Part shown: positions 1 through 64,000 of the stretch, piece by piece
How the letters are laid out: every line of letters begins with the position of its first letter
Position numbering within the stretch: the first letter of the stretch is position 1
Assembly (NCBI GenBank): GCA_013390785.1
Contig: JACASW010000004.1
Location: 1-64,000 of the forward strand
Length of the DNA stretch: 64,000 bases
DNA from: Marine Group I thaumarchaeote
Lineage (GTDB): Archaea > Thermoproteota > Nitrososphaeria > Nitrososphaerales > Nitrosopumilaceae
Direction of reading: 5' to 3'
The notes under the pieces: generated by a model
What the model was told of the DNA's origin: nothing
The model's input: only the letters and a program-made list of their open reading frames with translations
Database searches by the model: none
Translations under genes and position numbers: made by a program

Positions 1-78
1 CCTAAACATGTCAAATCATTGGAATCTATTTTAAATCAAATTTCTGCTGTACAATATACAATAAGATCTGAGGAATAA
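1..78 (+). CDS. C-terminal end of an unknown protein (5' truncated)
   Basis: The reading frame is open from the first base of the window and stops at TAA 76-78. Only 25 residues remain (ending ...VQYTIRSEE). The fragment is too short to assign to a family. The next frame starts one base after this stop, so the two were probably co-transcribed. Confidence 0.5.
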   Translation, partial: PKHVKSLESILNQISAVQYTIRSEE

Positions 79-79
79 A

Positions 80-299
80 TTGCAATCAAAAGAGAAAAAA
101 TCTGAACGTAAAATATCATTAACTACGGAAGCAAGAGATGGTATTCTATCATTTTGTAAGATGAATCATCCTGATGAATGCATTTTGATTTTACGTGGAA
201 AGGCAAAACGTGGTGATGTGTTCATAGATGGATTAGTTGTACCACCATATATTTGCATGGGATAGCGACGGAAAAAATATTCCATTTGTTGTTGTATAA
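80..299 (+). pseudogene. Decayed JAB/MPN (Mov34-like) metalloprotease gene with internal deletion
   Basis: The first frame (TTG start at 80) gives 61 residues. Its core (ILSFCKMNHPDECILILRGK, then a VDIxGLVVPP-like strand) resembles the start of archaeal JAB/MPN domains, but it stops at TAG 263-265 just after VVPP. In the +1 frame the bases immediately before and after this stop (about 252-299) read FAWDSDGKNIPFVVV followed by a stop, which resembles the last strand of the same domain. The catalytic centre of JAMM proteases (HxH...SxxD) should lie between these two parts and is absent. I read this as a gene that lost roughly half its length and its frame. The alternative is a real truncated 61-residue protein with chance downstream similarity. 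Family assignment is from memory of the domain pattern. Confidence 0.55.
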
Positions 300-376
300 C
301 GTTAGAAGACTACAAATTATGAAAACAACAAAATTCTAACAAAACTTTATAAAGTTTCTTAGCCATTTTTTTTATA

Positions 377-697
377 ATGATGAATTACAAAGGCTATTTG
401 ATATTTTTATTTGCATCTTTAGCTGTAAGCATTGGATTGCAATTGGTTTTGCCATTTCCATATGGTTTAGGCGCTGCATTAGCAATTTTTATTGTCTTTC
501 CATTACTTTTACGTAAGAGGTATATGACAAGAATGGGTGGATCTCGCGGCTCAGGATTTGGATTTGGTGGAGGATTATTCGGTAAAGGTCAAGGACAAGG
601 AACTAGTGTACGATATGCCTGTTTAACCTGTAATCATAGATTCAAGGGTGGAGATTGTCCTCGTTGCGGCTCTAAAATGAAGCGTGCTGATTTTTAG
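377..697 (+). CDS. Two-TM membrane protein with C-terminal zinc ribbon
   Basis: The protein has 106 residues. Two hydrophobic segments lie at about residues 6-25 and 28-46, followed by a basic turn, a Gly/Phe-rich linker (GFGFGGGLFGKGQGQG) and a C-terminal zinc ribbon CLTCNHRF...CPRCGSKMK. The layout suggests a membrane-anchored small protein with its metal site in the cytoplasm. Function is unknown. A second in-frame ATG directly follows the first (380). The gene lies 13 bases before the next one on the same strand. Confidence 0.75.
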   Translation: MMNYKGYLIFLFASLAVSIGLQLVLPFPYGLGAALAIFIVFPLLLRKRYMTRMGGSRGSGFGFGGGLFGKGQGQGTSVRYACLTCNHRFKGGDCPRCGSKMKRADF

Positions 698-710
698 TTA
701 GTGTGATTAA

Positions 711-1037
711 ATGTCAAATCTTGCATTGGATGATATTCGTAAAATAGTGATTTATCAAAACACGGTTGATATTTGGATTGCTATGTGTCAAGAACAGAAT
801 GTTGATTGGAATAACACTGAAACATACAAAAAATTCATTGCCTATTTATTGCAAACAAAATTAACCATGAAGAAATTTCCATTATGCATTAAGGAATCCG
901 GTGGAAATTTTGAGCGAGGACATGATAAGACAGAATTTGGTGAGAAACTTTCAGAATCAAACGATGAAAATAGTGCAGTTTACACCATTAAACTAAATGA
1001 TACTGCAATGAATATTATCAGGGAATTTAAATCCTAA
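711..1037 (+). CDS. Hypothetical protein, 108 aa
   Basis: The protein is soluble with mixed helix and strand character, has no membrane segment, and has two cysteines that do not form a metal motif. I do not recognise the family. It follows the zinc-ribbon membrane protein at 13 bases and is convergent with the ABC permease pair. The reading frame has codon use like its neighbours. Confidence 0.6.
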   Translation: MSNLALDDIRKIVIYQNTVDIWIAMCQEQNVDWNNTETYKKFIAYLLQTKLTMKKFPLCIKESGGNFERGHDKTEFGEKLSESNDENSAVYTIKLNDTAMNIIREFKS

Positions 1038-1076
1038 TCAGATAATACACTTCAAAATAAATTAACCAAATAAAAT

Positions 1077-2438
1077 TTATTTTTTTAGTTTAGGATTTAC
1101 AATCGCATCTAGTGCATTTCCAATAAAAACAAACGCAAGACCAGTAATTGCAATCATCATTCCAGGTGGCACTATCCACCACCATATTCCTCTGGCAGCT
1201 GCACCGTATGTGTTTGCATCATGTAAGATTTGTCCCCATGTGGGAAATGTTGGATCACCAAGACCCAAAAAGCTTAGACCAGCTTCAGTAGTGATTGCTG
1301 CAGGTACGGAAATTGCTATACTTGCAAAAGCATAGGGCAGCAATTGTGGAATAATATGTTTGAAAACTATTTTAGAATTTTTCTGTCCCATCATTTGCGA
1401 TGCTTCAACATACTGTCTAGTTTTTATTTGAAGTGCCATACTACGTGAAACCTTTGCAATTCCAACCCAACTAAAGATCATTAAAAAGCCAACAAGCAAA
1501 AATATACTATTACTTATGGTTACAGCGAGAATTATCAAAAAAGGTAGTGCAGGAAGTGCATAAATAACATCGTTAAATCTCATCATTGCCTCGTCTGTTT
1601 TTTTTCCTTTGAATCCAGCATATACACCATAAATTAGACCAACTATTACAGAACCAACTGCTACAGCAATGCCGATAAACAACGCAAGTGGAGTTCCCCA
1701 TAAAAGACCAACAGCAAGGTCTCTTCGTAACTCATCTGTACCCATCATTCCGTATGCTTTTCCACCAAGAATTAATTTGGAATCAATAACATTCACATTT
1801 TCATTAATACCATAGATATTTACCAAAAACAGATAATTTCCCTTAAGAACATCTCCATTATTGTTTGCAAAAATCATATTTTCACTTGTCGTATTTTGAT
1901 TATAAAATCCCATTTCAGAAAAATGTATTTGAATATTTTTTTTAATATTACCATCAGTGGAAAATATTCGTTCATGATGTGTGATTTTTGAATCTGACTG
2001 CGGTAATGATTTGGATACAAGGAGTATTTGGGAATTATCTGGTCTGATTAGAGAAATCTGAAGAAGTTGTGATCCTGAATATTCAACATTAATTTCATAA
2101 ATAAAGTCGCTTGGAAAATCATCATAATGATATTGTACATCAAATTGATGTGATGTTAATGATATAATATCATCTTTAGTTACCACTGTTGGGTTATCTA
2201 GTATCAAATGCTCTGGAATTTTTTCCATAACGAAATAGTTTACCCATGCTGGCGCTGATGTCTTTGGATATGAAATCCAGTTACCAGGATTATTCCATTG
2301 TTTGAATGTGTCAATAGGAATTGTGGTGATAGCCACCACAGATAATATAACAAGGCTTAATAAAATTATGACCCCAATCAAACCAATCTTACTTTTCATA
2401 AACTCCCGTTTTATTTCAGTTGGACTTACACTGCTCAT
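1077..2438 (-). CDS. ABC transporter permease, DppC/OppC type
   Basis: This is the inner-membrane permease of a peptide/nickel-type ABC importer (BPD_transp_1 fold). It has 453 residues, about 150 more than usual. TM1 lies near residues 18-38, followed by an extracytoplasmic insert of roughly 190 residues, then the permease core from about residue 238 with five or so TM helices. The EAA-type coupling segment (ASQMMGQKNSKIVFKHIIPQ) is present. Its start overlaps the end of the upstream DppB-type gene by 4 bases, so the two are translationally coupled. No ATPase or substrate-binding protein gene is adjacent in the window. The substrate cannot be inferred. Confidence 0.88.
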   Translation of the reverse strand: MSSVSPTEIKREFMKSKIGLIGVIILLSLVILSVVAITTIPIDTFKQWNNPGNWISYPKTSAPAWVNYFVMEKIPEHLILDNPTVVTKDDIISLTSHQFDVQYHYDDFPSDFIYEINVEYSGSQLLQISLIRPDNSQILLVSKSLPQSDSKITHHERIFSTDGNIKKNIQIHFSEMGFYNQNTTSENMIFANNNGDVLKGNYLFLVNIYGINENVNVIDSKLILGGKAYGMMGTDELRRDLAVGLLWGTPLALFIGIAVAVGSVIVGLIYGVYAGFKGKKTDEAMMRFNDVIYALPALPFLIILAVTISNSIFLLVGFLMIFSWVGIAKVSRSMALQIKTRQYVEASQMMGQKNSKIVFKHIIPQLLPYAFASIAISVPAAITTEAGLSFLGLGDPTFPTWGQILHDANTYGAAARGIWWWIVPPGMMIAITGLAFVFIGNALDAIVNPKLKK

Positions 2439-3487
2439 TCTGTTTTCACCCTTGGATCAAAATAGCCGTAAAGTAAATCTGCAACAAGAATACTGATCAA
2501 AAATAGTACCGTAAGTACATACGTTGCACCAATTATGATTGGTAAGTCCATGACGCTGATTGCCTCAAAATAAAGTCGTCCCATTCCAGGCCAATCAAAA
2601 ACAGCTTCTGTAATTATTGCACCCCCTAATGAACCTGAAAGACTTAGTGCTAAAATGGTGATAATTGGTGGCGCGGCATTTTTTAAAGCATGTTTATAGA
2701 TAATCTTTTTTTTATCAATACCAGCAGATTTTTTTGCAATGATAAAATCTTCCTGCATCGTTCCTACCATAAAATTACGTACAAGGTATGCCCATGCACC
2801 AAATCCAATCATTACAATTGTAATCAGTGGTAGTGCCATATGATAAAGCAATGCAAGTATGTAACCAGGTTCTGTTGGAAGTATAGATGGTGTTGCTCTG
2901 GCGGGAAAAATGTGATATGTAAACGCAAACAAAAAGATCATAAGCATTCCTATCCACCAAACAGGAAAGCTACTGCTAATCACTGCGAACGCTGATGTTA
3001 TTCGATCAACAGCGGAACCAACCTTACTTCCTGCTAAGGCACCTAAAAATATTCCAATTATGGAAATTATTATAGTTGCGGTAGTGAAAAGCAAAACAGT
3101 TCTTGGAATCTTTTCCAATAGAATATCACCAACATTTGATGAACCACTATCACTTGTGAGAAATGTCGCATTTCCAAAATCTAGAATTAATATTTTATAC
3201 ATAGTAAACCCAACTCTTTGTGGTGAATACCATGGCTCATCAAGTCCAAGTGTCTCAATCCGTTGGTCAATTTGATCTTGAATAAATTTATCAAATTCTT
3301 CAACAGTTGAAAAGCTCTCAGCAATAGCTGGGTTTTCCGTAATTTCTGCTCTAACTTGATAAACAATCCCCTGTTTTAAAATAACATCCATATTAGATCC
3401 AACTAATGCAATTGTTAACAGTAATGTTATCATCAGAACACCAAACATGGTTAGACTTCTAATTGCAATGTATCTTTTTAGACCCAA
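2435..3487 (-). CDS. ABC transporter permease, DppB/OppB type
   Basis: The protein has 350 residues. TM1 is near residues 10-29, then a large extracytoplasmic loop, then five further TM segments. The EAA-loop motif (AKKSAGIDKKKIIYKHALKN) lies at about residue 250. The RxxGLDxPWY-like stretch (ETLGLDEPWYSPQRVG) is characteristic of DppB-type permeases. It is first in a two-gene unit with the DppC-type gene and should form a heterodimer with it. The partner ATPases and binding protein must be encoded elsewhere. Confidence 0.88.
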   Translation of the reverse strand: MGLKRYIAIRSLTMFGVLMITLLLTIALVGSNMDVILKQGIVYQVRAEITENPAIAESFSTVEEFDKFIQDQIDQRIETLGLDEPWYSPQRVGFTMYKILILDFGNATFLTSDSGSSNVGDILLEKIPRTVLLFTTATIIISIIGIFLGALAGSKVGSAVDRITSAFAVISSSFPVWWIGMLMIFLFAFTYHIFPARATPSILPTEPGYILALLYHMALPLITIVMIGFGAWAYLVRNFMVGTMQEDFIIAKKSAGIDKKKIIYKHALKNAAPPIITILALSLSGSLGGAIITEAVFDWPGMGRLYFEAISVMDLPIIIGATYVLTVLFLISILVADLLYGYFDPRVKTE

Positions 3488-3559
3488 TATCTGGTTTAGG
3501 AAAATTTACTTTATAACTTCTAGCAAAAACTTTTCAAAGACCATATAGAAACAATATTC

Positions 3560-3676
3560 ATGATATGTGCTAACTGTGAAAATCATAAGCATTTTGAATG
3601 CATTGATTGTTTAAACGATCATAAAACTAATCTTTGTAATTGTGATTGCCATAATACTCAGCACAAACATGATTAG
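3560..3676 (+). CDS. Cys/His-rich microprotein, 38 aa, putative zinc binder
   Basis: This ATG-initiated frame encodes 38 residues with seven Cys and seven His (ICANCENHKHFECIDCLNDH then NLCNCDCHN). Paired CxxC and CxC motifs suggest one or two bound zinc ions. It lies in the gap between the divergent DppB-type and SNF2 genes. The coding assignment rests on the dense metal-ligand pattern and similarity in style to other microproteins in this window. No transcript evidence is available. Confidence 0.6.
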   Translation: MICANCENHKHFECIDCLNDHKTNLCNCDCHNTQHKHD

Positions 3677-3806
3677 TACGGGAAACTCGTGTAACCAGTT
3701 TGTAGCATTTTACCCATATATCACTATTTTGTAATAAAGTCGATCTTGACTAAAAAATCAAGATTCATAAAGAAGTAAAACAATTTTCGAGAATCACGAA
3801 GTAACA

Positions 3807-5516
3807 ATGAAAACATTTGGAACACTCAAATATGCAATTGATAAATATTCAGGATCATGGACATGGAAAATTACAGGCGTAAGAGCTGTAATGATGGTAT
3901 CAAAGCTTATACCAGAATTGTGGTATGGTAATGGTCCTAATGAAGTTATTATTCCAGATACGGCAAAAAATGTTAACCAGATCAAGCTAATTTTGGAAAG
4001 ATACCCATTGGAAATATTATCAAAATCAGTTTGGCAACGAAAAGTACGTGTTAAAATTACTAAAAAATTACCAAATAGAAAAATTGAAAAACTTTCTAAA
4101 GCAATACCAAAAAAACAGTTTCGTGGGAAACTGTTAAACTTTCAGAAAATGGGATTAGATTTTCTTTTGAAATCATCAGGCAATGCATTGCTTGCTGACG
4201 ATATGGGTCTTGGTAAAACTGTACAAACACTAGCATATATTGCATCAGAAAAACAATCATTACCTGTTGTTGTAGTAGCCCCACTTGTTACACTGACTAA
4301 TTGGCAGCGTGAAATAGAAAGATTCATGAAAAAAAAGAGTAAGAACGGACGCATTGTAGAGCATGACGTACCAACTATAACATCTATACGCTCCGGTAAA
4401 CAAAAAGAACTTGGCGATTATGATTTTTATCTTATCAATTACGAGTTGCTTTATAAACGTCAAATTGATCTATCAAAATTAAAAATTCATACACTTGTAT
4501 GTGATGAGGTACAACATCTTCGTTCTAAAACAACCAAAAAGTATAGAGCTGTTAAAAAACTTGCAGGAATGAAGTCAGTCAAATATAGGGTTGGTCTTTC
4601 TGGTACACCGATATATAATCACGGTTCTGAAATATGGCCAATAGTTGATATACTAAAACCAGGTTTGTTGGGTAGTTTTAAAGAATTTTGTGAATATTTC
4701 TGTTATCAGGATGAAAAAGGCAAGGCAATTGTTGTTCCTAGTAAGCGTGATGGTTTGCGTCATGTACTACAAAGAGATGTAATGCTTCGTAGAAAAAAAT
4801 CAGATGTATTAAAGGAATTAAAGGACAAAGTGAGATATAAGGAAACGATTGATGCTGATGAAACTTACTATAAAAATGAATTAAATAAGATTTGGAGCAA
4901 ACTTGAAGAAGAACAGAAAAATGCAGAAACTGAGTTTAGCAAAGTTGCTTCATATCAGAGAGCAATTCAAAGTGAGAGGCAAGCAGCAGGTGTGGCAAAA
5001 CTTCACCACGTGATTGATTTTGTGAAAAATATAATGGAAATTGAGGAAAGTGTGGTTGTTTTCTGCCATCATAAATCCATTCATAAATTATTACATGAAA
5101 GTTTACAGGAATTTAAGCCTGCAGCAATTATTGGTGGTCAAACTGATAAAATACGACAGGAAAATATTGATAATTTCCAAAATGGAGATACGAAATTAAT
5201 TATTGTTGGACTGCGTGCTGGCAATCTTGGAATAAATCTAACACGTGCAAAATATGTTATATTTGCTGAACTAGATTGGAGTCCAGCGATACATCGTCAG
5301 GCTGAAGATAGATTACATAGAATAGGACAAAAGAATACTGTTTTTGCTTACTATCTAATTGGTAAGAGAACACTTGATGAACATGTGGCTAATATTTTAG
5401 TTGATAAAAGTTATGAGATTGATGCAATAATGGATGAAACTCAGGATGCATATGAAAATAAAGAGAAAGCAAAACTAATTCTTGCACAAATTCATGACAG
5501 AATTTATTCTAAATAA
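3807..5516 (+). CDS. SNF2-family DNA helicase/translocase
   Basis: This is a superfamily 2 ATPase of the SNF2/Rad54-like group that translocates on double-stranded DNA. The protein has 569 residues. Walker A is ADDMGLGKT near residue 131-139, Walker B is CDEVQH near residue 231, motif III is LSGTP, and motifs V/VI read GLRAGNLGINLT and DRLHRIGQ near residue 500. The N-terminal ~100 residues precede the helicase core and show a WTWKITG stretch; they may be a substrate-binding domain as in HARP/SMARCAL1-type proteins, but this is inference. No HNH, RING or chromo domain is visible. The gene ends three bases before birA, suggesting co-transcription. Confidence 0.93.
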   Translation: MKTFGTLKYAIDKYSGSWTWKITGVRAVMMVSKLIPELWYGNGPNEVIIPDTAKNVNQIKLILERYPLEILSKSVWQRKVRVKITKKLPNRKIEKLSKAIPKKQFRGKLLNFQKMGLDFLLKSSGNALLADDMGLGKTVQTLAYIASEKQSLPVVVVAPLVTLTNWQREIERFMKKKSKNGRIVEHDVPTITSIRSGKQKELGDYDFYLINYELLYKRQIDLSKLKIHTLVCDEVQHLRSKTTKKYRAVKKLAGMKSVKYRVGLSGTPIYNHGSEIWPIVDILKPGLLGSFKEFCEYFCYQDEKGKAIVVPSKRDGLRHVLQRDVMLRRKKSDVLKELKDKVRYKETIDADETYYKNELNKIWSKLEEEQKNAETEFSKVASYQRAIQSERQAAGVAKLHHVIDFVKNIMEIEESVVVFCHHKSIHKLLHESLQEFKPAAIIGGQTDKIRQENIDNFQNGDTKLIIVGLRAGNLGINLTRAKYVIFAELDWSPAIHRQAEDRLHRIGQKNTVFAYYLIGKRTLDEHVANILVDKSYEIDAIMDETQDAYENKEKAKLILAQIHDRIYSK

Positions 5517-5519
5517 AAC

Positions 5520-6512
5520 ATGATGTTTACTTCGTCTGATAACTTTAGCTTTTTGAAGATTCTTTCTTTTTTAAAGTCGCATAAATCAGAGTTTTTATCT
5601 GGGCAGGACATGAGTGATGTTCTGAAAATAAGTAGAGTAGCAGTATGGAAAGATATTAAAAAAATTCGTTCACTTGGATATAAAATTGAATCAAAACAAA
5701 ATCTTGGATATAGACTTGTGAATACAACAAAACTTCTTTTACCATGGGAGGTTACACAAAATTTGAATACTAAGTTTTTGGGAAAAAAAGTTTATTATTT
5801 CAACACAATAGATACAACACAAAATTTTGCAATGGAAATTGCAACTAGAAATAATATGAATGGTACAATTATCATTGCAAAAAAACAAACCGGCGGAAGA
5901 GGCAGAATGAAACGAAAATGGAAATCACCAGTAGGCGGGATTTGGATGTCGATAATAATTCATCCAAAATTTAGTGTTTCATCAACAACACTTGTGCCAA
6001 TTGCTATATCACTTGCATTATGTTTGGCAATTGAGAAAACATTAAAAATTAAACCAGAGTTAAAATGGCCGAATGATGTTACAATTAAGGGAAAAAAAGT
6101 CGCAGGCGTATTAGTTGATGCATCAATCATATCAAACGAAATTGAATATATGATCATTGGTGTAGGAATTAATTTTAAAATTAAACCAACTGAGTTAGCA
6201 AATATTATAAAGAAAACTCCAAATTTTTATGGTGTTACAACACTAGTAAAAAAAGATGAAAATTCATTACCATTACTTCATCAGTTTTTATATGAATTAG
6301 AAAATGTTTTTCAGATGATTGATTCAAAGCATACAGGAAAAATTGTAAATCAATGGACAAAAAGGTCATCTACGATTGGTAGAAATGTTTCAATTATAAC
6401 AGGAAATGGTAGCATAAATGGTAAGGCTATGAAAATAGATAATGATGGTGCGCTAATAATTTCTAAAGGTAAAAATATTGAAAAAATACTCGCTGGCGAT
6501 ATAATATACTGA
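5520..6512 (+). CDS. birA: Bifunctional biotin-protein ligase / biotin operon repressor
   Basis: BirA makes biotinyl-AMP and transfers biotin to a lysine of the biotin carboxyl carrier protein. The protein has 330 residues. An N-terminal HTH_11 domain (residues ~10-65, VLKISRVAVWKDIKKIRSLG) should bind DNA, so this is the repressor-type (class II) ligase. The catalytic biotin loop is GRGRMKRKWKSPVGG near residue 125, followed by LKWPNDV and KKVAGVLVD. A C-terminal SH3-like domain is seen from about residue 280 (GRNVSIITG...AGDII). A matching operator lies at 37401-37428 between bioA and bioB. ATG 5520 and ATG 5523 are both possible starts. Confidence 0.95.
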   Translation: MMFTSSDNFSFLKILSFLKSHKSEFLSGQDMSDVLKISRVAVWKDIKKIRSLGYKIESKQNLGYRLVNTTKLLLPWEVTQNLNTKFLGKKVYYFNTIDTTQNFAMEIATRNNMNGTIIIAKKQTGGRGRMKRKWKSPVGGIWMSIIIHPKFSVSSTTLVPIAISLALCLAIEKTLKIKPELKWPNDVTIKGKKVAGVLVDASIISNEIEYMIIGVGINFKIKPTELANIIKKTPNFYGVTTLVKKDENSLPLLHQFLYELENVFQMIDSKHTGKIVNQWTKRSSTIGRNVSIITGNGSINGKAMKIDNDGALIISKGKNIEKILAGDIIY

Positions 6513-6538
6513 TCAGTAGATAAATTTTAATTATATTT

Positions 6539-8077
6539 TTGAAAAAAACAAAGATGAAACAAAACATGTCACAAAATACTATAAAATTATTTACAGTTAT
6601 TTTATTTACATTCACATTTTTCATTGGTTCAGCATATGCAGAAAATATAGATGAGCGTGATAAGTTGTTTGCTGAAGCATTTGAGCCATTTTTAAAAGGT
6701 GAGTATGAAAAATCCATTAAAATTTTTGATGAGATACTAGAAATTTACCCTGAGGATTACAAAATTTTTGAAATGAAGGGTATTGCATTAAGTAATTTGA
6801 GATTGGAATCAACTTTAGCAATGCAGCCTCAGCAAAATACAGCGCCACGTGATCCTTCTAATTTAAACAAATCATCCATGCTTGAATTCTACAAAGCATT
6901 GGAAATTAATCCAAATAGTGTTTTGGCATTGAATGGTATGGGATTAGGATTTGGAAACTTTGGTGAATATTCGGAAGCGGAAGCATACTTTAAAAAATCC
7001 TTAGAGGTGAATCCGGACAATAAAGTAACACAAAATTATCTTATCTCTTTGGAAAATTTGAAGAAGAAATATTCATTAAATGTGTTTGAGAATCCTACAA
7101 AAAAACCTGATTTTCTTAAAATGATGGAGGAAAACACCATACCATCATGGATTAAAAACAACGCAGGATGGTGGGCTGATGACAAAATAAATGATGGGGA
7201 CTTCATTTCTGGAATTGAATATTTGATTGAAAATAAAATTATTAAAGTTAGTACATATGTAAACAAGGAAAATTCTACTGATATTATACCATCATGGATT
7301 AAGAGCAACGCAGGATGGTGGTCTAGTGGAAAAATATCAGATAATGATTTTTTGACTGGCATTGAATATCTTATTGAAAATAGTATCATCAGTGTTAATG
7401 CTAAAATAAATTCTGAATTATTAGAAAAAGACTTGGAAAGAAAAGCATGGAATTTTGAACGATACTTGATAAATATTCAAAGCGATATAAAAAAACAAAA
7501 TAGGTATGTAGAAAATATTAATCCCAGCGAGTATGTAATTATAAAATATTGGAAAGATTATCACAAGTGGAATCTTGAATTTTATCTTGATAAACCAGAA
7601 GTTTTCCCTGACCGAAAAGTATGGATTGATCCAGAAACTGGTAATTATATAATCGAGTATTTGATTTACATTAATGAGCAACCAGTTGGGCTTCCAATCG
7701 ATCATGTTAGTACGTTACAAAATTCGTTTAGTGTTTGGGAAACAATTGAATATGATACTAGTGATGGTAAAAAAGCAAGTGTGAAATTTTATACTACTAG
7801 TGTAAAGGGAGAAGCTAATGTTTGGGTCACATGGGTTGTAAGAAATATTGGTGAGGGCGTTCTTGGTCATGCCAATTTAGGTAAGGGTGTAGTAGAAGTT
7901 GCAATTGGTAGTTATGGTTGTGATGGGGGCTTTCAATTGTTCGATAATAATACAGTTGAATATATTATGACGCACGAGTTAGGTCATTCATTAGGGTTTG
8001 GTCATTCAAATGATCCTGATAAGATAATGTATCCTAGTATTCCATATACAAATTATGCATATTGTTTACTGAATTGA
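6539..8077 (+). CDS. Secreted TPR protein with two thaumarchaeal WIKNNAGWW repeats and a metzincin protease domain
   Basis: The protein has 512 residues. A signal peptide covers about residues 15-34 (LFTVILFTFTFFIGSAYA). TPR-like helices follow at ~40-175 (FEPFLKGEYEKSIKIFDEIL; GEYSEAEAYFKKSLEVNPDN). Two repeats of ~37 residues start near 201 and 250 (IPSWIKNNAGWW...FISGIEYLIENKII), a module common in thaumarchaeal secreted proteins. The C terminus has HELGHSLGFGH at 479-489 and a Met-turn IMYPS about ten residues later, the signature of metzincin zinc proteases. It is therefore an exported, probably cell-surface protease. Start codon choice is TTG 6539 or ATG 6554; the latter still keeps the signal peptide. 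Confidence 0.85.
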   Translation: MKKTKMKQNMSQNTIKLFTVILFTFTFFIGSAYAENIDERDKLFAEAFEPFLKGEYEKSIKIFDEILEIYPEDYKIFEMKGIALSNLRLESTLAMQPQQNTAPRDPSNLNKSSMLEFYKALEINPNSVLALNGMGLGFGNFGEYSEAEAYFKKSLEVNPDNKVTQNYLISLENLKKKYSLNVFENPTKKPDFLKMMEENTIPSWIKNNAGWWADDKINDGDFISGIEYLIENKIIKVSTYVNKENSTDIIPSWIKSNAGWWSSGKISDNDFLTGIEYLIENSIISVNAKINSELLEKDLERKAWNFERYLINIQSDIKKQNRYVENINPSEYVIIKYWKDYHKWNLEFYLDKPEVFPDRKVWIDPETGNYIIEYLIYINEQPVGLPIDHVSTLQNSFSVWETIEYDTSDGKKASVKFYTTSVKGEANVWVTWVVRNIGEGVLGHANLGKGVVEVAIGSYGCDGGFQLFDNNTVEYIMTHELGHSLGFGHSNDPDKIMYPSIPYTNYAYCLLN

Positions 8078-8168
8078 AAATGAATATGTAGAATAAAACA
8101 TATTTCATAAAATACAATAAATTAGCTTTAGCTACACACAAATAAACACGAATGAGTAGCAATCACCA

Positions 8169-8177
8169 TTTATATGG
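8169..8177 (+). promoter_or_regulatory. Putative TATA box of the TFB gene
   Basis: The run TTTATATGG lies about 25 bases before ATG 8195. With the usual archaeal spacing, transcription would start at or within a few bases of the start codon, giving a leaderless mRNA. Confidence 0.45.
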
Positions 8178-8194
8178 TAATTTTGTAATAATAA

Positions 8195-9103
8195 ATGGAA
8201 ATGGAAGATATTCCAATTACAAAGCAACATTGTCCATCTTGCACTAAAACAAAAATGGTTTTAGATGATAATACTGGAGAGTTATTTTGTAGTTCATGTG
8301 GATTTGTCGTGCCAGAAAAGATTATTCAGGACGGACCAGAATGGCGTTCATTTTCAAACGATGGTTCGGATAGAAGTCGTGTTGGTGCCGGTACATCAAT
8401 TACAATGCATGATATGGGACTTTCAACTATTATTGGACAGCAAAATAAGGATGCAACTGGCAAACCATTAGATTCATCTATGAAAAAATCTATAGAGAGA
8501 CTCAGAACATGGGATAGCCGTTCTCAAGCTCATTCATCAACAGAAAGAAACCTACGTCAAGCATTAAGTGAGATGGATAAAATGAAAGCTAAGCTTTCTC
8601 TTACAGATCCAGTTATCGAAAAAGCTGCATATATCTATAGAAAGGCAATTGAACGGAAACTTGTTAAGGGTAGATCAATTCATGGATTGGTTGCAGCTTG
8701 TATTTATGCGGCATGTAGAAATACCGAGACACCAAGAACATTAGATGATATTGCAGGTGGGATAAATATCAGAAGAAAAGATGTTGCCAGATGTTACAGA
8801 CTAGTTTTCAGAGAACTCGATCTAAAAATACCAGTAGCCGATCCGGTTAAAGGTGTATCTAGAATTGCAAGTATTGCAGGTCTAGGTGAAAAAACTAAGC
8901 GAAAAGCAATCAATATGCTAAACAAAGCAAAGAAGCTTGGTATAGTTGCAGGTAAAGATCCTATGGGAATTGCAGCTGCAGCGTTATATCTTGCGTGTAT
9001 ATCATCAGGCGGAAACAAAACACAAAAGGAAATATCAATTGCTTCTGGTGTTACTGAAGTTACTATCAGAAACAGATGCGCTGGACTAAAAAAACTCCTA
9101 TAA
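8195..9103 (+). CDS. tfb: Transcription initiation factor TFB (TFIIB homologue)
   Basis: TFB bridges TBP-bound promoter DNA and RNA polymerase. The protein has 302 residues. The N-terminal zinc ribbon uses C13, C16, C32 and C35. It is followed by the B-reader/linker (GPEWRSFSNDG...RSRVGAG) and two cyclin folds at roughly 105-195 and 205-300 (LVAACIYAACRNTETPRTLD; MGIAAAALYLACISSGG). The recognition helix of the second repeat ends in GVTEVTIRNRC. Thaumarchaea usually encode several TFBs; which paralogue this is cannot be told from the window. It stands alone with its own TATA-like element. Confidence 0.97.
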   Translation: MEMEDIPITKQHCPSCTKTKMVLDDNTGELFCSSCGFVVPEKIIQDGPEWRSFSNDGSDRSRVGAGTSITMHDMGLSTIIGQQNKDATGKPLDSSMKKSIERLRTWDSRSQAHSSTERNLRQALSEMDKMKAKLSLTDPVIEKAAYIYRKAIERKLVKGRSIHGLVAACIYAACRNTETPRTLDDIAGGINIRRKDVARCYRLVFRELDLKIPVADPVKGVSRIASIAGLGEKTKRKAINMLNKAKKLGIVAGKDPMGIAAAALYLACISSGGNKTQKEISIASGVTEVTIRNRCAGLKKLL

Positions 9104-9146
9104 ATTAATTATATTTTTAGTTATTTAATAAATGGAATAATACCAA

Positions 9147-9704
9147 TCATTTAATTTCTGATAGTACATCGTGTTCCTTACGACGTGTTATAAGAAATAT
9201 ACCTATTGTAATTCCAGATTGGTAAAATGCATAAAGCATTATCTGAAATGTCGTTGGAACAAAATCAGTAAATCTACCAAGTAATGACACAATTAAAACA
9301 ATTGAACTTAAAACAAAAATAAAGATTCTTGCTATATTGTGTATATTTGCAAATCTAAAAAGTATAATTAACGTGATAGAAATGAATATGGCAATAACAG
9401 TTCCTACACCAGTATTAACGCCCGCAATATTAAGAATCAATGAAAGCACTTCATCGGTTGTAGCTGGTAAAGCGAAGTTAGATACCGAAAATTTAACTGG
9501 TTCAGCAAATTTGAGTATGCTGAATATTGCATTAAAAGAAAAAAGTACTAGCAATACGGATGAAACTAATTGTGCATGTTTTTTTATACTTGGAAAGCGA
9601 TTACGAATACCTCTACCCATTATCATGCCTTGTAAGAAGCCGATTCCTAGCACTACAGCAAATGTAATTAAAAAATTCTCTGCTGCTAAATCAAGTACAT
9701 TCAA
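9147..9704 (-). CDS. Hypothetical integral membrane protein, five TM segments
   Basis: The protein has 185 residues with hydrophobic helices at about 10-29, 45-65, 92-115, 121-141 and 150-172. The tail (TRRKEHDVLSEIK) is charged. No catalytic motif or transporter signature is visible, and I do not recognise the family. It lies 51 bases downstream of the divergently placed RAM-domain gene on the same strand. Confidence 0.7.
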   Translation of the reverse strand: MNVLDLAAENFLITFAVVLGIGFLQGMIMGRGIRNRFPSIKKHAQLVSSVLLVLFSFNAIFSILKFAEPVKFSVSNFALPATTDEVLSLILNIAGVNTGVGTVIAIFISITLIILFRFANIHNIARIFIFVLSSIVLIVSLLGRFTDFVPTTFQIMLYAFYQSGITIGIFLITRRKEHDVLSEIK

Positions 9705-9755
9705 ATCTTATTCACATAGTATAAAATTAGAATGTAATTACAATGTAATTATTGA

Positions 9756-9995
9756 TTAACTCTGTCCTTCAATTCCCATTAGGGTTAATGTAGAACGAAT
9801 TTTATCTATTTTGCGTATTTTCCATGTTATTGTTTCACGTAAATCTTCAACCTGAGTAGATTCAATCTTAGCAAGTATATCGTATGCACCAAATGTACCA
9901 TGAACTTCTTTTATCCCTTCAACAGCTTTCAGCGCTGTTATAACATCTTCTTCCGAACCAATCTCACAATTGATTAAAATGTATGCCTCTGCCAT
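9756..9995 (-). CDS. Stand-alone RAM (Lrp/AsnC ligand-binding) domain protein
   Basis: The protein has 79 residues and consists only of the effector-binding alpha/beta sandwich of Lrp/AsnC regulators (AYILINCEIGSEEDVITALK; GIKEVHGTFGAYDILAKIES). It lacks the N-terminal helix-turn-helix. Such single-domain proteins (SraA-like) form dimers or octamers that bind amino acids and may modulate full-length Lrp proteins. Two more stand-alone copies are encoded in tandem at 15524-15975. Confidence 0.88.
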   Translation of the reverse strand: MAEAYILINCEIGSEEDVITALKAVEGIKEVHGTFGAYDILAKIESTQVEDLRETITWKIRKIDKIRSTLTLMGIEGQS

Positions 9996-10147
9996 AGTTA
10001 TATTATAACATACAGATATTTAACCTGAGATGTATTCAATAAGATTTTTTTATAATATTACATACTAATTGATTCAAAATGGAACAAGTGGTAAGGTTGT
10101 TTCTTTAATTAGTTAGGTATTTCAAACCCCAAAAATATTCATAAAAT

Positions 10148-10510
10148 ATGCAAACGAAAGTAGGAGTAGAGTTCGAAATCGATTTTGCTCATACATTAAA
10201 GGGTCATCCAAAATGCGGTAAACCACATGGACATACAGCTAAGATAATAGTAGAGGCTGCAGGTGAGTTGAAAAATGGTTCAACATATGAAGATAATATG
10301 GTAATCGAGTTTGATGAGATGAAAAGAATATGTTGGGAAACACTTCAGCGCCTAGATCATACAGACCTTGATAACATGTTTGATTTTCCTACCTCAGAAA
10401 ATATTTCAATGTGGATTTTTGAGGAATTGAAGGATAAAATTCCTATTCATAGTGTAAAATTCTTCGAAGGGAGTAACAAATACTGTGAAATAACAAAAAA
10501 CACTGTTTGA
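10148..10510 (+). CDS. 6-pyruvoyl-tetrahydropterin synthase / QueD family enzyme
   Basis: The family converts dihydroneopterin triphosphate or removes its side chain to give 6-carboxy-tetrahydropterin, the second step towards 7-deazaguanine (archaeosine) bases. The protein has 120 residues, the usual length for QueD. Zinc ligands are H15, H27 and H29 in FAHTLKGHPKCGKPHGH, with the catalytic Cys at 23. LDHTDLDN and the C-terminal EGSNKYCEI fit the other active-site segments. Pterin biosynthesis is an alternative role. No other queuosine-pathway gene is nearby. Confidence 0.9.
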   Translation: MQTKVGVEFEIDFAHTLKGHPKCGKPHGHTAKIIVEAAGELKNGSTYEDNMVIEFDEMKRICWETLQRLDHTDLDNMFDFPTSENISMWIFEELKDKIPIHSVKFFEGSNKYCEITKNTV

Positions 10511-10516
10511 GTTTTT

Positions 10517-12439
10517 CTAACTTTTATTATTTTTGATTGATTTTTGAAGTTTAGCAAATGTATCTTGAACATCTTTAACAGCAGCACCATCTTCCAAGGT
10601 ACTAACATCTCCAACTTTTTCCTTACTTGCAATTGCTTTTAACACACGTCTCATTATTTTACCACTACGAGTTTTTGGTAATTTTGTTACAAAATAGATC
10701 TGCTGTGGAGTGGCAATCGGTCCAATTCCATTCCTAATTGTTTGGATAAGCTCTGCTCGTAATACATCTTCGCTCTTTTTTGTATTTTGTTTCAAAACTA
10801 CAAATGCAATTATCACTTCTCCTTTTATCTCATCAGGAATTCCACATACGGCAGATTCTGCAATACTTTCATGTGAAACTAGGTTACTTTCTAGTTCAGC
10901 AGTTCCAATACGATGCCCTGCAACTTTTAAAATATCATCAGCACGGCCAAGAAGCCAAAAATAACCATCAGAGTCTTTTATTGCATAATCACCAGGATAG
11001 TAATTGTTCTCAAATTTTGACCAGTAAACATCCTTGTATTTTTTATCATCTTTCCATAATGTCAATAGCATTCCAGGCCATGGTTTTCTTATCACCAAGT
11101 ATCCCTTTGTATCAGTTGGTAATTCATTACCTTCTTCATCAACTACAGCAACATCTACACCTGGTATTGGTTTTGTTGCAGAGCCAGGTTTTAACGGGAT
11201 TGTTTCTAGCCCTGGGAGTGGAGAAAGTATCATGCCACCTGTTTCAGTTTGCCACCATGTATCAATAATCGGACACTTTGATTTTCCAATTATATTGAAA
11301 TACCAGCGCCAAACTTTGGGGTTTATCGGTTCACCAACTGTTCCTAAAAGTCTTAATGAAGAAAGTTTAAACGAGTTTGGAATGGAGTCACCAAACTTCA
11401 TAAACATTCTCAGCGCAGTCGGTGTGGTATAAAAAATCGTCACTCCGTGTTTTTGTATAATATCCCATATTCTTGATGTGTTAGGATAATCAGGTACACC
11501 TTCATACATTATTTCAGTTGCACCATGTAGAAGAGGTCCATATACAACATAGCTGTGACCTGTAACCCACCCAATATCTGCAGTACAAAAAAATATGTCA
11601 GAATCCTTAATGTCAAATGCCCATTGGAATGTTGAATTCAAATGTGTGAGATATCCACCTGTTCCATGAAGTACACCTTTTGGTTTTCCAGTTGTTCCGG
11701 AAGTATACAAAATGAAAAGTGGATGAGTACTTTCAAGATGTTCAGGCTCACATTCATCTGGAGAATTTGTCATTAATTCATGCCAAATCTTATCTTTTGC
11801 GTTAAGTTGTAAACTTTCTTCTGTACGCTTTAAAACTATAACATGTTCTACAAAACTTAGTTCGTTTATTGCATCATCGATGATTTTCTTTAAATTCATT
11901 GAGTTACCTCTCCGATATCCTACATCAGCAGTAACTATCACCTTAGATTTTGAATCATCTATTCTGTCTCGTAGGGATGTCGCACTAAATCCTGAGAATA
12001 CAACAGTATGGATAGCCCCTATTCTAGCACAAGCAAGCATTGCAACTGGAAGTTCTGGTATCATAGGAAGATAAATCGTAACTCGATCTCCTTTTTTTAC
12101 ATCAAGTGATTTTAGTACATTTGCAAACTTACAAACATCATGATAAAGATCTGTATAAGTAATTGTTCTAGTTGCACCGTTCTCCCCTTCCCAGATAATT
12201 GCTGGTTTTTTTGCTATGCTAGTTTGGTGCACATCTAGTGTGTTATATGAAGCATTAATCTTACCACCGACAAACCATTTAGCAAATGGAATATTCCATT
12301 CAAGAGTTTTCGTCCATTGGTCAAACCATGTAAGTTTTTTTGCTTCTTCATTCCAAAACGAAATTTGATCCAAATTGGATGCTTCTCTAGTCTTTGTATC
12401 AAAATTTTCTAAACCAATCTGATACGAGTCAGCATCCAT
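10517..12439 (-). CDS. acs: Acetyl-CoA synthetase, AMP-forming
   Basis: The enzyme activates acetate (or another short acid) to the CoA thioester through an acyl-adenylate. The protein has 640 residues, normal for Acs. The phosphate loop TSGTTGKPKG lies near residue 247, WWQTETGG is the A5-like motif, DEFRL-type positions are replaced by SDGYFWLLGRADD, and the catalytic lysine sits in RSGKIMRR near residue 592. A lysine-rich short tail follows. The gene is convergent with the QueD-family gene, with six bases between stops. In ammonia oxidisers it could recycle acetate or act on 3-hydroxypropionate; the sequence alone does not decide this. Confidence 0.94.
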   Translation of the reverse strand: MDADSYQIGLENFDTKTREASNLDQISFWNEEAKKLTWFDQWTKTLEWNIPFAKWFVGGKINASYNTLDVHQTSIAKKPAIIWEGENGATRTITYTDLYHDVCKFANVLKSLDVKKGDRVTIYLPMIPELPVAMLACARIGAIHTVVFSGFSATSLRDRIDDSKSKVIVTADVGYRRGNSMNLKKIIDDAINELSFVEHVIVLKRTEESLQLNAKDKIWHELMTNSPDECEPEHLESTHPLFILYTSGTTGKPKGVLHGTGGYLTHLNSTFQWAFDIKDSDIFFCTADIGWVTGHSYVVYGPLLHGATEIMYEGVPDYPNTSRIWDIIQKHGVTIFYTTPTALRMFMKFGDSIPNSFKLSSLRLLGTVGEPINPKVWRWYFNIIGKSKCPIIDTWWQTETGGMILSPLPGLETIPLKPGSATKPIPGVDVAVVDEEGNELPTDTKGYLVIRKPWPGMLLTLWKDDKKYKDVYWSKFENNYYPGDYAIKDSDGYFWLLGRADDILKVAGHRIGTAELESNLVSHESIAESAVCGIPDEIKGEVIIAFVVLKQNTKKSEDVLRAELIQTIRNGIGPIATPQQIYFVTKLPKTRSGKIMRRVLKAIASKEKVGDVSTLEDGAAVKDVQDTFAKLQKSIKNNKS

Positions 12440-12578
12440 ATGTTTTCAATTATAAAATATGTTGGTTATTTCTAAATGTTAATAGATTATATCGTATAAT
12501 TTCCAAGTTTGCTAACTAGTGATTTTCATTAGGAATTTTTTACACTATTATTATTAGGTATGTGATGTTAATTTTGTT

Positions 12579-12689
12579 ATGAATATGACATTTTTTTATT
12601 TAGCAACTGGAGTTATCGCAGGAGTTTTAGGTGGTATTTTTCTTGTATCCCTTTTCTCTAATCCTGAAACTTTATTCATACAGCCATAG
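12579..12689 (+). CDS. Single-TM membrane microprotein, 36 aa
   Basis: The ATG-initiated frame encodes one hydrophobic helix (residues ~4-27, YLATGVIAGVLGGIFLVSLF) and a short tail ending FIQP. It resembles in layout the 36-residue frame at 42680-42790. Such tiny helices are often accessory subunits of membrane complexes, but no partner is evident here. It is convergent with the next gene, 13 bases from its stop. Confidence 0.5.
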   Translation: MNMTFFYLATGVIAGVLGGIFLVSLFSNPETLFIQP

Positions 12690-12702
12690 TTTTTAATTTA
12701 AA

Positions 12703-13914
12703 CTATAATTCTTTAGCAACCAATGGCAAAAATGCGCCAGCATCAGATACAATTCCTAATGCTTGCCAAGTGCCGCGATCCATTAATTTTGTAACAGTTG
12801 GTTGGTTTATGTCAACAACAATTACCTTAACATTAGCAGGAAGCATATTTCCAGTTGCAATTGAATGTAACATAGTTGCTACCATTATGACCATGGATGC
12901 ACCCTTGAGAATTTCCTTGTATTTTTTCTGAGCTAGTGCAACATCAACAATTACATCAGGTAAAGGCCCATCATCACGTAAAGATCCTGCTAAAACAAAA
13001 GGTATTTTCTTTTTCACACATTCATACATTATTCCTTTTGTTAATTTTTTTGATTTCACCATTTTTTCGATGGAACCAGCTTTAAAGACAGCATTAATTG
13101 CTTCCATGTGATTCCTATGACCTCTCATAGCAAGTGTTCCATCACGAACGTTCATTCCAAGTGATGTACCTAATGTCGCATACTCAATATCGTGAACTGC
13201 AAGTGCATTTCCAGCTAGAATAGCATCAATGTATCCATGACGGATAAGAGATGAAACTGATTCAGCAGCACCAGTGTGAACAATTGCGGGACCACCAACA
13301 AGAATAATTTTACCGCCATTCTTTTTGGTACGTCGTATATCTTCTGCAACTTTTTTAGCGATATGTTGTGTTGGTCTTTCACTAGAACTTCCACTTCCCA
13401 TAAACTCAAATACATTCATTCCTTCTCGAGGTCTTTCTGGAGGAATAATTTTAATGCCATTTTCTCCAACAACAATCTTGTCACCTTTTTTTACTTGTCT
13501 TATAGTAATACACAAAGCTCGTTTTCCTTTAACTACAATACATTTGTCCATCATCATATTATCAACATCAATCCATTTGTTGTTAAGATAAATTTGTGTT
13601 TGATTATTTGTTGTACTGTAAAAATTATTAGGCATTACCATATTTTTTGTTGCTACCTTCAGCGTTGCATTCTTTTGTATTTTCGATGTAGCACCTTGGC
13701 GATAAACATAGTTTAAAATTGTATCTAGATTTTTTGTGTTCTTACCAATTACAAGTAATTTTGCATAACTTTCATCATTTTTCTTTTTTCCTACTTGAAT
13801 ATCTAAAACTTCAAATGAACCACCATGGTCCATGATACCATCAAAAACTTTAGTGAGGATTAGTGAATCTATAAGATGTCCTCTTAGTTCTATTTCGGAT
13901 GAAAATTTCTTCAT
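12703..13914 (-). CDS. Archaeal-type ornithine cyclodeaminase (LOR/SDH-domain, TIGR00300 family)
   Basis: The protein has 403 residues. The N-terminal part (RGHLIDSLILTKVFDGIMDHGGSFEVLDIQ) is the LOR/SDH conserved domain, and the C-terminal half carries a Rossmann-like segment (IILVGGPAIVHTGAAESVSSL) and a TIGR00300-type core (GNALAVHDIEYATLGTSLGM). Members characterised in methanogens and as the C-terminal part of cyanobacterial ArgZ/AgrE convert ornithine to proline with NAD. A role in proline synthesis is therefore likely. It is transcribed alone. Confidence 0.85.
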   Translation of the reverse strand: MKKFSSEIELRGHLIDSLILTKVFDGIMDHGGSFEVLDIQVGKKKNDESYAKLLVIGKNTKNLDTILNYVYRQGATSKIQKNATLKVATKNMVMPNNFYSTTNNQTQIYLNNKWIDVDNMMMDKCIVVKGKRALCITIRQVKKGDKIVVGENGIKIIPPERPREGMNVFEFMGSGSSSERPTQHIAKKVAEDIRRTKKNGGKIILVGGPAIVHTGAAESVSSLIRHGYIDAILAGNALAVHDIEYATLGTSLGMNVRDGTLAMRGHRNHMEAINAVFKAGSIEKMVKSKKLTKGIMYECVKKKIPFVLAGSLRDDGPLPDVIVDVALAQKKYKEILKGASMVIMVATMLHSIATGNMLPANVKVIVVDINQPTVTKLMDRGTWQALGIVSDAGAFLPLVAKEL

Positions 13915-13971
13915 ATCATTACCTCAATTATTGGTAAGTAAAACGTTACGACAATATAATTTGATTATCTG

Positions 13972-14319
13972 CTATACTGGGAGGCTAACTTCACCGTGGT
14001 ATTCCTGAATATTATCTGTTTTTAGCATATTTACTATGTTAGATTTTTCTTCATCAGATAATCCTTGGACAATAGTTTTTGCAATGCCATTTTTATCGCA
14101 TAATACAAGTATGTATCCACCATCATCAGTTACAACAAATCCAGACGCACCATTTACAACTGCATAAAGATTTTCTTCTCCAACAGGTTCCCATACATTT
14201 GTCTTAGTGTCTTTTAGTGCTAATGCTGGCATTGCTTTACCATTTGCAAATTTGTTAAGATATTCTCTTGCCTCACCAACACGCTTCTGACCAACTTTTA
14301 ATGCCATAAAATATTGCAT
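13972..14319 (-). CDS. Hypothetical protein, 115 aa
   Basis: The protein is soluble and alpha/beta (MALKVGQKRVGEAREYLNKF; ASGFVVTDDGGYILVLCDKN; LSDEEKSNIVNMLK). I do not recognise the family. An in-frame internal ATG at residue 5 is an equally good start. It follows the small basic protein gene (14331-14519) by 11 bases on the same strand. Confidence 0.65.
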   Translation of the reverse strand: MQYFMALKVGQKRVGEAREYLNKFANGKAMPALALKDTKTNVWEPVGEENLYAVVNGASGFVVTDDGGYILVLCDKNGIAKTIVQGLSDEEKSNIVNMLKTDNIQEYHGEVSLPV

Positions 14320-14330
14320 ACTAATTCACA

Positions 14331-14519
14331 TTATTTGTATTTTTTATTCTTTGATTTGTTCTTAGGATGACGATTACTTTTTTTTTTCTTTGGTTCAGTG
14401 TAATAATCAGCAGCAGCTTTTTTTGGGTTAAAAACTTGCATTACCTGCTTTTTCATACTATCAGTTTTCTTTTTTCGACCATCACTTTTTTTTCCACGAA
14501 AATTGAGAAAACCCATCAT
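14331..14519 (-). CDS. Small highly basic protein, 62 aa
   Basis: About 40 percent of residues are Lys or Arg, with a C-terminal tail of KKKKSNRHPKNKSKNKKYK. There is no hydrophobic core. Likely a disordered nucleic-acid-binding protein, by composition only. Second ATG at residue 2 is possible. Confidence 0.55.
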   Translation of the reverse strand: MMGFLNFRGKKSDGRKKKTDSMKKQVMQVFNPKKAAADYYTEPKKKKSNRHPKNKSKNKKYK

Positions 14520-14546
14520 TAGAAATTATACATCACATGATAAATA

Positions 14547-15074
14547 TTATTCTATAATACTGGAAAGTATACCACGTAAATTTTTATCTCTTATTTCTAA
14601 TTTTGCAGTATCAAAGAATGTTTTCAGCTTTTCTTTTGATATACCATTTTTTTGGTAAAATTTTGCTTGAAACGCCATTTCTAACTTATCAATATCATGT
14701 AACAGAATTGCCTCCTTTGATAATTTTTTTTGATAATCATTCCATATTTCAAAATATGATTCTGTAATACTATCTGGAAGATTTTTTAAAATTTGTTTAA
14801 TCGCATGATTTTCTTTAGCGATTTTTTCATTTTTTGTGATATGATCTGGAGTTATATCACCAATAATCGATTCAGCTAAGTCATGCAGTAATGCCATTCT
14901 GATAATTTTTTCGGTGTTTAGCCCTTTCATATCTGATAAAATCATTGATAGCACTGTTGTTGAATAACTGTGGTCCGCAACAGATTCTGGATTGTCAATT
15001 TCAAGTTTTTCTTTCCAACCTTGTCTTGGAACGTTTTTCAATTCTAAAACTTTTTCAAAAAATTTTTCAATCAT
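14547..15074 (-). CDS. HD-domain nucleotide phosphohydrolase (YfbR/HDDC2-like)
   Basis: The protein has 175 residues. The metal site is formed by H35 (ESVADHSYS), H64-D65 (LLHDLAES) and a later Asp (LLHDIDKLEMAFQAK near 130). The arrangement and length match 5'-deoxynucleotidases of the YfbR/HDDC2 group, which dephosphorylate dNMPs. Substrate is inferred from family only. It lies divergent from tRNA-Phe with 66 bases between. Confidence 0.88.
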   Translation of the reverse strand: MIEKFFEKVLELKNVPRQGWKEKLEIDNPESVADHSYSTTVLSMILSDMKGLNTEKIIRMALLHDLAESIIGDITPDHITKNEKIAKENHAIKQILKNLPDSITESYFEIWNDYQKKLSKEAILLHDIDKLEMAFQAKFYQKNGISKEKLKTFFDTAKLEIRDKNLRGILSSIIE

Positions 15075-15140
15075 TTCATTTATACCATCAGTATTTTAAA
15101 AGGACAGGCTTAAATTCGTAACAATTTGAATTGGCGTTAT

Positions 15141-15217
15141 GCCAGGGTAGCTCAGCCTGGGAGAGCACTCGGCTGAAGACCGAGCTGTCGCGCGTTCAAG
15201 TCCCGCCCCTGGCACCA
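15141..15217 (+). tRNA. trnF: tRNA-Phe (GAA), 3' CCA encoded
   Basis: A full cloverleaf can be drawn: acceptor GCCAGGG/CCCTGGC, D-stem GCTC/GAGC, anticodon stem CTCGG/CCGAG with loop CTGAAGA (anticodon GAA), T-loop TTCAAGT. The mature body is 15141-15214 and CCA follows directly at 15215-15217. The T-stem GCGCG/CCCGC contains one C-C mismatch. No intron is present. Confidence 0.96.
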
Positions 15218-15264
15218 ATTTTCTGTATTATAAAAATGATAATATTTTAATACAAGACATTCCC

Positions 15265-15486
15265 ATGTTTTCTGATTTTCTTATGAAATCTAAAAAAAGT
15301 AAGACTGTAAAATCTAAAAAAACTGCAAAAAAATCATTAAAGAAAAAACCAAAAAAATCACTTGATTCAACAGATGATTCAGGTATTGTATTAATAGATG
15401 ATGATTTGGAAATAGATACAGAAAAGGAATTGGAAGAACGTAAGGCATACTTGGAAGAAGCTCGCTCTCAAGATTCTGGTGATTAG
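15265..15486 (+). CDS. Hypothetical protein with lysine-rich head and acidic tail, 73 aa
   Basis: The first half is a lysine/serine-rich stretch (KSKKSKTVKSKKTAKKSLKK), the second half is acidic and helical (DDDLEIDTEKELEERKAYLEE). No known domain. It resembles a disordered nucleic-acid-binding tail fused to a short helix. It precedes the tandem RAM-domain genes by 37 bases on the same strand. Confidence 0.6.
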   Translation: MFSDFLMKSKKSKTVKSKKTAKKSLKKKPKKSLDSTDDSGIVLIDDDLEIDTEKELEERKAYLEEARSQDSGD

Positions 15487-15523
15487 ACTAAATCTTTATT
15501 CGTTTTGAGTTGTATTATAAAAT

Positions 15524-15763
15524 ATGAGAGCATTATGCTTGATTACAATTAAGCCAGGTACGGTTGATAATATTACACAGTTACTTTCAAAAAAACGTAA
15601 GATAGCCAAAGAGGTATTGCCAGTAACAGGCAGAGCTGATATCTGTGTATTGATTAATGGTACAATTAATGATATTAACACCACTGTTATGGATTTTAAA
15701 AAAATTAAAGATATTGTTGCAACTGAGACACTTATGGAAATGGAGGTTGATCTTGGTTGGTAA
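15524..15763 (+). CDS. Stand-alone RAM (Lrp/AsnC ligand-binding) domain protein, first of a tandem pair
   Basis: The protein has 79 residues of the RAM fold (ALCLITIKPGTVDNITQLLS; VTGRADICVLINGTINDIN) without a DNA-binding domain. Its last codons overlap the TTG start of the next RAM gene by seven bases, so translation is coupled and the two products may form a hetero-oligomer. Confidence 0.85.
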   Translation: MRALCLITIKPGTVDNITQLLSKKRKIAKEVLPVTGRADICVLINGTINDINTTVMDFKKIKDIVATETLMEMEVDLGW

Positions 15764-15975
15764 AAGCAATAGTACTAGTAAAATCGCCTAAAAAACTCAT
15801 TGCTGCAAGATTAAAACGAATAAACTTGGTATACGAATCTTTTCCAGTTAGCGGTCAATTTGATGCGGTTGCAGTTATTCAAGTTGAAAACCTTGGACAA
15901 ATTAAGGATGTTACTACTAGTATTCAAAAAATAAACGGTGTGGAAAGAACAGAGACAATGGTAGAGGTACAATAA
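15757..15975 (+). CDS. Stand-alone RAM domain protein, second of a tandem pair
   Basis: The protein has 72 residues (AIVLVKSPKKLIAARLKRIN; FPVSGQFDAVAVIQVENLGQ; ERTETMVEV), again only the ligand-binding domain. It starts at TTG 15757 inside the end of the upstream gene; no ATG in this frame is better placed. The two tandem copies share the xPVxGxxDxxVxI pattern and probably arose by duplication. Confidence 0.83.
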   Translation: MVKAIVLVKSPKKLIAARLKRINLVYESFPVSGQFDAVAVIQVENLGQIKDVTTSIQKINGVERTETMVEVQ

Positions 15976-16009
15976 TAAAGAATTTACACTAGAGAATGTT
16001 GGAAGAATT

Positions 16010-16426
16010 ATGAATGTTAAAAAAGTCGGCAATGTCATATTGGCGGTGAGAGATCTGAATAAATCATTAGAGTTTTACAATAAGATTTTAGGGATGCCAA
16101 TAAAACGTCAGAGAGAAAATTGGGTTGATCTTGGGCAAAGTGGTGCATTACTTAGTCTTCATCCTGCAGATGAATCATCACCACATACTGGTACTTCAGT
16201 AGATAATGGTATTTTGATCGGTCTTCTGGTTGGAGATGTCGCTTCTGCTGTTGACGAACTAAAATTAAAAAATGTTAGAATTCATAGAGATATTCAGGAA
16301 CGCGATTCTGGGAAAAATGCGATTATACTTGATCCTGATGATTATATGATTTCATTATTTGAACCAAATTTTAGCGCTGAGAAAAATATACAGTCAGGCG
16401 GTTACATAGGATATACTCCTGCATAG
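16010..16426 (+). CDS. Glyoxalase/dioxygenase superfamily (VOC) protein
   Basis: The protein has 138 residues and two beta-alpha-beta-beta-beta modules (VILAVRDLNKSLEFYNKILG; GLLVGDVASAVDELKLKNVR; FLDPD-like ILDPDDYMISLFEP). This is the vicinal oxygen chelate fold. Candidate metal ligands include H52 and E117-type residues. The actual reaction cannot be assigned from sequence; methylmalonyl-CoA epimerase and glyoxalase I are other members of the fold. Confidence 0.85.
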   Translation: MNVKKVGNVILAVRDLNKSLEFYNKILGMPIKRQRENWVDLGQSGALLSLHPADESSPHTGTSVDNGILIGLLVGDVASAVDELKLKNVRIHRDIQERDSGKNAIILDPDDYMISLFEPNFSAEKNIQSGGYIGYTPA

Positions 16427-16448
16427 AAATTTTTTTAAGTTTAAATTA

Positions 16449-16925
16449 TTATTTTTTATTTTCTAATTTCTTTTTTAATTCTAAATTTTCTTTAAGAATT
16501 TTTTCTTTTTCATCTTTTAGTAATCTAACAGAATTTTCTTTTGAGTATAACGGGTGTCCAGGAGGAATTAATCTATCTAGTGACATGTTTAGGAGACCTG
16601 CTGCCATCTGTTGATACATTTGTGCAAAATTCTCTAGAGTTGGTGCTAGTGCTGCGTTATCTGAGGAAAACCTTTCTTTTAGTTTTGGTGCATTTACCAA
16701 ACCAATTGGTATGTTTGCACTTGGTGGATATCTAATTGAATCTGGTGCTAATGCAGAAAAATTTGTTGCAATGCCATACATATCAAAAAGCTTTTTTGAT
16801 GTTGGGTTATCCATTATTTTTACTAAAATTTTGTCATATTTGTTCTTTAGTGTTATCGGAAAACGATTCATGAGGTAAAGTGTTAACTTGGTCAAATTTT
16901 TTCCATTCTCACTAATTCTTATCAA
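16449..16925 (-). CDS. Hypothetical protein with C-terminal coiled coil, 158 aa
   Basis: The body is unknown (IRYPPSANIPIGLVNAPKLKERF; FAQMYQQMAAGLLNMSLDRL) and the last ~30 residues are a Leu/Lys/Glu coiled coil (DEKEKILKENLELKKKLENK). It starts at TTG 16923-16925. An inverted repeat covers the start codon. Function unknown. Confidence 0.6.
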   Translation of the reverse strand: MIRISENGKNLTKLTLYLMNRFPITLKNKYDKILVKIMDNPTSKKLFDMYGIATNFSALAPDSIRYPPSANIPIGLVNAPKLKERFSSDNAALAPTLENFAQMYQQMAAGLLNMSLDRLIPPGHPLYSKENSVRLLKDEKEKILKENLELKKKLENKK

Positions 16926-16957
16926 CTAGAGTTGATCGCCGATCCTTATAGCGATCA
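16921..16957. promoter_or_regulatory. Two adjacent inverted repeats in a divergent intergenic region
   Basis: ATCAACT-AG-AGTTGAT (16921-16936) overlaps the start codon of the minus-strand gene. TGATCGC-N11-GCGATCA (16933-16957) lies next to it, 18 bases before the microprotein ATG at 16975. Both are perfect. They may be regulator sites or RNA hairpins. Confidence 0.4.
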
Positions 16958-16974
16958 TAAGTTTTTGGAAAAAA

Positions 16975-17124
16975 ATGATTCAGCGGCAAAAAAAGAAATG
17001 TCTGAAATGTAAAAGAGACATACATCCAATGGAATTACATAAACTAATAATGTATGTAATTGAGGATGAATTCACAGAACATCATTACGAACATGTTGAA
17101 TGTCCTGAAAGGTTTACAGTTTGA
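16975..17124 (+). CDS. Small Cys/His protein, 49 aa, putative zinc binder
   Basis: The ATG-initiated frame begins with basic residues and CLKC (residues 9-12), contains HHYEH near residues 36-40 and ends with ECPERFTV. One CxxC plus a distal His cluster and Cys could form a single zinc site. It lies between the divergent coiled-coil gene and 17158. Length is below usual gene-calling cut-offs. Confidence 0.55.
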   Translation: MIQRQKKKCLKCKRDIHPMELHKLIMYVIEDEFTEHHYEHVECPERFTV

Positions 17125-17157
17125 ATAGATTTTATGTAATAGATTTTATGACAAAAT

Positions 17158-17994
17158 ATGAGATTAGGAACCAAAACAGAAGACGAGTTTTTAATCAGTC
17201 TTAATGAAAAAAATAAGCAGATTCAAAATAATTTTCATGAAAAAATCAAAAAAATTTCAAAAAAATACCCAGTGGACGTAATGCTTCAGGATGGTACTGT
17301 GAAAAAACAGGAAACATTTGATGTTGAGAAAATTCATCAAGTTTATGATGAATTTGCTAAAAGATTATGTGATTGGGTGCTAGATGGAATTTCAAGTACT
17401 GATGATGAAGGCATTCGGAGAAATTTTATCAAGTTAAATACTAATGCAGAAAACTGCAAGATTTCATTGCATCTTTCTATACAATATCATGTTGTTTTGT
17501 TTTATCAGCCAAACTATGAAGTGATGAAAAAACAAAAAGAATTGTCAGATTTCATGGATATGACAAAAAAACGTGAGGATGAACTTACTAAAAAAAGCGA
17601 TCATGTTATACTCGAAAAATTAAGGGCTGAAGGGTACAAGGATTTGGATACGCAAAGTCTTTTCGAAATTTTTTATAGGGATGATAAAATTAGGGAAAAA
17701 ATCATGAGTGAAATTGAATTACAAACTGATGGTGATTTACAAAAAATTAGTCAACGCAAAGAAGGCCTCTTAAAAGCATTGGATGATCTTCTTCTTGAAA
17801 CATATCAAATGGAGCCAGTACTTATTGATGAAGCAAGACTTGTTACTGGTGAAGAAGGCTGTGTATGCAATATAGACATTGAAATGTTTGAAAATGATCA
17901 GAAAAGTAGTTTGTTTGATTCCAAAAAAGTTTCAAACAATACAAAAGAAAAAATCAGTACTTTGATTGATCAAGTTTTGGAAGCAACAATCTAA
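17158..17994 (+). CDS. Hypothetical helical protein, 278 aa
   Basis: Mostly charged helices, likely coiled coil in the N-terminal third and around residues 120-150 (MKKQKELSDFMDMTKKREDE). There is a central segment with C100 (NAENCKISLHLSIQYHVVLF) and a late EEGCVCNI motif with two Cys. No family recognised. It is convergent with the methyltransferase gene at five bases. Confidence 0.65.
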   Translation: MRLGTKTEDEFLISLNEKNKQIQNNFHEKIKKISKKYPVDVMLQDGTVKKQETFDVEKIHQVYDEFAKRLCDWVLDGISSTDDEGIRRNFIKLNTNAENCKISLHLSIQYHVVLFYQPNYEVMKKQKELSDFMDMTKKREDELTKKSDHVILEKLRAEGYKDLDTQSLFEIFYRDDKIREKIMSEIELQTDGDLQKISQRKEGLLKALDDLLLETYQMEPVLIDEARLVTGEEGCVCNIDIEMFENDQKSSLFDSKKVSNNTKEKISTLIDQVLEATI

Positions 17995-17999
17995 TTATT

Positions 18000-18824
18000 C
18001 TAAATCGTAGATCTAGTAAAAATAAATGGTGTGTCAATTGGCTGATCTAGTGTCCAGTATGTTGGCAATGTAATAGTCTTGATAACATCAAGTTTGAAAT
18101 GATCTATTACCTGTCCCCAGCCCCACTTTGATTTATCTCTAGAATCTTTTCTCATTATATGACTACCAGTGAATACAAAAATTGGGCTCACTTTCAAATC
18201 TGGCATAGACATAATTCTAGAAATTACGTTGTTTGCCAACATTTCACCAACTTCTGGGAGTCCAGATATGAAAAATATTGGCTGAGATAACCCAATGGAT
18301 GTGTAATCAAATTGTGTAGCATCTGCCATTATTGGCTTGAAATCAATTTTGGTGCTTAACACTATTTTCTTTTCAAGACTTACAAGGTTTTCATCAATTT
18401 CAATTCCATATGATTGTAAACCTGTTACTTTGGCACAATATGCAATTCTGCCATCACCTGAACCAATGTCAATTATTTGTTCAGCACCAAGACTTTTTGA
18501 TTGCAGTGCTAGTACATATGCTGAAAGTATCCATACAGGATAAAATGGCGCATAGCTTGTGTCATGCTTTATACTATCAAGCCAATAGTTATTCACATCA
18601 CCATGATAGACCTTGCATACTGTGTCCAGTATCTTCATTTCATAGGAATCAGAATAAATTGAATTGTTTTCCGCAAACTTGTGCAGCATCTCTAACTCGT
18701 GTTTATCAATAGAGAATAATTCAGGTAATGTTGGTATAACCTCATAAATGTGACTGGTACTTTCATTTCTTTTCATAAATTCTGCCTTTAGCGTAACTAC
18801 AGCCTTAGCAAATGATTCATTCAT
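18000..18824 (-). CDS. Class I SAM-dependent methyltransferase-like protein
   Basis: The protein has 274 residues. An N-terminal helical region of ~110 residues precedes the SAM-binding motif I IIDIGSGDGR near residue 119 and the acidic end of strand 2 (YGIEIDENLVSLEKK). Motif IV-like ISGLPEVGEM follows. The combination resembles DOT1-like or archaeal lysine methyltransferases, but the substrate is not defined by sequence. It precedes a membrane microprotein on the same strand. Confidence 0.82.
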   Translation of the reverse strand: MNESFAKAVVTLKAEFMKRNESTSHIYEVIPTLPELFSIDKHELEMLHKFAENNSIYSDSYEMKILDTVCKVYHGDVNNYWLDSIKHDTSYAPFYPVWILSAYVLALQSKSLGAEQIIDIGSGDGRIAYCAKVTGLQSYGIEIDENLVSLEKKIVLSTKIDFKPIMADATQFDYTSIGLSQPIFFISGLPEVGEMLANNVISRIMSMPDLKVSPIFVFTGSHIMRKDSRDKSKWGWGQVIDHFKLDVIKTITLPTYWTLDQPIDTPFIFTRSTI

Positions 18825-18842
18825 AATATTCTAGAATGTTTC

Positions 18843-18962
18843 TCATTGATTAGCCCAGCTACTTGTTTGCAGATATAAAATAATACAAGATATGGCAAAT
18901 GTAGTTATTATTGCTATTCCACGTAAATTAACTATTTTTTCATCTTCATCTTCATTTCCCAT
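18843..18962 (-). CDS. Single-TM membrane microprotein, 39 aa
   Basis: The frame starts at ATG and encodes an acidic head (GNEDEDEKIVNLRG) and one TM helix (IAIITTFAISCIILYL) with a short polar tail. It ends 18 bases before the methyltransferase start, so the two are probably co-transcribed. Function unknown. Confidence 0.5.
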   Translation of the reverse strand: MGNEDEDEKIVNLRGIAIITTFAISCIILYLQTSSWANQ

Positions 18963-19063
18963 AAAATCATTCAGTCTACTTCATCTTAAAAATTATGTAA
19001 TCTGAGAATAATCAACACCTTGATGAATTAAATAACCAGTTAAATCAAAAAAATAGGAATTAC

Positions 19064-20272
19064 ATGAGCATAACATATGATGATGTTGTAAATGCACAAA
19101 AAGCACAAGGTGGTGTGATTAGGAAAACATCTCTTACATTTTCAGACACATTTACTGAGATAACGGGTTCCATCGTTTACTTGAAAAATGAGTTTGAACA
19201 AAAAACTGGCTCATTCAAACTGCGTGGTGCATATTATAAAATTAAAACACTATCTGCTGAAGAAAGAAAAAATGGTGTCGTTGCTGCTTCTGCTGGTAAT
19301 CATGCACAAGGTGTTGCATATGCATCAGCGTTAGAAAAGATAAACTGTACAATAGTTATGCCAAAAAATGCTTCTCCCGCAAAAGTTGCTGCTACAAGAG
19401 GATATGGTGCAACTGTAGTCTTGGAAGGAAAAAATTATGATGAAGCATGGGTGAAAGCACAAGAAATTGCTGAAACAACTAGTGCGACAATCATTCATGC
19501 GTTTGATGACTCACAAATTATAGCAGCACAAGGTGTGATAGGCTTGGAAATAATTGAACATCTTCCTGACGTTGACGAGATTTACGTACCAATAGGTGGT
19601 GGTGGGTTAGCTTCGGGTATTTTGACAGCTATCAAAGATAAAAATCCAAATGTAAAAGTTATCGGTGTAGAATCAAAATCATTTCCTTCAATGAAAAAGT
19701 CATTAGATTCTGGCAAACTAGAAACTGTTGAAGGTGGATTTACTGTCGCAGATGGAATATCAGTCAGAACACCTGGTGGGCAAACATTTGAAATTATCAA
19801 AAATAAGATTGATGAAATTGTGCTTGTAGATGATAATGAAATCATTAATGCAATGTTCTTATTGATGGAAAGATCAAAGTCGGTTGTTGAGCCTGCTGGT
19901 GCAGCTGGACTTGCATATTTGATAAGCAAAAAGCCATCACCTGGAAAGAAAGTCGTTCCAATATTATGTGGTGGGAATATTGACATGTATTTGCTTGGTC
20001 AAATAGTTGCAAAAGGTTTGGCAACAATGGGTAGAATGGTAAAGATTTTCATTTTGCTCAAGGACAAACCAGGAGCATTGAAAGAAGTTGTTGATGAATT
20101 AGCATCACTCAGTGCAAACATTGTAGAAGTTGTTCATGACAGATTAAGCTCAAATGTACATGCTGGGACAACAGGTGTAACATTAAGCTTAGAAACAGAA
20201 GATCAAAAACACATGGACAAACTAATACAACATTTGAAAGATAAGGACATAGATTTCAAGGTCCTTACTTAA
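19064..20272 (+). CDS. ilvA: Threonine dehydratase with C-terminal ACT domain
   Basis: This PLP enzyme deaminates threonine to 2-oxobutanoate, the first step to isoleucine. The protein has 402 residues. The PLP lysine is in TGSFKLRGA near residue 52, the phosphate-binding loop is GGGGLASGI near 178, and SAGNHAQG is the substrate loop. Residues ~330-402 form an ACT domain (LKDKPGALKEVVDELASLSA), which may give allosteric control. The length matches the TdcB/IlvA short form. Threonine synthase is encoded 9 kb downstream. Confidence 0.94.
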   Translation: MSITYDDVVNAQKAQGGVIRKTSLTFSDTFTEITGSIVYLKNEFEQKTGSFKLRGAYYKIKTLSAEERKNGVVAASAGNHAQGVAYASALEKINCTIVMPKNASPAKVAATRGYGATVVLEGKNYDEAWVKAQEIAETTSATIIHAFDDSQIIAAQGVIGLEIIEHLPDVDEIYVPIGGGGLASGILTAIKDKNPNVKVIGVESKSFPSMKKSLDSGKLETVEGGFTVADGISVRTPGGQTFEIIKNKIDEIVLVDDNEIINAMFLLMERSKSVVEPAGAAGLAYLISKKPSPGKKVVPILCGGNIDMYLLGQIVAKGLATMGRMVKIFILLKDKPGALKEVVDELASLSANIVEVVHDRLSSNVHAGTTGVTLSLETEDQKHMDKLIQHLKDKDIDFKVLT

Positions 20273-20339
20273 TCTAGATAAGAAACGATTGAATGAGATA
20301 GTACCAGTATCTCACCCAATCTTTTGGTTTGGTACAATA

Positions 20340-20420
20340 TTAACTCAAAAATCTAACAATAAAAATTATTCCAACAACACCAAAACCAATCAAGTAGATC
20401 TTATTTCTTCGTGTTATCAT
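20340..20420 (-). CDS. Possible 26-aa hydrophobic microprotein
   Basis: An ATG-initiated frame encodes a basic head (MITRRNKIY) and one hydrophobic helix (LIGFGVVGIIFIVRFLS). It lies between ilvA and purE. It is very short and could be chance. Confidence 0.3.
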   Translation of the reverse strand: MITRRNKIYLIGFGVVGIIFIVRFLS

Positions 20421-20456
20421 GTTATAATACAGACAAAAATAGTCAGGTTAAGGTAT

Positions 20457-21014
20457 TTATTTGAACTTTTTCTTGACAAACTTCTTCAGACCCATTTTCT
20501 TCAGATCCTGAGATTCCTTGAGAACTGATTTATGTTGTTTTTCCTTGTGAGATTTTAACATCTTTCTAATACTACTTGACTCATTACCAAGAATTTTCAG
20601 GGCATAAATTCCTGCATTTAATGCCTTGTTTACACCAACAGTAACCACCGGAGAGCCAGATGGCATCTCAGATATTGACAATAAAGAATCAAGACCACCA
20701 AATGCAGATTTTTTCTTCTGCTTGTCATTGTAAACCAATATTGGAACACCAATCACTGGTAGAACTGTATGTGATGCAATCATTCCTGGTAGGTGCGCAG
20801 CACCACCAGCGCCAGCTATTATTACTTTGAATCCATTTTTTTCTGCATACTTTGCATACTCTTCCAATCTTGTTGGGGTTCTGTGAGCCGAGATTATTTG
20901 GTCGTCATGTTGAACACCAAACTCATCAAGAATTTCAGCTGCATCATGCATTATTCTGCTGTCAGAACTGGAACCCATTATGATTCCAACAAGTGGCTTT
21001 TTCATAATTTTCAT
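20457..21014 (-). CDS. purE: N5-carboxyaminoimidazole ribonucleotide mutase
   Basis: PurE moves the carboxylate of N5-CAIR to carbon 4, giving CAIR in purine synthesis. The class I signature is clear: GIIMGSSSDSR (residues 10-20), ISAHRTP near 45 (catalytic His), GAGGAAHLPGM near 70 and GSPVVTVGVN near 122. The protein has 185 residues, about 20 more than usual, with a basic tail (KKMGLKKFVKKKF). PurK is encoded nearby on the opposite strand, which supports the PurK-dependent type. Start ATG at residue 1 or 4. Confidence 0.95.
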   Translation of the reverse strand: MKIMKKPLVGIIMGSSSDSRIMHDAAEILDEFGVQHDDQIISAHRTPTRLEEYAKYAEKNGFKVIIAGAGGAAHLPGMIASHTVLPVIGVPILVYNDKQKKKSAFGGLDSLLSISEMPSGSPVVTVGVNKALNAGIYALKILGNESSSIRKMLKSHKEKQHKSVLKESQDLKKMGLKKFVKKKFK

Positions 21015-21110
21015 AGACCTGAAGATGTTTTTAATGTAACGAACACAAACCTCTAGGTTTATTCCTGAATATCCACAATTTTTGAGGTGAGAGTAGATGG
21101 GTATGTATAG

Positions 21111-21120
21111 TGTGATATAT
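21111..21120 (+). promoter_or_regulatory. Putative TATA box upstream of a microprotein pair
   Basis: TGATATATTG lies 20 bases before ATG 21131, consistent with a nearly leaderless transcript for the two small genes that follow. Confidence 0.35.
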
Positions 21121-21130
21121 TGTACTAGAC

Positions 21131-21280
21131 ATGAAATACATGTGTAAAAGTTGTAGAAAACCTTGTAATGATATTATAGAACACATTAGAAAAGTACATA
21201 ATTTTTCAGAATCTTACATAAAAGATTCACTCAAAACAAACTCGAACAGCTACAAAAATTCTTTTGAAGAAATAAAGTAG
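21131..21280 (+). CDS. Small C2H2-like zinc-finger protein, 49 aa
   Basis: The frame starts MKYMCKSCRKPCNDIIEH and continues IRKVHNF. C5, C8, H18 and H23 fit a CxxC...HxxxxH zinc finger, with an extra Cys at 12. The remaining ~25 residues are polar. It is followed nine bases later by a small basic protein. Function unknown; nucleic acid binding is the usual inference. Confidence 0.62.
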   Translation: MKYMCKSCRKPCNDIIEHIRKVHNFSESYIKDSLKTNSNSYKNSFEEIK

Positions 21281-21289
21281 GTCAGAAAG

Positions 21290-21412
21290 ATGCGAAAGCA
21301 TGAGATAAATAAAAGAAAAAAAGCAAAACAAAACCGTAGAGCATCTGCTAAATCACAAGTGAGTAAAAAACATAAACGAAAATCCAAAAACAAACAGGCT
21401 CATAGAAAGTGA
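21290..21412 (+). CDS. Highly basic microprotein, 40 aa
   Basis: About half of the residues are Lys or Arg (RKHEINKRKKAKQNRRASAK; KHKRKSKNKQAHRK). No hydrophobic core is visible. It closely follows the zinc-finger microprotein. It may bind RNA or DNA electrostatically; the coding status rests on the open ATG frame and spacing. Confidence 0.45.
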   Translation: MRKHEINKRKKAKQNRRASAKSQVSKKHKRKSKNKQAHRK

Positions 21413-21543
21413 GTTTTCAATCTCTACGCTCTGGGTTTACGGGACTAGAACACTCGAATAACTTATACAAATATTCTACTCGTTTAACTAACGTAAAGGT
21501 CAATGCTGCAGTGATTTTTATTTAGTTAATCTTTAGGGTGATT

Positions 21544-22686
21544 ATGACAAAAAGGCTTGGAATCATAGGAGGAGGCCAGCTTGGCATGATGATAACAGAG
21601 GCTGCCAAAAATCTGAGTGAGTATATAACAGAAATTATAGTGCTTGATCCAACAGAGAATTGCCCAGCATCTCAGGCTGGTGCAAAACAAATTATTGGTG
21701 ACTTTAAGGACGAAATTGCAATTCTAAAACTCGCAGAACAGTCTGACATCATTACATATGAAATAGAATCTGGCAATACGAACGTGCTAAGCAAGCTAAA
21801 GGCAGAGATTGAACCGTCACCATCCACTCTGGGCATTATACAAGACAAGTTTTTACAAAAAACATTTCTTTCGGAAAATGTACTTCCTGTTTCACAATTT
21901 TATGAGATTACTTCCTTGGACGATCTGCGTGAAAAAATTAAGGATCTTGGACTTCCTGTTTTGCTAAAGTCAAGGAGAGATGCATATGATGGCAGAGGAA
22001 ATTTCAAGATCACATCATCAAATGAGATTGAAAAGGCATATCAACACTTTGACGGGAAAAGCTTGATGGTTGAAAAATTTGTCAATTTTAAGATGGAAGT
22101 TTCCGTGATTGCAGCTCGGAACACAAAAGGTGATATTATCACATACCCTCTAGTGGAAAATATTCACGAAAACAATATTCTAAAAACTACAATTGCGCCC
22201 GCACGCGTATCTGATGATGTGATAAGTAATGCAGGAGAAATTGCAAAAAAAACTATGGAAGTTTTGAATGGTGCTGGTGTTTTTGGAATTGAGATGTTCA
22301 TTGATCAAGATAATAAGATTCTCATCAATGAAATAGCACCACGAGTGCACAACTCTGGTCATCACACGTTACAATCATGCAAGACATCACAGTTTGAACA
22401 GCATCTTCGTGCAATACTTGGGTTGGAGCTTGGGAGCACTGACCTTGTTCACAAAACTGTCATGTGTAATATCTTGGGTCCTGATGGATTTGAAGGAAAA
22501 TACAAGCCAGTTCAGCTAGAAAAGGATGGTACCTATTTGAAGATGTATGGAAAAGATATATCAAAACCACAGCGCAAGCTTGGTCACTTTAACGTTGTAG
22601 ATTTGAATGACACTAAGGATGTATCCGAATTACTCGAAATTGCTTACGAGATAAAAAATTCAATTTTAATCAAACAACTAGCTTAG
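21544..22686 (+). CDS. purK: N5-carboxyaminoimidazole ribonucleotide synthase
   Basis: PurK is an ATP-grasp enzyme that carboxylates AIR with ATP and bicarbonate. The N-terminal motif GIIGGGQLGMM starts at residue 5. LKSRRDAYDGRGN is the ATP-grasp loop near residue 145, and NEIAPRVHNSGHHT near 265 is the metal/substrate motif. ATG 21544 is preferred over GTG 21538 because it places the GGGQLG motif at the normal distance. It supplies N5-CAIR to PurE, encoded divergently 0.5 kb upstream. Confidence 0.95.
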   Translation: MTKRLGIIGGGQLGMMITEAAKNLSEYITEIIVLDPTENCPASQAGAKQIIGDFKDEIAILKLAEQSDIITYEIESGNTNVLSKLKAEIEPSPSTLGIIQDKFLQKTFLSENVLPVSQFYEITSLDDLREKIKDLGLPVLLKSRRDAYDGRGNFKITSSNEIEKAYQHFDGKSLMVEKFVNFKMEVSVIAARNTKGDIITYPLVENIHENNILKTTIAPARVSDDVISNAGEIAKKTMEVLNGAGVFGIEMFIDQDNKILINEIAPRVHNSGHHTLQSCKTSQFEQHLRAILGLELGSTDLVHKTVMCNILGPDGFEGKYKPVQLEKDGTYLKMYGKDISKPQRKLGHFNVVDLNDTKDVSELLEIAYEIKNSILIKQLA

Positions 22687-22715
22687 TTTATTAATTCTGA
22701 AACTTTGAGCTAATC

Positions 22716-23108
22716 ATGGCAAAAGCTGTAGCATTGGTAATCACCGGCATATCAATTGCATTGCTAGTAATTTATGGTGCAGATGCTGCTGCTGGTGCAG
22801 GTAATCCTGATCATCAGGGCTTTCTAGACATGGATCACATGACAAGAGGACTTGGTCTTGGCGGTCCAGCAATGATTTTGCCATTAATCGCATATTTTAT
22901 TTCACGAAATGATTCATCCAAGGGGCTTGGTGGAATGATACTCATTACAGGTATTCTAATCATAATTGGTGCTGTAACAGTGATTGGCATGGCTGATCTT
23001 TCTGAAGCAGATGAAACAGCTAGAAATCCATTCATGGAAACAGCTCCGTTACTAATAGTTGGTGGAATTCAGATGGGTCTTGGTGCATTGAAGATAAAAA
23101 AATCCTAG
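22716..23108 (+). CDS. Hypothetical membrane protein, four TM segments
   Basis: The protein has 130 residues with hydrophobic helices at about 5-25, 46-64, 72-95 and 109-125. The first loop contains a His/Asp-rich stretch (NPDHQGFLDMDHMTRG), which could bind metal. I do not recognise the family. It is followed two bases after its stop by a Cys-rich microprotein, so the two are likely one unit. Confidence 0.72.
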   Translation: MAKAVALVITGISIALLVIYGADAAAGAGNPDHQGFLDMDHMTRGLGLGGPAMILPLIAYFISRNDSSKGLGGMILITGILIIIGAVTVIGMADLSEADETARNPFMETAPLLIVGGIQMGLGALKIKKS

Positions 23109-23110
23109 AC

Positions 23111-23230
23111 ATGTCAGTTTGTACAAAATGCAAAAACAAAGTTCCTAAAGTGTATAATTGTGAGCATACGAATGATCAGGACTATTGTTCAGACTGTTAT
23201 ACGGAACTACATTACTATCTGACTGAATAA
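23111..23230 (+). CDS. Cys-rich zinc-binding microprotein, 39 aa
   Basis: The residues CTKC (4-7), C17, H19, and CSDC (26-29) could make one or two zinc sites; the rest is polar and aromatic (YTELHYYLTE). It begins two bases after the stop of the membrane protein gene at 22716, supporting co-translation. Function unknown. Confidence 0.65.
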   Translation: MSVCTKCKNKVPKVYNCEHTNDQDYCSDCYTELHYYLTE

Positions 23231-23273
23231 AATAGTAATAGCCTTTTAATGCAGTTTACAGTTCACTTTTTTT

Positions 23274-23966
23274 ATGAAAGCCATGATATTATCAGGTGGT
23301 CGTGGTAAGAGACTGCGCCCAGTTACAGATACTATCCCAAAACCACTGATCAAAATAAATGGGAAACCATTAATTGAATGGAAAATTAATTATCTGAAAA
23401 AATTTGGAATTAAAGATATTATCATCTGTAGTGGCTATAAGGGGAAAAAGATTGAAAACTACATCAAGAAAAAAAATAATTTTGGTTGCAACATAGAATA
23501 TTCGGTTGAAACATCACCACTTGGCACTGGAGGGGCAATTAAAAAAGCGATTAAGAATATTGTTGGCGATTCATTCATTGTGCTAAATGGTGACATAATT
23601 ACAAACATTAATTTGAAAAAAATGATGGTTAAAACAAACAGTATCGCTGCAATTGAATTGAGAACAAACTATGGAACAATGAAAATTAAAAATAATAAAA
23701 TTCTCCAATTCAATGAAAAAACTGATGTTAAAGATACATGGATGAATGGAGGAATTTATCATCTAAATATGGATATTGATAAAATTTTACCTGTAAAAGG
23801 TAGTATAGAAGGCATAGTTTTCCCAAAATTAGCCAAAAAAAATTCATTGAACACAGTAAAATTCAAGAATGTATTGTGGCGCTCTATCGATTCTCATAAG
23901 GATGTTGAAACATGCTCAAAGGAAATGGTTCAAAAAAAATATATGAAATTTATTTCAAAAAGATGA
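23274..23966 (+). CDS. Nucleoside-diphosphate-sugar pyrophosphorylase (nucleotidyltransferase)
   Basis: This family joins an NTP and a sugar 1-phosphate to give an NDP-sugar. The protein has 230 residues. The signature LSGGRGKRLRPVTD and the following KP (IPKPLIKINGKPL) lie at residues 6-31, and LNGDIITNI near 103 carries the metal-binding Asp. The C-terminal left-handed helix domain of longer members is missing, so it is the short form (RmlA- or mannose-1-phosphate guanylyltransferase-like). The sugar is not assignable. It ends six bases before the LLM gene. Confidence 0.88.
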   Translation: MKAMILSGGRGKRLRPVTDTIPKPLIKINGKPLIEWKINYLKKFGIKDIIICSGYKGKKIENYIKKKNNFGCNIEYSVETSPLGTGGAIKKAIKNIVGDSFIVLNGDIITNINLKKMMVKTNSIAAIELRTNYGTMKIKNNKILQFNEKTDVKDTWMNGGIYHLNMDIDKILPVKGSIEGIVFPKLAKKNSLNTVKFKNVLWRSIDSHKDVETCSKEMVQKKYMKFISKR

Positions 23967-23972
23967 TTCAAA

Positions 23973-24944
23973 ATGCGTTTATCATATAGTTTAGGTTCAT
24001 TGTTAACAGTTGAACAAGTTTTAGCGTGTTCAAGAAAATTAAACGAGTTAAAGCCTGACACAGTATGGATTCCAGAAACATGGGGAATGGAGAATTTTTC
24101 AATGCTTAGTATGGCAAGTATGGAAAACAGTTTCTCAAAAATTGGTTCGTCTATAGTTAATATCTATTCTCGAAGTCCTAGCTTGATTGCTATGGGAGCA
24201 GTAACTGTTGATACAATTTCAAATAAACGTCTAGTTTTAGGGTTAGGAACAAGTAGTCAACCATTAGTTGAAGATTTTCATGGTGATAAATTTGAGAGAC
24301 CGCTTAAACGAATGAAAGAGTATGTAGAGATTATACGGTTAATTCTTAGTAGTAAAACAATAAATTATTCTGGAGAAATTTTCTCACTGAAGAATTTTTC
24401 ATTGCTTATCAAACCACCTAGAGATTCAATTCCAATTTATCTTGCAGCAGTTAATCAAAAAATGGTAGAACTTACATGGAAAATTGCAGATGGTGTAATT
24501 TTCTATCTTAGACCAAAAAGTGAGATTAAGTCAACGCTTGCAAAAATGCAAAACCAAAAAAAGATTGATACAACACTCCAAATCATTACCTGTGTTAATG
24601 ATGATTCTGAAAAAGCAATGGTACGTGCTAAAAAGACATTAGCGTTTTATGTTTCTGTTGGAAAGATTTACCGAGAATTTTTGGCATCTAACGGATTTGA
24701 GAATGAAACAAAAAATATTTTTGAGGAATACGAAAAAAATGGATTAGAAAGCAATCATGAATTGGTGCCTGAGTCAATGGTGACTGAATTATGTATAGCT
24801 GGAACACCCGATGAATGTAAAACCCAATTACTACAATTCCGTGAAACAGGGATAGACTTACCAATAATACAGTTTAATCCAACAGATAACGTGGAAGATT
24901 CATTTGATTTAATTACTTCAACATTTTCGGAGGAATCTGATTGA
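23973..24944 (+). CDS. Luciferase-like monooxygenase family oxidoreductase (probably F420-dependent)
   Basis: The protein has 323 residues and the TIM-barrel pattern of the LLM family (DTVWIPETWG; RLVLGLGTSSQPLVEDFHG; PIYLAAVNQKMVELTWKIAD; CIAGTPDECKTQLLQF). Archaeal members commonly use F420 (Mer-like). Substrate unknown. Its stop overlaps the thiolase start by four bases, and the thiolase overlaps a DUF35 gene in the same way, so the three form one operon and may act on one acyl-CoA or related compound. Confidence 0.85.
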   Translation: MRLSYSLGSLLTVEQVLACSRKLNELKPDTVWIPETWGMENFSMLSMASMENSFSKIGSSIVNIYSRSPSLIAMGAVTVDTISNKRLVLGLGTSSQPLVEDFHGDKFERPLKRMKEYVEIIRLILSSKTINYSGEIFSLKNFSLLIKPPRDSIPIYLAAVNQKMVELTWKIADGVIFYLRPKSEIKSTLAKMQNQKKIDTTLQIITCVNDDSEKAMVRAKKTLAFYVSVGKIYREFLASNGFENETKNIFEEYEKNGLESNHELVPESMVTELCIAGTPDECKTQLLQFRETGIDLPIIQFNPTDNVEDSFDLITSTFSEESD

Positions 24945-26047
24945 AAAAAGTTGCAGTAGTTGGATACGGAAATACAAAATTCACAAAGGATGAATTACCG
25001 ATTGAATCATTATTGCTAGAATCAACAAAACAAGTGTTTGATACAACAAAAAATTTATCACAAGATCTTATCGATGGCGTTATAGTTTCAACTAATGACA
25101 ATTCTAAATATCTTGGTGCTATCTTATCTGAACTTTCTGGTATTAAACCAAAAATCTCTCACACGGTTGAACATTTGTGTAGTTCCGGTTCTAGTGCAGT
25201 AATTTCTGGGTTTTCATATATTGCATCTGGATTGGCTGACACTGTTTTAGTTACTGGTGCAGATAAAATTGGCAATCCTGGGCAAATTTTAGAGTGGGAC
25301 AAATCAAGAGGTGAATATGATCATCCAATTTATTGGGCATCTATGTTTACAAAAGCACACAAGAGGCAATTTAGTACAACAGATGAGGAACTAGCTATAG
25401 TATCTGCTAAAAATCACAAGCAGGCAATGGATAATCCAAATGCGTATTCACACAAACCATATACAATTTCTGAAATTATGAATTCAAAGAATGTTACTGA
25501 CGATTTACGAATTTTGGATTGTTCTTATTCGTGTTCAGGTAGCTCGTCAATTCTTTTAACATCTGAGGAAAACGCAAAAAAATTTACAGATGAACCAATT
25601 TGGATATCTGGGATAGGGCAAAAAACAAACTCTGCAAGTTTCACAAAAAATGAGTTAACAACATTATCTAGTACAGTTACAGCAGCCAATGATGCGTACA
25701 AAATGGCTAAGATAACCCCACAGGAAATTGATACAGCAGAAATACATGACGCATTTTCGGTTTGTGAGTTAATGGCTGTGGAAGATCTTAGTTTAACAGA
25801 AAAAAATACTGGCGCAATGTATGTTAGAAATTTATTCAACACAGAAGATAGAAAAATAAATCCAAGGGGAGGATTAATCGGCGCTGGACATCCTTTAGGC
25901 GCAACAGGTATTGCTCAAATTATAGAAATTACACAGCAGTTACAAAATAAGGCAAAAAATAGACAGATTTTAAATGCTAAAATAGGTTTGACACACAACA
26001 TGTCAGCAGCAGCTACATCTAGCACTGTATTGGTTTTGGAATCATGA
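24941..26047 (+). CDS. Thiolase-superfamily acyltransferase (archaeal acetoacetyl-CoA thiolase-like)
   Basis: The protein has 368 residues. The nucleophilic Cys is C80 (EHLCSSGSSAV), EIHDAFSVCE near 267 provides the His, and GAGHPLGATG near 314 is the C-terminal loop. There is no second CxG motif of bacterial thiolases. This is the SCP2-type thiolase that works with a DUF35 partner in archaea. TTG start at 24941 overlaps the LLM gene. Roles in the mevalonate pathway or in the 4-hydroxybutyrate half of carbon fixation are both possible; the LLM partner is unusual. Confidence 0.88.
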   Translation: MKKVAVVGYGNTKFTKDELPIESLLLESTKQVFDTTKNLSQDLIDGVIVSTNDNSKYLGAILSELSGIKPKISHTVEHLCSSGSSAVISGFSYIASGLADTVLVTGADKIGNPGQILEWDKSRGEYDHPIYWASMFTKAHKRQFSTTDEELAIVSAKNHKQAMDNPNAYSHKPYTISEIMNSKNVTDDLRILDCSYSCSGSSSILLTSEENAKKFTDEPIWISGIGQKTNSASFTKNELTTLSSTVTAANDAYKMAKITPQEIDTAEIHDAFSVCELMAVEDLSLTEKNTGAMYVRNLFNTEDRKINPRGGLIGAGHPLGATGIAQIIEITQQLQNKAKNRQILNAKIGLTHNMSAAATSSTVLVLES

Positions 26048-26373
26048 ATAAATTTGAGACAGAGTTAAAAGCAGGAAATTTTGTTACCAGTGAATGCTCA
26101 TATTGTAAAAAAATTGTGTGGCCTCCAAGTGATTATTGCGATTACTGCTTTAAGGAAGTCAATTGGCGAAAAGTTTCTGAAAATGGGACAATTGTTGAAT
26201 TATCAAGAAAAGAAAACGATGTTTTCTGTATTACAGAATTTGAGAATAAAATACGTGTTATGGGAAAATTGGATGCTGAAATTCATATGGTAAAACCTGG
26301 TCAGACTGTTAAACTGACTAGATGTTTGTTTAATGATAAGAATGGTTTTTTCTTTAGTTTAGAAAACAAGTAA
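26044..26373 (+). CDS. DUF35 zinc-ribbon/OB-fold protein
   Basis: The protein has 109 residues: a rubredoxin-like zinc ribbon CSYCKK...YCDYC at residues ~19-37, then an OB-fold (GTIVELSRKENDVFCITEFE; GKLDAEIHMVKPGQTVKL). Such proteins bridge thiolase and HMG-CoA synthase in archaeal complexes and help channel acetoacetyl-CoA. Its start overlaps the thiolase stop by four bases. Confidence 0.9.
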   Translation: MNKFETELKAGNFVTSECSYCKKIVWPPSDYCDYCFKEVNWRKVSENGTIVELSRKENDVFCITEFENKIRVMGKLDAEIHMVKPGQTVKLTRCLFNDKNGFFFSLENK

Positions 26374-26384
26374 TAATTATAAAA

Positions 26385-26510
26385 TTATTTATGCTTTCCA
26401 CGACTTTTTTCATGAATATCTCTGATATGCAATGCTAGTTTATCTGGTTGATCACCAAACTCTTTTCCACAATATGTACAGTAAAATCCATCTTCCCAAT
26501 CCATCCTCAT
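26385..26510 (-). CDS. C2H2 zinc-finger microprotein, 41 aa
   Basis: The frame starts MRMDWEDGFYCTYCGKEF and contains C11, C14, H28 and H33 (CTYCGKEF...KLALHIRDIH), a textbook C2H2 finger spacing (Cx2C-x13-Hx4H). The tail is basic (EKSRGKHK). It sits convergently 11 bases from the DUF35 gene. DNA or RNA binding is a family inference. Confidence 0.72.
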   Translation of the reverse strand: MRMDWEDGFYCTYCGKEFGDQPDKLALHIRDIHEKSRGKHK

Positions 26511-26618
26511 TATATTGATTCAACATGAATTAATCATTTGTTATTCGTAATTTCAGTTAACATAATAGTTGATAATATAATTACCAAGTACTCTATATCA
26601 CCAAAATCTAGGTAAATT

Positions 26619-27182
26619 ATGGCAATTATTAGATTAAATCAGATTGGTCAAAATGAATACGAAAGAATAAAGGCAATCAATAAAAAAACTGCGCGGACCA
26701 GAAGACAGCGTGGCTATAACTGGGAGGATACACTTGTAAAAAGATTCAATGCCATCAAATCTTGGAAGGCGTTTAGACTTGGCTCACCCAGTGTTGCTTT
26801 GCCAGATGTTTTAACAGTAAATAATGTAATAAGCACAATTTTTACAATTGAAGCAAAATCTGGAACTGGAACAACTTTACAGGTTCCATTTGATCAAATA
26901 GAAAGATGCCTAAGCTGGATTGATAACTTTCAGGTTTATCAAAAACGAGAGGTAATTTTGGCCTTTAAGTTTCTTTCAAAAAAAAGGATTGGTACTGCTA
27001 AGTATGAAAAACGGGAATTGCATGAATTCTACAAAGTTTGGGATAAAAAAAAGAAGCCTATAGACTGTGTATGTACTTATGATGGAAAAACATATGCGTT
27101 AAAAAATGGTAAGCAAAAAAAACTGGTGCTAAAAGATTTCATAATGCCATTCAAGTCAAAATATCAACTATTTTCTATTTAA
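26619..27182 (+). CDS. Hjc-like endonuclease (Holliday junction resolvase family)
   Basis: The protein has 187 residues, longer than the usual ~130 of Hjc. The PD-(D/E)xK site is visible: E36 (GYNWEDTLV), D63 after P62 (SPSVALPDV), and E78-x-K80 (FTIEAKSG), with a basic N terminus (KTARTRRQRG). Hjc dimers cut four-way junctions during recombination. The extra C-terminal ~60 residues have no recognised motif. The ATG at 26619 fits. The assignment as resolvase over other nucleases of the fold is moderate. Confidence 0.78.
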   Translation: MAIIRLNQIGQNEYERIKAINKKTARTRRQRGYNWEDTLVKRFNAIKSWKAFRLGSPSVALPDVLTVNNVISTIFTIEAKSGTGTTLQVPFDQIERCLSWIDNFQVYQKREVILAFKFLSKKRIGTAKYEKRELHEFYKVWDKKKKPIDCVCTYDGKTYALKNGKQKKLVLKDFIMPFKSKYQLFSI

Positions 27183-27227
27183 ACAAAATTTCCAATCATT
27201 TTTTAGTAATAAATTCCTGAATATAAT

Positions 27228-27986
27228 ATGGACTTTAAACGATATTTTGGAAAAATAAAAAATAAAAAAAATAAATATGAATCTGAGATTGTGAATAAAA
27301 CAGAAGAAAATACTGTTAAAGAGATCAAGCCTAAAATAAATAAAGTGGATGTTAATACCAAAAAAACTCTGAATTTTGTGAATGAAAAGAAAGATCCGCA
27401 TGAATATATTAGAAGATATCTTATGGAATCAAACTACAAGGATTGGTTCAACCGGAATTATCCTAACCACACAATATATGATGCAGTTGGCTTATCTATA
27501 TCAGATTACTTAAACATGAAAAGGGAATTATTCCCAGAATCAAGCAAAAATGATGAGGAAGAGTCAAGTAATATAGAAAAACCTATCACTAAAAATTTTA
27601 AACCAACAATCACACATGAATCTAAAACTAGTTTTGATGATTTTATCGATGAGCGAATATTAGTAAGCCATAATGCATTTGGTAATAAAGAAATGAAGAT
27701 TAAGATACTGGAAGTGTCTGATGAGATTGCACCACTGGCAGGAAAATTTGGCGACCGTGTTAAAATAAATAAAATTATCATTACGATCAAACATTTACAA
27801 ACTCAGGAGATTGAAGAAGGTGAATTTGATATTGAAGCTATTGAGAATGAACTGATAGAAAAAAGACATTATACATCAACTAACCGTTGGGTCCCTACAG
27901 GAGATATCAAAAATGGTTATCTAGCAAACACTAGACATACAACATTAATTAGCGATGCAGCAGCATTAGATTATTTAATATTCTAA
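27228..27986 (+). CDS. Hypothetical protein, 252 aa
   Basis: A basic, lysine-rich N terminus (~60 residues) leads into a helical segment (YIRRYLMESNYKDWFNRNYP) and a C-terminal beta-rich domain (~150-252; FGDRVKINKIIITIKHLQTQ). No catalytic motif is recognised. It follows the Hjc-like gene by 45 bases on the same strand and could be functionally linked, but this is only context. Confidence 0.62.
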   Translation: MDFKRYFGKIKNKKNKYESEIVNKTEENTVKEIKPKINKVDVNTKKTLNFVNEKKDPHEYIRRYLMESNYKDWFNRNYPNHTIYDAVGLSISDYLNMKRELFPESSKNDEEESSNIEKPITKNFKPTITHESKTSFDDFIDERILVSHNAFGNKEMKIKILEVSDEIAPLAGKFGDRVKINKIIITIKHLQTQEIEEGEFDIEAIENELIEKRHYTSTNRWVPTGDIKNGYLANTRHTTLISDAAALDYLIF

Positions 27987-28058
27987 ATTGTTATTGATGT
28001 AATCCTGTGTTAAACACTACAGGAAAAGTATAAGAGGGTAAAAAATAAAAAATATTGT

Positions 28059-28394
28059 ATGATAATAAAAGAGATCGATATTAGTGGAGAAAAGTTTCGG
28101 CTTATGCTTACTGAACAGATCATAAGCCAAGTGAAAAATCTAAAAACACTTTATAGTGCTGCGTATGATGATCCAGAAAGTTTTGAGCAAGTCAGTGCAG
28201 AAATTTCTTCAACTATACAAGAGATTTCTAATGCTGTTGAACCAAAACCTGATAGTAGTCATTTAGATGATTTGATTCAACAAGTAATCAAAACAGTTGA
28301 TGATAAAACACAAGAAGCAAATATGCAATCAGAAGATAAGCCAATCACAAAAAAGAGTAAAAAAAAGAGTAAAAAAACAAAATCAAAAAAATAA
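28059..28394 (+). CDS. Hypothetical helical protein with lysine-rich tail, 111 aa
   Basis: The N-terminal ~90 residues are predicted helical and acidic. The last 20 are almost all Lys and Ser (KKSKKKSKKTKSKK). Such tails recur in several proteins of this window. Family unknown. Confidence 0.6.
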   Translation: MIIKEIDISGEKFRLMLTEQIISQVKNLKTLYSAAYDDPESFEQVSAEISSTIQEISNAVEPKPDSSHLDDLIQQVIKTVDDKTQEANMQSEDKPITKKSKKKSKKTKSKK

Positions 28395-28484
28395 ATTCTG
28401 ATTTATTCTTAGTTAGTTATGCAAATATCATAGATATCAACGGAAATACATTTTAGTTATACATGATATTGTTTTGATGATAGC

Positions 28485-28607
28485 ATGGACACGCACTGTG
28501 AATGTGGAATTTGTGGGCATTTTAATGCAAACGACTGCGTTGAAAAGGAATGCAAATGTTGCAGTAATTTTCATCTAAGATCTGGTTCTAAAGTAAACGA
28601 AAAATAA
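28485..28607 (+). CDS. Cys-rich zinc-binding microprotein, 40 aa
   Basis: The frame holds seven Cys and three His in 30 residues (HCECGICGHFNANDCVEKEC then KCCSNFH). The arrangement CxCxxC...C....CxCC is enough for a two-metal site. The C terminus is polar. It lies between two unknown genes of opposite strand. Coding status is inferred from the ligand density. Confidence 0.6.
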   Translation: MDTHCECGICGHFNANDCVEKECKCCSNFHLRSGSKVNEK

Positions 28608-28619
28608 CATAGTAAAAAA

Positions 28620-28994
28620 TTACAATTTAATCAATATAGCATGAAGTTTTTCAATCATTTTTTTATCATTCAGAGAATTGATAATCATCACTCTCAAATT
28701 TTTTAATCTGTTAGAATCATTGAAATAAACTTGTGCCAATACTTCAATTTCTCTTGTGAAATCATATGTATCAATATAATATCCTGTTAATTTGGATAAA
28801 GTAACTAAATGATCACTCTGATACTTTTTTTCATCTAATTTATTGTGTATAACTTGCAAAAGTCCCCTGATCTTAGATAGTTCTTTTTTAATAATTCCGA
28901 GATCATTTGGTTTATCTTCTAATTCAGTTAATATCTTATGTGAAGCCAAAATTTGGCTTAAAATTCCTTTTAAATAATCATCTATATCTGCCAA
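28620..28994 (-). CDS. Hypothetical all-helical protein, 124 aa
   Basis: Amphipathic helices throughout (YLKGILSQILASHKILTELE; IKKELSKIRGLLQVIHNKLD; VMIINSLNDKKMIEKLHAI). No Cys, no TM. Possibly a helical bundle or adaptor. Family unknown. It is convergent with the microprotein gene at 12 bases. Confidence 0.62.
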   Translation of the reverse strand: MADIDDYLKGILSQILASHKILTELEDKPNDLGIIKKELSKIRGLLQVIHNKLDEKKYQSDHLVTLSKLTGYYIDTYDFTREIEVLAQVYFNDSNRLKNLRVMIINSLNDKKMIEKLHAILIKL

Positions 28995-29108
28995 AACAAC
29001 TGATGGTTTGTATGCTTATTCAAAAAGTTTAGGAATGTTAAATTAAGATGCCAATAGAATTTTACAACGTTTCTTATCTTTAAATTACTGGCAGACACAA
29101 CTGTCACG

Positions 29109-30446
29109 TTGCAAAATAAATCATATTTAAAATGCATTAATCACAAATGTGGGAAAGAATATCCTATCCATGTTTTTGATTTTAATTGTACGTGTGGAAA
29201 TCTATTAGATGTTATCTACAATGAAACTCCTTCGCAAAACCTTAAAGAAGTATTTTCCCAAAGAAGAAATCCACAAGGAAGTATCTTTAATGAAAGTGGT
29301 GTATGGCGATTTCGTGAATTATTAAATTTTTGTGAGATTGACACAGACGATCTTGCACAGTGTTCACAACACTTGGTCTCACTTGATGGCGCAGAGGGTA
29401 GACAATCAAAACCATACCACATGTCAAAAGTTGCACAATTTGTTGGAATTAAAAATGAAAAATTGATGTTACAGCCAGAGGGTTACAATCCAAGTGGTTC
29501 GTTTAAAGATAATGGTATGTCTGCCGCTGTAACACACGCAAAATTAGTTGGTGCAAAAAAAATTATTTGTGCATCAACTGGTAATACATCAGCTTCAGCT
29601 GGTATGTTTGCTGCAAATGAAAATATGGAATGTGATGTGTATATTCCAGAAGGTGAAATTGCACCTGGTAAACTTAGTCAAGCATATCAATTTGGCACGC
29701 AAATGATACAAGTTAATGGAAATTTTGATGATGCATTCACTAAATCATTATCTGCTGCTAAAGAGCCTGGAAGTTATACTGTAAATTCAATTAACCCATT
29801 TAGAATTGAAGGTCAAAAAACTATTCCATACCGTACTTTAGAATATTTGGATTGGAAAACCCCTGATTGGATTGTTTATCCTGGTGGTGCGCTTGGTAAT
29901 ACATCAAGCTGTGGTAAATGTTTAATGGAGTTGTATGAATGGGGTTGGATCAAAAAAATTCCACGAATAGCTGTTATCAATGCTGAAGGTGCTAACACTC
30001 TGGATGTTTTGTATAATGGGAAATTTGAGGATACTGAGTTACGGTGGAACAATGGAAATTTTGACACTGAATTGATTGAACAGTATTATACTAAAATGAA
30101 TGATAACGGAATACGGCCTAAAACAAAAGCTACTGCAATACAAATTGGTAAACCATCCAATATACTGAAAGGATTACGTGCATTAGAATATACAAATGGA
30201 ATTGTTATCAGTGTAACAGATAAGGAGATGTTAGATGGAATGTCAGTAGTAGGATTAAATGGCTTTGATTGTGAAATGGCTTCTGGTGCAGTTCCAGCTG
30301 GTATAAAGAAACTGCTTAACGATAATATCATAAAAAAAGATGATGAAATTGTTGGTATTTTAACTGGCAGGCAGAAAGAACCATTATTGCCAATAAATTA
30401 TCACAATGACCCAACGAACAAGTTTGCAAAGCCACCAAAACGATAA
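29109..30446 (+). CDS. thrC: Threonine synthase
   Basis: This PLP enzyme converts O-phosphohomoserine to threonine. The protein has 445 residues. It begins with a zinc-ribbon-like segment (C9, C14, C27, C29), common in archaeal enzymes. The PLP lysine is in NPSGSFKDNGM near residue 138, CASTGNTSASAG binds substrate near 156, and YPGGALGNTSS near 258 holds the PLP phosphate. The TTG start is used because the Cys cluster lies upstream of any ATG. Its product is the substrate of the threonine dehydratase at 19 kb. Confidence 0.95.
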   Translation: MQNKSYLKCINHKCGKEYPIHVFDFNCTCGNLLDVIYNETPSQNLKEVFSQRRNPQGSIFNESGVWRFRELLNFCEIDTDDLAQCSQHLVSLDGAEGRQSKPYHMSKVAQFVGIKNEKLMLQPEGYNPSGSFKDNGMSAAVTHAKLVGAKKIICASTGNTSASAGMFAANENMECDVYIPEGEIAPGKLSQAYQFGTQMIQVNGNFDDAFTKSLSAAKEPGSYTVNSINPFRIEGQKTIPYRTLEYLDWKTPDWIVYPGGALGNTSSCGKCLMELYEWGWIKKIPRIAVINAEGANTLDVLYNGKFEDTELRWNNGNFDTELIEQYYTKMNDNGIRPKTKATAIQIGKPSNILKGLRALEYTNGIVISVTDKEMLDGMSVVGLNGFDCEMASGAVPAGIKKLLNDNIIKKDDEIVGILTGRQKEPLLPINYHNDPTNKFAKPPKR

Positions 30447-30577
30447 TTGTATTCAAATGAATTCACTAGAAATGTGAAACCTTAAAAGAACCTTTGATCA
30501 ACTGTTAACATAAGAAAATGTGGTGTATTTTCAATTAATGACTAAGATCTTTGTCATAGGAGTTTGTAATTACTAAA

Positions 30578-31825
30578 ATGGATATTACATACGAAATTGC
30601 TGCACTAGTTGCACTGATAGGACTTTCTGGTTATTTCAGCGGTTTAGAAGTTGCGTTAGTTAGTATTAGACCTTCAAAAATTGAGCAACTGATTAAGAAT
30701 AAAGTCAAAGGTGCTAAATCACTTCGTAAACTAAAATCTAATCCAAGCCGAATGATGTCTAGTGTTAATTTAGGAAATAATTTAGCCAGTATTGCAGCAA
30801 CTGCATTAGCAACTGATATTGCATTGAAATTATTTGGTGATGAGGGTTTAGCAATTGCAGTGGGAGTTATGACATTTCTAATTCTGGTTTTTGGTGAAAT
30901 CAGTCCAAAAACATACTGTAATGCAAATGCAACGAAAGTTGCGGTAAGAAATAGTAGAATTATTTTAGCTTTTAGCTATGCATTCTTTCCAATAGTATGG
31001 TTGTTTGAAATAATCACAAAAGGGATGATGAGACTTACAGGTAGTAGTGATATACCACCTGGATTAACGGAAGATGAAATTAAAGAGGTCGTTGATCAAG
31101 GATTAAAAGATAAAGCGATTGAAAAACAGGAAAGTGAATTAGTCCATGGCGCACTAAATTTTGATGACATTGTTATAAGATCAGTTATGACACCGCGTCC
31201 TAAAATATTCATGTTAAGATCAAAAATGATGCTTTTTGAAGCTCTGCCAGAAATAAATAAAAATGGTTTTTCAAGAATACCTGTTTATTCAGAAAATAGA
31301 GATAAAATAGTTGGAATTATTCATGTGAGAGATGTTCTAAAACGCCTTGAAGATGATGATAAGATGATTACATTAGAGCAAGTAATGAGAGAACCATTCT
31401 TTGTATCTCAAGAAAAGAAAGTTAGTGATCTGTTGAAAGAGATGCAGGGAAGAAAAGCGCATATGGCTATAGTTATAGATGAATTTAGTGGTGTTGAAGG
31501 ATGCGTCACCCTAGAAGATTTGGTAGAGGAGATTGTTGGTGAAATACATGATGAAACCGATATAACAAAATCTAATTTTCAGAGAGAAGGTGCTGACACA
31601 ATAATCACTAATGGTGATATCGAAATTGATGAAATCAATGAAATTTTTAGAACTGAAATACCACCGGGCGATGATTATGCATCATTGAGTGGTTTATTGC
31701 ATGAAAAATTACGTGATATTCCAAAAGAAGGTGACAGAATAATGATAGGACCACTTCGTATTATTGTAGAAAGAGTTCTAGGTAACAAACCTGAAAAAAT
31801 TAGGATTGAAAAAGTAACAATTTAA
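30578..31825 (+). CDS. CNNM/CorC-type membrane protein (DUF21, CBS pair, CorC_HlyC domain)
   Basis: The protein has 415 residues. A DUF21 transmembrane region (~1-175, about four helices) is followed by a CBS pair (~195-330; SVMTPRPKIFMLRSK; GIIHVRDVLKRLED; MAIVIDEFSGVEGCVTLEDL) and a C-terminal CorC_HlyC domain (~345-412). Homologues are Mg2+ exporters or regulators with ATP-Mg bound at the CBS module. Its last four bases overlap the end of the convergent GAPDH gene. Confidence 0.92.
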   Translation: MDITYEIAALVALIGLSGYFSGLEVALVSIRPSKIEQLIKNKVKGAKSLRKLKSNPSRMMSSVNLGNNLASIAATALATDIALKLFGDEGLAIAVGVMTFLILVFGEISPKTYCNANATKVAVRNSRIILAFSYAFFPIVWLFEIITKGMMRLTGSSDIPPGLTEDEIKEVVDQGLKDKAIEKQESELVHGALNFDDIVIRSVMTPRPKIFMLRSKMMLFEALPEINKNGFSRIPVYSENRDKIVGIIHVRDVLKRLEDDDKMITLEQVMREPFFVSQEKKVSDLLKEMQGRKAHMAIVIDEFSGVEGCVTLEDLVEEIVGEIHDETDITKSNFQREGADTIITNGDIEIDEINEIFRTEIPPGDDYASLSGLLHEKLRDIPKEGDRIMIGPLRIIVERVLGNKPEKIRIEKVTI

Positions 31826-32871
31826 GACTTTGAAAAGTGTTTTTCCAGTAATTTTTTCTTTTCTTCCATACCAAACAATTTTTCAGTTCGTTTTACTGCA
31901 TCGTTATAATCACGTTGGAACAGCATTGCTTGTAGCAGCATATGGTTCTCTGGGATCACTATACCAGTTTGATCATCAGAATACATCAACTGAATCGTAT
32001 CATCTACCGATTTAGTCATATTAGCATGAATATGTAGCATGTTTGTATCCTTGAAATTGAATTTTGTAGATTCAGCAAAGTTACGAATATCTTTCGTTCC
32101 TTTAGCTGTCCATAGAATTGCAACTCCATATTCATTTTTGAATAGTGTATGAATTTCGTCTACAGTTGGTGCCTTTTCATTGAAACGTATATCCATAATA
32201 TGCAAATGCATTTGTCTTGTAGGAACTTTAATTGCACGAACAAAAAGTGGAACATCATTCCCAAAAAATGCTTTAACATCAGTTCCATGATGTGGCTGTT
32301 CTGTCATTTCAATTGTATCAGTAATTTCTTTATCAGTTTGTTCAAGATCTGCCCATCTTCTAACAAGTGTTACATCAAATCTTGTTAATGAATCAGCGTA
32401 TTTTTCTTTTAGCGGATTCAAGATTCTTCCCATACCAGTTACATTACAACTTCCTTGCATGACATATTTTTTATCAAATGCTTCAGCATAGTTTACTCTA
32501 GAATTAAAAAGAATATCCGCAACTGCATTGTCATTAAAAACTGTCTCACCTCCCTGAAAAATGGCCTTAATATCCTTTGGTTCATAGATATTTTTCCTGT
32601 TGAAAATTCCCTTTCCACCTGGTGAAGCATCAATCACTAAGTCACAATCATCTAAAACAGATTCAATTGATCCTGAGATGTCAAAGTCTTTGAAATTCCC
32701 ACTTTCATCTTTCGGTACATAAACTGAAAATCCATCATTAATAGCATACTGTACCTTTTCATCAGGAGAGTGTTTGCCAATTCCTATCACATCAATATCA
32801 GAATCTTCTTTAACAAATTTTGCAATACGACTTCCAATTGATCCATATCCATTCACAAAAACTTTTTTCAT
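31822..32871 (-). CDS. gap: Glyceraldehyde-3-phosphate dehydrogenase, archaeal type II
   Basis: The enzyme interconverts glyceraldehyde 3-phosphate and 1,3-bisphosphoglycerate with NAD(P). The protein has 349 residues. The Rossmann motif is VNGYGSIGSRIA at residues 5-16, and the catalytic Cys is ~C140 in MQGSCNVTGMGR. It matches the archaeal class, not the bacterial one. In an autotroph it would serve gluconeogenesis. Its stop overlaps the convergent CNNM gene. Confidence 0.94.
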   Translation of the reverse strand: MKKVFVNGYGSIGSRIAKFVKEDSDIDVIGIGKHSPDEKVQYAINDGFSVYVPKDESGNFKDFDISGSIESVLDDCDLVIDASPGGKGIFNRKNIYEPKDIKAIFQGGETVFNDNAVADILFNSRVNYAEAFDKKYVMQGSCNVTGMGRILNPLKEKYADSLTRFDVTLVRRWADLEQTDKEITDTIEMTEQPHHGTDVKAFFGNDVPLFVRAIKVPTRQMHLHIMDIRFNEKAPTVDEIHTLFKNEYGVAILWTAKGTKDIRNFAESTKFNFKDTNMLHIHANMTKSVDDTIQLMYSDDQTGIVIPENHMLLQAMLFQRDYNDAVKRTEKLFGMEEKKKLLEKHFSKS

Positions 32872-33006
32872 AATTACTTTCAGTAATTGTCGTTTATTTA
32901 CATACTGATGTTTAACGATCTATAATGTTCAAATTGAATTTTTCAAGTTATTTTTGATTTTTGTATGTTATAAAGACCTAAATCTATATGATTTTTTAAT
33001 GCAAAC

Positions 33007-33864
33007 ATGAAACCAGATTCAGAACCATCTTCGAATGATAAAGTCCCAAGCTTTTTTTTGGAAGATGATAAAACCACTGAAAATTTACGCGTTGAAAAAA
33101 TCAAAAAAAATGGCTCCAGCGAACTATCATTAAAAACAACTACACAGTCATCTAAACTAACAATTCATTGGCCATCGCTTGGAATTGGTGCTGTAATTGC
33201 AGTTGCTTGTATATTTTTTGGTGTGATGATGACAAACATGGTTGACACTGAATCTACACAAATTTTGGATGAAATTACAATAAATGAAATAGGTTCAATA
33301 AAAAAACCAACATTTTCTTCATTTACAGATAACTCATCACCTATTTTAGGAGATAGAAATGCGCCACTAACTTTAATTGAATTTGGGGATTATCAATGCA
33401 CGTTTTGTAACAAATTTTTCCATGATACAGTAGATTCAATTCTAACGAATTATGTTGAAACCGGAAAAGTGAAAATTTTGTTCAAAGATTTCATAGTAGT
33501 TGGACAGGATTCAATAGATGCTGCAAATGCAGCACACTGTGCAAATGATCAACAGATGTTTTGGCAATACCATTCAATTTTATACAATAATTGGGCTGGT
33601 GAAGGTACTGGTTGGGTATCTTCTGAACAACTTAACAAGTTTGCAAATATATTAGAATTGGACATGGATAAATTTTCAAACTGTATATCTGAATTAAAAT
33701 GGGAAAAATTAATTAATGCAAGTCATGATGATGGTGTTGCATTGGGTGTAACGGCAACACCAACATTTTTTGTGATCGACCAAAACAAAAATGTGATGAA
33801 AATCATTGGCGCACAACAGTACGATGTTTTTAAAAAAGTGTTTGATTCATCACTTGAAAAATAG
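33007..33864 (+). CDS. Membrane-anchored DsbA-like thiol oxidoreductase
   Basis: The protein has 285 residues. A cytoplasmic stretch of ~55 residues precedes one TM helix (~58-78, LGIGAVIAVACIFFGVMM), and the rest is a thioredoxin-fold DsbA domain outside. The active site is C131-TF-C134 (GDYQCTFCNKFF), with a cis-Pro loop near VTATPTFFVI. It should introduce or exchange disulphides in exported proteins. A long N-terminal cytoplasmic tail is unusual for DsbA. Confidence 0.9.
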   Translation: MKPDSEPSSNDKVPSFFLEDDKTTENLRVEKIKKNGSSELSLKTTTQSSKLTIHWPSLGIGAVIAVACIFFGVMMTNMVDTESTQILDEITINEIGSIKKPTFSSFTDNSSPILGDRNAPLTLIEFGDYQCTFCNKFFHDTVDSILTNYVETGKVKILFKDFIVVGQDSIDAANAAHCANDQQMFWQYHSILYNNWAGEGTGWVSSEQLNKFANILELDMDKFSNCISELKWEKLINASHDDGVALGVTATPTFFVIDQNKNVMKIIGAQQYDVFKKVFDSSLEK

Positions 33865-33930
33865 TGATTTATGCGTAAATTCCTGTTTATATCAAAATTT
33901 GCTCATATGATCTGCAAAAATTAACAGGAA

Positions 33931-33940
33931 ATGTATATAT
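33931..33940 (+). promoter_or_regulatory. Putative TATA box of the HMG-CoA synthase gene
   Basis: ATGTATATAT lies about 23-32 bases before ATG 33963, the normal distance for a leaderless or very short-leader archaeal transcript. Confidence 0.45.
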
Positions 33941-33962
33941 TCTAAGTTCGAAAGGCTAGCTC

Positions 33963-35357
33963 ATGGCAGCTGGTATAGATGATATTTCAATTTACATTCC
34001 TAGACTTTATCTTGACGCAGGTGATTTTGCTAAAGCAAGAGGATTAGATCCTGATAAATTAGAACGTGGTTTAGGAATTGGGCAAATGGCAATTGTAGAT
34101 ACTAATCAAGATCCAGCATGTCTTGCATCAAATGCTTGTCTAAAAGTAATGCAAAAAAATAAACTAACACCTGATAAAATTGGCAGACTATATGTTGCAA
34201 CTGAATCATCGTTTGATGAATCAAAAGCTATGAATTCGTATGTAATAGGAATGCTAGAACAAGTTTACGGCAAAGATACTTTTGGGCATTGTGGTGGAAT
34301 TGAATGTAAATTTGCTTGTGTTAGTGGTTCATACGCATTATATGACAATACTAATTGGATTAGAGCTGGTGAAGCCGAAGATAAATATGCATTAGTGGTT
34401 GTTTCAGATATTGCAAAATATGACCTGGGTTCAAGCGGTGAAGTAACTCAAGGTGCTGGTGCTATAGCAATGCTATTGAATGATAAACCTAGATTACTAT
34501 CATTTGATCCTAAAGTTACATCAACGTCAATCAAAAACGAGTATGATTTTTACAGACCATTTGGAAAAGAAACACCAATTGTACATGGACAGTATTCTAA
34601 TCTCCTTTATCTAATTCAAGTAAAAAATGCACTAATCGATTATAAAAGGAAAGTAAAGGAAACAGGATTAATCAAACTAAAGGATGGTGAAACTATTCTT
34701 GATCACGTTGATTATCTAAACATGCATCTTCCATACAGCAATATGGGTAAAAAAGCTCTTGCTTATCTCGTTAGACATGAATGGAGAGCTTTGCCAAGAT
34801 GGGAAAAAATTATTGAAGAGATAGGAATGGAAGAACCAATTCCAAAAGATCCACGTGGAACAATTGAATCAGTACTTGAGGATGCAGAATTTATGACTAA
34901 GGATCACCAATTTACAAAATTATTTACAAATACAGAAAGATATGTTGAGCTTTACGAATCGAAACTTGCTAGTTCCTTAATTGCATCTAAAATGATTGGT
35001 AATCTCTATACTGCATCATTATATCTTGGATTTAGAAGTAGTTTAGAGTTTGAATACCAAAATGGAATTGATTTGAATGGAAAACGTGTTGGATTTTGTT
35101 CTTACGGAAGTGGGGCTAGTGCCATGATCTTCAGCGGTGTAATACAACCTGAATATGCTCAAGTTGTAAAAGACATGAATCTTGAAGCAGAAATTGGACC
35201 AAGAACTAAGCTTTCTCTAGATGAATACGAAGAACTTCATGAAAATAAGCGTACATATGAAGAAAATATCCGTTCAGCAAACAAAGAATTCGTTATCGTC
35301 GATGTAAAAACATCGACTGAGAGTAAAGGCGAACGTCATTATGCCTTTGTTGATTAA
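33963..35357 (+). CDS. Hydroxymethylglutaryl-CoA synthase
   Basis: The enzyme condenses acetyl-CoA with acetoacetyl-CoA to HMG-CoA for mevalonate and archaeal lipids. The protein has 464 residues. The catalytic Cys is C119 in ECKFACVSGSYAL. DDISIYIPRLYLD at the N terminus and LHLPYSNMGKKAL (catalytic His region) fit the family. GSGASAMIFSG is the conserved C-terminal loop. It is longer than the ~350-residue form of Euryarchaeota and nearer the eukaryotic/bacterial long form. The SCP2-type thiolase and DUF35 pair that could supply its substrate is 8 kb upstream. Confidence 0.93.
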   Translation: MAAGIDDISIYIPRLYLDAGDFAKARGLDPDKLERGLGIGQMAIVDTNQDPACLASNACLKVMQKNKLTPDKIGRLYVATESSFDESKAMNSYVIGMLEQVYGKDTFGHCGGIECKFACVSGSYALYDNTNWIRAGEAEDKYALVVVSDIAKYDLGSSGEVTQGAGAIAMLLNDKPRLLSFDPKVTSTSIKNEYDFYRPFGKETPIVHGQYSNLLYLIQVKNALIDYKRKVKETGLIKLKDGETILDHVDYLNMHLPYSNMGKKALAYLVRHEWRALPRWEKIIEEIGMEEPIPKDPRGTIESVLEDAEFMTKDHQFTKLFTNTERYVELYESKLASSLIASKMIGNLYTASLYLGFRSSLEFEYQNGIDLNGKRVGFCSYGSGASAMIFSGVIQPEYAQVVKDMNLEAEIGPRTKLSLDEYEELHENKRTYEENIRSANKEFVIVDVKTSTESKGERHYAFVD

Positions 35358-35374
35358 ATTAACAAAACAAGGCA

Positions 35375-37368
<1,994 letters not shown>

Positions 37369-37400
37369 TACTCGGTAACTACTATTAATTACTAAATAAT

Positions 37401-37428
37401 GTTAACCTGAAAAAATATGTTGGTTAAC
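37401..37428. promoter_or_regulatory. BirA-type biotin operator between bioA and bioB
   Basis: GTTAACC (37401-37407), a 14-base spacer, and GGTTAAC (37422-37428) form a perfect inverted repeat. This matches the known BirA signal with GTTAACC half-sites and a 14-15 base spacer. It is centred in the 91-base region between the divergent bioA (start 37368) and bioB (start 37460), directly upstream of the bioB TATA-like sequence. A BirA with an HTH domain is encoded at 5520-6512. Confidence 0.85.
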
Positions 37429-37437
37429 GCTTAATTA

Positions 37438-37447
37438 TGTATAAAAA
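37438..37447 (+). promoter_or_regulatory. Putative TATA box of bioB
   Basis: The sequence TGTATAAAAA follows the BirA operator by ten bases and lies 13-22 bases before ATG 37460. BirA bound at the operator would sit on the upstream BRE/TATA region and block TFB/TBP. Confidence 0.4.
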
Positions 37448-37459
37448 TTAAAAAAAATA

Positions 37460-38446
37460 ATGCATCAGAAACGTGATTTGATCTTAAAATGCCGTAACGA
37501 CGTTGTAAATGGCAAAAAAATAACTAATTCCAAAATATCTAAATTGTTTAACATTGACAATGAACTTCTTCTAGATTTATCAGATGCATCTAATCATATA
37601 ACAAGATATTTTCATGGATCAAAAGTTGATATTGAAGAATTAGCAAATATTAAAAAAAATTTTTGTAGTGAGGATTGTACATTTTGTTCACAATCAGCAT
37701 TTTTTAATACAAAAATCACTGGATATGAGCTTCCACCACCAGAAGAAATAGTTGAACAGGCACTAAATGCAAAAAATGATGGTGCTAGTTCATTTTGTCT
37801 TGTTGCTGCATGGAGGGAACCTAGCACACTTGATTTCAAAAAGGTATGTACAATTATTGAAGAGATTAATAAAAAAGTTGGAATTTCGGTTGAATGCAGT
37901 CTTGGGTTTTTGACTGACAAACAAGCTAAAACACTAAAAAAACTTCAAGTAAAACGATATAACCATAACCTGGAAACATCACGTAGCAAATTCCCAGAAA
38001 TTTGTACAACTCATACATATGATGATAGAGTAAAAACACTAAAAATCGCCAGAAGTGCTGGTTTAGAACTTTGCACAGGTGGGATAATCGGTCTTGGCGA
38101 AACCAGAAAACAGCGTGAAGAACTAATTTTTGAAATTTCAGAATTAGAGCCTGAAGAAGTTACTGTGAATATGTTGGTTCCAATGCCAGGAACACCATTA
38201 GAACTTCAAACACAATTAGATATTACAGAAATCTTGAGGGTGTTTAGTACACTAAGGTTTCTTTTACCAGAATCAATAATCAAAATTTCTGGTGGCCGTG
38301 AAGTTAACCTAAAAGACGATGGGCAAAAATTACTGCTTAGTGGGGCAAATGGAATAATTAGTGCTGGGTATCTAACAATGGGTGGAAATACAGTAAAAAA
38401 AGACGCCAAAATGATTAATGAGATAAATCTTGAAACGCAAGTTTGA
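37460..38446 (+). CDS. bioB: Biotin synthase (radical SAM)
   Basis: BioB inserts sulphur into dethiobiotin. The protein has 328 residues. The radical SAM cluster Cys are C69, C73 and C76 (CSEDCTFCSQS). YNHNLETSRSKFPEI near 172 and SGGREVNL near 275 are further BioB motifs. The end overlaps the bioF start by 17 bases, so translation is coupled. It is the first gene of the rightward biotin unit. Confidence 0.96.
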   Translation: MHQKRDLILKCRNDVVNGKKITNSKISKLFNIDNELLLDLSDASNHITRYFHGSKVDIEELANIKKNFCSEDCTFCSQSAFFNTKITGYELPPPEEIVEQALNAKNDGASSFCLVAAWREPSTLDFKKVCTIIEEINKKVGISVECSLGFLTDKQAKTLKKLQVKRYNHNLETSRSKFPEICTTHTYDDRVKTLKIARSAGLELCTGGIIGLGETRKQREELIFEISELEPEEVTVNMLVPMPGTPLELQTQLDITEILRVFSTLRFLLPESIIKISGGREVNLKDDGQKLLLSGANGIISAGYLTMGGNTVKKDAKMINEINLETQV

Positions 38447-39557
38447 ATATATTAATTCTGAATTAAAAGAAATTAAAAAAAATAACCTATATAGAAAAAT
38501 GCATGATAGTAAAATTACTGGCGCATACATAACCATTAATTCAAAAACTCTCATCAATCTATGTTCAAATGATTATTTGGGAATAACACAACCAAAACTT
38601 TCAAACAAACAAAACCAATCTAGTTCTCGCCTAGTTTCTGGTAATGATAGTTCATTTAGAATACTCGAAGAGAAATTAGCGAAACATAAATCACAAGAGC
38701 GTTCATTGATATTTCCAACTGGATATATGGCAAACCTTGGTGTTATATCATCAATTATCGGAAAAAATGATCTTGTATTAAGTGATAAGCTAAATCATGC
38801 TAGTCTTATTGAAGCATGTAAGCTAACAAATGCAAAATTATCAATTTTTAATCATAATGATATAAACGACTTGACCCATAAAATAAAAACTAATGCTAAA
38901 CGAAAATTCATAATCACAGAAGGAGTGTTTAGTATGGATGGTGATTTTTCAAATTTAAATATGATTACTAAAATATCTGAAAAAAATAATGCGATGGTTA
39001 TACTTGATGATGCACATGGTGACTTTGTTATGGGTACTGATGGTAAAGGTACAGCTAATCATTTTGGTCTTTCAAAAAAAATAGATGTTTACATCAGTAG
39101 TTTAAGTAAAGGATTAGGCTCATTTGGTGGATATGTTGCATCAAAGAAAAACATTATAGAATTATGCGTAAATAAATCAAAACCATTTATCTACACATCA
39201 GCACTACCAGAAATTCTAATTCATGATGCAACAAAAAAATTTGGAACAAAAAGAGAAAGAAATCGGAAAAAATTATGGAAAAATATTAAGAAATTTTCAA
39301 CCGGTTTAAAAAAAATGGGATTTGATGTTAATTCCAATTCACAAATTTTCCCCATAATAATTGGGAAAGAAAAAATAACACTGGAGTTTGGTAACTATCT
39401 TTTTAAAAATGGAATTTTTGCACAGCCAATAAGATATCCAACAGTACCACGAAATTATGCAAGAATTAGAATATCAATTACTGCCAGACTTACAAATGAG
39501 CATATTGAAAAATCACTGTCTGTACTAGAAGATGCAAAGAAAAAATTTCAAATATGA
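38430..39557 (+). CDS. bioF: 8-amino-7-oxononanoate synthase
   Basis: BioF condenses pimeloyl-CoA (or pimeloyl-ACP) with alanine. The protein has 375 residues of the alpha-oxoamine synthase family. LCSNDYLG near residue 40, LDDAHGDFVMG near 185 and the PLP Lys in SLSKGLGSFGGY near 222 are present. The extended start (38430) lies inside bioB; a start nearer the bioB stop is possible because conserved sequence begins about residue 20. No bioC, bioH or bioW is in the window, so the pimelate source is unknown. Confidence 0.94.
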   Translation: MKRKFEYINSELKEIKKNNLYRKMHDSKITGAYITINSKTLINLCSNDYLGITQPKLSNKQNQSSSRLVSGNDSSFRILEEKLAKHKSQERSLIFPTGYMANLGVISSIIGKNDLVLSDKLNHASLIEACKLTNAKLSIFNHNDINDLTHKIKTNAKRKFIITEGVFSMDGDFSNLNMITKISEKNNAMVILDDAHGDFVMGTDGKGTANHFGLSKKIDVYISSLSKGLGSFGGYVASKKNIIELCVNKSKPFIYTSALPEILIHDATKKFGTKRERNRKKLWKNIKKFSTGLKKMGFDVNSNSQIFPIIIGKEKITLEFGNYLFKNGIFAQPIRYPTVPRNYARIRISITARLTNEHIEKSLSVLEDAKKKFQI

Positions 39558-39560
39558 AAA

Positions 39561-39677
39561 TTAACGACCGATATCAAAAGCTAAACAGCCAATTGCTTTA
39601 TTTGGGCAACCGATAAAAAATGCAATTCCAATGACGATTCCTAGGAATGCAGCAATAACAATAAATCGTTTATTCAC
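39561..39677 (-). CDS. Hydrophobic microprotein, 38 aa (GTG start)
   Basis: The frame VNKRFIVIAAFLGIVIGIAF continues with FIGCPNKAIGCLAFDIGR. One TM helix is followed by a loop with two Cys seven residues apart. No ATG is available, so GTG or an upstream TTG must be used. It is convergent with bioF, three bases from its stop. Confidence 0.45.
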   Translation of the reverse strand: MNKRFIVIAAFLGIVIGIAFFIGCPNKAIGCLAFDIGR

Positions 39678-39747
39678 ATACAAAAATAAAAAATAGTCAG
39701 ATAAAAACGAATGGAATTTTGAAACACTGCCTATTTATGTTCAAAAA

Positions 39748-40488
39748 TTGAATTACATAAAATATTTCGATCCAATTAGATCAAAATATTTTAGTCAAGC
39801 CACAAAATGTAGATTTTTTGATTTAATGAAGAAAATGGGTTATATAGGTAAAAATTGGCGTGGGGTTAAAAATAGCATAAATTTATCACAAAAATTTCTA
39901 AATAAAGTAAAGCCAGAAGATGCATTAAAAAATAAAATCGAGGGTGCAGGAAAAAAAATGGAACAGCAAATTTTACGGCTTGAACAGGCCCACAATAAAT
40001 TAAAACAAAGCCATGAACATATTTTTAAAAAAATTGTCGAAGCAAAAAAAACGCGAAATGAATCAATGGCAAGAACATATGCCACAGAATTGGGAGAAAT
40101 TAGAAAAGTGAGAGATAGGATTGGTAATGCAAAATTATCAATGGAGCAGATTAAACTTAGATTAAACACTGTTTCAGAATTGGGCGATATTGTTGTTACG
40201 TTAAGTCCATGCATGTCATTAATCAAAGGACTTGCTCCATCAATATCTACATTAATGCCACAAATGCATTCATCGATGGAAAATTTAACGAGTACACTTG
40301 GTGACATGATAACAGATTCATCATTAACACAAGAATCAATGACACCAACAGACCAAGGAAATGAAGAAACAGAAGCAATACTCAAGGAAGCACATGATGT
40401 TCTTGAAAGTAGAACACTAAGTAGTATACCAGAACCACCAACTACACTGTTAAAAAATTCTTCGAAAGAAAATGAATCTATGATTTAG
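39748..40488 (+). CDS. ESCRT-III/CdvB-family protein
   Basis: ESCRT-III proteins polymerise on membranes; CdvB homologues act in archaeal cell division. The protein has 246 residues. Snf7-like helices cover about 60-165 (KKMEQQILRLEQAHNKLKQS; ATELGEIRKVRDRIGNAKLS; LRLNTVSELGDIVVTLSP), then a low-complexity tail with SIPEPPTTLL that might be a MIM2-like ligand for CdvC (inference). cdvA and cdvC are not adjacent, suggesting a paralogue. The start is TTG 39748; an internal ATG at residue 27 is less likely. Confidence 0.87.
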   Translation: MNYIKYFDPIRSKYFSQATKCRFFDLMKKMGYIGKNWRGVKNSINLSQKFLNKVKPEDALKNKIEGAGKKMEQQILRLEQAHNKLKQSHEHIFKKIVEAKKTRNESMARTYATELGEIRKVRDRIGNAKLSMEQIKLRLNTVSELGDIVVTLSPCMSLIKGLAPSISTLMPQMHSSMENLTSTLGDMITDSSLTQESMTPTDQGNEETEAILKEAHDVLESRTLSSIPEPPTTLLKNSSKENESMI

Positions 40489-40822
40489 ATTTTTTCCTGC
40501 TGATTTGAATAAGTAATTTTTTAATTCGAGAAATTGTTGGATAACTGTAGCCCCTTCGACGGTAATTAGCAATCATCATTTTCCAATTTTTTAATCTCCA
40601 TTGAGCTTGTTCCACAGTAACAGAATGAACCTCCTTTTGTAGAATACTTTTTCTTCCAACTTTAAGCACGCCAGCATCTTTAGCGATCCAACGATTGTTT
40701 GCAAATTTTAAACCGGATAATATTTCAGATAATGGAATTTCCTTAAAATATTTTTTCAATTCCTTGATCTGAAGATCTGTTGGTTTTTCAGAAAACTTCA
40801 GATTAATTTCAGATTCAGTCAT
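40478..40822 (-). CDS. Hypothetical basic protein, about 114 aa
   Basis: A frame with a central VHSVTVEQAQWRLKNWKMMI and a basic C terminus (YRRRGYSYPTISRIKKLL). The ATG at 40822 is preferred to 40840. It overlaps the end of the convergent CdvB-like gene by 11 bases. Family unknown. Confidence 0.6.
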   Translation of the reverse strand: MTESEINLKFSEKPTDLQIKELKKYFKEIPLSEILSGLKFANNRWIAKDAGVLKVGRKSILQKEVHSVTVEQAQWRLKNWKMMIANYRRRGYSYPTISRIKKLLIQISRKKSKS

Positions 40823-40894
40823 AATACAAATTAATATCATTCATTAAAAAAGTATTAAATCATAAACATAATTTAAGATCATAATAGTAATGCT

Positions 40895-41008
40895 TCAACA
40901 ATTCAGCATTAAATTGCCATTACAAATGATGTTATAAACAGTTGGAATGAAAAATGCAGATATAAAAATAGCTAATGAAATAACAACCATTTTTTGAATT
41001 ATTCGCAT
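40895..41008 (-). CDS. Single-TM membrane microprotein, 37 aa
   Basis: The ATG frame encodes MRIIQKMVVISLAIFISAFF and a tail PTVYNIICNGNLMLNC. One TM helix with two C-terminal Cys. It is divergent from the proteasome gene. Function unknown. Confidence 0.42.
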   Translation of the reverse strand: MRIIQKMVVISLAIFISAFFIPTVYNIICNGNLMLNC

Positions 41009-41064
41009 AAGATATTTGTAATACAACTAAACTTAAATTAAACTTTCATAGTCTTTGAATTGAA

Positions 41065-41802
41065 ATGATGCCATCACAGCAAGGTTATGATAGAGCGATT
41101 ACAGTTTTTTCGCCAGATGGTAGATTATATCAAGTTGAATATGCTATTGAGACGGTAAAAAGAGGAACTATAGCTCTTGGTATCAAAACAAAAGATGGTA
41201 TAATATTTGCAGCGGATGAAAGACCAAGAAAATTACAGATTGTCGCAGAGCCACAAAAATTATTTAAAATTGATCAGCATATAGGAGTAGCAGCGGCAGG
41301 TTATATTCCAGATGCACGTAGTCAAGTTGATGATGCAAGATTTTTCTCACAAAGTAATAAGATAGTTTATGATGAATCTGTTACTGTTGAAACCGTTGCA
41401 AAACATATGGCTGACCAATGCCAACAATATACTCAATATGCAGGAGCCAGACCAATCGGTGTATCATTAATTATTGGTGGAATAGATGTAAATGGGAATT
41501 CATTATTTTTAACTGATCCTAGTGGAACATACATTCCATATAATGCAGTTGCAATCGGTGCAGATTCTGATAAAGTAACAGAATTCCTAACTAAAGAATA
41601 CAAAACTGAAATGACATTAGAGGAAACTAAATTGTTAGCTATTGCGTCGATTAATATGGTAAATAAAGATGTAGATGGTTCTGAGCATATCAAAATCTCT
41701 CAAATCAAAACTGACACTAAACAATTTGAAATCTTAGATGGTCAACAAATTTCGGTACTGATGGAATCAGCAATAAAAAAATATCCAATTGAAGAAAAAT
41801 AA
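41065..41802 (+). CDS. psmA: 20S proteasome alpha subunit
   Basis: Alpha subunits form the outer rings and gate of the archaeal proteasome. The protein has 245 residues. The signature YDRAITVFSPDGRLYQVEYA lies at residues 8-27, and the tail (~KKYPIEEK) is charged. There is no propeptide and no catalytic N-terminal Thr, as expected for alpha. The double ATG allows a start at residue 2. No beta subunit or PAN ATPase is adjacent. Confidence 0.97.
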   Translation: MMPSQQGYDRAITVFSPDGRLYQVEYAIETVKRGTIALGIKTKDGIIFAADERPRKLQIVAEPQKLFKIDQHIGVAAAGYIPDARSQVDDARFFSQSNKIVYDESVTVETVAKHMADQCQQYTQYAGARPIGVSLIIGGIDVNGNSLFLTDPSGTYIPYNAVAIGADSDKVTEFLTKEYKTEMTLEETKLLAIASINMVNKDVDGSEHIKISQIKTDTKQFEILDGQQISVLMESAIKKYPIEEK

Positions 41803-41838
41803 ACATCATAGTTTCATGATCATCAAACAACACAACAA

Positions 41839-42666
41839 ATGAATTTATCAATTGCAATACCTGATTCATCGTTATTAGATGAAACAACTATTTTAAACAA
41901 AACTAAAAAAATATCAATTATGGCAAGAACTTGTGCAATTTTTAAAGTAAAACAGATTTTTATTTATCAAGATGGAAAACAGAATAAAAATGATTCAGCA
42001 CTTTTATCAACATCATTAAAATATTTAGAAACACCACAATATTTTCGTAAAGAAGTATTTCCAAAAACACAATTACTAAAATATGCAGGAGTACTACAAC
42101 CACTGAATATTTCTAGCCATTTAACAACATCAAATCAAAAAATGATAAAAATTGGTGATATACGTGATGCGCTAATTATAAACTATAAAGGAAAAAAATT
42201 CCTAGATATTGGAATAAACAAACACATTCAATATTTTGGAAATGTGAAATCTGGTACAAGAATTGCTATACAAATTAAAACTACACAACCAGAGCTAACT
42301 GCCAAAGAAATTTCAAGAGACAGTATCAAAGATTATTGGGGATATAGCGTAAAAGAAAGGTCGAACCTACTCTCTATTTTATCAACCTGGAAAGGCAAAA
42401 TAATCTTAACTTCAAAAAAAGGAAAAAATTTTAGTAGATTAGATGCAAAAAAAATAACTGATCCGAATGAACCAACACTTATTGTATTTGGAACAACGAA
42501 TAAGGGGATATATGATATTCTAGGCAGCAATATTAAGAAAATCCAAAATGCTAATGTCTTCAACTTTTTTCCAAATCAAGGAACACAAACTATACGCCTA
42601 GAAGAAGCAATTTTAGGAACATTATCAATAATTAATATTATTAATCATAACTATAATGAAAAATAA
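41839..42666 (+). CDS. SPOUT-class RNA methyltransferase (DUF171/SPOUT1-like)
   Basis: The protein has 275 residues with the knotted SPOUT fold pattern: an N-terminal LSIAIPDSSLLDETT, MARTCAIFKVKQIFIYQDG, an inserted OB-fold near 95-150 (GIRDALIINYKGKKFLDIG-like), and the C-terminal SAM knot (LIVFGTTNKGIYDILG; FFPNQGTQTIRLEEAILGTL). Archaeal members sit upstream of rpl3, as here. By analogy the target is a uridine in rRNA; substrate not proven. Confidence 0.88.
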   Translation: MNLSIAIPDSSLLDETTILNKTKKISIMARTCAIFKVKQIFIYQDGKQNKNDSALLSTSLKYLETPQYFRKEVFPKTQLLKYAGVLQPLNISSHLTTSNQKMIKIGDIRDALIINYKGKKFLDIGINKHIQYFGNVKSGTRIAIQIKTTQPELTAKEISRDSIKDYWGYSVKERSNLLSILSTWKGKIILTSKKGKNFSRLDAKKITDPNEPTLIVFGTTNKGIYDILGSNIKKIQNANVFNFFPNQGTQTIRLEEAILGTLSIINIINHNYNEK

Positions 42667-42679
42667 ATGATCTAAAATA

Positions 42680-42790
42680 ATGGCTGCAAAAAAAAATTTT
42701 TTGGTTTTGGCAATAGTTGTTGGATTTATTGGACTTGTTTTAGGAAGTTACACAATGTTTATTTCAATTAATAATATCATTATACCGTAG
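42680..42790 (+). CDS. Single-TM membrane microprotein, 36 aa
   Basis: The ATG frame encodes AAKKN, then a TM helix (FLVLAIVVGFIGLVLGSYTM) and a short tail FISINNIIIP. It has the same size and layout as the frame at 12579. It lies between the SPOUT gene and rpl3. Confidence 0.5.
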   Translation: MAAKKNFLVLAIVVGFIGLVLGSYTMFISINNIIIP

Positions 42791-42831
42791 ATCTGTAACA
42801 AGAAAAAACAAAATAAAATTAAAATTTTAGT

Positions 42832-42841
42832 AGATATATAA
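42832..42841 (+). promoter_or_regulatory. Putative TATA box of the ribosomal protein operon
   Basis: AGATATATAA lies 28-37 bases before the rpl3 ATG (42869). It follows an AT-rich stretch and precedes no other gene, so it is the likely promoter of the rpl3-rpl6 unit. Confidence 0.45.
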
Positions 42842-42868
42842 TGGGGTCAACGACTTTTTTCATTTGTT

Positions 42869-43861
42869 ATGGGTCATAGAAGACATAGTGCACCACGTAG
42901 AGGCAGTCTTGCATACCTACCTAGGGGTAGAGCTAAAAGTATGGAAGCTCGGATAAGAGCATGGCCTAAAGTTAACTCAGATGAACCAAAATTACTAGCA
43001 CATGCAGGATTCAAAGCTGGATGTGTACAGATAGTAAATATAGACGATCGTGAAAAAACACCAAACCATGGAAAACAACTTGTAAGCCTTGGTACAGTAA
43101 TTGTAACACCACCAGTCCTTATTGTTGGGATTAGAGGATATTCAAAAGATCCAAATGGTAAGCATGCAGAATTTGATCTTTATGCCGACAATTTACCAAA
43201 AAACATTTCTAAGTTATTCAAAAATAAAGACAAAGAAAGTTTGTTAGACTATGCAGAAAAATCAATTAAAAAAATTAAGGAGATTTATGCATTAATTGCT
43301 GTCATTCCTCAAAACGCTGGTTTAGGACAAAAAAAACCATATCTTTTTGAAGCGTCTGTAAAAGGTGGAGACATTAAAAAACAATTTGAATTTCTGAAAG
43401 AACTATTAGGTAAAGATGTAAAAATTGATCAAGTTTTTGAAGCTGGTGTAACTGTCGATACAGCTGCAATTACTAAAGGTAAAGGTTGGGAAGGTCCTAT
43501 TACAAGATGGGGTGTGAAAAGAAAACAACATAAATCAAGAAAAAGCGTCAGAGAAGTTGGTTCTCTCGGTCCAATATCTCCACAGTATGTAATGTATACT
43601 GTACCAAGAGCAGGTCAACGCGGCCTGCATCAAAGAATAGAATATGACAAAAAAATTATGGTTATGGATAATACTGAAAATATAAAATACAAAATAAATC
43701 CTACAGGTGGTTTCAAACACTTTGGAAATGTTAATGGAGATTTTATAATATTACGTGGGTCTGTACCTGGAACATATAATCGACTAATTAAATTAAGATC
43801 ACAAATACGTAATGCCCCTAAAAAAATAATTAAACCAAATATTTTAGAGGTGGTTGTTTAA
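42869..43861 (+). CDS. rpl3: Large-subunit ribosomal protein uL3
   Basis: The protein has 330 residues, archaeal length. It begins MGHRRHSAPRRGSLAYLPRG, and shows KGKGWEGPITRWGVKRKQHKS near residue 210 and the long basic W-finger loop expected near the peptidyl transferase centre. It is first in the r-protein operon and shares one base with rpl4. Confidence 0.98.
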   Translation: MGHRRHSAPRRGSLAYLPRGRAKSMEARIRAWPKVNSDEPKLLAHAGFKAGCVQIVNIDDREKTPNHGKQLVSLGTVIVTPPVLIVGIRGYSKDPNGKHAEFDLYADNLPKNISKLFKNKDKESLLDYAEKSIKKIKEIYALIAVIPQNAGLGQKKPYLFEASVKGGDIKKQFEFLKELLGKDVKIDQVFEAGVTVDTAAITKGKGWEGPITRWGVKRKQHKSRKSVREVGSLGPISPQYVMYTVPRAGQRGLHQRIEYDKKIMVMDNTENIKYKINPTGGFKHFGNVNGDFIILRGSVPGTYNRLIKLRSQIRNAPKKIIKPNILEVVV

Positions 43862-44673
43862 TGAAAGTTCAAACATTTACTACAACAGGAGCTAAAGAAA
43901 ATGAGATAGAATTGCCACTGGTGTTTTCAACACCATTTAGAAAAGATTTGATTAGTAAATCATTCACTAATCTGAATTCACATAAATTTCAACCGCAAGG
44001 AAGGCGCCCAACTGCTGGAATGGACGTTGTTGCAAGATCAAATGATCCACCAACTGGCCAAGGAGTATCAAGAATTGCTAAGATGCGTGGTGGTGGTGGT
44101 GGACGTCAGGGCCAAGCAGGTGGTGTAGCTTCAGTAAGAGGTGGAAGACAGGCACACCCACCTAAAGTACAAAAAATAATTTTTAAAAAATTAAATAAAA
44201 AAGAAAATAAACTTGCACTATGTTCAGCGATAGCTGCTACACAATCAAAAGAAATTATTGGAGCCAGAGGACATAAAGTTGAAAATCTAAAAACATTTCC
44301 TATCGTTGTATCTGATAATATAGAATCTGTCACAAAAACTAAAGACATGTTAAAAATATTAGATTCGTTAAATCTAATGCCAGATGTTAATAGATTAAAA
44401 TCTCGAAGGGCTAGAACAGGAAAATCTTCATTGCGTGGAAGAAGTACAAAAATTGGCAAAAGTGTACTGTTTGTCGTATCTAACTCAAATAAACTATCAA
44501 ATGCATGTGGTACTATTCCTGGAGTTGAAGTTCAGTCAGCTAAAAATTTAAGCGTTTTAGATCTAGCGCCTGGCGGTGTACCAATTAGATTAACTGTATA
44601 TTCAAAGAGCGCATTAAAAGAAATTGAGAAAATAAAATCGGCTAATTTAGAATTAATGGTGAATGTCATATGA
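43861..44673 (+). CDS. rpl4: Large-subunit ribosomal protein uL4
   Basis: The protein has 270 residues. The internal basic extension (GRRPTAGMDVVARSNDPPTG; GGGGGRQGQAGGVASVRGGR) is the loop that lines the exit tunnel. RRARTGKSSLRGRS follows near 180. Overlaps rpl3 by one base and rpl23 by four. Confidence 0.98.
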   Translation: MKVQTFTTTGAKENEIELPLVFSTPFRKDLISKSFTNLNSHKFQPQGRRPTAGMDVVARSNDPPTGQGVSRIAKMRGGGGGRQGQAGGVASVRGGRQAHPPKVQKIIFKKLNKKENKLALCSAIAATQSKEIIGARGHKVENLKTFPIVVSDNIESVTKTKDMLKILDSLNLMPDVNRLKSRRARTGKSSLRGRSTKIGKSVLFVVSNSNKLSNACGTIPGVEVQSAKNLSVLDLAPGGVPIRLTVYSKSALKEIEKIKSANLELMVNVI

Positions 44674-44936
44674 GAGTAGAACTTGCAAACAAGATTATTT
44701 TAAATCCGTATATTACGGAAAAAACATTCGAGTTAGTAGAAACTGAGAGAAAAATTTGTTTTATTGTAGAAAAATCAGCTACAAAATTAGCAATAAAGGA
44801 TGCAATAAACACTCTTTATGAAGAAAAAGTTATTTCTGTTAATACTGCTAGAACGATTTATGGCAAAAAAGCATTTGTTGAATTTGATTCTGTTGATGTA
44901 GCAAGAGATTTAGCAACTAAAATAGGAATGCTATAA
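44670..44936 (+). CDS. rpl23: Large-subunit ribosomal protein uL23
   Basis: The protein has 88 residues. NPYITEKTFELVETERKICF and the C-terminal KKAFVEFDSVDVARDLATK match the family, which sits at the tunnel exit and binds SRP. In most archaea rpl2 follows; here the next gene is rps19. Confidence 0.97.
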   Translation: MRVELANKIILNPYITEKTFELVETERKICFIVEKSATKLAIKDAINTLYEEKVISVNTARTIYGKKAFVEFDSVDVARDLATKIGML

Positions 44937-44979
44937 TATGGACCAAAAAACGTCTTTAACAGAAAAATGGTGAGAATAA

Positions 44980-45375
44980 TTGGTTAGAGAATTTACATAT
45001 CGTGGCTTGTCACAGAAAGAATTAGATGAATTACCTTTAGATAAATTACTAATGTTATTCCCTGCTCGAATTAGAAGATCCTTAACCAGAGGAATAAATG
45101 ATAATAAAAGAAAATTAATTGGAGAAATTAAGGCTACAAAAGAAGGAAAGTTGAAGACTCCTATCAACACTCATCTTCGTGATCTAATTATTTTACCATA
45201 TATGATAGGAACGACTGTCAATGTTTTTTCTGGCAAAGAATTTGTTCCTGTAACCATAACTTCAGAAATGGTTAGCCATTATTTAGGAGAATATGTAATT
45301 ACAAATAAACGTGTAAGCCATGGTGCGCCGGGAGTAGGTGCATCAAGATCTAGTTTGTATGTACCATTAAAGTGA
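44980..45375 (+). CDS. rps19: Small-subunit ribosomal protein uS19
   Basis: The protein has 131 residues, archaeal length. REFTYRGLSQKELDELPLDK at the N terminus aligns with archaeal S19 (FxYRG), and YLGEYVITNKRVSHGAPGVG near 105 is the family signature. It starts at TTG 44980. The gap from rpl23 holds only an 11-codon frame and no rpl2. Confidence 0.97.
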   Translation: MVREFTYRGLSQKELDELPLDKLLMLFPARIRRSLTRGINDNKRKLIGEIKATKEGKLKTPINTHLRDLIILPYMIGTTVNVFSGKEFVPVTITSEMVSHYLGEYVITNKRVSHGAPGVGASRSSLYVPLK

Positions 45376-45380
45376 GAAAT

Positions 45381-45839
45381 ATGCCTAAACGTTATTACGC
45401 ATTTCAAAATTATGACACGACTAAACATGTTCGTGCTGCAATGAGAGAAAAATCAATTTCACATAAGCATGCTAGAGAAATATCAGTTGCTATGAAAGGG
45501 CTAACAATCGAAAAAGCTAGAGACTATCTACTTGATGTAGTAAATTTTAAACGAAGTATTCCGTTTGGAAGATATAAAAATCAAGTTGGTCATAAATCTG
45601 ATCCAGGAACAATGTCTGGTAGATACCCGGAAAAAGCTGCCACTGAAATTTTAAAATTATTAGATAATCTAGAATCAAATGCAGAATACAAAGGAATGGA
45701 TTTGGATAGGTTGAAAATAATCAATGCAACTGTGCACAAAGGCAGGCTGCTTAAACGCTTTATACCACGTGCAATGGGTAGATCTTCACCAAAAAATGAT
45801 GCACTAGTTCACGTTGAATTTGTAGCACAAGAGGTATAA
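45381..45839 (+). CDS. rpl22: Large-subunit ribosomal protein uL22
   Basis: About 152 residues from ATG 45381; an extended GTG start at 45372 overlaps rps19. KRYYAFQNYDTTKHVRAAMR, HARE, and the basic C-terminal HKGRLLKRFIPRAMGRSSPK hairpin are typical of uL22. No oddities. Confidence 0.96.
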   Translation: MPKRYYAFQNYDTTKHVRAAMREKSISHKHAREISVAMKGLTIEKARDYLLDVVNFKRSIPFGRYKNQVGHKSDPGTMSGRYPEKAATEILKLLDNLESNAEYKGMDLDRLKIINATVHKGRLLKRFIPRAMGRSSPKNDALVHVEFVAQEV

Positions 45840-45842
45840 CAA

Positions 45843-46637
45843 ATGACACAAGTAAAAAATGCAATTAAAGACAATTATAACATGATGCTTCTCAATGATT
45901 TTCTTAGAGAAGAGATTAAAGAATCTGGATTTCATAAAGTTGAAATTTCAAAGACACCTACTGGAACAAAGATTGCACTTTATGTTACAAGACCCGGAAT
46001 TGTTATAGGCAGAAAAGGATCAGGCATCAAACAACTAACAGAAAAAATTGAATCTGACTTTGGATTCAAAAATCCACAAATTTCAGTTGAAGAAATTCAA
46101 AAAGCAGAATTATCACCCAGTGTGATGTGCAACCGAATGGCAGCACATATTGAACGTGGAACAGCATTTAGAAGAGCTACTATGTGGACATTAAATCAAA
46201 TAATGGAAGGAGGTGCAATGGGTGTACAAATAACAGTTTCAGGAAAATTACGTGGTGACCGTTCTGCATTTGAAAAACATACACAGGGTATTCTTCCAAG
46301 AGCTGGTAACTATGCAAAAAACCTTGTATCAGAAGATATCACTCACACAAAAACTTCTATGGGATTAATAGGTATCAAGATCAGGATTGCAACGAAAGAA
46401 AAACTAATACCAGAATTTCAATTTAATAAATCATCAAAAACTGAAAAAGAAGAAATTGCAAAAACTGAAACAGAGCAAATAAAAACTGAAAAAGAAGAAA
46501 TTGCAAAAACTGAAACAGAGCAAATAAAAACTGAAAAAGAAGAAATTGCAAAAACTGAAACAGAGCAAATAAAAATAGAGGAAGAGAAAATGAAAACACT
46601 TGTAACTTTAGAGGAAGAAGAGGAGAAACTGAAATAA
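45843..46637 (+). CDS. rps3: Small-subunit ribosomal protein uS3 with repeat-rich tail
   Basis: The protein has 264 residues. The KH domain ([20 protein letters not shown]) lies near residue 50-70, and [20 protein letters not shown] near 120-140 is the S3 C domain. After about residue 195 it carries three perfect copies of a 15-residue unit ([15 protein letters not shown]) and an acidic end (LEEEEEKLK). The tail is not part of the conserved fold. Confidence 0.97.
46437..46571 (+). repeat. Three perfect 45-bp tandem repeats in rps3
   Basis: Units at 46437-46481, 46482-46526 and 46527-46571 are identical at the DNA level and keep frame (15 codons each). Identity at synonymous sites indicates recent expansion or gene conversion. 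Confidence 0.95.
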
Positions 46638-46840
46638 TGGGCCATTTAAAAAATAAAACAATTAGAGAATTCAATGAAAAGGATTTACAAGATAAATTAA
46701 AACAAGTTCGTACTGATCTTTTTAAGCTTCGTATAGAATCAAAAAAAGGAACATTACGAAAAGAGAGTGGCAAGCTCAAACCACTACGAAAAGATATTGC
46801 AAGAATGATGACTAGATTAAATGAATTGAAAAAAATATGA
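46637..46840 (+). CDS. rpl29: Large-subunit ribosomal protein uL29
   Basis: The protein has 67 residues and forms the two long helices of uL29 (IREFNEKDLQDKLKQVRTDL; LRKDIARMMTRLNELKKI). Its ATG shares the final base of the rps3 stop. In many archaea the aIF1 (SUI1) and Rnp1/Rpp29 genes follow; here the gap to rps17 is only 76 bases. Confidence 0.95.
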   Translation: MGHLKNKTIREFNEKDLQDKLKQVRTDLFKLRIESKKGTLRKESGKLKPLRKDIARMMTRLNELKKI

Positions 46841-46916
46841 TACTCATAAAAAATTTAACTGCAATAAACGAAAATTCGTTCATTTATAATATACTAAATA
46901 GGATTGATATGAAAAT

Positions 46917-47246
46917 ATGACAAGAAATATTGGGTTACCAGTAAAGGCATCGAAGAAAAAACCAGTTGAAAATGAAAATAATAATCCGTTTAATGGTTCT
47001 TTATCAATACGTGGTAAAATATTTGAGGGGATTGTTATCAATGCGAAGGCAAAAGGAACAGTTGTTATTGAGAGAGAGTCATTAATCGACTTTACTAAAT
47101 TCAAAAGATTTGGACGAAGTAAAAATAAGATACATGCCCACGTTCCTTCTAACTTAGATATACAAGAAGGGGATTATGTTGTAGCTGCTGAATGTAGGCC
47201 AATCTCAAAATCAGTTTCCTTTGTTGTTGTAGAGGTCAAAGCATAA
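46917..47246 (+). CDS. rps17: Small-subunit ribosomal protein uS17
   Basis: The protein has 109 residues with the OB-fold (GKIFEGIVINAKAKGTVVIE; KRFGRSKNKIHAHVPSNLDI; GDYVVAAECRPISKS). The N-terminal ~25 residues are an archaeal extension. It overlaps rpl14 by one base. Confidence 0.95.
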   Translation: MTRNIGLPVKASKKKPVENENNNPFNGSLSIRGKIFEGIVINAKAKGTVVIERESLIDFTKFKRFGRSKNKIHAHVPSNLDIQEGDYVVAAECRPISKSVSFVVVEVKA

Positions 47247-47683
47247 TGTCACAAGGAAAAAGTCGTGGAAAAGCTTCCAAGGGAGTTGTAGAATTTCGAC
47301 CGTATGTAACTAGAGTTCTACCAGTTGGTGCACAAATTGTATGCGCAGATAATTCTGGTGCTAAGATACTAGAAATCATCAACGTTCACAAGTATAAAAC
47401 AAGATTATCAAGACTACCAGCTGCTGCAGTAGGTGATTTCTGTAATGTTGTTGTAAAAAAAGGACCAGCTGAATTAAGAAAGCAAATACATGGTGCTGTC
47501 ATTATTAGACAAAAATATCCAATTAGAAGATTAAACGGAGTTAGAGTATCGTTTGAAGATAACGCTGCTGTTATAATTACACCTGAAGGTGAACTTAAAG
47601 GAACTGACATTAAAGGACCAGTATCTGTAGAAGCTTCTGAAAAATGGCCAAGAATAGCTAATTTGGCGTCAATGGTGGTATAG
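47246..47683 (+). CDS. rpl14: Large-subunit ribosomal protein uL14
   Basis: The protein has 145 residues, with an archaeal N-terminal extension (SQGKSRGKASKGV). VGAQIVCADNSGAKILEIIN and GDFCNVVVKKGPAELRKQIH are uL14 signatures. It lies at the subunit interface. Confidence 0.97.
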   Translation: MSQGKSRGKASKGVVEFRPYVTRVLPVGAQIVCADNSGAKILEIINVHKYKTRLSRLPAAAVGDFCNVVVKKGPAELRKQIHGAVIIRQKYPIRRLNGVRVSFEDNAAVIITPEGELKGTDIKGPVSVEASEKWPRIANLASMVV

Positions 47684-48163
47684 ATGAAACCAACTAAAAT
47701 GAGAAATAAGCAGATCTATCGAGCATTGAACCAAGTTGTAAATAAACAAATTTCTGCTCCATTATCAAAGGATCTACGCAAAAAATATTCACGACGTAGT
47801 GCTAGGATTATGGTAGATGATACAGTTAATGTAATACGTGGAGAATATAAGGGAATTAAAGGCAAAGTCAGTAAAATCTCAACTAATAACAGTAGTATTG
47901 CTATAGAAGGTAATAAAAAAGAAAAATTAAAGGGAGAAAAAATTGATGTCTATATTCATTCGTCAAATGTTATTATCACATCATTAAATACAAATGACAA
48001 ATGGCGCCTCAAAATATTAGAAAAAAAACCTAAGTCAAAAATTAAATCTATGAAAGCGGATGTTAAAAAGAAAGATGATGTTAAATCAGCAGCTAAAAAG
48101 AAAGATGATGTTAAATCAGCAGCTAAAAAGAAAGATGATGTTAAAAAGAGTGTGAAAAAATAA
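47684..48163 (+). CDS. rpl24: Large-subunit ribosomal protein uL24 with repeat-rich tail
   Basis: The protein has 159 residues. The KOW motif (DTVNVIRGEYKGIKGKVSKI) lies near residue 45-65. After residue ~115 it carries a lysine/aspartate tail of three KKKDDVKSAA-like units (last truncated). The tail is not conserved in the family and should be flexible. Confidence 0.95.
   Translation: MKPTKMRNKQIYRALNQVVNKQISAPLSKDLRKKYSRRSARIMVDDTVNVIRGEYKGIKGKVSKISTNNSSIAIEGNKKEKLKGEKIDVYIHSSNVIITSLNTNDKWRLKILEKKPKSKIKSMKADVKKKDDVKSAAKKKDDVKSAAKKKDDVKKSVKK
48065..48145 (+). repeat. 30-bp tandem repeats in rpl24 (two full, one partial)
   Basis: Copies at 48065-48094 and 48095-48124 are identical; the third (48125-48145) is truncated to 21 bases. 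Each unit encodes KKKDDVKSAA. Confidence 0.93.
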
Positions 48164-48879
48164 TGGGTTCAATAGCAGGTAGTAAAAAACTAAAACGCCA
48201 AATGGCTCCTACATTTTGGGGGATCAACAGAAAAGAGAAAAGATTTGTAATTACAGTTAGACCTGGCTCACATCCAAAAAATAATTCAATTCCAACTGCA
48301 GTTCTATTACGTGATACAATAAAAAAAGTAAAAACATTAAGAGAAGCTAAATCATCAATTTACAGTGGAAAAATTAAGGTTGATGGTGTTATTCAAAAAT
48401 CACTACATCACTCAATTGGTTTAATGGATGTTGTAGAATTAGAAGGAACATCAGATGTGTATAGGTTGATACCTAAAAATGGACATATACTTGAACCATT
48501 AAAAATTGATGTTGGTGAAAAATCTAAAAAACTTGTTAAGGTAAACAGTAAAACAACAATCAAAGGTGGAAAAACTCAATTAGGCTTTCATGATGGAAGA
48601 ACAATAATCACCGATGTAGATACAAATGTTGGTGATACATGTCTGTTACAAATTCCTGAACAAAAAATTTTAGATGTAATTAAATTTGAAAAAAACTCTC
48701 AAGTGATAGTAACGAAGGGAATAAACGCTGGACGACTTGGTATTATTAATGAAATTAAACAAGGTACATTCACATTACCTAAAAGAATTATTCTTCTTAT
48801 AGATGATAAAACAGTCGAAATTCCTGCAAATATTACTATGGTGGTTGGAAAAGAAAAACCATTAATACAAATTAGGTGA
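48163..48879 (+). CDS. rps4e: Small-subunit ribosomal protein eS4
   Basis: The protein has 238 residues. It has the archaeal/eukaryal eS4 arrangement: N-terminal KKLKRQMAPTFWGINRKEKR, an S4-like RNA-binding segment (REAKSSIYSGKIKVDGVIQ), and a central eS4 domain followed by a KOW (QVIVTKGINAGRLGIINEI). Confidence 0.97.
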   Translation: MGSIAGSKKLKRQMAPTFWGINRKEKRFVITVRPGSHPKNNSIPTAVLLRDTIKKVKTLREAKSSIYSGKIKVDGVIQKSLHHSIGLMDVVELEGTSDVYRLIPKNGHILEPLKIDVGEKSKKLVKVNSKTTIKGGKTQLGFHDGRTIITDVDTNVGDTCLLQIPEQKILDVIKFEKNSQVIVTKGINAGRLGIINEIKQGTFTLPKRIILLIDDKTVEIPANITMVVGKEKPLIQIR

Positions 48880-48883
48880 TAAC

Positions 48884-49405
48884 TTGTCTCAACAAACTCA
48901 AAACTTAATGAAAAAAATCTTTCTTAATAAGGTAGTATTAAACATGGGGGTTGGAAAATCTGGAGACCCGATCGAAACAGGGAAAAAAACTTTAGTGCAA
49001 ATCACTGGGAAAAAACCAAATCCACGAAATGCAAAAAAAGCCCAAAGAGACTGGGGAGTTAGAAAGAATGAACCAATAGGTGTTGCTGTAACAGTTAGAG
49101 GTGATGATGCAATAGAATTATTAAAAAAATTGCTAGAAGCAAAAGATAATCAAATCAGTAAAAGATCATTTGATAATGAAGGAAATTTTTCATTTGGAAT
49201 AAAAGAACATATTGATATTCCTGGAGTAAAATATGATCCTAAAATAGGAATTCTAGGTTTAGAGGTCTCAGCATCACTAGCAAGACCTGGATTTAGTATT
49301 AAACTTAGAAGTAAACATAAATCAAGGGTTGGTAAAAATCATCGAATAACAAAAGACGATGCAATTAAATTTTATACTGAAAAATTTGGGGTGCAGATTG
49401 TATAA
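48884..49405 (+). CDS. rpl5: Large-subunit ribosomal protein uL5
   Basis: The protein has 173 residues and starts at TTG 48884. KVVLNMGVGKSGD at residue 16, GIKEHIDIPGVKYDPKIGIL near 105 and archaeal-length spacing match uL5, which contacts 5S rRNA and P-site tRNA. One-base overlap with rps14. Confidence 0.96.
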   Translation: MSQQTQNLMKKIFLNKVVLNMGVGKSGDPIETGKKTLVQITGKKPNPRNAKKAQRDWGVRKNEPIGVAVTVRGDDAIELLKKLLEAKDNQISKRSFDNEGNFSFGIKEHIDIPGVKYDPKIGILGLEVSASLARPGFSIKLRSKHKSRVGKNHRITKDDAIKFYTEKFGVQIV

Positions 49406-49599
49406 TGGTTAAAGATAGATCATATGGAGACCGTGGAACTGGTTATACAGCAAGAATCGATAGAAAAATTGGAAGAGGTACTAGATGGTGTAAAAGATGT
49501 GGTGATTATACAGCAGTTATTCAAAAATATGATCTATACTTATGTAGACGTTGTTTTAGAGAGGTTGCAGTTTCTTTGGGATTTAATAAAAACGGATAG
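49405..49599 (+). CDS. rps14: Small-subunit ribosomal protein uS14, zinc-binding form
   Basis: The protein has 64 residues. The zinc ligands are WCKRCGDY and YLCRRCFRE (CxxC, 14 residues, CxxC) in the C-terminal half, and the C-terminal VAVSLGFNK matches archaeal S14. Adjacent rpl5 and rps8 confirm the identity. Confidence 0.96.
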   Translation: MVKDRSYGDRGTGYTARIDRKIGRGTRWCKRCGDYTAVIQKYDLYLCRRCFREVAVSLGFNKNG

Positions 49600-49606
49600 A
49601 TGAAAT

Positions 49607-49999
49607 ATGCCATCAAATAATATTCTAGCAAATCTATTTACAACGTTATTCAATACGGAGGATCGAAGGAAAGATAATTGTATTGTTGTACCCACATCAA
49701 AGCTCGGTATAGAAGTACTCAATACTCTAAAGAAAGAGGGGTATATTGGTGAATTTGAACATATTGATGATAAACGTGGAGGAAAATTTAAGATTAAACT
49801 TTTAGCAAAAATTTCAAAATGTGGAGCTATCACACCAAGATTTAAAGTAAAAAAAGATGAATATGGTGTTTGGGAACGACAATTTCTTCCATCATATGAT
49901 AGAGGAATGTTACTTGTAACTACAAATCAAGGTGTGATGTCACATAAAGAAGCTGTAGATAAAAATATTGGAGGATTTTTGATAGGGTATGTCTACTAA
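49607..49999 (+). CDS. rps8: Small-subunit ribosomal protein uS8
   Basis: The protein has 130 residues. LANLFTTLFNTEDRRKDNCI at the N terminus and RGMLLVTTNQGVMSHKEAVD near 105 match archaeal uS8, which binds central 16S rRNA. It overlaps rpl6 by 11 bases. Confidence 0.96.
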   Translation: MPSNNILANLFTTLFNTEDRRKDNCIVVPTSKLGIEVLNTLKKEGYIGEFEHIDDKRGGKFKIKLLAKISKCGAITPRFKVKKDEYGVWERQFLPSYDRGMLLVTTNQGVMSHKEAVDKNIGGFLIGYVY

Positions 50000-50546
50000 A
50001 CAGATAGAAAAATCCACAATTGAAATTCAAATACCGGATGATGTTAAAGTTAATTTAAAGGGTAGTATGTTACAGGTCAAAGGACCATTAGGTAATGTAT
50101 ACAAAAATTTCAAAAAAATTCCAGTTCTTATTGAAATAAACGACGATAAAATATTTCTTAAAAAAACAGGTGAACGAAAAAAACATTTAGCCATACTTAA
50201 CACATCCAAATCATTAATCAAAACACTTTGCGCAGGTGTTGTTGATGGATTTACAATAAAAATGAAAATTGTATATTCGCATTTTCCTATCACAGTTAAG
50301 GTAGAAGGCAAAAATGTTTTAATTGAAAATTTTCAGGGAGAAAGAGCGCCAAGAATTTCTCTAATAAAGGGAGCTACAAAAGTTACTGTGAAAGGAGACG
50401 ATGTCATAATAACTGGACCAGTTTTAACAGATGTTTCACAAACTGCTGCAAATATTCAATTAAAATCAAAGGTAAAAAATAAAGATCATCGTGTGTTTCT
50501 AGATGGCGTTTACAAATTTTCTAAATCAAAAGGAATTGAAAAATAA
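49989..50546 (+). CDS. rpl6: Large-subunit ribosomal protein uL6
   Basis: The protein has 185 residues and two uL6 folds (IPDDVKVNLKGSMLQVKGPL; HFPITVKVEGKNVLIENFQG). It is the last r-protein of the operon: the genes that normally follow in archaea (L32e, L19e, L18, S5, L30, L15) are not here, and a terminator and tRNA-Asn follow. Confidence 0.96.
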   Translation: MSTKQIEKSTIEIQIPDDVKVNLKGSMLQVKGPLGNVYKNFKKIPVLIEINDDKIFLKKTGERKKHLAILNTSKSLIKTLCAGVVDGFTIKMKIVYSHFPITVKVEGKNVLIENFQGERAPRISLIKGATKVTVKGDDVIITGPVLTDVSQTAANIQLKSKVKNKDHRVFLDGVYKFSKSKGIEK

Positions 50547-50547
50547 C

Positions 50548-50564
50548 ACGATTTATCGTTTTTT
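50548..50564 (+). terminator. Hairpin plus T-run after the ribosomal protein operon
   Basis: ACGAT-TT-ATCGT (50548-50559) is followed by an unbroken T-run to 50564. It starts two bases after the rpl6 stop. Archaeal termination depends mainly on the T-run. Confidence 0.6.
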
Positions 50565-50611
50565 CTTCTGATCATAAGGATTAAATCGCTTTTGACGAGG
50601 TTAAAGTCTAT

Positions 50612-50685
50612 GCCGCCCTAGCTCAGCGTGGTAGAGCGTCGGACTGTTAATCCGTTGGTCGTCAGTTCAAGTCTGACGGGCGGCG
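50612..50685 (+). tRNA. trnN: tRNA-Asn (GTT)
   Basis: Acceptor GCCGCCC/GGGCGGC, D-stem GCTC/GAGC, anticodon loop CTGTTAA (GTT), and T-stem GTCAG/CTGAC are all present, with discriminator G at 50685. CCA is not encoded. The outer anticodon-stem pair is T-T. No intron is present. Confidence 0.95.
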
Positions 50686-50688
50686 CCT

Positions 50689-50718
50689 AATATTTCTAAA
50701 TTCGAATTTAGAAATATT
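50689..50718. repeat. Perfect 30-bp palindrome after tRNA-Asn
   Basis: The left arm AATATTTCTAAATTC is followed directly by its reverse complement with no spacer. It starts four bases after the tRNA. A related palindrome (22 bp, one mismatch) lies at 51998-52019. Could be a protein-binding site, a recombination site, or a processing signal. Confidence 0.9.
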
Positions 50719-50796
50719 GATCGATTGAACCTAAATGGTGCATGGATTTAGACTGTAACGATCTAATAGATGATCGCATATTAGTAATAATGCAGG

Positions 50797-50802
50797 AGGT
50801 TT
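50797..50802 (+). promoter_or_regulatory. Strong Shine-Dalgarno site
   Basis: AGGAGG followed by TTTACA lies just before ATG 50806 and fixes that start. Most genes in the window lack such a site. Confidence 0.55.
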
Positions 50803-50805
50803 ACA

Positions 50806-51060
50806 ATGGTCAGAACTAAAAGGGCCAACCGATATTGCGTTGATTGTGGTTCTAGGCTAGTTTACTATCCTCGTTTATCAAATCCAAAGGCTCCCAATGA
50901 ATACAGAGTGCTTGTTTATGCATGTCCAGATTGTAGTAATGATTTCGATAGACCCAAAATGTTCTCAATAAAAAGAAACCAAGTTGAAAACCCTCTTGAA
51001 ACAGTAGAAATTGAGATAAAACAAGTACAAAAACAACTTCAAAATAATCCAAAAAAATAA
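50806..51060 (+). CDS. Zinc-ribbon protein, 84 aa
   Basis: The protein has a four-Cys ribbon, YCVDCGSR near residue 11-18 and YACPDCSND near 43-51, a basic loop between them and a helical C-terminal tail (ETVEIEIKQVQKQLQNN). The start is fixed by a strong ribosome-binding site. Probably a nucleic-acid or transcription-related ribbon; family not recognised. Confidence 0.75.
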   Translation: MVRTKRANRYCVDCGSRLVYYPRLSNPKAPNEYRVLVYACPDCSNDFDRPKMFSIKRNQVENPLETVEIEIKQVQKQLQNNPKK

Positions 51061-51069
51061 CAAAGTACA

Positions 51070-51294
51070 ATGTATCCTGAAAAACCAAGAAGTAATTGGT
51101 GGTATCTTTTACCAATTTTTTTAGGGATAATTGGTGGAATAATTGCATATTTTGCAATAAGAAAAGATGATCGTCCAAAGGCCAAAAAATGCATTTATCT
51201 TGGATTGATACTGTTCGCTGTAGGAATACTTGTTGATGTATTCTTCGCTGGATTTGCCCCTATTCCTGACAACTGGTATGGTGTAAACATCTAA
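51070..51294 (+). CDS. Small membrane protein, two TM segments, 74 aa
   Basis: Starts MYPEKPRSNWW, then TM helices at ~11-28 (LLPIFLGIIGGIIAYFAI) and ~43-62 (IYLGLILFAVGILVDVFF) separated by a basic loop (RKDDRPKAKKC). Nine bases after the zinc-ribbon gene, so likely co-transcribed. Function unknown. Confidence 0.75.
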   Translation: MYPEKPRSNWWYLLPIFLGIIGGIIAYFAIRKDDRPKAKKCIYLGLILFAVGILVDVFFAGFAPIPDNWYGVNI

Positions 51295-51635
51295 AAATTT
51301 TCAAAATAACCAGTTGTAGACAAATTTGCTGATTTGTGCGTAAATGCTCAACCCCACCTATATGTCAAGCCATTTACGAATAACGTGATTTTATCAAAAA
51401 CAGTGATTTTAGTGGGGGGTTTAACATTTGTTCCTAAATATACGATCCAATAGTAAAAACACCATGCTAGGTCATTTACAAACCGATCATCATTTTTTAC
51501 TAGGCATGAACATTCAACCCCCCTTTTTATCAAAAAAACATGATCGGACTTAGAAATTTTGTCAAAAAAAGACAGTAATTAAGCAAAAAGTGGTGACTGA
51601 CTTCACATAAAACACAATGTTTTAGGGTGAAATTA
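51295..51635. other. Long non-coding gap with repeated C/G tracts
   Basis: No convincing gene is visible. Three related tracts occur: TCAACCCCACC (about 51348), its inverted counterpart with six G followed by TTTAAC (51414-51424), and TTCAACCCCCC (51513-51523). TTTTATCAAAAA recurs near 51389 and 51525, each followed by CAxTGAT, and CATTTAC(G/A)AA recurs near 51371 and 51474. The repeats are imperfect. Confidence 0.6.
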
Positions 51636-51914
51636 ATGGCTATTTCAAAAGCAAAACGTAGTGCTGCAGCAAAAAAGGCAGCACGAACGAGAAAGCGAAA
51701 TGCTGCCGCTAAAGCTGCAAAGCGAAGTGCAGCAGCAAGACGTAGAAAACGCTCTGCCGGTAAGAAAAAAGGTGGCGGTAAGAGAAAAGCTGCTAAGAGA
51801 AAAGGTGGCGCTAAGAGAAAAGGTGGCGCTAAGAAGAGAAAAGCACCTAAGAGAAAAGGTGGCGCTAAGAGAAAAGCACCTAAGAGAAAAGCAGCTAAGA
51901 AACGAAGAAGATAA
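51636..51914 (+). CDS. Histone H1-like basic protein with Lys/Arg/Ala/Gly repeats
   Basis: About 92 residues from ATG 51636 (a GTG nine bases upstream is possible). Over half the residues are Lys or Arg. The first half is Ala-rich (AISKAKRSAAAKKAARTRKR) and the second repeats KRKGGA and KRKAP units. It resembles bacterial HC1/histone H1 tails and should coat DNA or RNA. It has codons similar to the surrounding genes. Chromatin role is inferred from composition. Confidence 0.78.
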   Translation: MAISKAKRSAAAKKAARTRKRNAAAKAAKRSAAARRRKRSAGKKKGGGKRKAAKRKGGAKRKGGAKKRKAPKRKGGAKRKAPKRKAAKKRRR

Positions 51915-51937
51915 TCAATCTTTTGCGTTAAAACACC

Positions 51938-51953
51938 TTTTTTTATTTTTTTT
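51938..51953 (+). terminator. T-run downstream of the histone-like gene
   Basis: The stretch TTTTTTTATTTTTTTT starts about 24 bases after the stop. A T-run alone is sufficient for archaeal termination. Confidence 0.5.
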
Positions 51954-51997
51954 AATACTAACCAACGATAGTTGTAATACTGTGTTAATAACTAATG

Positions 51998-52019
51998 TTT
52001 CTAAACTCGAATTTAGAAA
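51998..52019. repeat. Imperfect 22-bp palindrome related to 50689-50718
   Basis: TTTCTAAACTC pairs with GAATTTAGAAA with one mismatch. It shares the core TTTCTAAAYTCGAATTTAGAAA with the palindrome after tRNA-Asn. The two copies bracket the zinc-ribbon, membrane and histone-like genes. Confidence 0.85.
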
Positions 52020-52053
52020 TATATTATATGTTACCCCTAATTCATTACGTATG

Positions 52054-52461
52054 TTATCCGTCGTTCATGCTAATTTCAGGTAATACGTATACATGCTCAG
52101 GTTTAATTTTGAAAGTGATGCGCTTCTCACCAGGTCTTTTAAACGGATATTTTCCCAAATTCATGTACTTTTTGGCCAATTTATCAGCATGACTATAATC
52201 ATAATCTGGAATAATAGATATGACCTTGCCTCTAATAGTAGTCATATCAAGTGAGTTATCATGTGACACTACACATACTGCGACACGCGAATCATGTAGA
52301 ACATTTCTATGTTTAATTCTGCCTTCAGCAGTATTTACCAATATGTAACCATCCTGGTAATCGCCCCAAACAGGTGTAAGTTGAGGGGACCCGTCTAAAT
52401 TGATTGTAGCAATAAAAATAAGGTTTTTTTCCTGAAATAGTCTCTCAACTTTTTGATCCAT
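52054..52461 (-). CDS. PPOX-class flavin/F420-binding oxidoreductase
   Basis: The protein has 135 residues of split-barrel fold (VERLFQEKNLIFIATINLDG; PQLTPVWGDYQDGYILVNTA; KHRNVLHDSRVAVCVVSHDN). Members reduce substrates with FMN or F420. The C-terminal ITFKIKPEHVYV closes the barrel. Cofactor and substrate are not determined by sequence. Confidence 0.85.
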   Translation of the reverse strand: MDQKVERLFQEKNLIFIATINLDGSPQLTPVWGDYQDGYILVNTAEGRIKHRNVLHDSRVAVCVVSHDNSLDMTTIRGKVISIIPDYDYSHADKLAKKYMNLGKYPFKRPGEKRITFKIKPEHVYVLPEISMNDG

Positions 52462-52511
52462 AAATTAGTTAAAAAAATCTAGTATTTATTCAAGTATTTT
52501 TTTAGATCAGT

Positions 52512-52928
52512 ATGAAAATCGAAATTCCATTCAAAGGACATAAAAACATACTATCGTTACACAAAAAGACTATAGAAATCACGAAGGATGATAAGTTGAC
52601 CGTTAACGGTGATTGTATTGTTGGTACAAATTCTAGTCTTGCATGCGCAGATCTGCCAGAAAAATTCAAAAAAAAGATACAAAATCCTACCACTGAAATT
52701 AAATTTAGTATCGTGGCTGACGAACACTCATTTTCTATACGTGGAAAAGGATCAAATAAGTTAACGCTGAAGCATACAAATGATATAGTATTACGTAAAA
52801 GTGCATTCACATGCTCTAGAACTATCGCAATAAATTGCGATAAGGCATCAGATGATATACCAAGAAATATGGTAAAAAAGCTACAGGACCCAAAAACTAG
52901 CGGAAAATTGGTTATAGAAATAAAATAA
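52512..52928 (+). CDS. DUF371 family protein
   Basis: The protein has 138 residues and matches the archaeal DUF371 pattern (HKNILSLHKKTIEITKDDKL; VNGDCIVGTNSSLACADLPE). It has strands with conserved Gly-Asp-Cys and no known activity. It is convergent with the regulator gene at one base. Confidence 0.85.
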   Translation: MKIEIPFKGHKNILSLHKKTIEITKDDKLTVNGDCIVGTNSSLACADLPEKFKKKIQNPTTEIKFSIVADEHSFSIRGKGSNKLTLKHTNDIVLRKSAFTCSRTIAINCDKASDDIPRNMVKKLQDPKTSGKLVIEIK

Positions 52929-53423
52929 TTACTTTTTTACTAACAGATCAGTCATTGCTCGATTAACAATTTCCATAGTGATGAAATTATTGTAATTAAT
53001 TTGCTGTATTTTACGTGTTTTTGAAAAATTTTTTGAGATTGGACCAATTATTTTGCCAAGCTTCAATGATGTTTTTGATATGAGCTTTGAATAGTTTTTA
53101 TCAAAATCTACTGGTAATGTAAAATCCAAAAGTTTAGCAGAAGAGCTATAATATTTGGTAATTCCACCTCGTGCTTCTTCTATTTTGGATATTTCGATTA
53201 ATCCAGAATTTTTAAGAATTTCAACATGATGACGTATTGTCGTCACCGCTTTTTTGTAACCAAATTTTTTAAGACGACGACTAATTTGTTCAACGTTCAA
53301 CTGTTTTTTATGTAACAATTGTACAATTTTTCCTCGTATTGGATCATCAAGCGCTCTGAATATCTCATAATTTGTTAAAATAATCCTATTTGTTGTTATT
53401 TTTTTCTCCATTAACAATGGCAT
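52929..53423 (-). CDS. ArsR-like winged-helix regulator
   Basis: The protein has 164 residues. The DNA-binding domain is at ~18-95 (NYEIFRALDDPIRGKIVQLL; LNVEQISRRLKKF; TTIRHHVEILKNSGLIEISK), with a wing (EARGGITKYYSSS), then an unknown C-terminal part. Start at ATG 53423 or at residue 5. A 16-bp AT palindrome at 53503-53518 upstream could be its site. Confidence 0.85.
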   Translation of the reverse strand: MPLLMEKKITTNRIILTNYEIFRALDDPIRGKIVQLLHKKQLNVEQISRRLKKFGYKKAVTTIRHHVEILKNSGLIEISKIEEARGGITKYYSSSAKLLDFTLPVDFDKNYSKLISKTSLKLGKIIGPISKNFSKTRKIQQINYNNFITMEIVNRAMTDLLVKK

Positions 53424-53614
53424 ATTATACGTACGAATGTGCTAATTAAAATAAAATCATGTTTAAGTTTATTAACTATTAGCAATAATTTCCTAATGCT
53501 ACTATTATTATAATAATACTACTATAATATTAGTAATAGATCAAAATTTCAAGAAATAAAAAGCACAACAGTAGATATAGTGATTACACATATTTTCTGA
53601 AAACAAGAATCGAG
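53424..53614. other. AT-rich gap between divergently coded regulator and purC end
   Basis: The gap is very AT rich with TATTATTATAATAATA (53503-53518) and many TATA-like stretches; I see no gene. Confidence 0.5.
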
Positions 53615-54439
53615 TTAAAGCGAATTACCAGTCATGCTTTCATATGCAGTGACATATCGCTGAGTCATTTTAGAAACCAAGTCAGATGGAATAGAAGGAG
53701 CAACAGGTTCTTCGCCGCTTGAACGTGCATCATCAAATTTTTTCTGATAGCCGTTTTCAGTCAACCAATCACGCAAAAGTTGTTTGTCATATGCTTCTTG
53801 TGTTTCACCAATTGTGTAGGTATCTTTAGGCCATAAACGGAATTCATCAGGACCGATTGAATCCGCTAAAATGATTTCGTTATTTAGTTTCCCGAATTCT
53901 AATTTTAAATCAGCAAGAATAAAACCAGATTCATCTGCAACCGCAGCCATTTTTTTATAAATTTTAATTGATTTCTCTGATAGCCAATCATATTCATCAA
54001 TAGTAACTAATTCCATTGAAATTGCATCATCTCTATCAACTGGTATGTCATGTGTTGATTTGGTAGTTGGATCAAAGATTGGTTTTGATAGTCTTGATGC
54101 TAATTCTGTTGATGCGTCTTTATCTAGAGAAATCTTTCCATTTTTCCACCGTGAAAATAGACTACCATAAAAATATCCACGAACAATACATTCTATTGGA
54201 AGCATGCCCATTTTTTTTACAATAATTTCTGTGTCAGATTTTCTTTCTACAAAATGATTACTAACATCAAGTTTCTTGAACCAATACTCAGCAAATTTAC
54301 AAAGAACTTCGCCTTTCCTTGGTATTTCATCCTTAAATTTTACATCGTATGCAGAAACACGATTACTAAATTTGAATAATAAATTTCCATCATCAAGTTC
54401 ATAAACGTCTTTGACTTTACCAGAGGTTAAAAATTTCAA
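53615..54439 (-). CDS. purC: SAICAR synthase
   Basis: PurC ligates aspartate to CAIR with ATP. The protein has 274 residues. [20 protein letters not shown] at residues 7-26 is the ATP loop, [17 protein letters not shown] near 80 and [20 protein letters not shown] near 175 are family signatures. It starts at TTG 54439, as no ATG precedes the conserved start. It uses the CAIR made by PurK and PurE. Confidence 0.95.
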
Positions 54440-54479
54440 CTGTAATCAGTATGTATTATATTATTTCGTTATATGTAAA

Positions 54480-54899
54480 TTAAGAGCCCATCATTCCAGG
54501 CATTGCTACTGGTTCTCTGTATGCCTTGTAAACATCAATACCACCATCTGCAGTTACCCGTACGAATTGTAAACTATTACCATCTGGTGGTGATAATAAT
54601 ATAGTTTTGCCAGATTTCAATGTTGGAATAAAATCTTTGTCACCATCACCATAATCAATTGTAATATTTGTTAAAGGATGATCACCTGTGTTTTGTATCA
54701 TAACACGCGCTAAAATGAAAAGACTTTGTTGTTCTTTTGTAGGATCAACCAAGATAGAACTGTCAGAAGTAGTAGTAGACCCAGGAAATGCCATAGTAAC
54801 TACTAGAATTATAATTACTATTGCGCCACCAATGCCACACCCAATCAAAATATTCTTTGGTAATGGAATGTTTCTCTTTGGTTTTGCAGGTAGTGTCAT
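54480..54899 (-). CDS. Membrane-anchored protein with extracytoplasmic beta domain
   Basis: The protein has 139 residues, one TM helix at ~19-40 (ILIGCGIGGAIVIIILVVTM) and a C-terminal domain (QSLFILARVMIQNTGDHPLT; NITIDYGDGDKDFI), which resembles an Ig/CARDB-type outer domain. Ends AMPGMMGS. Family unknown. Function unknown. Confidence 0.65.
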   Translation of the reverse strand: MTLPAKPKRNIPLPKNILIGCGIGGAIVIIILVVTMAFPGSTTTSDSSILVDPTKEQQSLFILARVMIQNTGDHPLTNITIDYGDGDKDFIPTLKSGKTILLSPPDGNSLQFVRVTADGGIDVYKAYREPVAMPGMMGS

Positions 54900-54937
54900 A
54901 GTATTTCAGTAGACATTAGTACACTATAAGGTTAAAA

Positions 54938-55453
54938 TCAATCATAAAAATCCACAATGTTCATCATCTTTCTAGCACCATCACTTATTGGAATAATTTC
55001 TTCTGTCTCAATATTCACATTCCAAATATAATACTCGACAGCATTGTATGTCTTGAATGTAAAATTAACTTCATAAAATGCAGAACCTGCACTTCTTGCA
55101 GCTTCTTCTACAGAAACTGTTAACATTGTATCATTATGTTTGAGTATTTTTTCGTTAGGATATGCATTTTCAATCTGTGTTATCATTATATCAAATAAAT
55201 TAAACCCGTCATCATCAGTACCCTTATACAATTTTACAATATTCCATGCAGTATTTTGTTCATCAGTAACCAAATTCTCAACAAGTTTTTTGTCCAAATC
55301 ACTTGGTGCAATCATATCAGGTACAACAATTACAACAAATGCTACAGCACACATAAGATAAAGGAAAGATCTTTTCTTTAGAAATTTTTTTAAATCAGAT
55401 TCCTTTTTGATTTTTTTGTCTTCATCTGATTCATGTCTATCTTCTTTAACCAT
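54938..55453 (-). CDS. Hypothetical membrane-anchored protein
   Basis: The protein has 171 residues: a charged N terminus (EDRHESDEDKKIKKESDLKK), one TM helix (~30-46, LYLMCAVAFVVIVVPDMI), and an outer region of ~120 residues without known motif (VNFTFKTYNAVEYYIWNVNI). It lies 38 bases upstream of the anchored protein gene at 54480 and may be in one unit with it. Confidence 0.6.
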   Translation of the reverse strand: MVKEDRHESDEDKKIKKESDLKKFLKKRSFLYLMCAVAFVVIVVPDMIAPSDLDKKLVENLVTDEQNTAWNIVKLYKGTDDDGFNLFDIMITQIENAYPNEKILKHNDTMLTVSVEEAARSAGSAFYEVNFTFKTYNAVEYYIWNVNIETEEIIPISDGARKMMNIVDFYD

Positions 55454-55511
55454 ATTACAGTTAATTGATTAAAAATAAGGCTAAAAAAACTTATTTGCAT
55501 ACATATGAAAA

Positions 55512-55640
55512 TTATGAATCAGACTCACGGATTTTTTTTGCGCATTCCTGCTGTTCTGCAAAGGAATGTTCCCTAAGTGGTTTATGACATATTTTACATA
55601 GCGGATCTTGTGGACTTCCAGATTTTGGGGGTTCATTCAT
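55512..55640 (-). CDS. Small Cys/His microprotein, 42 aa
   Basis: The frame begins MNEPPKSGSPQDPLCKICHK and continues PLREHSFAEQQECAKKIRES. CKIC, H19, H25 and C33 may bind one zinc. It starts at an ATG and lies divergent from the DUF1059 microprotein. Confidence 0.55.
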   Translation of the reverse strand: MNEPPKSGSPQDPLCKICHKPLREHSFAEQQECAKKIRESDS

Positions 55641-55712
55641 CAATTTTAGCTATTAACCATGTCATATTATGCAAAATAAATATAGATATTCAGCTATTTT
55701 CCACTGATTGAA

Positions 55713-55871
55713 ATGGTAAAAGCAGTATGCAGTGATTATGGTTTTGATTGTGATTTCGTTTGTGAAGGTGAACTTGATACTGTCATAGATGATTTTGGTA
55801 AGCATTGTACTGAAGAACATGGAATTGAATATGAAAAGGAAACTCTAACTAAGTTTCTGCTAAATAAATAA
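55713..55871 (+). CDS. DUF1059-family small metal-binding protein, 52 aa
   Basis: The frame gives AVCSDYGFDCDFVCEGELD then VIDDFGKHCTEEHGIE, which matches the DUF1059 pattern (CxDxGxxCxF...G......HxxxxH). DUF1059 proteins are predicted small metal binders. It is convergent with ndh and 42 bases downstream of a TATA-like stretch. Confidence 0.78.
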   Translation: MVKAVCSDYGFDCDFVCEGELDTVIDDFGKHCTEEHGIEYEKETLTKFLLNK

Positions 55872-55878
55872 AAACACA

Positions 55879-57210
55879 TTACCACACATCATCTACTTCA
55901 TCCAATTCACGATATTCCTTGGATGTATCCCTTTTGAAACCATATCTAGAGATATCTATCCTAGAAAACAAATCTATGTTCCAATCTAGCCAAACTCTTA
56001 TTCTTTTTTCTATATTTGGCATTTTGGTCAGATAATAATTTCTCCATAGCAACCACGCCCAAAATCCAGTAATTTTCATACCCATAGTTTCTGCTATTCC
56101 ATAACGTTTACCAATTACAGCACTCTGTCCTTTCCATTTGTATTCAAACTTCTTTTTTTCTTTATTCTCAATCATTTGTTTGATATTATATGCAGTTAAT
56201 TTTGCATGTGCTTCCGCTAATTGAGCTGTAGGTGGAAATTTGTTATTTGTTTCACTATCAAGTTGGGAACAGTCACCAATTGCAAATATACCAGGATAAT
56301 TTGGTATTTCCAAAAATTCATTTACAATTATTTTCCCATTTTTTAGTTTAAAGACTGAATTTTGGATAATTTCAACTGGAGTGACACCAGCTGTCCAAAT
56401 CAATGTATGTGAATCAATAATAGATTCTGATGATGAATCAGATAATTTTTTTATGACAATATTTTTCCCGTCAAAACTTGTAACTGCATTCTGAACTAAT
56501 ATCTTAATTCCATTTTTTTCTAATCTACTATGCGCATATTTTGATAAATTTTTAGTAAAACCAGGTAAAATAGTCGTGCCAGCTTCAATTAACGTAACTC
56601 GTACATCATCTCTTTTGATGTTATGATAATAAGAAACAGCCTCGTGAAGAAAATCATTAATTTCACCTGCTGTTTCTACACCTGCAAAACCTCCACCAAC
56701 AATAACAAATGTTAGTAATCGTTTCTTAATTTTTGGATTTTTTTCATTTTCTGCTTGTTCCAACATGTCAATTAACCTATTACGCAAGGATATGGCATCA
56801 GCTAGCGTTTTCATTGTGAATGAATGTTTTTCAACATTCTTTAGCCCAAAAAAATTAGTTTCACTACCTAATGCAATAACCAAATAATCATAATGTATCC
56901 TAACACCGATTTTTTCAGGTGTACCCTCTAAAGTAACATGCTGTTGAACTGGATCAATATCTCTGACCACCGATTCATATATTCTAGCCTTCTTACATAA
57001 TGCACGAAGCGGCATAACAATATGTCTTGGCGCAATTGTTCCCGCAACTATTTGTGGTAACATCGGTGTAAAAAGCAGAAAATTATCATCACTAACTAAA
57101 GTTATTTCAATATCATAATCAGAATAAAAATAACTTTCTAATTTTCTAGCGCAGTCAACACCAGCAAATCCACCACCAAGTATTAGAATTCGTTTTTTAG
57201 TCAATATCAA
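55879..57210 (-). CDS. ndh: Type II NADH:quinone oxidoreductase (NDH-2)
   Basis: NDH-2 transfers electrons from NADH to quinone without pumping protons. The protein has 443 residues. The FAD motif ILILGGGFAGVDCARKLE is at residues 8-25, the NADH motif VIVGGGFAGVETAGEI near 170 and AIGDC near 311. The C terminus (ITGFWAWLLWRNYYLTKMPN) is amphipathic and binds the membrane. The start lies inside the gatB end (14-base overlap), so it is the last gene of the aspS-gat unit. Confidence 0.9.
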   Translation of the reverse strand: MILTKKRILILGGGFAGVDCARKLESYFYSDYDIEITLVSDDNFLLFTPMLPQIVAGTIAPRHIVMPLRALCKKARIYESVVRDIDPVQQHVTLEGTPEKIGVRIHYDYLVIALGSETNFFGLKNVEKHSFTMKTLADAISLRNRLIDMLEQAENEKNPKIKKRLLTFVIVGGGFAGVETAGEINDFLHEAVSYYHNIKRDDVRVTLIEAGTTILPGFTKNLSKYAHSRLEKNGIKILVQNAVTSFDGKNIVIKKLSDSSSESIIDSHTLIWTAGVTPVEIIQNSVFKLKNGKIIVNEFLEIPNYPGIFAIGDCSQLDSETNNKFPPTAQLAEAHAKLTAYNIKQMIENKEKKKFEYKWKGQSAVIGKRYGIAETMGMKITGFWAWLLWRNYYLTKMPNIEKRIRVWLDWNIDLFSRIDISRYGFKRDTSKEYRELDEVDDVW

Positions 57211-58606
57211 GATGTTTTTTCAAGAGTAATAACGTCAATTCTGGATCTGCCTTACCTCGTGTTTTTTGCATAACTTTGCCTACCAAAAAGTTAACTATAT
57301 CAGGATTTTGTTTCGAGTCTTCTACTGCTTTTGCTTCTTCGTCTAAGACTTCTGCTATAATACCAGATAATACATCTTCATTCGAAACGTGACCCAAATT
57401 AAGATCCTCAATTATCTCTGATAATCGTTTTCCATTTTTTATAACTTCGTCCAGAGCTAATTTTGCAGAGGCTCTGGTAATTTTATTTGATTTAATGTAT
57501 TCAACTAAATCTGTAATGTGATCTCCTTTTAGTTTTGATGCATCACGCTTTTCACGCGTATCAAGCAATCCCATAATATCAGTAGTAATCATGTTTGCAA
57601 TATCCTTTGCATTAGTTTCATTGTTTGCCTTTTCAAAAAGTTCAGAAAAGTACCTGTCTGAAGATAAGATATCTGCAACCTGTGGTGTAATACCATACTT
57701 TGATACATAACGTTCCTTCTTTGAGCTGATACTTTCAGGCATGTGTATTTGTAACTGATTTTTTGTACCATCATTAATTCTAACCCATGGAATATCTGCT
57801 TCAAGGTGATATCGGTATTCAGCTTCTTCCTCTTTTGTTCTTGCTGAAACAGTTATTTTTCGACCATCATCCCAGTGTCTTGTTTCTTGAACAATCTCAA
57901 TTTTTCTTTCTGCAAGACTTTGCTGTCTTGTTATTTCAAAATGAACCGCTTTTTCTAAATCATGAAATGAACCGATGTTCTTTATTTCAACTTTTGAGCC
58001 ACCCTCTATTGACACATTAGCATCAGCACGCATTGCACCTTCTAGACCAGGATCTGACACATTCAAATTTTCAAGCAAATCTGAAAGTATATTCAAAAAT
58101 TCTCTGACTTGATGAGGAGTTTCAAAATCCGGTTCTGTTACGATTTCAACTAATGGTGTTCCAGCCCTATTGTAATCAACTAATGTGAGTTTGGTTTTTT
58201 CAGTTGCACCTTCATAAATCAATCGCCCAGGATCCTCTTCCAATTGTATTCTTCTAATTCTTATCTTCACATTTCCTACAGAAATTTTACCTTCCCATCC
58301 AATGCTTGTATTTCCATACGCATTTAGCTGAGTGATTTGGAAGTTTTTTGGTAAATCAGGGTAGAAATAATTTTTCCTGAAAAATGCAATTTTGTCAGGA
58401 GTTCTACAATCAAGTGCCATTGCAATTAGCGTTGCTTTTTCAACCGCACTTTTATTCAATAATGGCAATGATCCTGGAATTCCCATGCAAATAGGACAAA
58501 TGTTTGTGTTAGGTTCAAATTCCCTGTAATTAGCCTTACATGAACAAAATAACTTGCTTTCAAGCTTTGTTAGCTGGCAATGTATCTCAAGACCTATTTT
58601 TGTCAT
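57197..58606 (-). CDS. gatB: Aspartyl/glutamyl-tRNA amidotransferase subunit B
   Basis: GatB activates the misacylated tRNA by phosphorylation. The protein has 469 residues. GLEIHCQLTKLESKLFCSC near the start and ANTNICPICMGIPG-like NICPICMGIPGSLP give zinc-ligand Cys. ADIPWVRIND near 270 marks the kinase end, and the C-terminal YqeY domain follows ~ 330. It adjoins gatA with a one-base overlap. Confidence 0.96.
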   Translation of the reverse strand: MTKIGLEIHCQLTKLESKLFCSCKANYREFEPNTNICPICMGIPGSLPLLNKSAVEKATLIAMALDCRTPDKIAFFRKNYFYPDLPKNFQITQLNAYGNTSIGWEGKISVGNVKIRIRRIQLEEDPGRLIYEGATEKTKLTLVDYNRAGTPLVEIVTEPDFETPHQVREFLNILSDLLENLNVSDPGLEGAMRADANVSIEGGSKVEIKNIGSFHDLEKAVHFEITRQQSLAERKIEIVQETRHWDDGRKITVSARTKEEEAEYRYHLEADIPWVRINDGTKNQLQIHMPESISSKKERYVSKYGITPQVADILSSDRYFSELFEKANNETNAKDIANMITTDIMGLLDTREKRDASKLKGDHITDLVEYIKSNKITRASAKLALDEVIKNGKRLSEIIEDLNLGHVSNEDVLSGIIAEVLDEEAKAVEDSKQNPDIVNFLVGKVMQKTRGKADPELTLLLLKKHLDID

Positions 58607-60054
58607 TAGATTTGCACCTCAGGTAAATCTACAGTTTTTTCTAATGCATATGCAGCTTGTAGCATAGAATGCTCCTCAAGATTGTTTGCCATTATCTGAA
58701 TTCCTATAGGTAATCCGTTTGTAATTTTATATGGTACCGATATAGCTGGAATTCCAGTTAGATTAGCAGTAACAGTGTTAAAATCAACCATCATGAATGA
58801 TACAGGATCATTAATTTTTTCACCAAATTTGAATGGCTGTATAGGAACTGTAGGAGAAATTAAAAAATCAAATTTTTCAAATACGTGTTTTATTTCAGTA
58901 ATCAGTTTAGATTTCACCTTTAATGCCTTTGAAAAATATTTTCCGGCATGTCCAGCAGATGGCACAAAGCCGCCCAAGATCATTCTTCTTATAACTTCAG
59001 GACCAAGCTTACTTCTTGCTTGTGATATGTATGAATTAAATTCAAATCCTGATGAATCTAACTCATATCCATATCTCACATTGTCATATCTAGCTAAGTT
59101 ACTTCCTGCCTCCGTTGATGTTATAGTATAATATGCCGCAACAGTATATGGAACCATTTGCAATGATACATGTTCACAGTTAGCTCCCAATTTTTCAAAT
59201 GTCTTAATCGAGTCATTAGTTGCATCTAGCACATTTGTACTTAATCCATCAGAATTTGCCATTTCTGTCACTATGCCAATTTTTTTTCCATCTATTCCTG
59301 CATCAATATCAGATAGATAATCTTGATTTTTGTTATCTAATGTGGTATTGTCGTTAGGATCAATACCAGAAATTATGTTTAGTAAGAACGCAGAATCCTC
59401 TACAGTTTTTGTCATCGGTCCTATTTGTTCAATGCTATTAGAATATGACACAAGACCGTAACGGCTTACTAATCCATATGTTGGTTTTAACCCTACCACT
59501 GAACAAAAACTTGCGGGGTTTCTAATAGAACCACCAGTATCTGAACCAAGTGATGCAATACACTCGTTTGCAGCAACGGATACTCCGCTTCCACCAGAAG
59601 AACCGCCAGGAACAAAATCATTATTCCAGGGATTTTTGCTTGGTCCATACGCACTAAATTCCGTGCTAAGACCCATTGCAAACTCATCCATGTTTGTCTT
59701 TCCAATTATTATTGAATCTTCAGAATGTAATCTAGAAACTACAGTAGATGTATGAGGTGCAATAAAATTTTCTAAAACTTTTGACGCACAAGTAGTTTTT
59801 GAGCCCTCTATGCAAATATTATCTTTAATAGAAATTGGCATTCCATAACATTTCCCAACATTCTGGTTTGATTTTATTTTAGCATCAATCTCTTTTGCGT
59901 TTTTTATTGCGAAATCATTTATTCGTAAAAATGCATGGAGTTTTTCATCAACTTGTTTAATATGATCAAGCGATTCAGAAATGAATTCCTCTACAGTGAA
60001 TTCATTATTTTTTATTCCATTTACATAATTTAATGCACTAATTCCTAAATTCAT
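58606..60054 (-). CDS. gatA: Aspartyl/glutamyl-tRNA amidotransferase subunit A
   Basis: GatA is the amidase that makes ammonia from Gln. The protein has 482 residues. The Ser-cisSer-Lys triad lies in MPISIKDNIC (~Lys 78), VPGGSSGGSGVSVA (~Ser 153) and GSDTGGSIRNPA (~Ser 177). Normal length. Next to gatB and gatC. Confidence 0.97.
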   Translation of the reverse strand: MNLGISALNYVNGIKNNEFTVEEFISESLDHIKQVDEKLHAFLRINDFAIKNAKEIDAKIKSNQNVGKCYGMPISIKDNICIEGSKTTCASKVLENFIAPHTSTVVSRLHSEDSIIIGKTNMDEFAMGLSTEFSAYGPSKNPWNNDFVPGGSSGGSGVSVAANECIASLGSDTGGSIRNPASFCSVVGLKPTYGLVSRYGLVSYSNSIEQIGPMTKTVEDSAFLLNIISGIDPNDNTTLDNKNQDYLSDIDAGIDGKKIGIVTEMANSDGLSTNVLDATNDSIKTFEKLGANCEHVSLQMVPYTVAAYYTITSTEAGSNLARYDNVRYGYELDSSGFEFNSYISQARSKLGPEVIRRMILGGFVPSAGHAGKYFSKALKVKSKLITEIKHVFEKFDFLISPTVPIQPFKFGEKINDPVSFMMVDFNTVTANLTGIPAISVPYKITNGLPIGIQIMANNLEEHSMLQAAYALEKTVDLPEVQI

Positions 60055-60055
60055 C

Positions 60056-60331
60056 TTAATTCAACTTTGGTGCTTTGACATACTTTCCTTGATAACTATT
60101 TAGAAATTTTAACAAGTCTTTATCGTATGGAACATATTTGTCATCTCTTAGTTTATCTAAATCAGTTTCTTGAACAATGATTTCTTCAGATTCAACATTA
60201 GCGTTATCTAGAATATCAAAATATTCAAGCATTTTTTGTACTCTTTTGATATGACTACTATGATCCTCAAGTTCAATTTTCATTAATTTTGCGACATGTG
60301 CAATTTCTTCTTCACTAACCAAATTTTTCAC
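60056..60331 (-). CDS. gatC: Aspartyl/glutamyl-tRNA amidotransferase subunit C
   Basis: GatC stabilises the GatA/GatB complex. The protein has 91 residues, the expected length, with VSEEEIAHVAKLMKIELEDH at the N terminus and RDDKYVP in the middle. It starts nine bases after the aspS stop and stops one base before gatA. Confidence 0.92.
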   Translation of the reverse strand: MKNLVSEEEIAHVAKLMKIELEDHSSHIKRVQKMLEYFDILDNANVESEEIIVQETDLDKLRDDKYVPYDKDLLKFLNSYQGKYVKAPKLN

Positions 60332-60339
60332 CTACAGCA

Positions 60340-61650
60340 TTACGGTGTTAATCTATCAACATCCCTAGGATAAAATGTTGTATCACGAATATTTTCAATT
60401 CCTGTGAGCGCCATCATTAATCTCTCAAGACCAATTCCGCATCCAGCATGTGGTGGAACACCATAATCAAAAACGCCTAGATGGTAACCAAATGTATCTA
60501 TCTTCATTCCCTTGTTTTTCATTCTATCTTCAAGCTCAGATTTTTTTGCAATTCTAGTGCTGCCAGAAGAAAGCTCCAAGTCTCCATACATTAAATCAAA
60601 TGACTCAGAAATCTTGGGGTTTTCTTTACTTACTTTCACGTAAAATGGCTTTGGTCCAACAGGCCAATCTTTGATAAAGTAAAAACCATTTATTCCAATT
60701 TTGTTTAATTGCGCTGGATACAAATCATCACCCCATTGACTCTTAGCACCAGTGGCTTGAATTTTTTCTAATAAATCAGAATAAGTATATTGTGGAATAG
60801 TATCTGAGATCTCAGGAATTGTAAATTCAACATCATCGTTATCTTTAGAAAACTCCTGCATTGACAAAATTGTTTGTTTTATGATTTGCTCAATTCTACT
60901 CATCACATCGTTATAATCAACATATGCTTCCTCAAAGTCAATAGATATTGCCTCAGACAAATGTCGGTTTGTTCTGGATGGCTCAGCTCGAAAGATTGGT
61001 GCGATCTCAAAAACTTTCTCAAAACTCATCGTTAACTGTTCCTTATACAATTGTGGACTCTGAGCAAGGAACGCCTCTTTGTTGTAATAAAAAATTGGAA
61101 ACAATGCTGCACCGCCTTCTGTGGCAGTAGCAATCATTTTTGGTGTGTTAATTTCAGTAAAATCATGATCATGAAAATACCGACGTATTGATTTGAGTAC
61201 GTTACTTCGTGCTTTGAAAACTTGTTGCAGTGTACTACGTCGTAAATCAATTGCTCTAATCTCAAGTCGTGTATCAATATTTTTTACAGTTTTTGCATGT
61301 GGATCAAATGGTGGAATCTTCTCAACTGATGAAAATATTCTAAGATCCTTTGGTAATATTTCTATTCCATTTGGTGCCTTCTCAGATGTTTTCACCGTCC
61401 CGATTAATCCTATAGAAGAATGCTCCTTCAGTTTGGATATGCTTTGAACTAGATCGTCTGGGCTTTCTCCCTTTTTTGTAACAACTTGGATCGTTCCCAT
61501 TTTATCTACAAGAGTTAGAAATGTAATGTTACCATGGCCTCTCATGCTTGAAATCCAACCCATTATTGTTACATCTGATCCTGCCATAGACGCATCCAAT
61601 TCTTTTGAATAATGTGTTCTACGCCATTCCCCTAATTCAGTTTCAGCCAT
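60340..61650 (-). CDS. aspS: Aspartyl-tRNA synthetase (archaeal type, likely non-discriminating)
   Basis: The enzyme charges tRNA-Asp and, with GatCAB, also tRNA-Asn. The protein has 436 residues, archaeal length, with an OB-fold (VTIMGWISSMRGHGNITFLT), motif 2 (IFRAEPSRTNRHLSE) near 225, and motif 3 (GCGIGLERLMM) near 410. Linkage to gatC-gatA-gatB suggests a non-discriminating enzyme. AsnRS is not in the window. Confidence 0.95.
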   Translation of the reverse strand: MAETELGEWRRTHYSKELDASMAGSDVTIMGWISSMRGHGNITFLTLVDKMGTIQVVTKKGESPDDLVQSISKLKEHSSIGLIGTVKTSEKAPNGIEILPKDLRIFSSVEKIPPFDPHAKTVKNIDTRLEIRAIDLRRSTLQQVFKARSNVLKSIRRYFHDHDFTEINTPKMIATATEGGAALFPIFYYNKEAFLAQSPQLYKEQLTMSFEKVFEIAPIFRAEPSRTNRHLSEAISIDFEEAYVDYNDVMSRIEQIIKQTILSMQEFSKDNDDVEFTIPEISDTIPQYTYSDLLEKIQATGAKSQWGDDLYPAQLNKIGINGFYFIKDWPVGPKPFYVKVSKENPKISESFDLMYGDLELSSGSTRIAKKSELEDRMKNKGMKIDTFGYHLGVFDYGVPPHAGCGIGLERLMMALTGIENIRDTTFYPRDVDRLTP

Positions 61651-61667
61651 ACTTCCCTTTTGAAATT

Positions 61668-61680
61668 TGAGTATTTATTA
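61668..61680 (-). promoter_or_regulatory. Putative TATA box of the aspS-gat-ndh operon
   Basis: On the minus strand CATAATAAATACT lies 18-30 bases before the aspS ATG (61650), the usual distance. Confidence 0.35.
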
Positions 61681-61698
61681 TGGTTTTTTTAGTAATTG

Positions 61699-62040
61699 TC
61701 AGTTAATTGTAAAATTAAGGTTTGGTGTAACTGAAACCCATATTTCTGAGCCATCAAAGAAGGTTGAGGCTGCTTTTAATTTACTGAGATATACAAAATA
61801 TTTCCCATCCTTATTCAATCCACCAGAAGTTTTCAACATTTTATTCTCTTGAAGAAACTGTAATCTACGATAAACAGTGCTAATTGGAATGCTTGTTGTT
61901 TTAGCAATCTCAACTGCAGTTTTAGGTCCATCGATAATTGAAGATATTATTCCCATACAAAATTGGTCAGATAGGATTTGGAGGTAAATTTGTTTTCTTG
62001 CTTCATCCTTAATAGTAATTGTTGATGCTGAGATTTGCAA
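61699..62040 (-). CDS. Winged-helix transcriptional regulator
   Basis: The protein has 113 residues. An HTH (GIISSIIDGPKTAVEIAKTT; IPISTVYRRLQFLQENKMLK) near 28-70 is followed by the wing (SGGLNKDGKYFVYLSKLKAA) and a short C terminus. It starts at TTG 62040. The C-terminal YLSKLKAA...SVTPNLNF is similar in style to YRSRINRAEISI in 63346-63690. It is divergent from the PurP-family gene. Confidence 0.82.
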   Translation of the reverse strand: MQISASTITIKDEARKQIYLQILSDQFCMGIISSIIDGPKTAVEIAKTTSIPISTVYRRLQFLQENKMLKTSGGLNKDGKYFVYLSKLKAASTFFDGSEIWVSVTPNLNFTIN

Positions 62041-62122
62041 TAAGGGATCGCTGCACTACCAGTATAAATTAGTTGCATTACTAACGTGTAACTTAATAAT
62101 CATTAGAAATTTTTTTACGTTT

Positions 62123-62145
62123 ATTAATAATACTAAATTATTAAT
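62123..62145. promoter_or_regulatory. Inverted repeat in the divergent region upstream of the PurP-family gene
   Basis: ATTAATAAT, five bases, ATTATTAAT: a perfect nine-base inverted repeat between the regulator at 61699 and the gene at 62206. Candidate operator; AT-rich sequence weakens the case. Confidence 0.4.
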
Positions 62146-62205
62146 CGACTGAAAATCAATAGTTAGATACACATTTGTTCAATAATTTGATACATAGTTT
62201 CATAT

Positions 62206-63258
62206 GTGCATGTGCATAATGTAATATTGCAATTGGTATCAGTAGCAACACTTGGTTCACACTGTGCCCTTCAAGTTTTAAAAGGTGCAAAAGATGAAGG
62301 ATTTAAAACAATTCTTGTTTGTGAGAAAAAACGTGAAAAATTATACAGAAGATTCAAGTTTATTGATGAACTAATCATTGTTGAAAAATTTTCTGATATA
62401 TTGAATCAAGAAATACAAGATAAACTCAAACAGCAAGATGCGATATTAATTCCTCATGGAACATTAATTGCACAAATGAGCTCTGAAGAGATTGAATCTA
62501 TTAACACACCAGTTTTTGGAAACAAATGGATTCTTAGATGGGAATCAGATAGAGAAATGAAAGAAAAACTCATGAGAGAAGCAGCTCTTCCAATGCCAAA
62601 ACCAGTAACAGACCCAAAAGATATTGAAAAATTAGTAATTGTAAAAAGGCAAGGAGCTGCTGGGGGTAAAGGATATTTCATGGCAGCTAATGAAGAAGAT
62701 TATAACACAAAAAGAAATCAATTAATTTCTGAAGGAGTAATTTCAAAAGATGAAACCCTATACATTCAAGAATATGCAGCAGGGGTTTTAGCCTATTTAC
62801 AATTCTTTTACTCACCATTAACTAATGAATTAGAATTCTTTGGAGTTGATCAAAGACATGAATCAGATATTGAAGGTCTTGGAAGAATTCCATCAGAACA
62901 ACAATTAAAATCAAAAAAGGTTCCATCCTTTAACGTAATTGGAAACAGTCCGCTAGTTTTGAGAGAATCATTATTAGATGAAGTGTATACGATGGCTGAA
63001 AATTTTGTAAAGGCATCTGCAAAACTTGTTCCACCTGGAATGAATGGACCATTTTGTATAGAAGGTGTATATGATGAAAATGCACAGTTCAGTGCATTTG
63101 AATTTTCAGCTAGAATTGTAGCAGGAACAAATATTTTCATGAATGGTTCACCATATACTTCATTAATTTTTGATGAACCAATGAGCATGGGACGTCGTAT
63201 TGCTAGAGAAATTAAACAAGCAGACGAAAAAAATGAACTTAATAGTATTACAACATAA
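62206..63258 (+). CDS. PurP-family ATP-grasp enzyme (formate-dependent IMP biosynthesis type)
   Basis: PurP makes FAICAR from AICAR, formate and ATP. The protein has 350 residues. VATLGSHCALQVLKGAKDEGF near the N terminus matches the DUF1246 pattern, and RQGAAGGKGYFMA, YIQEYAAGVLAYLQFFYSP and FEFSARIVAGTNIF match the ATP-grasp/DUF1297 half. Start codons before the conserved part are GTG 62206 or later TTG. It is PurP or its paralogue; flanking regulators suggest control. Confidence 0.87.
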   Translation: MHVHNVILQLVSVATLGSHCALQVLKGAKDEGFKTILVCEKKREKLYRRFKFIDELIIVEKFSDILNQEIQDKLKQQDAILIPHGTLIAQMSSEEIESINTPVFGNKWILRWESDREMKEKLMREAALPMPKPVTDPKDIEKLVIVKRQGAAGGKGYFMAANEEDYNTKRNQLISEGVISKDETLYIQEYAAGVLAYLQFFYSPLTNELEFFGVDQRHESDIEGLGRIPSEQQLKSKKVPSFNVIGNSPLVLRESLLDEVYTMAENFVKASAKLVPPGMNGPFCIEGVYDENAQFSAFEFSARIVAGTNIFMNGSPYTSLIFDEPMSMGRRIAREIKQADEKNELNSITT

Positions 63259-63293
63259 TTTCAAGTAAAATAAATTATAGAATGTTTTCAGAG

Positions 63294-63315
63294 TTATTCT
63301 ATATTATTAGAATAA
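63294..63315. promoter_or_regulatory. Inverted repeat upstream of the first tandem winged-helix gene
   Basis: TTATTCTA, six bases, TAGAATAA: a perfect eight-base inverted repeat 31 bases before the TTG start at 63346. Candidate operator. Confidence 0.45.
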
Positions 63316-63345
63316 GGAATTGCAATATACCTATATACATAATTA

Positions 63346-63690
63346 TTGAACCGAATTGTATTGAAACATAAAATCACTCTTCCACAATTAAAAAAATATG
63401 ATATAACTCAAAAAGTTATTGAATCTTTAGCTGATGCTGAATCAAGAACAATTCTTTTTTCAATGATACATAGAGGTAAAACTGCATCTAATCTTTCTGA
63501 GTCATTAAAAATTCCTTTAAGTTCAGTTTATAAAAAAATATCAGATTTAGAAAATTTAACACTAATAAAAGTAGAAAAAACTATTTTATCAGAAAAAGGA
63601 AGGCGTTTCAAAGTTTATCGGAGCAGAATCAATAGAGCAGAAATATCAATAAAAAAACCAGAACCGACTCTTTCACTAACTGCTAACTGA
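63346..63690 (+). CDS. Winged-helix transcriptional regulator, first of a tandem pair
   Basis: The protein has 114 residues. The HTH (ESLADAESRTILFSMIHRGK; SESLKIPLSSVYKKISDLEN) lies at ~25-70 and the wing follows. The C terminus (KVYRSRINRAEISIKKPEP) is nearly repeated in the next gene (KLYRSRIKKANISIS). TTG start at 63346 or 63361. Confidence 0.82.
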   Translation: MNRIVLKHKITLPQLKKYDITQKVIESLADAESRTILFSMIHRGKTASNLSESLKIPLSSVYKKISDLENLTLIKVEKTILSEKGRRFKVYRSRINRAEISIKKPEPTLSLTAN

Positions 63691-63695
63691 TTTTT

Positions 63696-64000
63696 ATGAA
63701 AGGCATACTTCCAAAGCCAACATTACTTGAACTCGATGAATATGATATTAATCAGCGAATCATTGAAATACTTACAACTACTTGCTCACATGCAGTATTG
63801 TTTTCGATTGTTAATGCTGCAAAGGATGCAATTGAAATATCTGACGAATTACAAATTTCGCTATCATCTACCTATAAAGCACTCACAAACCTTGAAAAAT
63901 TATCATTAGTAGAAATTCAAAGATTTGAGATGACTGATGCTGGAAAAAAAATTAAATTATATCGTAGTAGAATCAAAAAAGCAAATATTTCTATTAGTGA
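63696..64000 (+). CDS. Winged-helix transcriptional regulator, second of a tandem pair (3' truncated)
   Basis: The frame opens at ATG 63696, five bases after the previous stop, and runs to the end of the window without a stop. It gives the same layout as the upstream gene: LELDEYDINQRIIEILTTT, then ISDELQISLSSTYKALTNLE, then KLYRSRIKKANISIS. It is a paralogue of 63346-63690 by motif order. The end is outside the window. Confidence 0.8.
   Translation, partial: MKGILPKPTLLELDEYDINQRIIEILTTTCSHAVLFSIVNAAKDAIEISDELQISLSSTYKALTNLEKLSLVEIQRFEMTDAGKKIKLYRSRIKKANISIS

Follow-up and report, generated by a model that had tools for sequence, protein, structure and literature searches.

The window, by which we mean the whole 64,000-nucleotide stretch that was analysed, contains the genes bioA, bioD, bioB and a bioF-like gene, together with birA and the gene for ribosomal protein L3 (Table 1). 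bioD likely shares the bioA transcript, and the bioF-like gene likely shares the bioB transcript. The gap between bioA and bioB spans 91 bp (37369-37459), and within it positions 37401-37428 read GTTAACC TGAAAAAATATGTT GGTTAAC. The first-pass annotation had described this sequence as a perfect GTTAACC-N14-GGTTAAC repeat, located midway between the two genes and directly upstream of the bioB TATA-like element, in a window that also encodes a BirA with an HTH domain. Each of these details is borne out. The repeat is present exactly at this position, with 32 nt between it and the start of bioA and 31 nt between it and the start of bioB, and it adjoins a TATA-like element on the bioA side as well as on the bioB side. 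The HTH_11 domain of BirA scores above the Pfam cut-off and its recognition helix is intact.

Table 1. Genes of the window discussed here and parts of the candidate operator region
Feature	Coordinates	Strand	Remarks
birA	5520..6512	+	Winged helix (HTH_11), ligase core, C-terminal domain
bioD	35375..36061	-	TIGR00347 158 bits, cut-off 83; overlaps bioA end
bioA	36058..37368	-	TIGR00508 439 bits, cut-off 405; divergent from bioB
TATA-like box TTATTTAG for bioA	37392..37399	-	1-2 nt beyond left arm (predicted)
Left operator arm GTTAACC	37401..37407	.	Conserved in genus
14-bp spacer	37408..37421	.	Differs among species, arms constant
Right operator arm GGTTAAC	37422..37428	.	Read from the sequence
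TATA-like box CTTAATTA for bioB	37430..37437	+	2-3 nt past right arm (predicted)
bioB, biotin synthase	37460..38446	+	TIGR00433 374 bits, cut-off 225
bioF-like	38430..39557	+	TIGR00858 353 bits, below cut-off 426, yet best match; overlaps bioB end
Ribosomal protein L3, head of ribosomal cluster	42869..43861	+	Relatives carry operator here

There is only one perfect inverted repeat of at least 7 nt in the bioA-bioB gap, and it is the candidate operator; an imperfect, overlapping 9-nt palindrome is also found in this gap at 37383-37394. A scan of the window reveals no second copy with fewer than three mismatches, and the three other places with exactly three mismatches correspond to the chance level. 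This is also the sole exact copy in the assembly of the window organism, which comprises 949,320 bases in 26 contigs and is 82% complete. Under an order-3 model, the number of exact copies expected by chance is 0.0012 per genome and 8e-8 in the bioA-bioB gap.

The bacterial BirA consensus is TTGTAAACC-[N14/15]-GGTTTACAA (PMC545781), and the bacterial sites given in the available portion of that source also deviate at the outer bases. When compared with the core GTNAACC / GGTTNAC at a spacing of 14-15 bp, the window operator matches at 12 of 12 fixed positions with N14. Only one of the four outer TT...AA bases of the 9-bp bacterial arms is matched, since AT precedes the left arm and GC follows the right arm. 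We regard the archaeal form of the operator as defined by its core arms. The window operator resembles bacterial BirA operators in the inner seven arm bases except the third, in the 14/15-bp spacing, in its location in front of biotin genes, in the small number of sites per genome and in the presence of an HTH-bearing ligase. However, the outer TT/AA is largely absent, the third arm base is T on both sides, and the promoters are archaeal and TATA-like.

The centre of the TATA-like box is located approximately 26 nt before the ATG of bioB and approximately 27 nt before that of bioA. A distance of 26-27 nt between a TATA-like box and the start codon is the geometry expected for near-leaderless archaeal transcripts. 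Because only 1-3 bp separate each box from its arm, binding of a dimer should obstruct both the bioA and the bioB promoter. The bioB-side TATA-like stretch is common to all seven loci of the genus that were compared, and a TTATTTAG/TTATTAG-like stretch is found on the bioA side in six of the seven, the remaining locus (L008) having TTAATTA. A scan for sigma-70-type promoters near the operator gave a single match, which is at chance level, and was disregarded because the model is not archaeal.

One alternative is that the repeat has no regulatory role and is either an RNA hairpin or a product of chance. Its 7 complementary bases could pair around a 14-nt loop, but the operator lies upstream of the TATA-like boxes and so is probably untranscribed from these promoters. 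Moreover, several of the copies found in front of the L3 gene in relatives (see below) are altered in a single arm, with C opposite A, such that the pair is broken without compensation. With about 0.001 copies expected per genome, a chance repeat fares no better, and we consider this alternative scarcely credible.

In Escherichia coli, one operator between divergent bioA and bioBFCD serves both directions. The window likewise has a single operator between divergent bioA and bioB, but here the promoters are archaeal and lie as mirror images on either side of the operator. Most relatives lack the divergent orientation of bioA and bioB, and thus the arrangement seen in the genus probably arose separately.

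The predicted BirA protein scores above each Pfam cut-off for HTH_11 (57.9 bits), BPL_LplA_LipB (78.9 bits) and BPL_C (35.4 bits). It passes the TIGR00121 cut-off, and it reaches 52 bits against the repressor-region model TIGR00122, which is below the cut-off of 70. The recognition helix, SRxA[VI], is intact (ISRVAVWK). Its nearest solved structures include full-length bifunctional BirA ligase/repressors such as 6apw and 1bia and, as for BirA of Bacillus subtilis, the window ligase belongs to Group II. No other protein with a BPL domain was found in the 82%-complete assembly. A search of the same assembly for a biotin-carrier protein gave none, which is probably due to its incompleteness. There is exactly one biotin-carrier match per genome in all eight relatives, four of which are from the same genus.

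Of 300 genomes of the order that were searched, 211 have a BioB match, and 119 bioB regions were sampled from among the matches listed, with one locus (L215) left out of all counts. A strict score used 14 arm positions, a spacer of N14/15 and a threshold of 12. By this measure there are 79 representatives of the operator among the 119 bioB upstream regions, and there are none among the control upstream regions of bioF (0/118), SPOUT (0/64) and psmA (0/64). A relaxed score used 12 positions with the third arm base free, a spacer of N14-16 and a cut-off of 10. It places an operator at bioB in 90 of the 119 loci, with the caveat that its cut-offs (10/12, N16 permitted) were chosen after inspection of the data. 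Labelling genera and families g and f, the 29 misses fall in g4 (12), g7 (5), g8 (2), g15 (2) and f8 (4), with one each in g11, g13, g14 and g19. The window's genus has the operator by the relaxed score in all four further bioB loci. Similarly, all eight named relatives (L003-L010, among which L003-L008 are from the window's genus) score 13-14 of 14, and L004 and L006 are probably the same records as G290 and G265. In g7, pairwise identity of the bioB sites is 0.96-0.97 in the arms and 0.44 (N14) or 0.38 (N15) in the spacers. Thus, the conservation in front of bio genes of relatives that had been put forward as a check on the operator is found across the order.

Four g2 loci (L113, L119, L127 and L155) have a 16-bp spacer in the bioB operator, which falls outside the N14/15 rule. 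Matches to the exact pattern, at places that were unlisted, are also found in four f8 genomes (G022, G056, G086 and G152). The possibility that the operator is avoided elsewhere in genomes was considered and rejected: a reversed control matched more often, but the order-3 model explains this difference (0.08 versus 0.65 expected per Mb).

The presence of the bioB site depends on the state of the BirA helix. An alignment of BirA was obtained for 97 of 101 BPL loci, and the other four gave no aligned protein. A bioB site is present in 52 of 72 genomes whose helix is intact, including G278 as a weak case at 10/12, and in none of the 10 whose helix is lost or decayed. A tree of 82 genomes built from BioB and the catalytic part of BirA has 7 changes of helix state. 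Its supported branches yield five independent pairs; on average 4.5 of them agree, with no pair opposed (sign test, p 0.06). Among the 20 helix-intact genomes without a bioB site, four have an N16 site and 13 have a site in front of L3. One (G275) has neither a bioB nor an L3 site, and the remaining two (G192 and G208) fall outside the L3 comparison.

There is also a match between the type of helix and the bases of the arms. At least one GTTAAC arm is found in all 34 site-bearing genomes with an SRVA-type BirA, whereas such an arm is found in only one of 18 site-bearing genomes with other helix types, which use GTAAAC, GTGAAC and similar arms. This correspondence goes back to about one change on the tree; it agrees with binding by BirA and is weak as a test. 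In family f2, an SREA BirA (L280, L352 and L353) pairs with the unusual bioB operator GTGAACC-N14-GGTTCAC (L206, L213 and L214), and the operators of SREA-type genomes in this family alternatively have one GTAAACC arm.

Computation shows the site and how it is conserved, that the helix is intact, that helix and site disappear together, and that the recognition-helix residue corresponds to the arm base. On these comparisons, the proposal of a bacterial-style BirA operator gains support, both from the conservation of the bioB site and from the dependence of the site on the BirA helix, and 37401-37428 is very probably the BirA operator of the biotin genes.

For the window operator, we infer BirA binding, the ligand, repression and the start sites as follows. 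BirA would produce biotinyl-5'-AMP. Once the one carboxylase has a carrier protein that bears biotin, BirA would retain biotinyl-5'-AMP and dimerise, and the two winged helices of the dimer might then grip GTTAACC and GGTTAAC. The bound dimer would lie over the TFB element and the TATA edge of both mirror-image promoters, such that bioA-bioD and bioB-bioF could be shut off together. Binding of the loaded dimer when the carrier is saturated is proposed by analogy with B. subtilis BirA, and repression is suggested by the overlap with TATA and by bacterial precedent. The B. subtilis protein has three operators that it binds only with biotin and ATP, according to the available portion of PMC4016012.

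In many relatives a second copy of the operator is located some 5-12 kb away, directly upstream of the gene for ribosomal protein L3. It is seen in L043, L045, L046, L048, L050, L053, L058 and L066 (site at 1501). There are 54 representatives in the 54 L3 regions examined from g3, g4, g7 and g12, and there are none in the nine regions from other genera in the same comparison. A further set of 29 L3 loci was reduced to 26 because three had no recognisable start, and a thirtieth locus (L267) was read separately. Among these 26, the operator is found in G235 (g14) and in G123 (g7, already counted). The L3 score of L194 was excluded as an artefact of a match at the end of the locus. The genera g3, g4, g7, g12 and g14 make up a single clade (SH-aLRT 88, or 98 without g14), and therefore a single gain of the L3 site suffices. 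G278, which is filed under g7, is located outside this clade on a long branch. We take G093 to be Nitrosopumilus maritimus, on which basis g7 would be Nitrosopumilus, and g4 is presumably Nitrosarchaeum.

As observed for bioB, the arms of the L3 sites are far more alike (0.96 identical) than the spacers (0.51). A search of 33 whole genomes with the relaxed pattern gave 42 places in 32 genomes, comprising 24 at bioB and 18 at L3, and none elsewhere, including none at the biotin-carrier gene. Upstream of L3 in the window genome there is no operator and only a degenerate right half, GGTCAAC. The L3 promoters of g2 (L240, L242, L243 and L244) contain a 12-13/14 near-match that has an N15 spacer and surrounds the TATA-like box. 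At L3 of several other genera there is only the right half (GGGGTTAAC or GGGGTTTAC), just past the TATA.

Twelve genomes of genus g4 have kept the helix and have no bioB site, and the L3 site is found in all 11 that were examined. L3 is the only place matching the relaxed pattern in eight of eight g4 genomes. In addition, the helix core of g4 BirA is 0.97 identical versus 0.87 for the catalytic part. A helix this tightly kept in the absence of a bioB site requires a target, for which L3 is the sole candidate found.

It must nevertheless be asked whether the palindrome at both bioB and L3 is bound by an unrelated transcription factor rather than by BirA. The location of L3 outside biotin metabolism would fit such a factor, as would the presence of an L3 site without a bioB site in g4 and in G235. 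However, the BirA helix and the bioB site are lost together (0/10), the arm base tracks the type of BirA helix, and the motif with its N14/15 spacing is that of bacterial BirA sites. Moreover, a search of five genomes for a second strong HTH_11 protein gave none, with birA at 51-62 bits and the next best match at 28. An unrelated factor therefore seems very unlikely.

A narrower version of this idea is that the bioB site belongs to BirA and the L3 site is a look-alike that serves another regulator. The L3 site may have been gained only once, and no L3-site genome with a lost helix was seen, so helix loss is uninformative on this point. The L3 spacers also have an AT-rich core, in which spacer positions 7-10 are about 0.8 conserved. 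Set against this, the arms and the N14 spacing are the same as at bioB, the distance to TATA is near-identical, and an SRVA helix is present in all L3-site genomes with an aligned BirA. The retention of the helix core in g4 without a bioB site indicates that the helix is still used. We regard a look-alike as doubtful, and in this sister clade the operator preceding the L3 operon is likely bound by BirA as well. Perhaps BirA in this clade is wired to the L3 promoter, such that biotinylation of the single carbon-fixing carboxylase helps to set ribosome synthesis and BirA of g4, with L3 as its last remaining target, has turned from a vitamin repressor into a growth regulator. We give this last proposal an even chance.

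The position of the TATA-like box relative to the operator varies among the groups. At bioB, the box is located 3 nt from the arm in all four loci of the window's genus (g1), begins 13-14 nt beyond the arm in 42 of 47 loci of the L3-site clade, and falls within the operator spacer in families f2, f3 and f8. At L3 the interval from the arm to the box is 15-16 nt in all 54 regions, with a motif frame that differs by about one base from that at bioB. The three placements are spaced by roughly one and two helical turns, and they may reflect a constraint on the helix face.

These distances also bear on the possibility that BirA binds as an activator, in which case the dimer could recruit TBP/TFB. 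In most genera TATA follows the site after some 13-16 bp, a spacing at which archaeal activators are located, and TATA is clear of the site both at bioB (42/47) and at L3 (54/54). A ribosomal operon is also a more natural target for activation when supply is good. However, the operator adjoins TATA in all four loci of the window's genus, the TATA-like stretch within the spacer in f2, f3 and f8 fits blocking, and bacterial BirAs are repressors. Activation thus seems unlikely, and repression is the reading that we prefer.

Rodionov, Mironov and Gelfand reportedly described in 2002 a BirA with an HTH domain and a conserved signal in front of archaeal biotin genes, and are said to have noted that loss of the HTH accompanies loss of the site. 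Their study is said to predate thaumarchaeal genomes and to name no ribosomal target. The window operator is thus not new in kind, an archaeal BirA signal having reportedly been proposed at that time. What a specialist would find surprising is the L3 operator, which could not be seen by a reader of the window. B. subtilis BirA targets biotin synthesis and transport, whereas in the archaea there is one biotin target, plus a ribosomal operon in the sister clade.

The available portions of PMC545781, PMC4016012 and PMC3199775 cite Rodionov et al. 2002, and both the bacterial consensus and the proposal of an ancient regulator trace to that work. The occurrence of BirA in bacteria and archaea is described in the part of PMC3199775 that was available, where this proposal is cited. 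The bio genes of N. gargensis have been studied, in work whose accessible text refers to BirA as regulating the pathway of the E. coli type (PMC6138646). Literature searches, which took in few subscription papers, list no title or start of an abstract that reports a thaumarchaeal BirA operator or a BirA site at a ribosomal gene.

The proposed system would be a bacterial-type vitamin feedback switch in archaea with TATA promoters, traceable base by base across many genera, and natural losses of either half (helix or site) are available across these genera. The L3-site clade, which belongs among the most abundant marine archaea, makes it possible to test directly whether ribosome production is governed by the state of a single cofactor-loaded carboxylase.

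The window also contains several repeat-bearing genes. In a gene resembling that of ribosomal protein S3, 3.1 perfect 45-bp repeats make up a C-terminal extension (46435-46575). A gene of the ribosomal cluster at 47684-48163, which is L24-like as judged by its place, has a lysine-rich tail encoded by 2.7 perfect 30-bp repeats (48064-48145). Finally, an ORF at 51627-51914 with repeats of 15-54 bp encodes 95 amino acids that are nearly all K, R, A and G, and its product resembles a basic protein that binds DNA or RNA.
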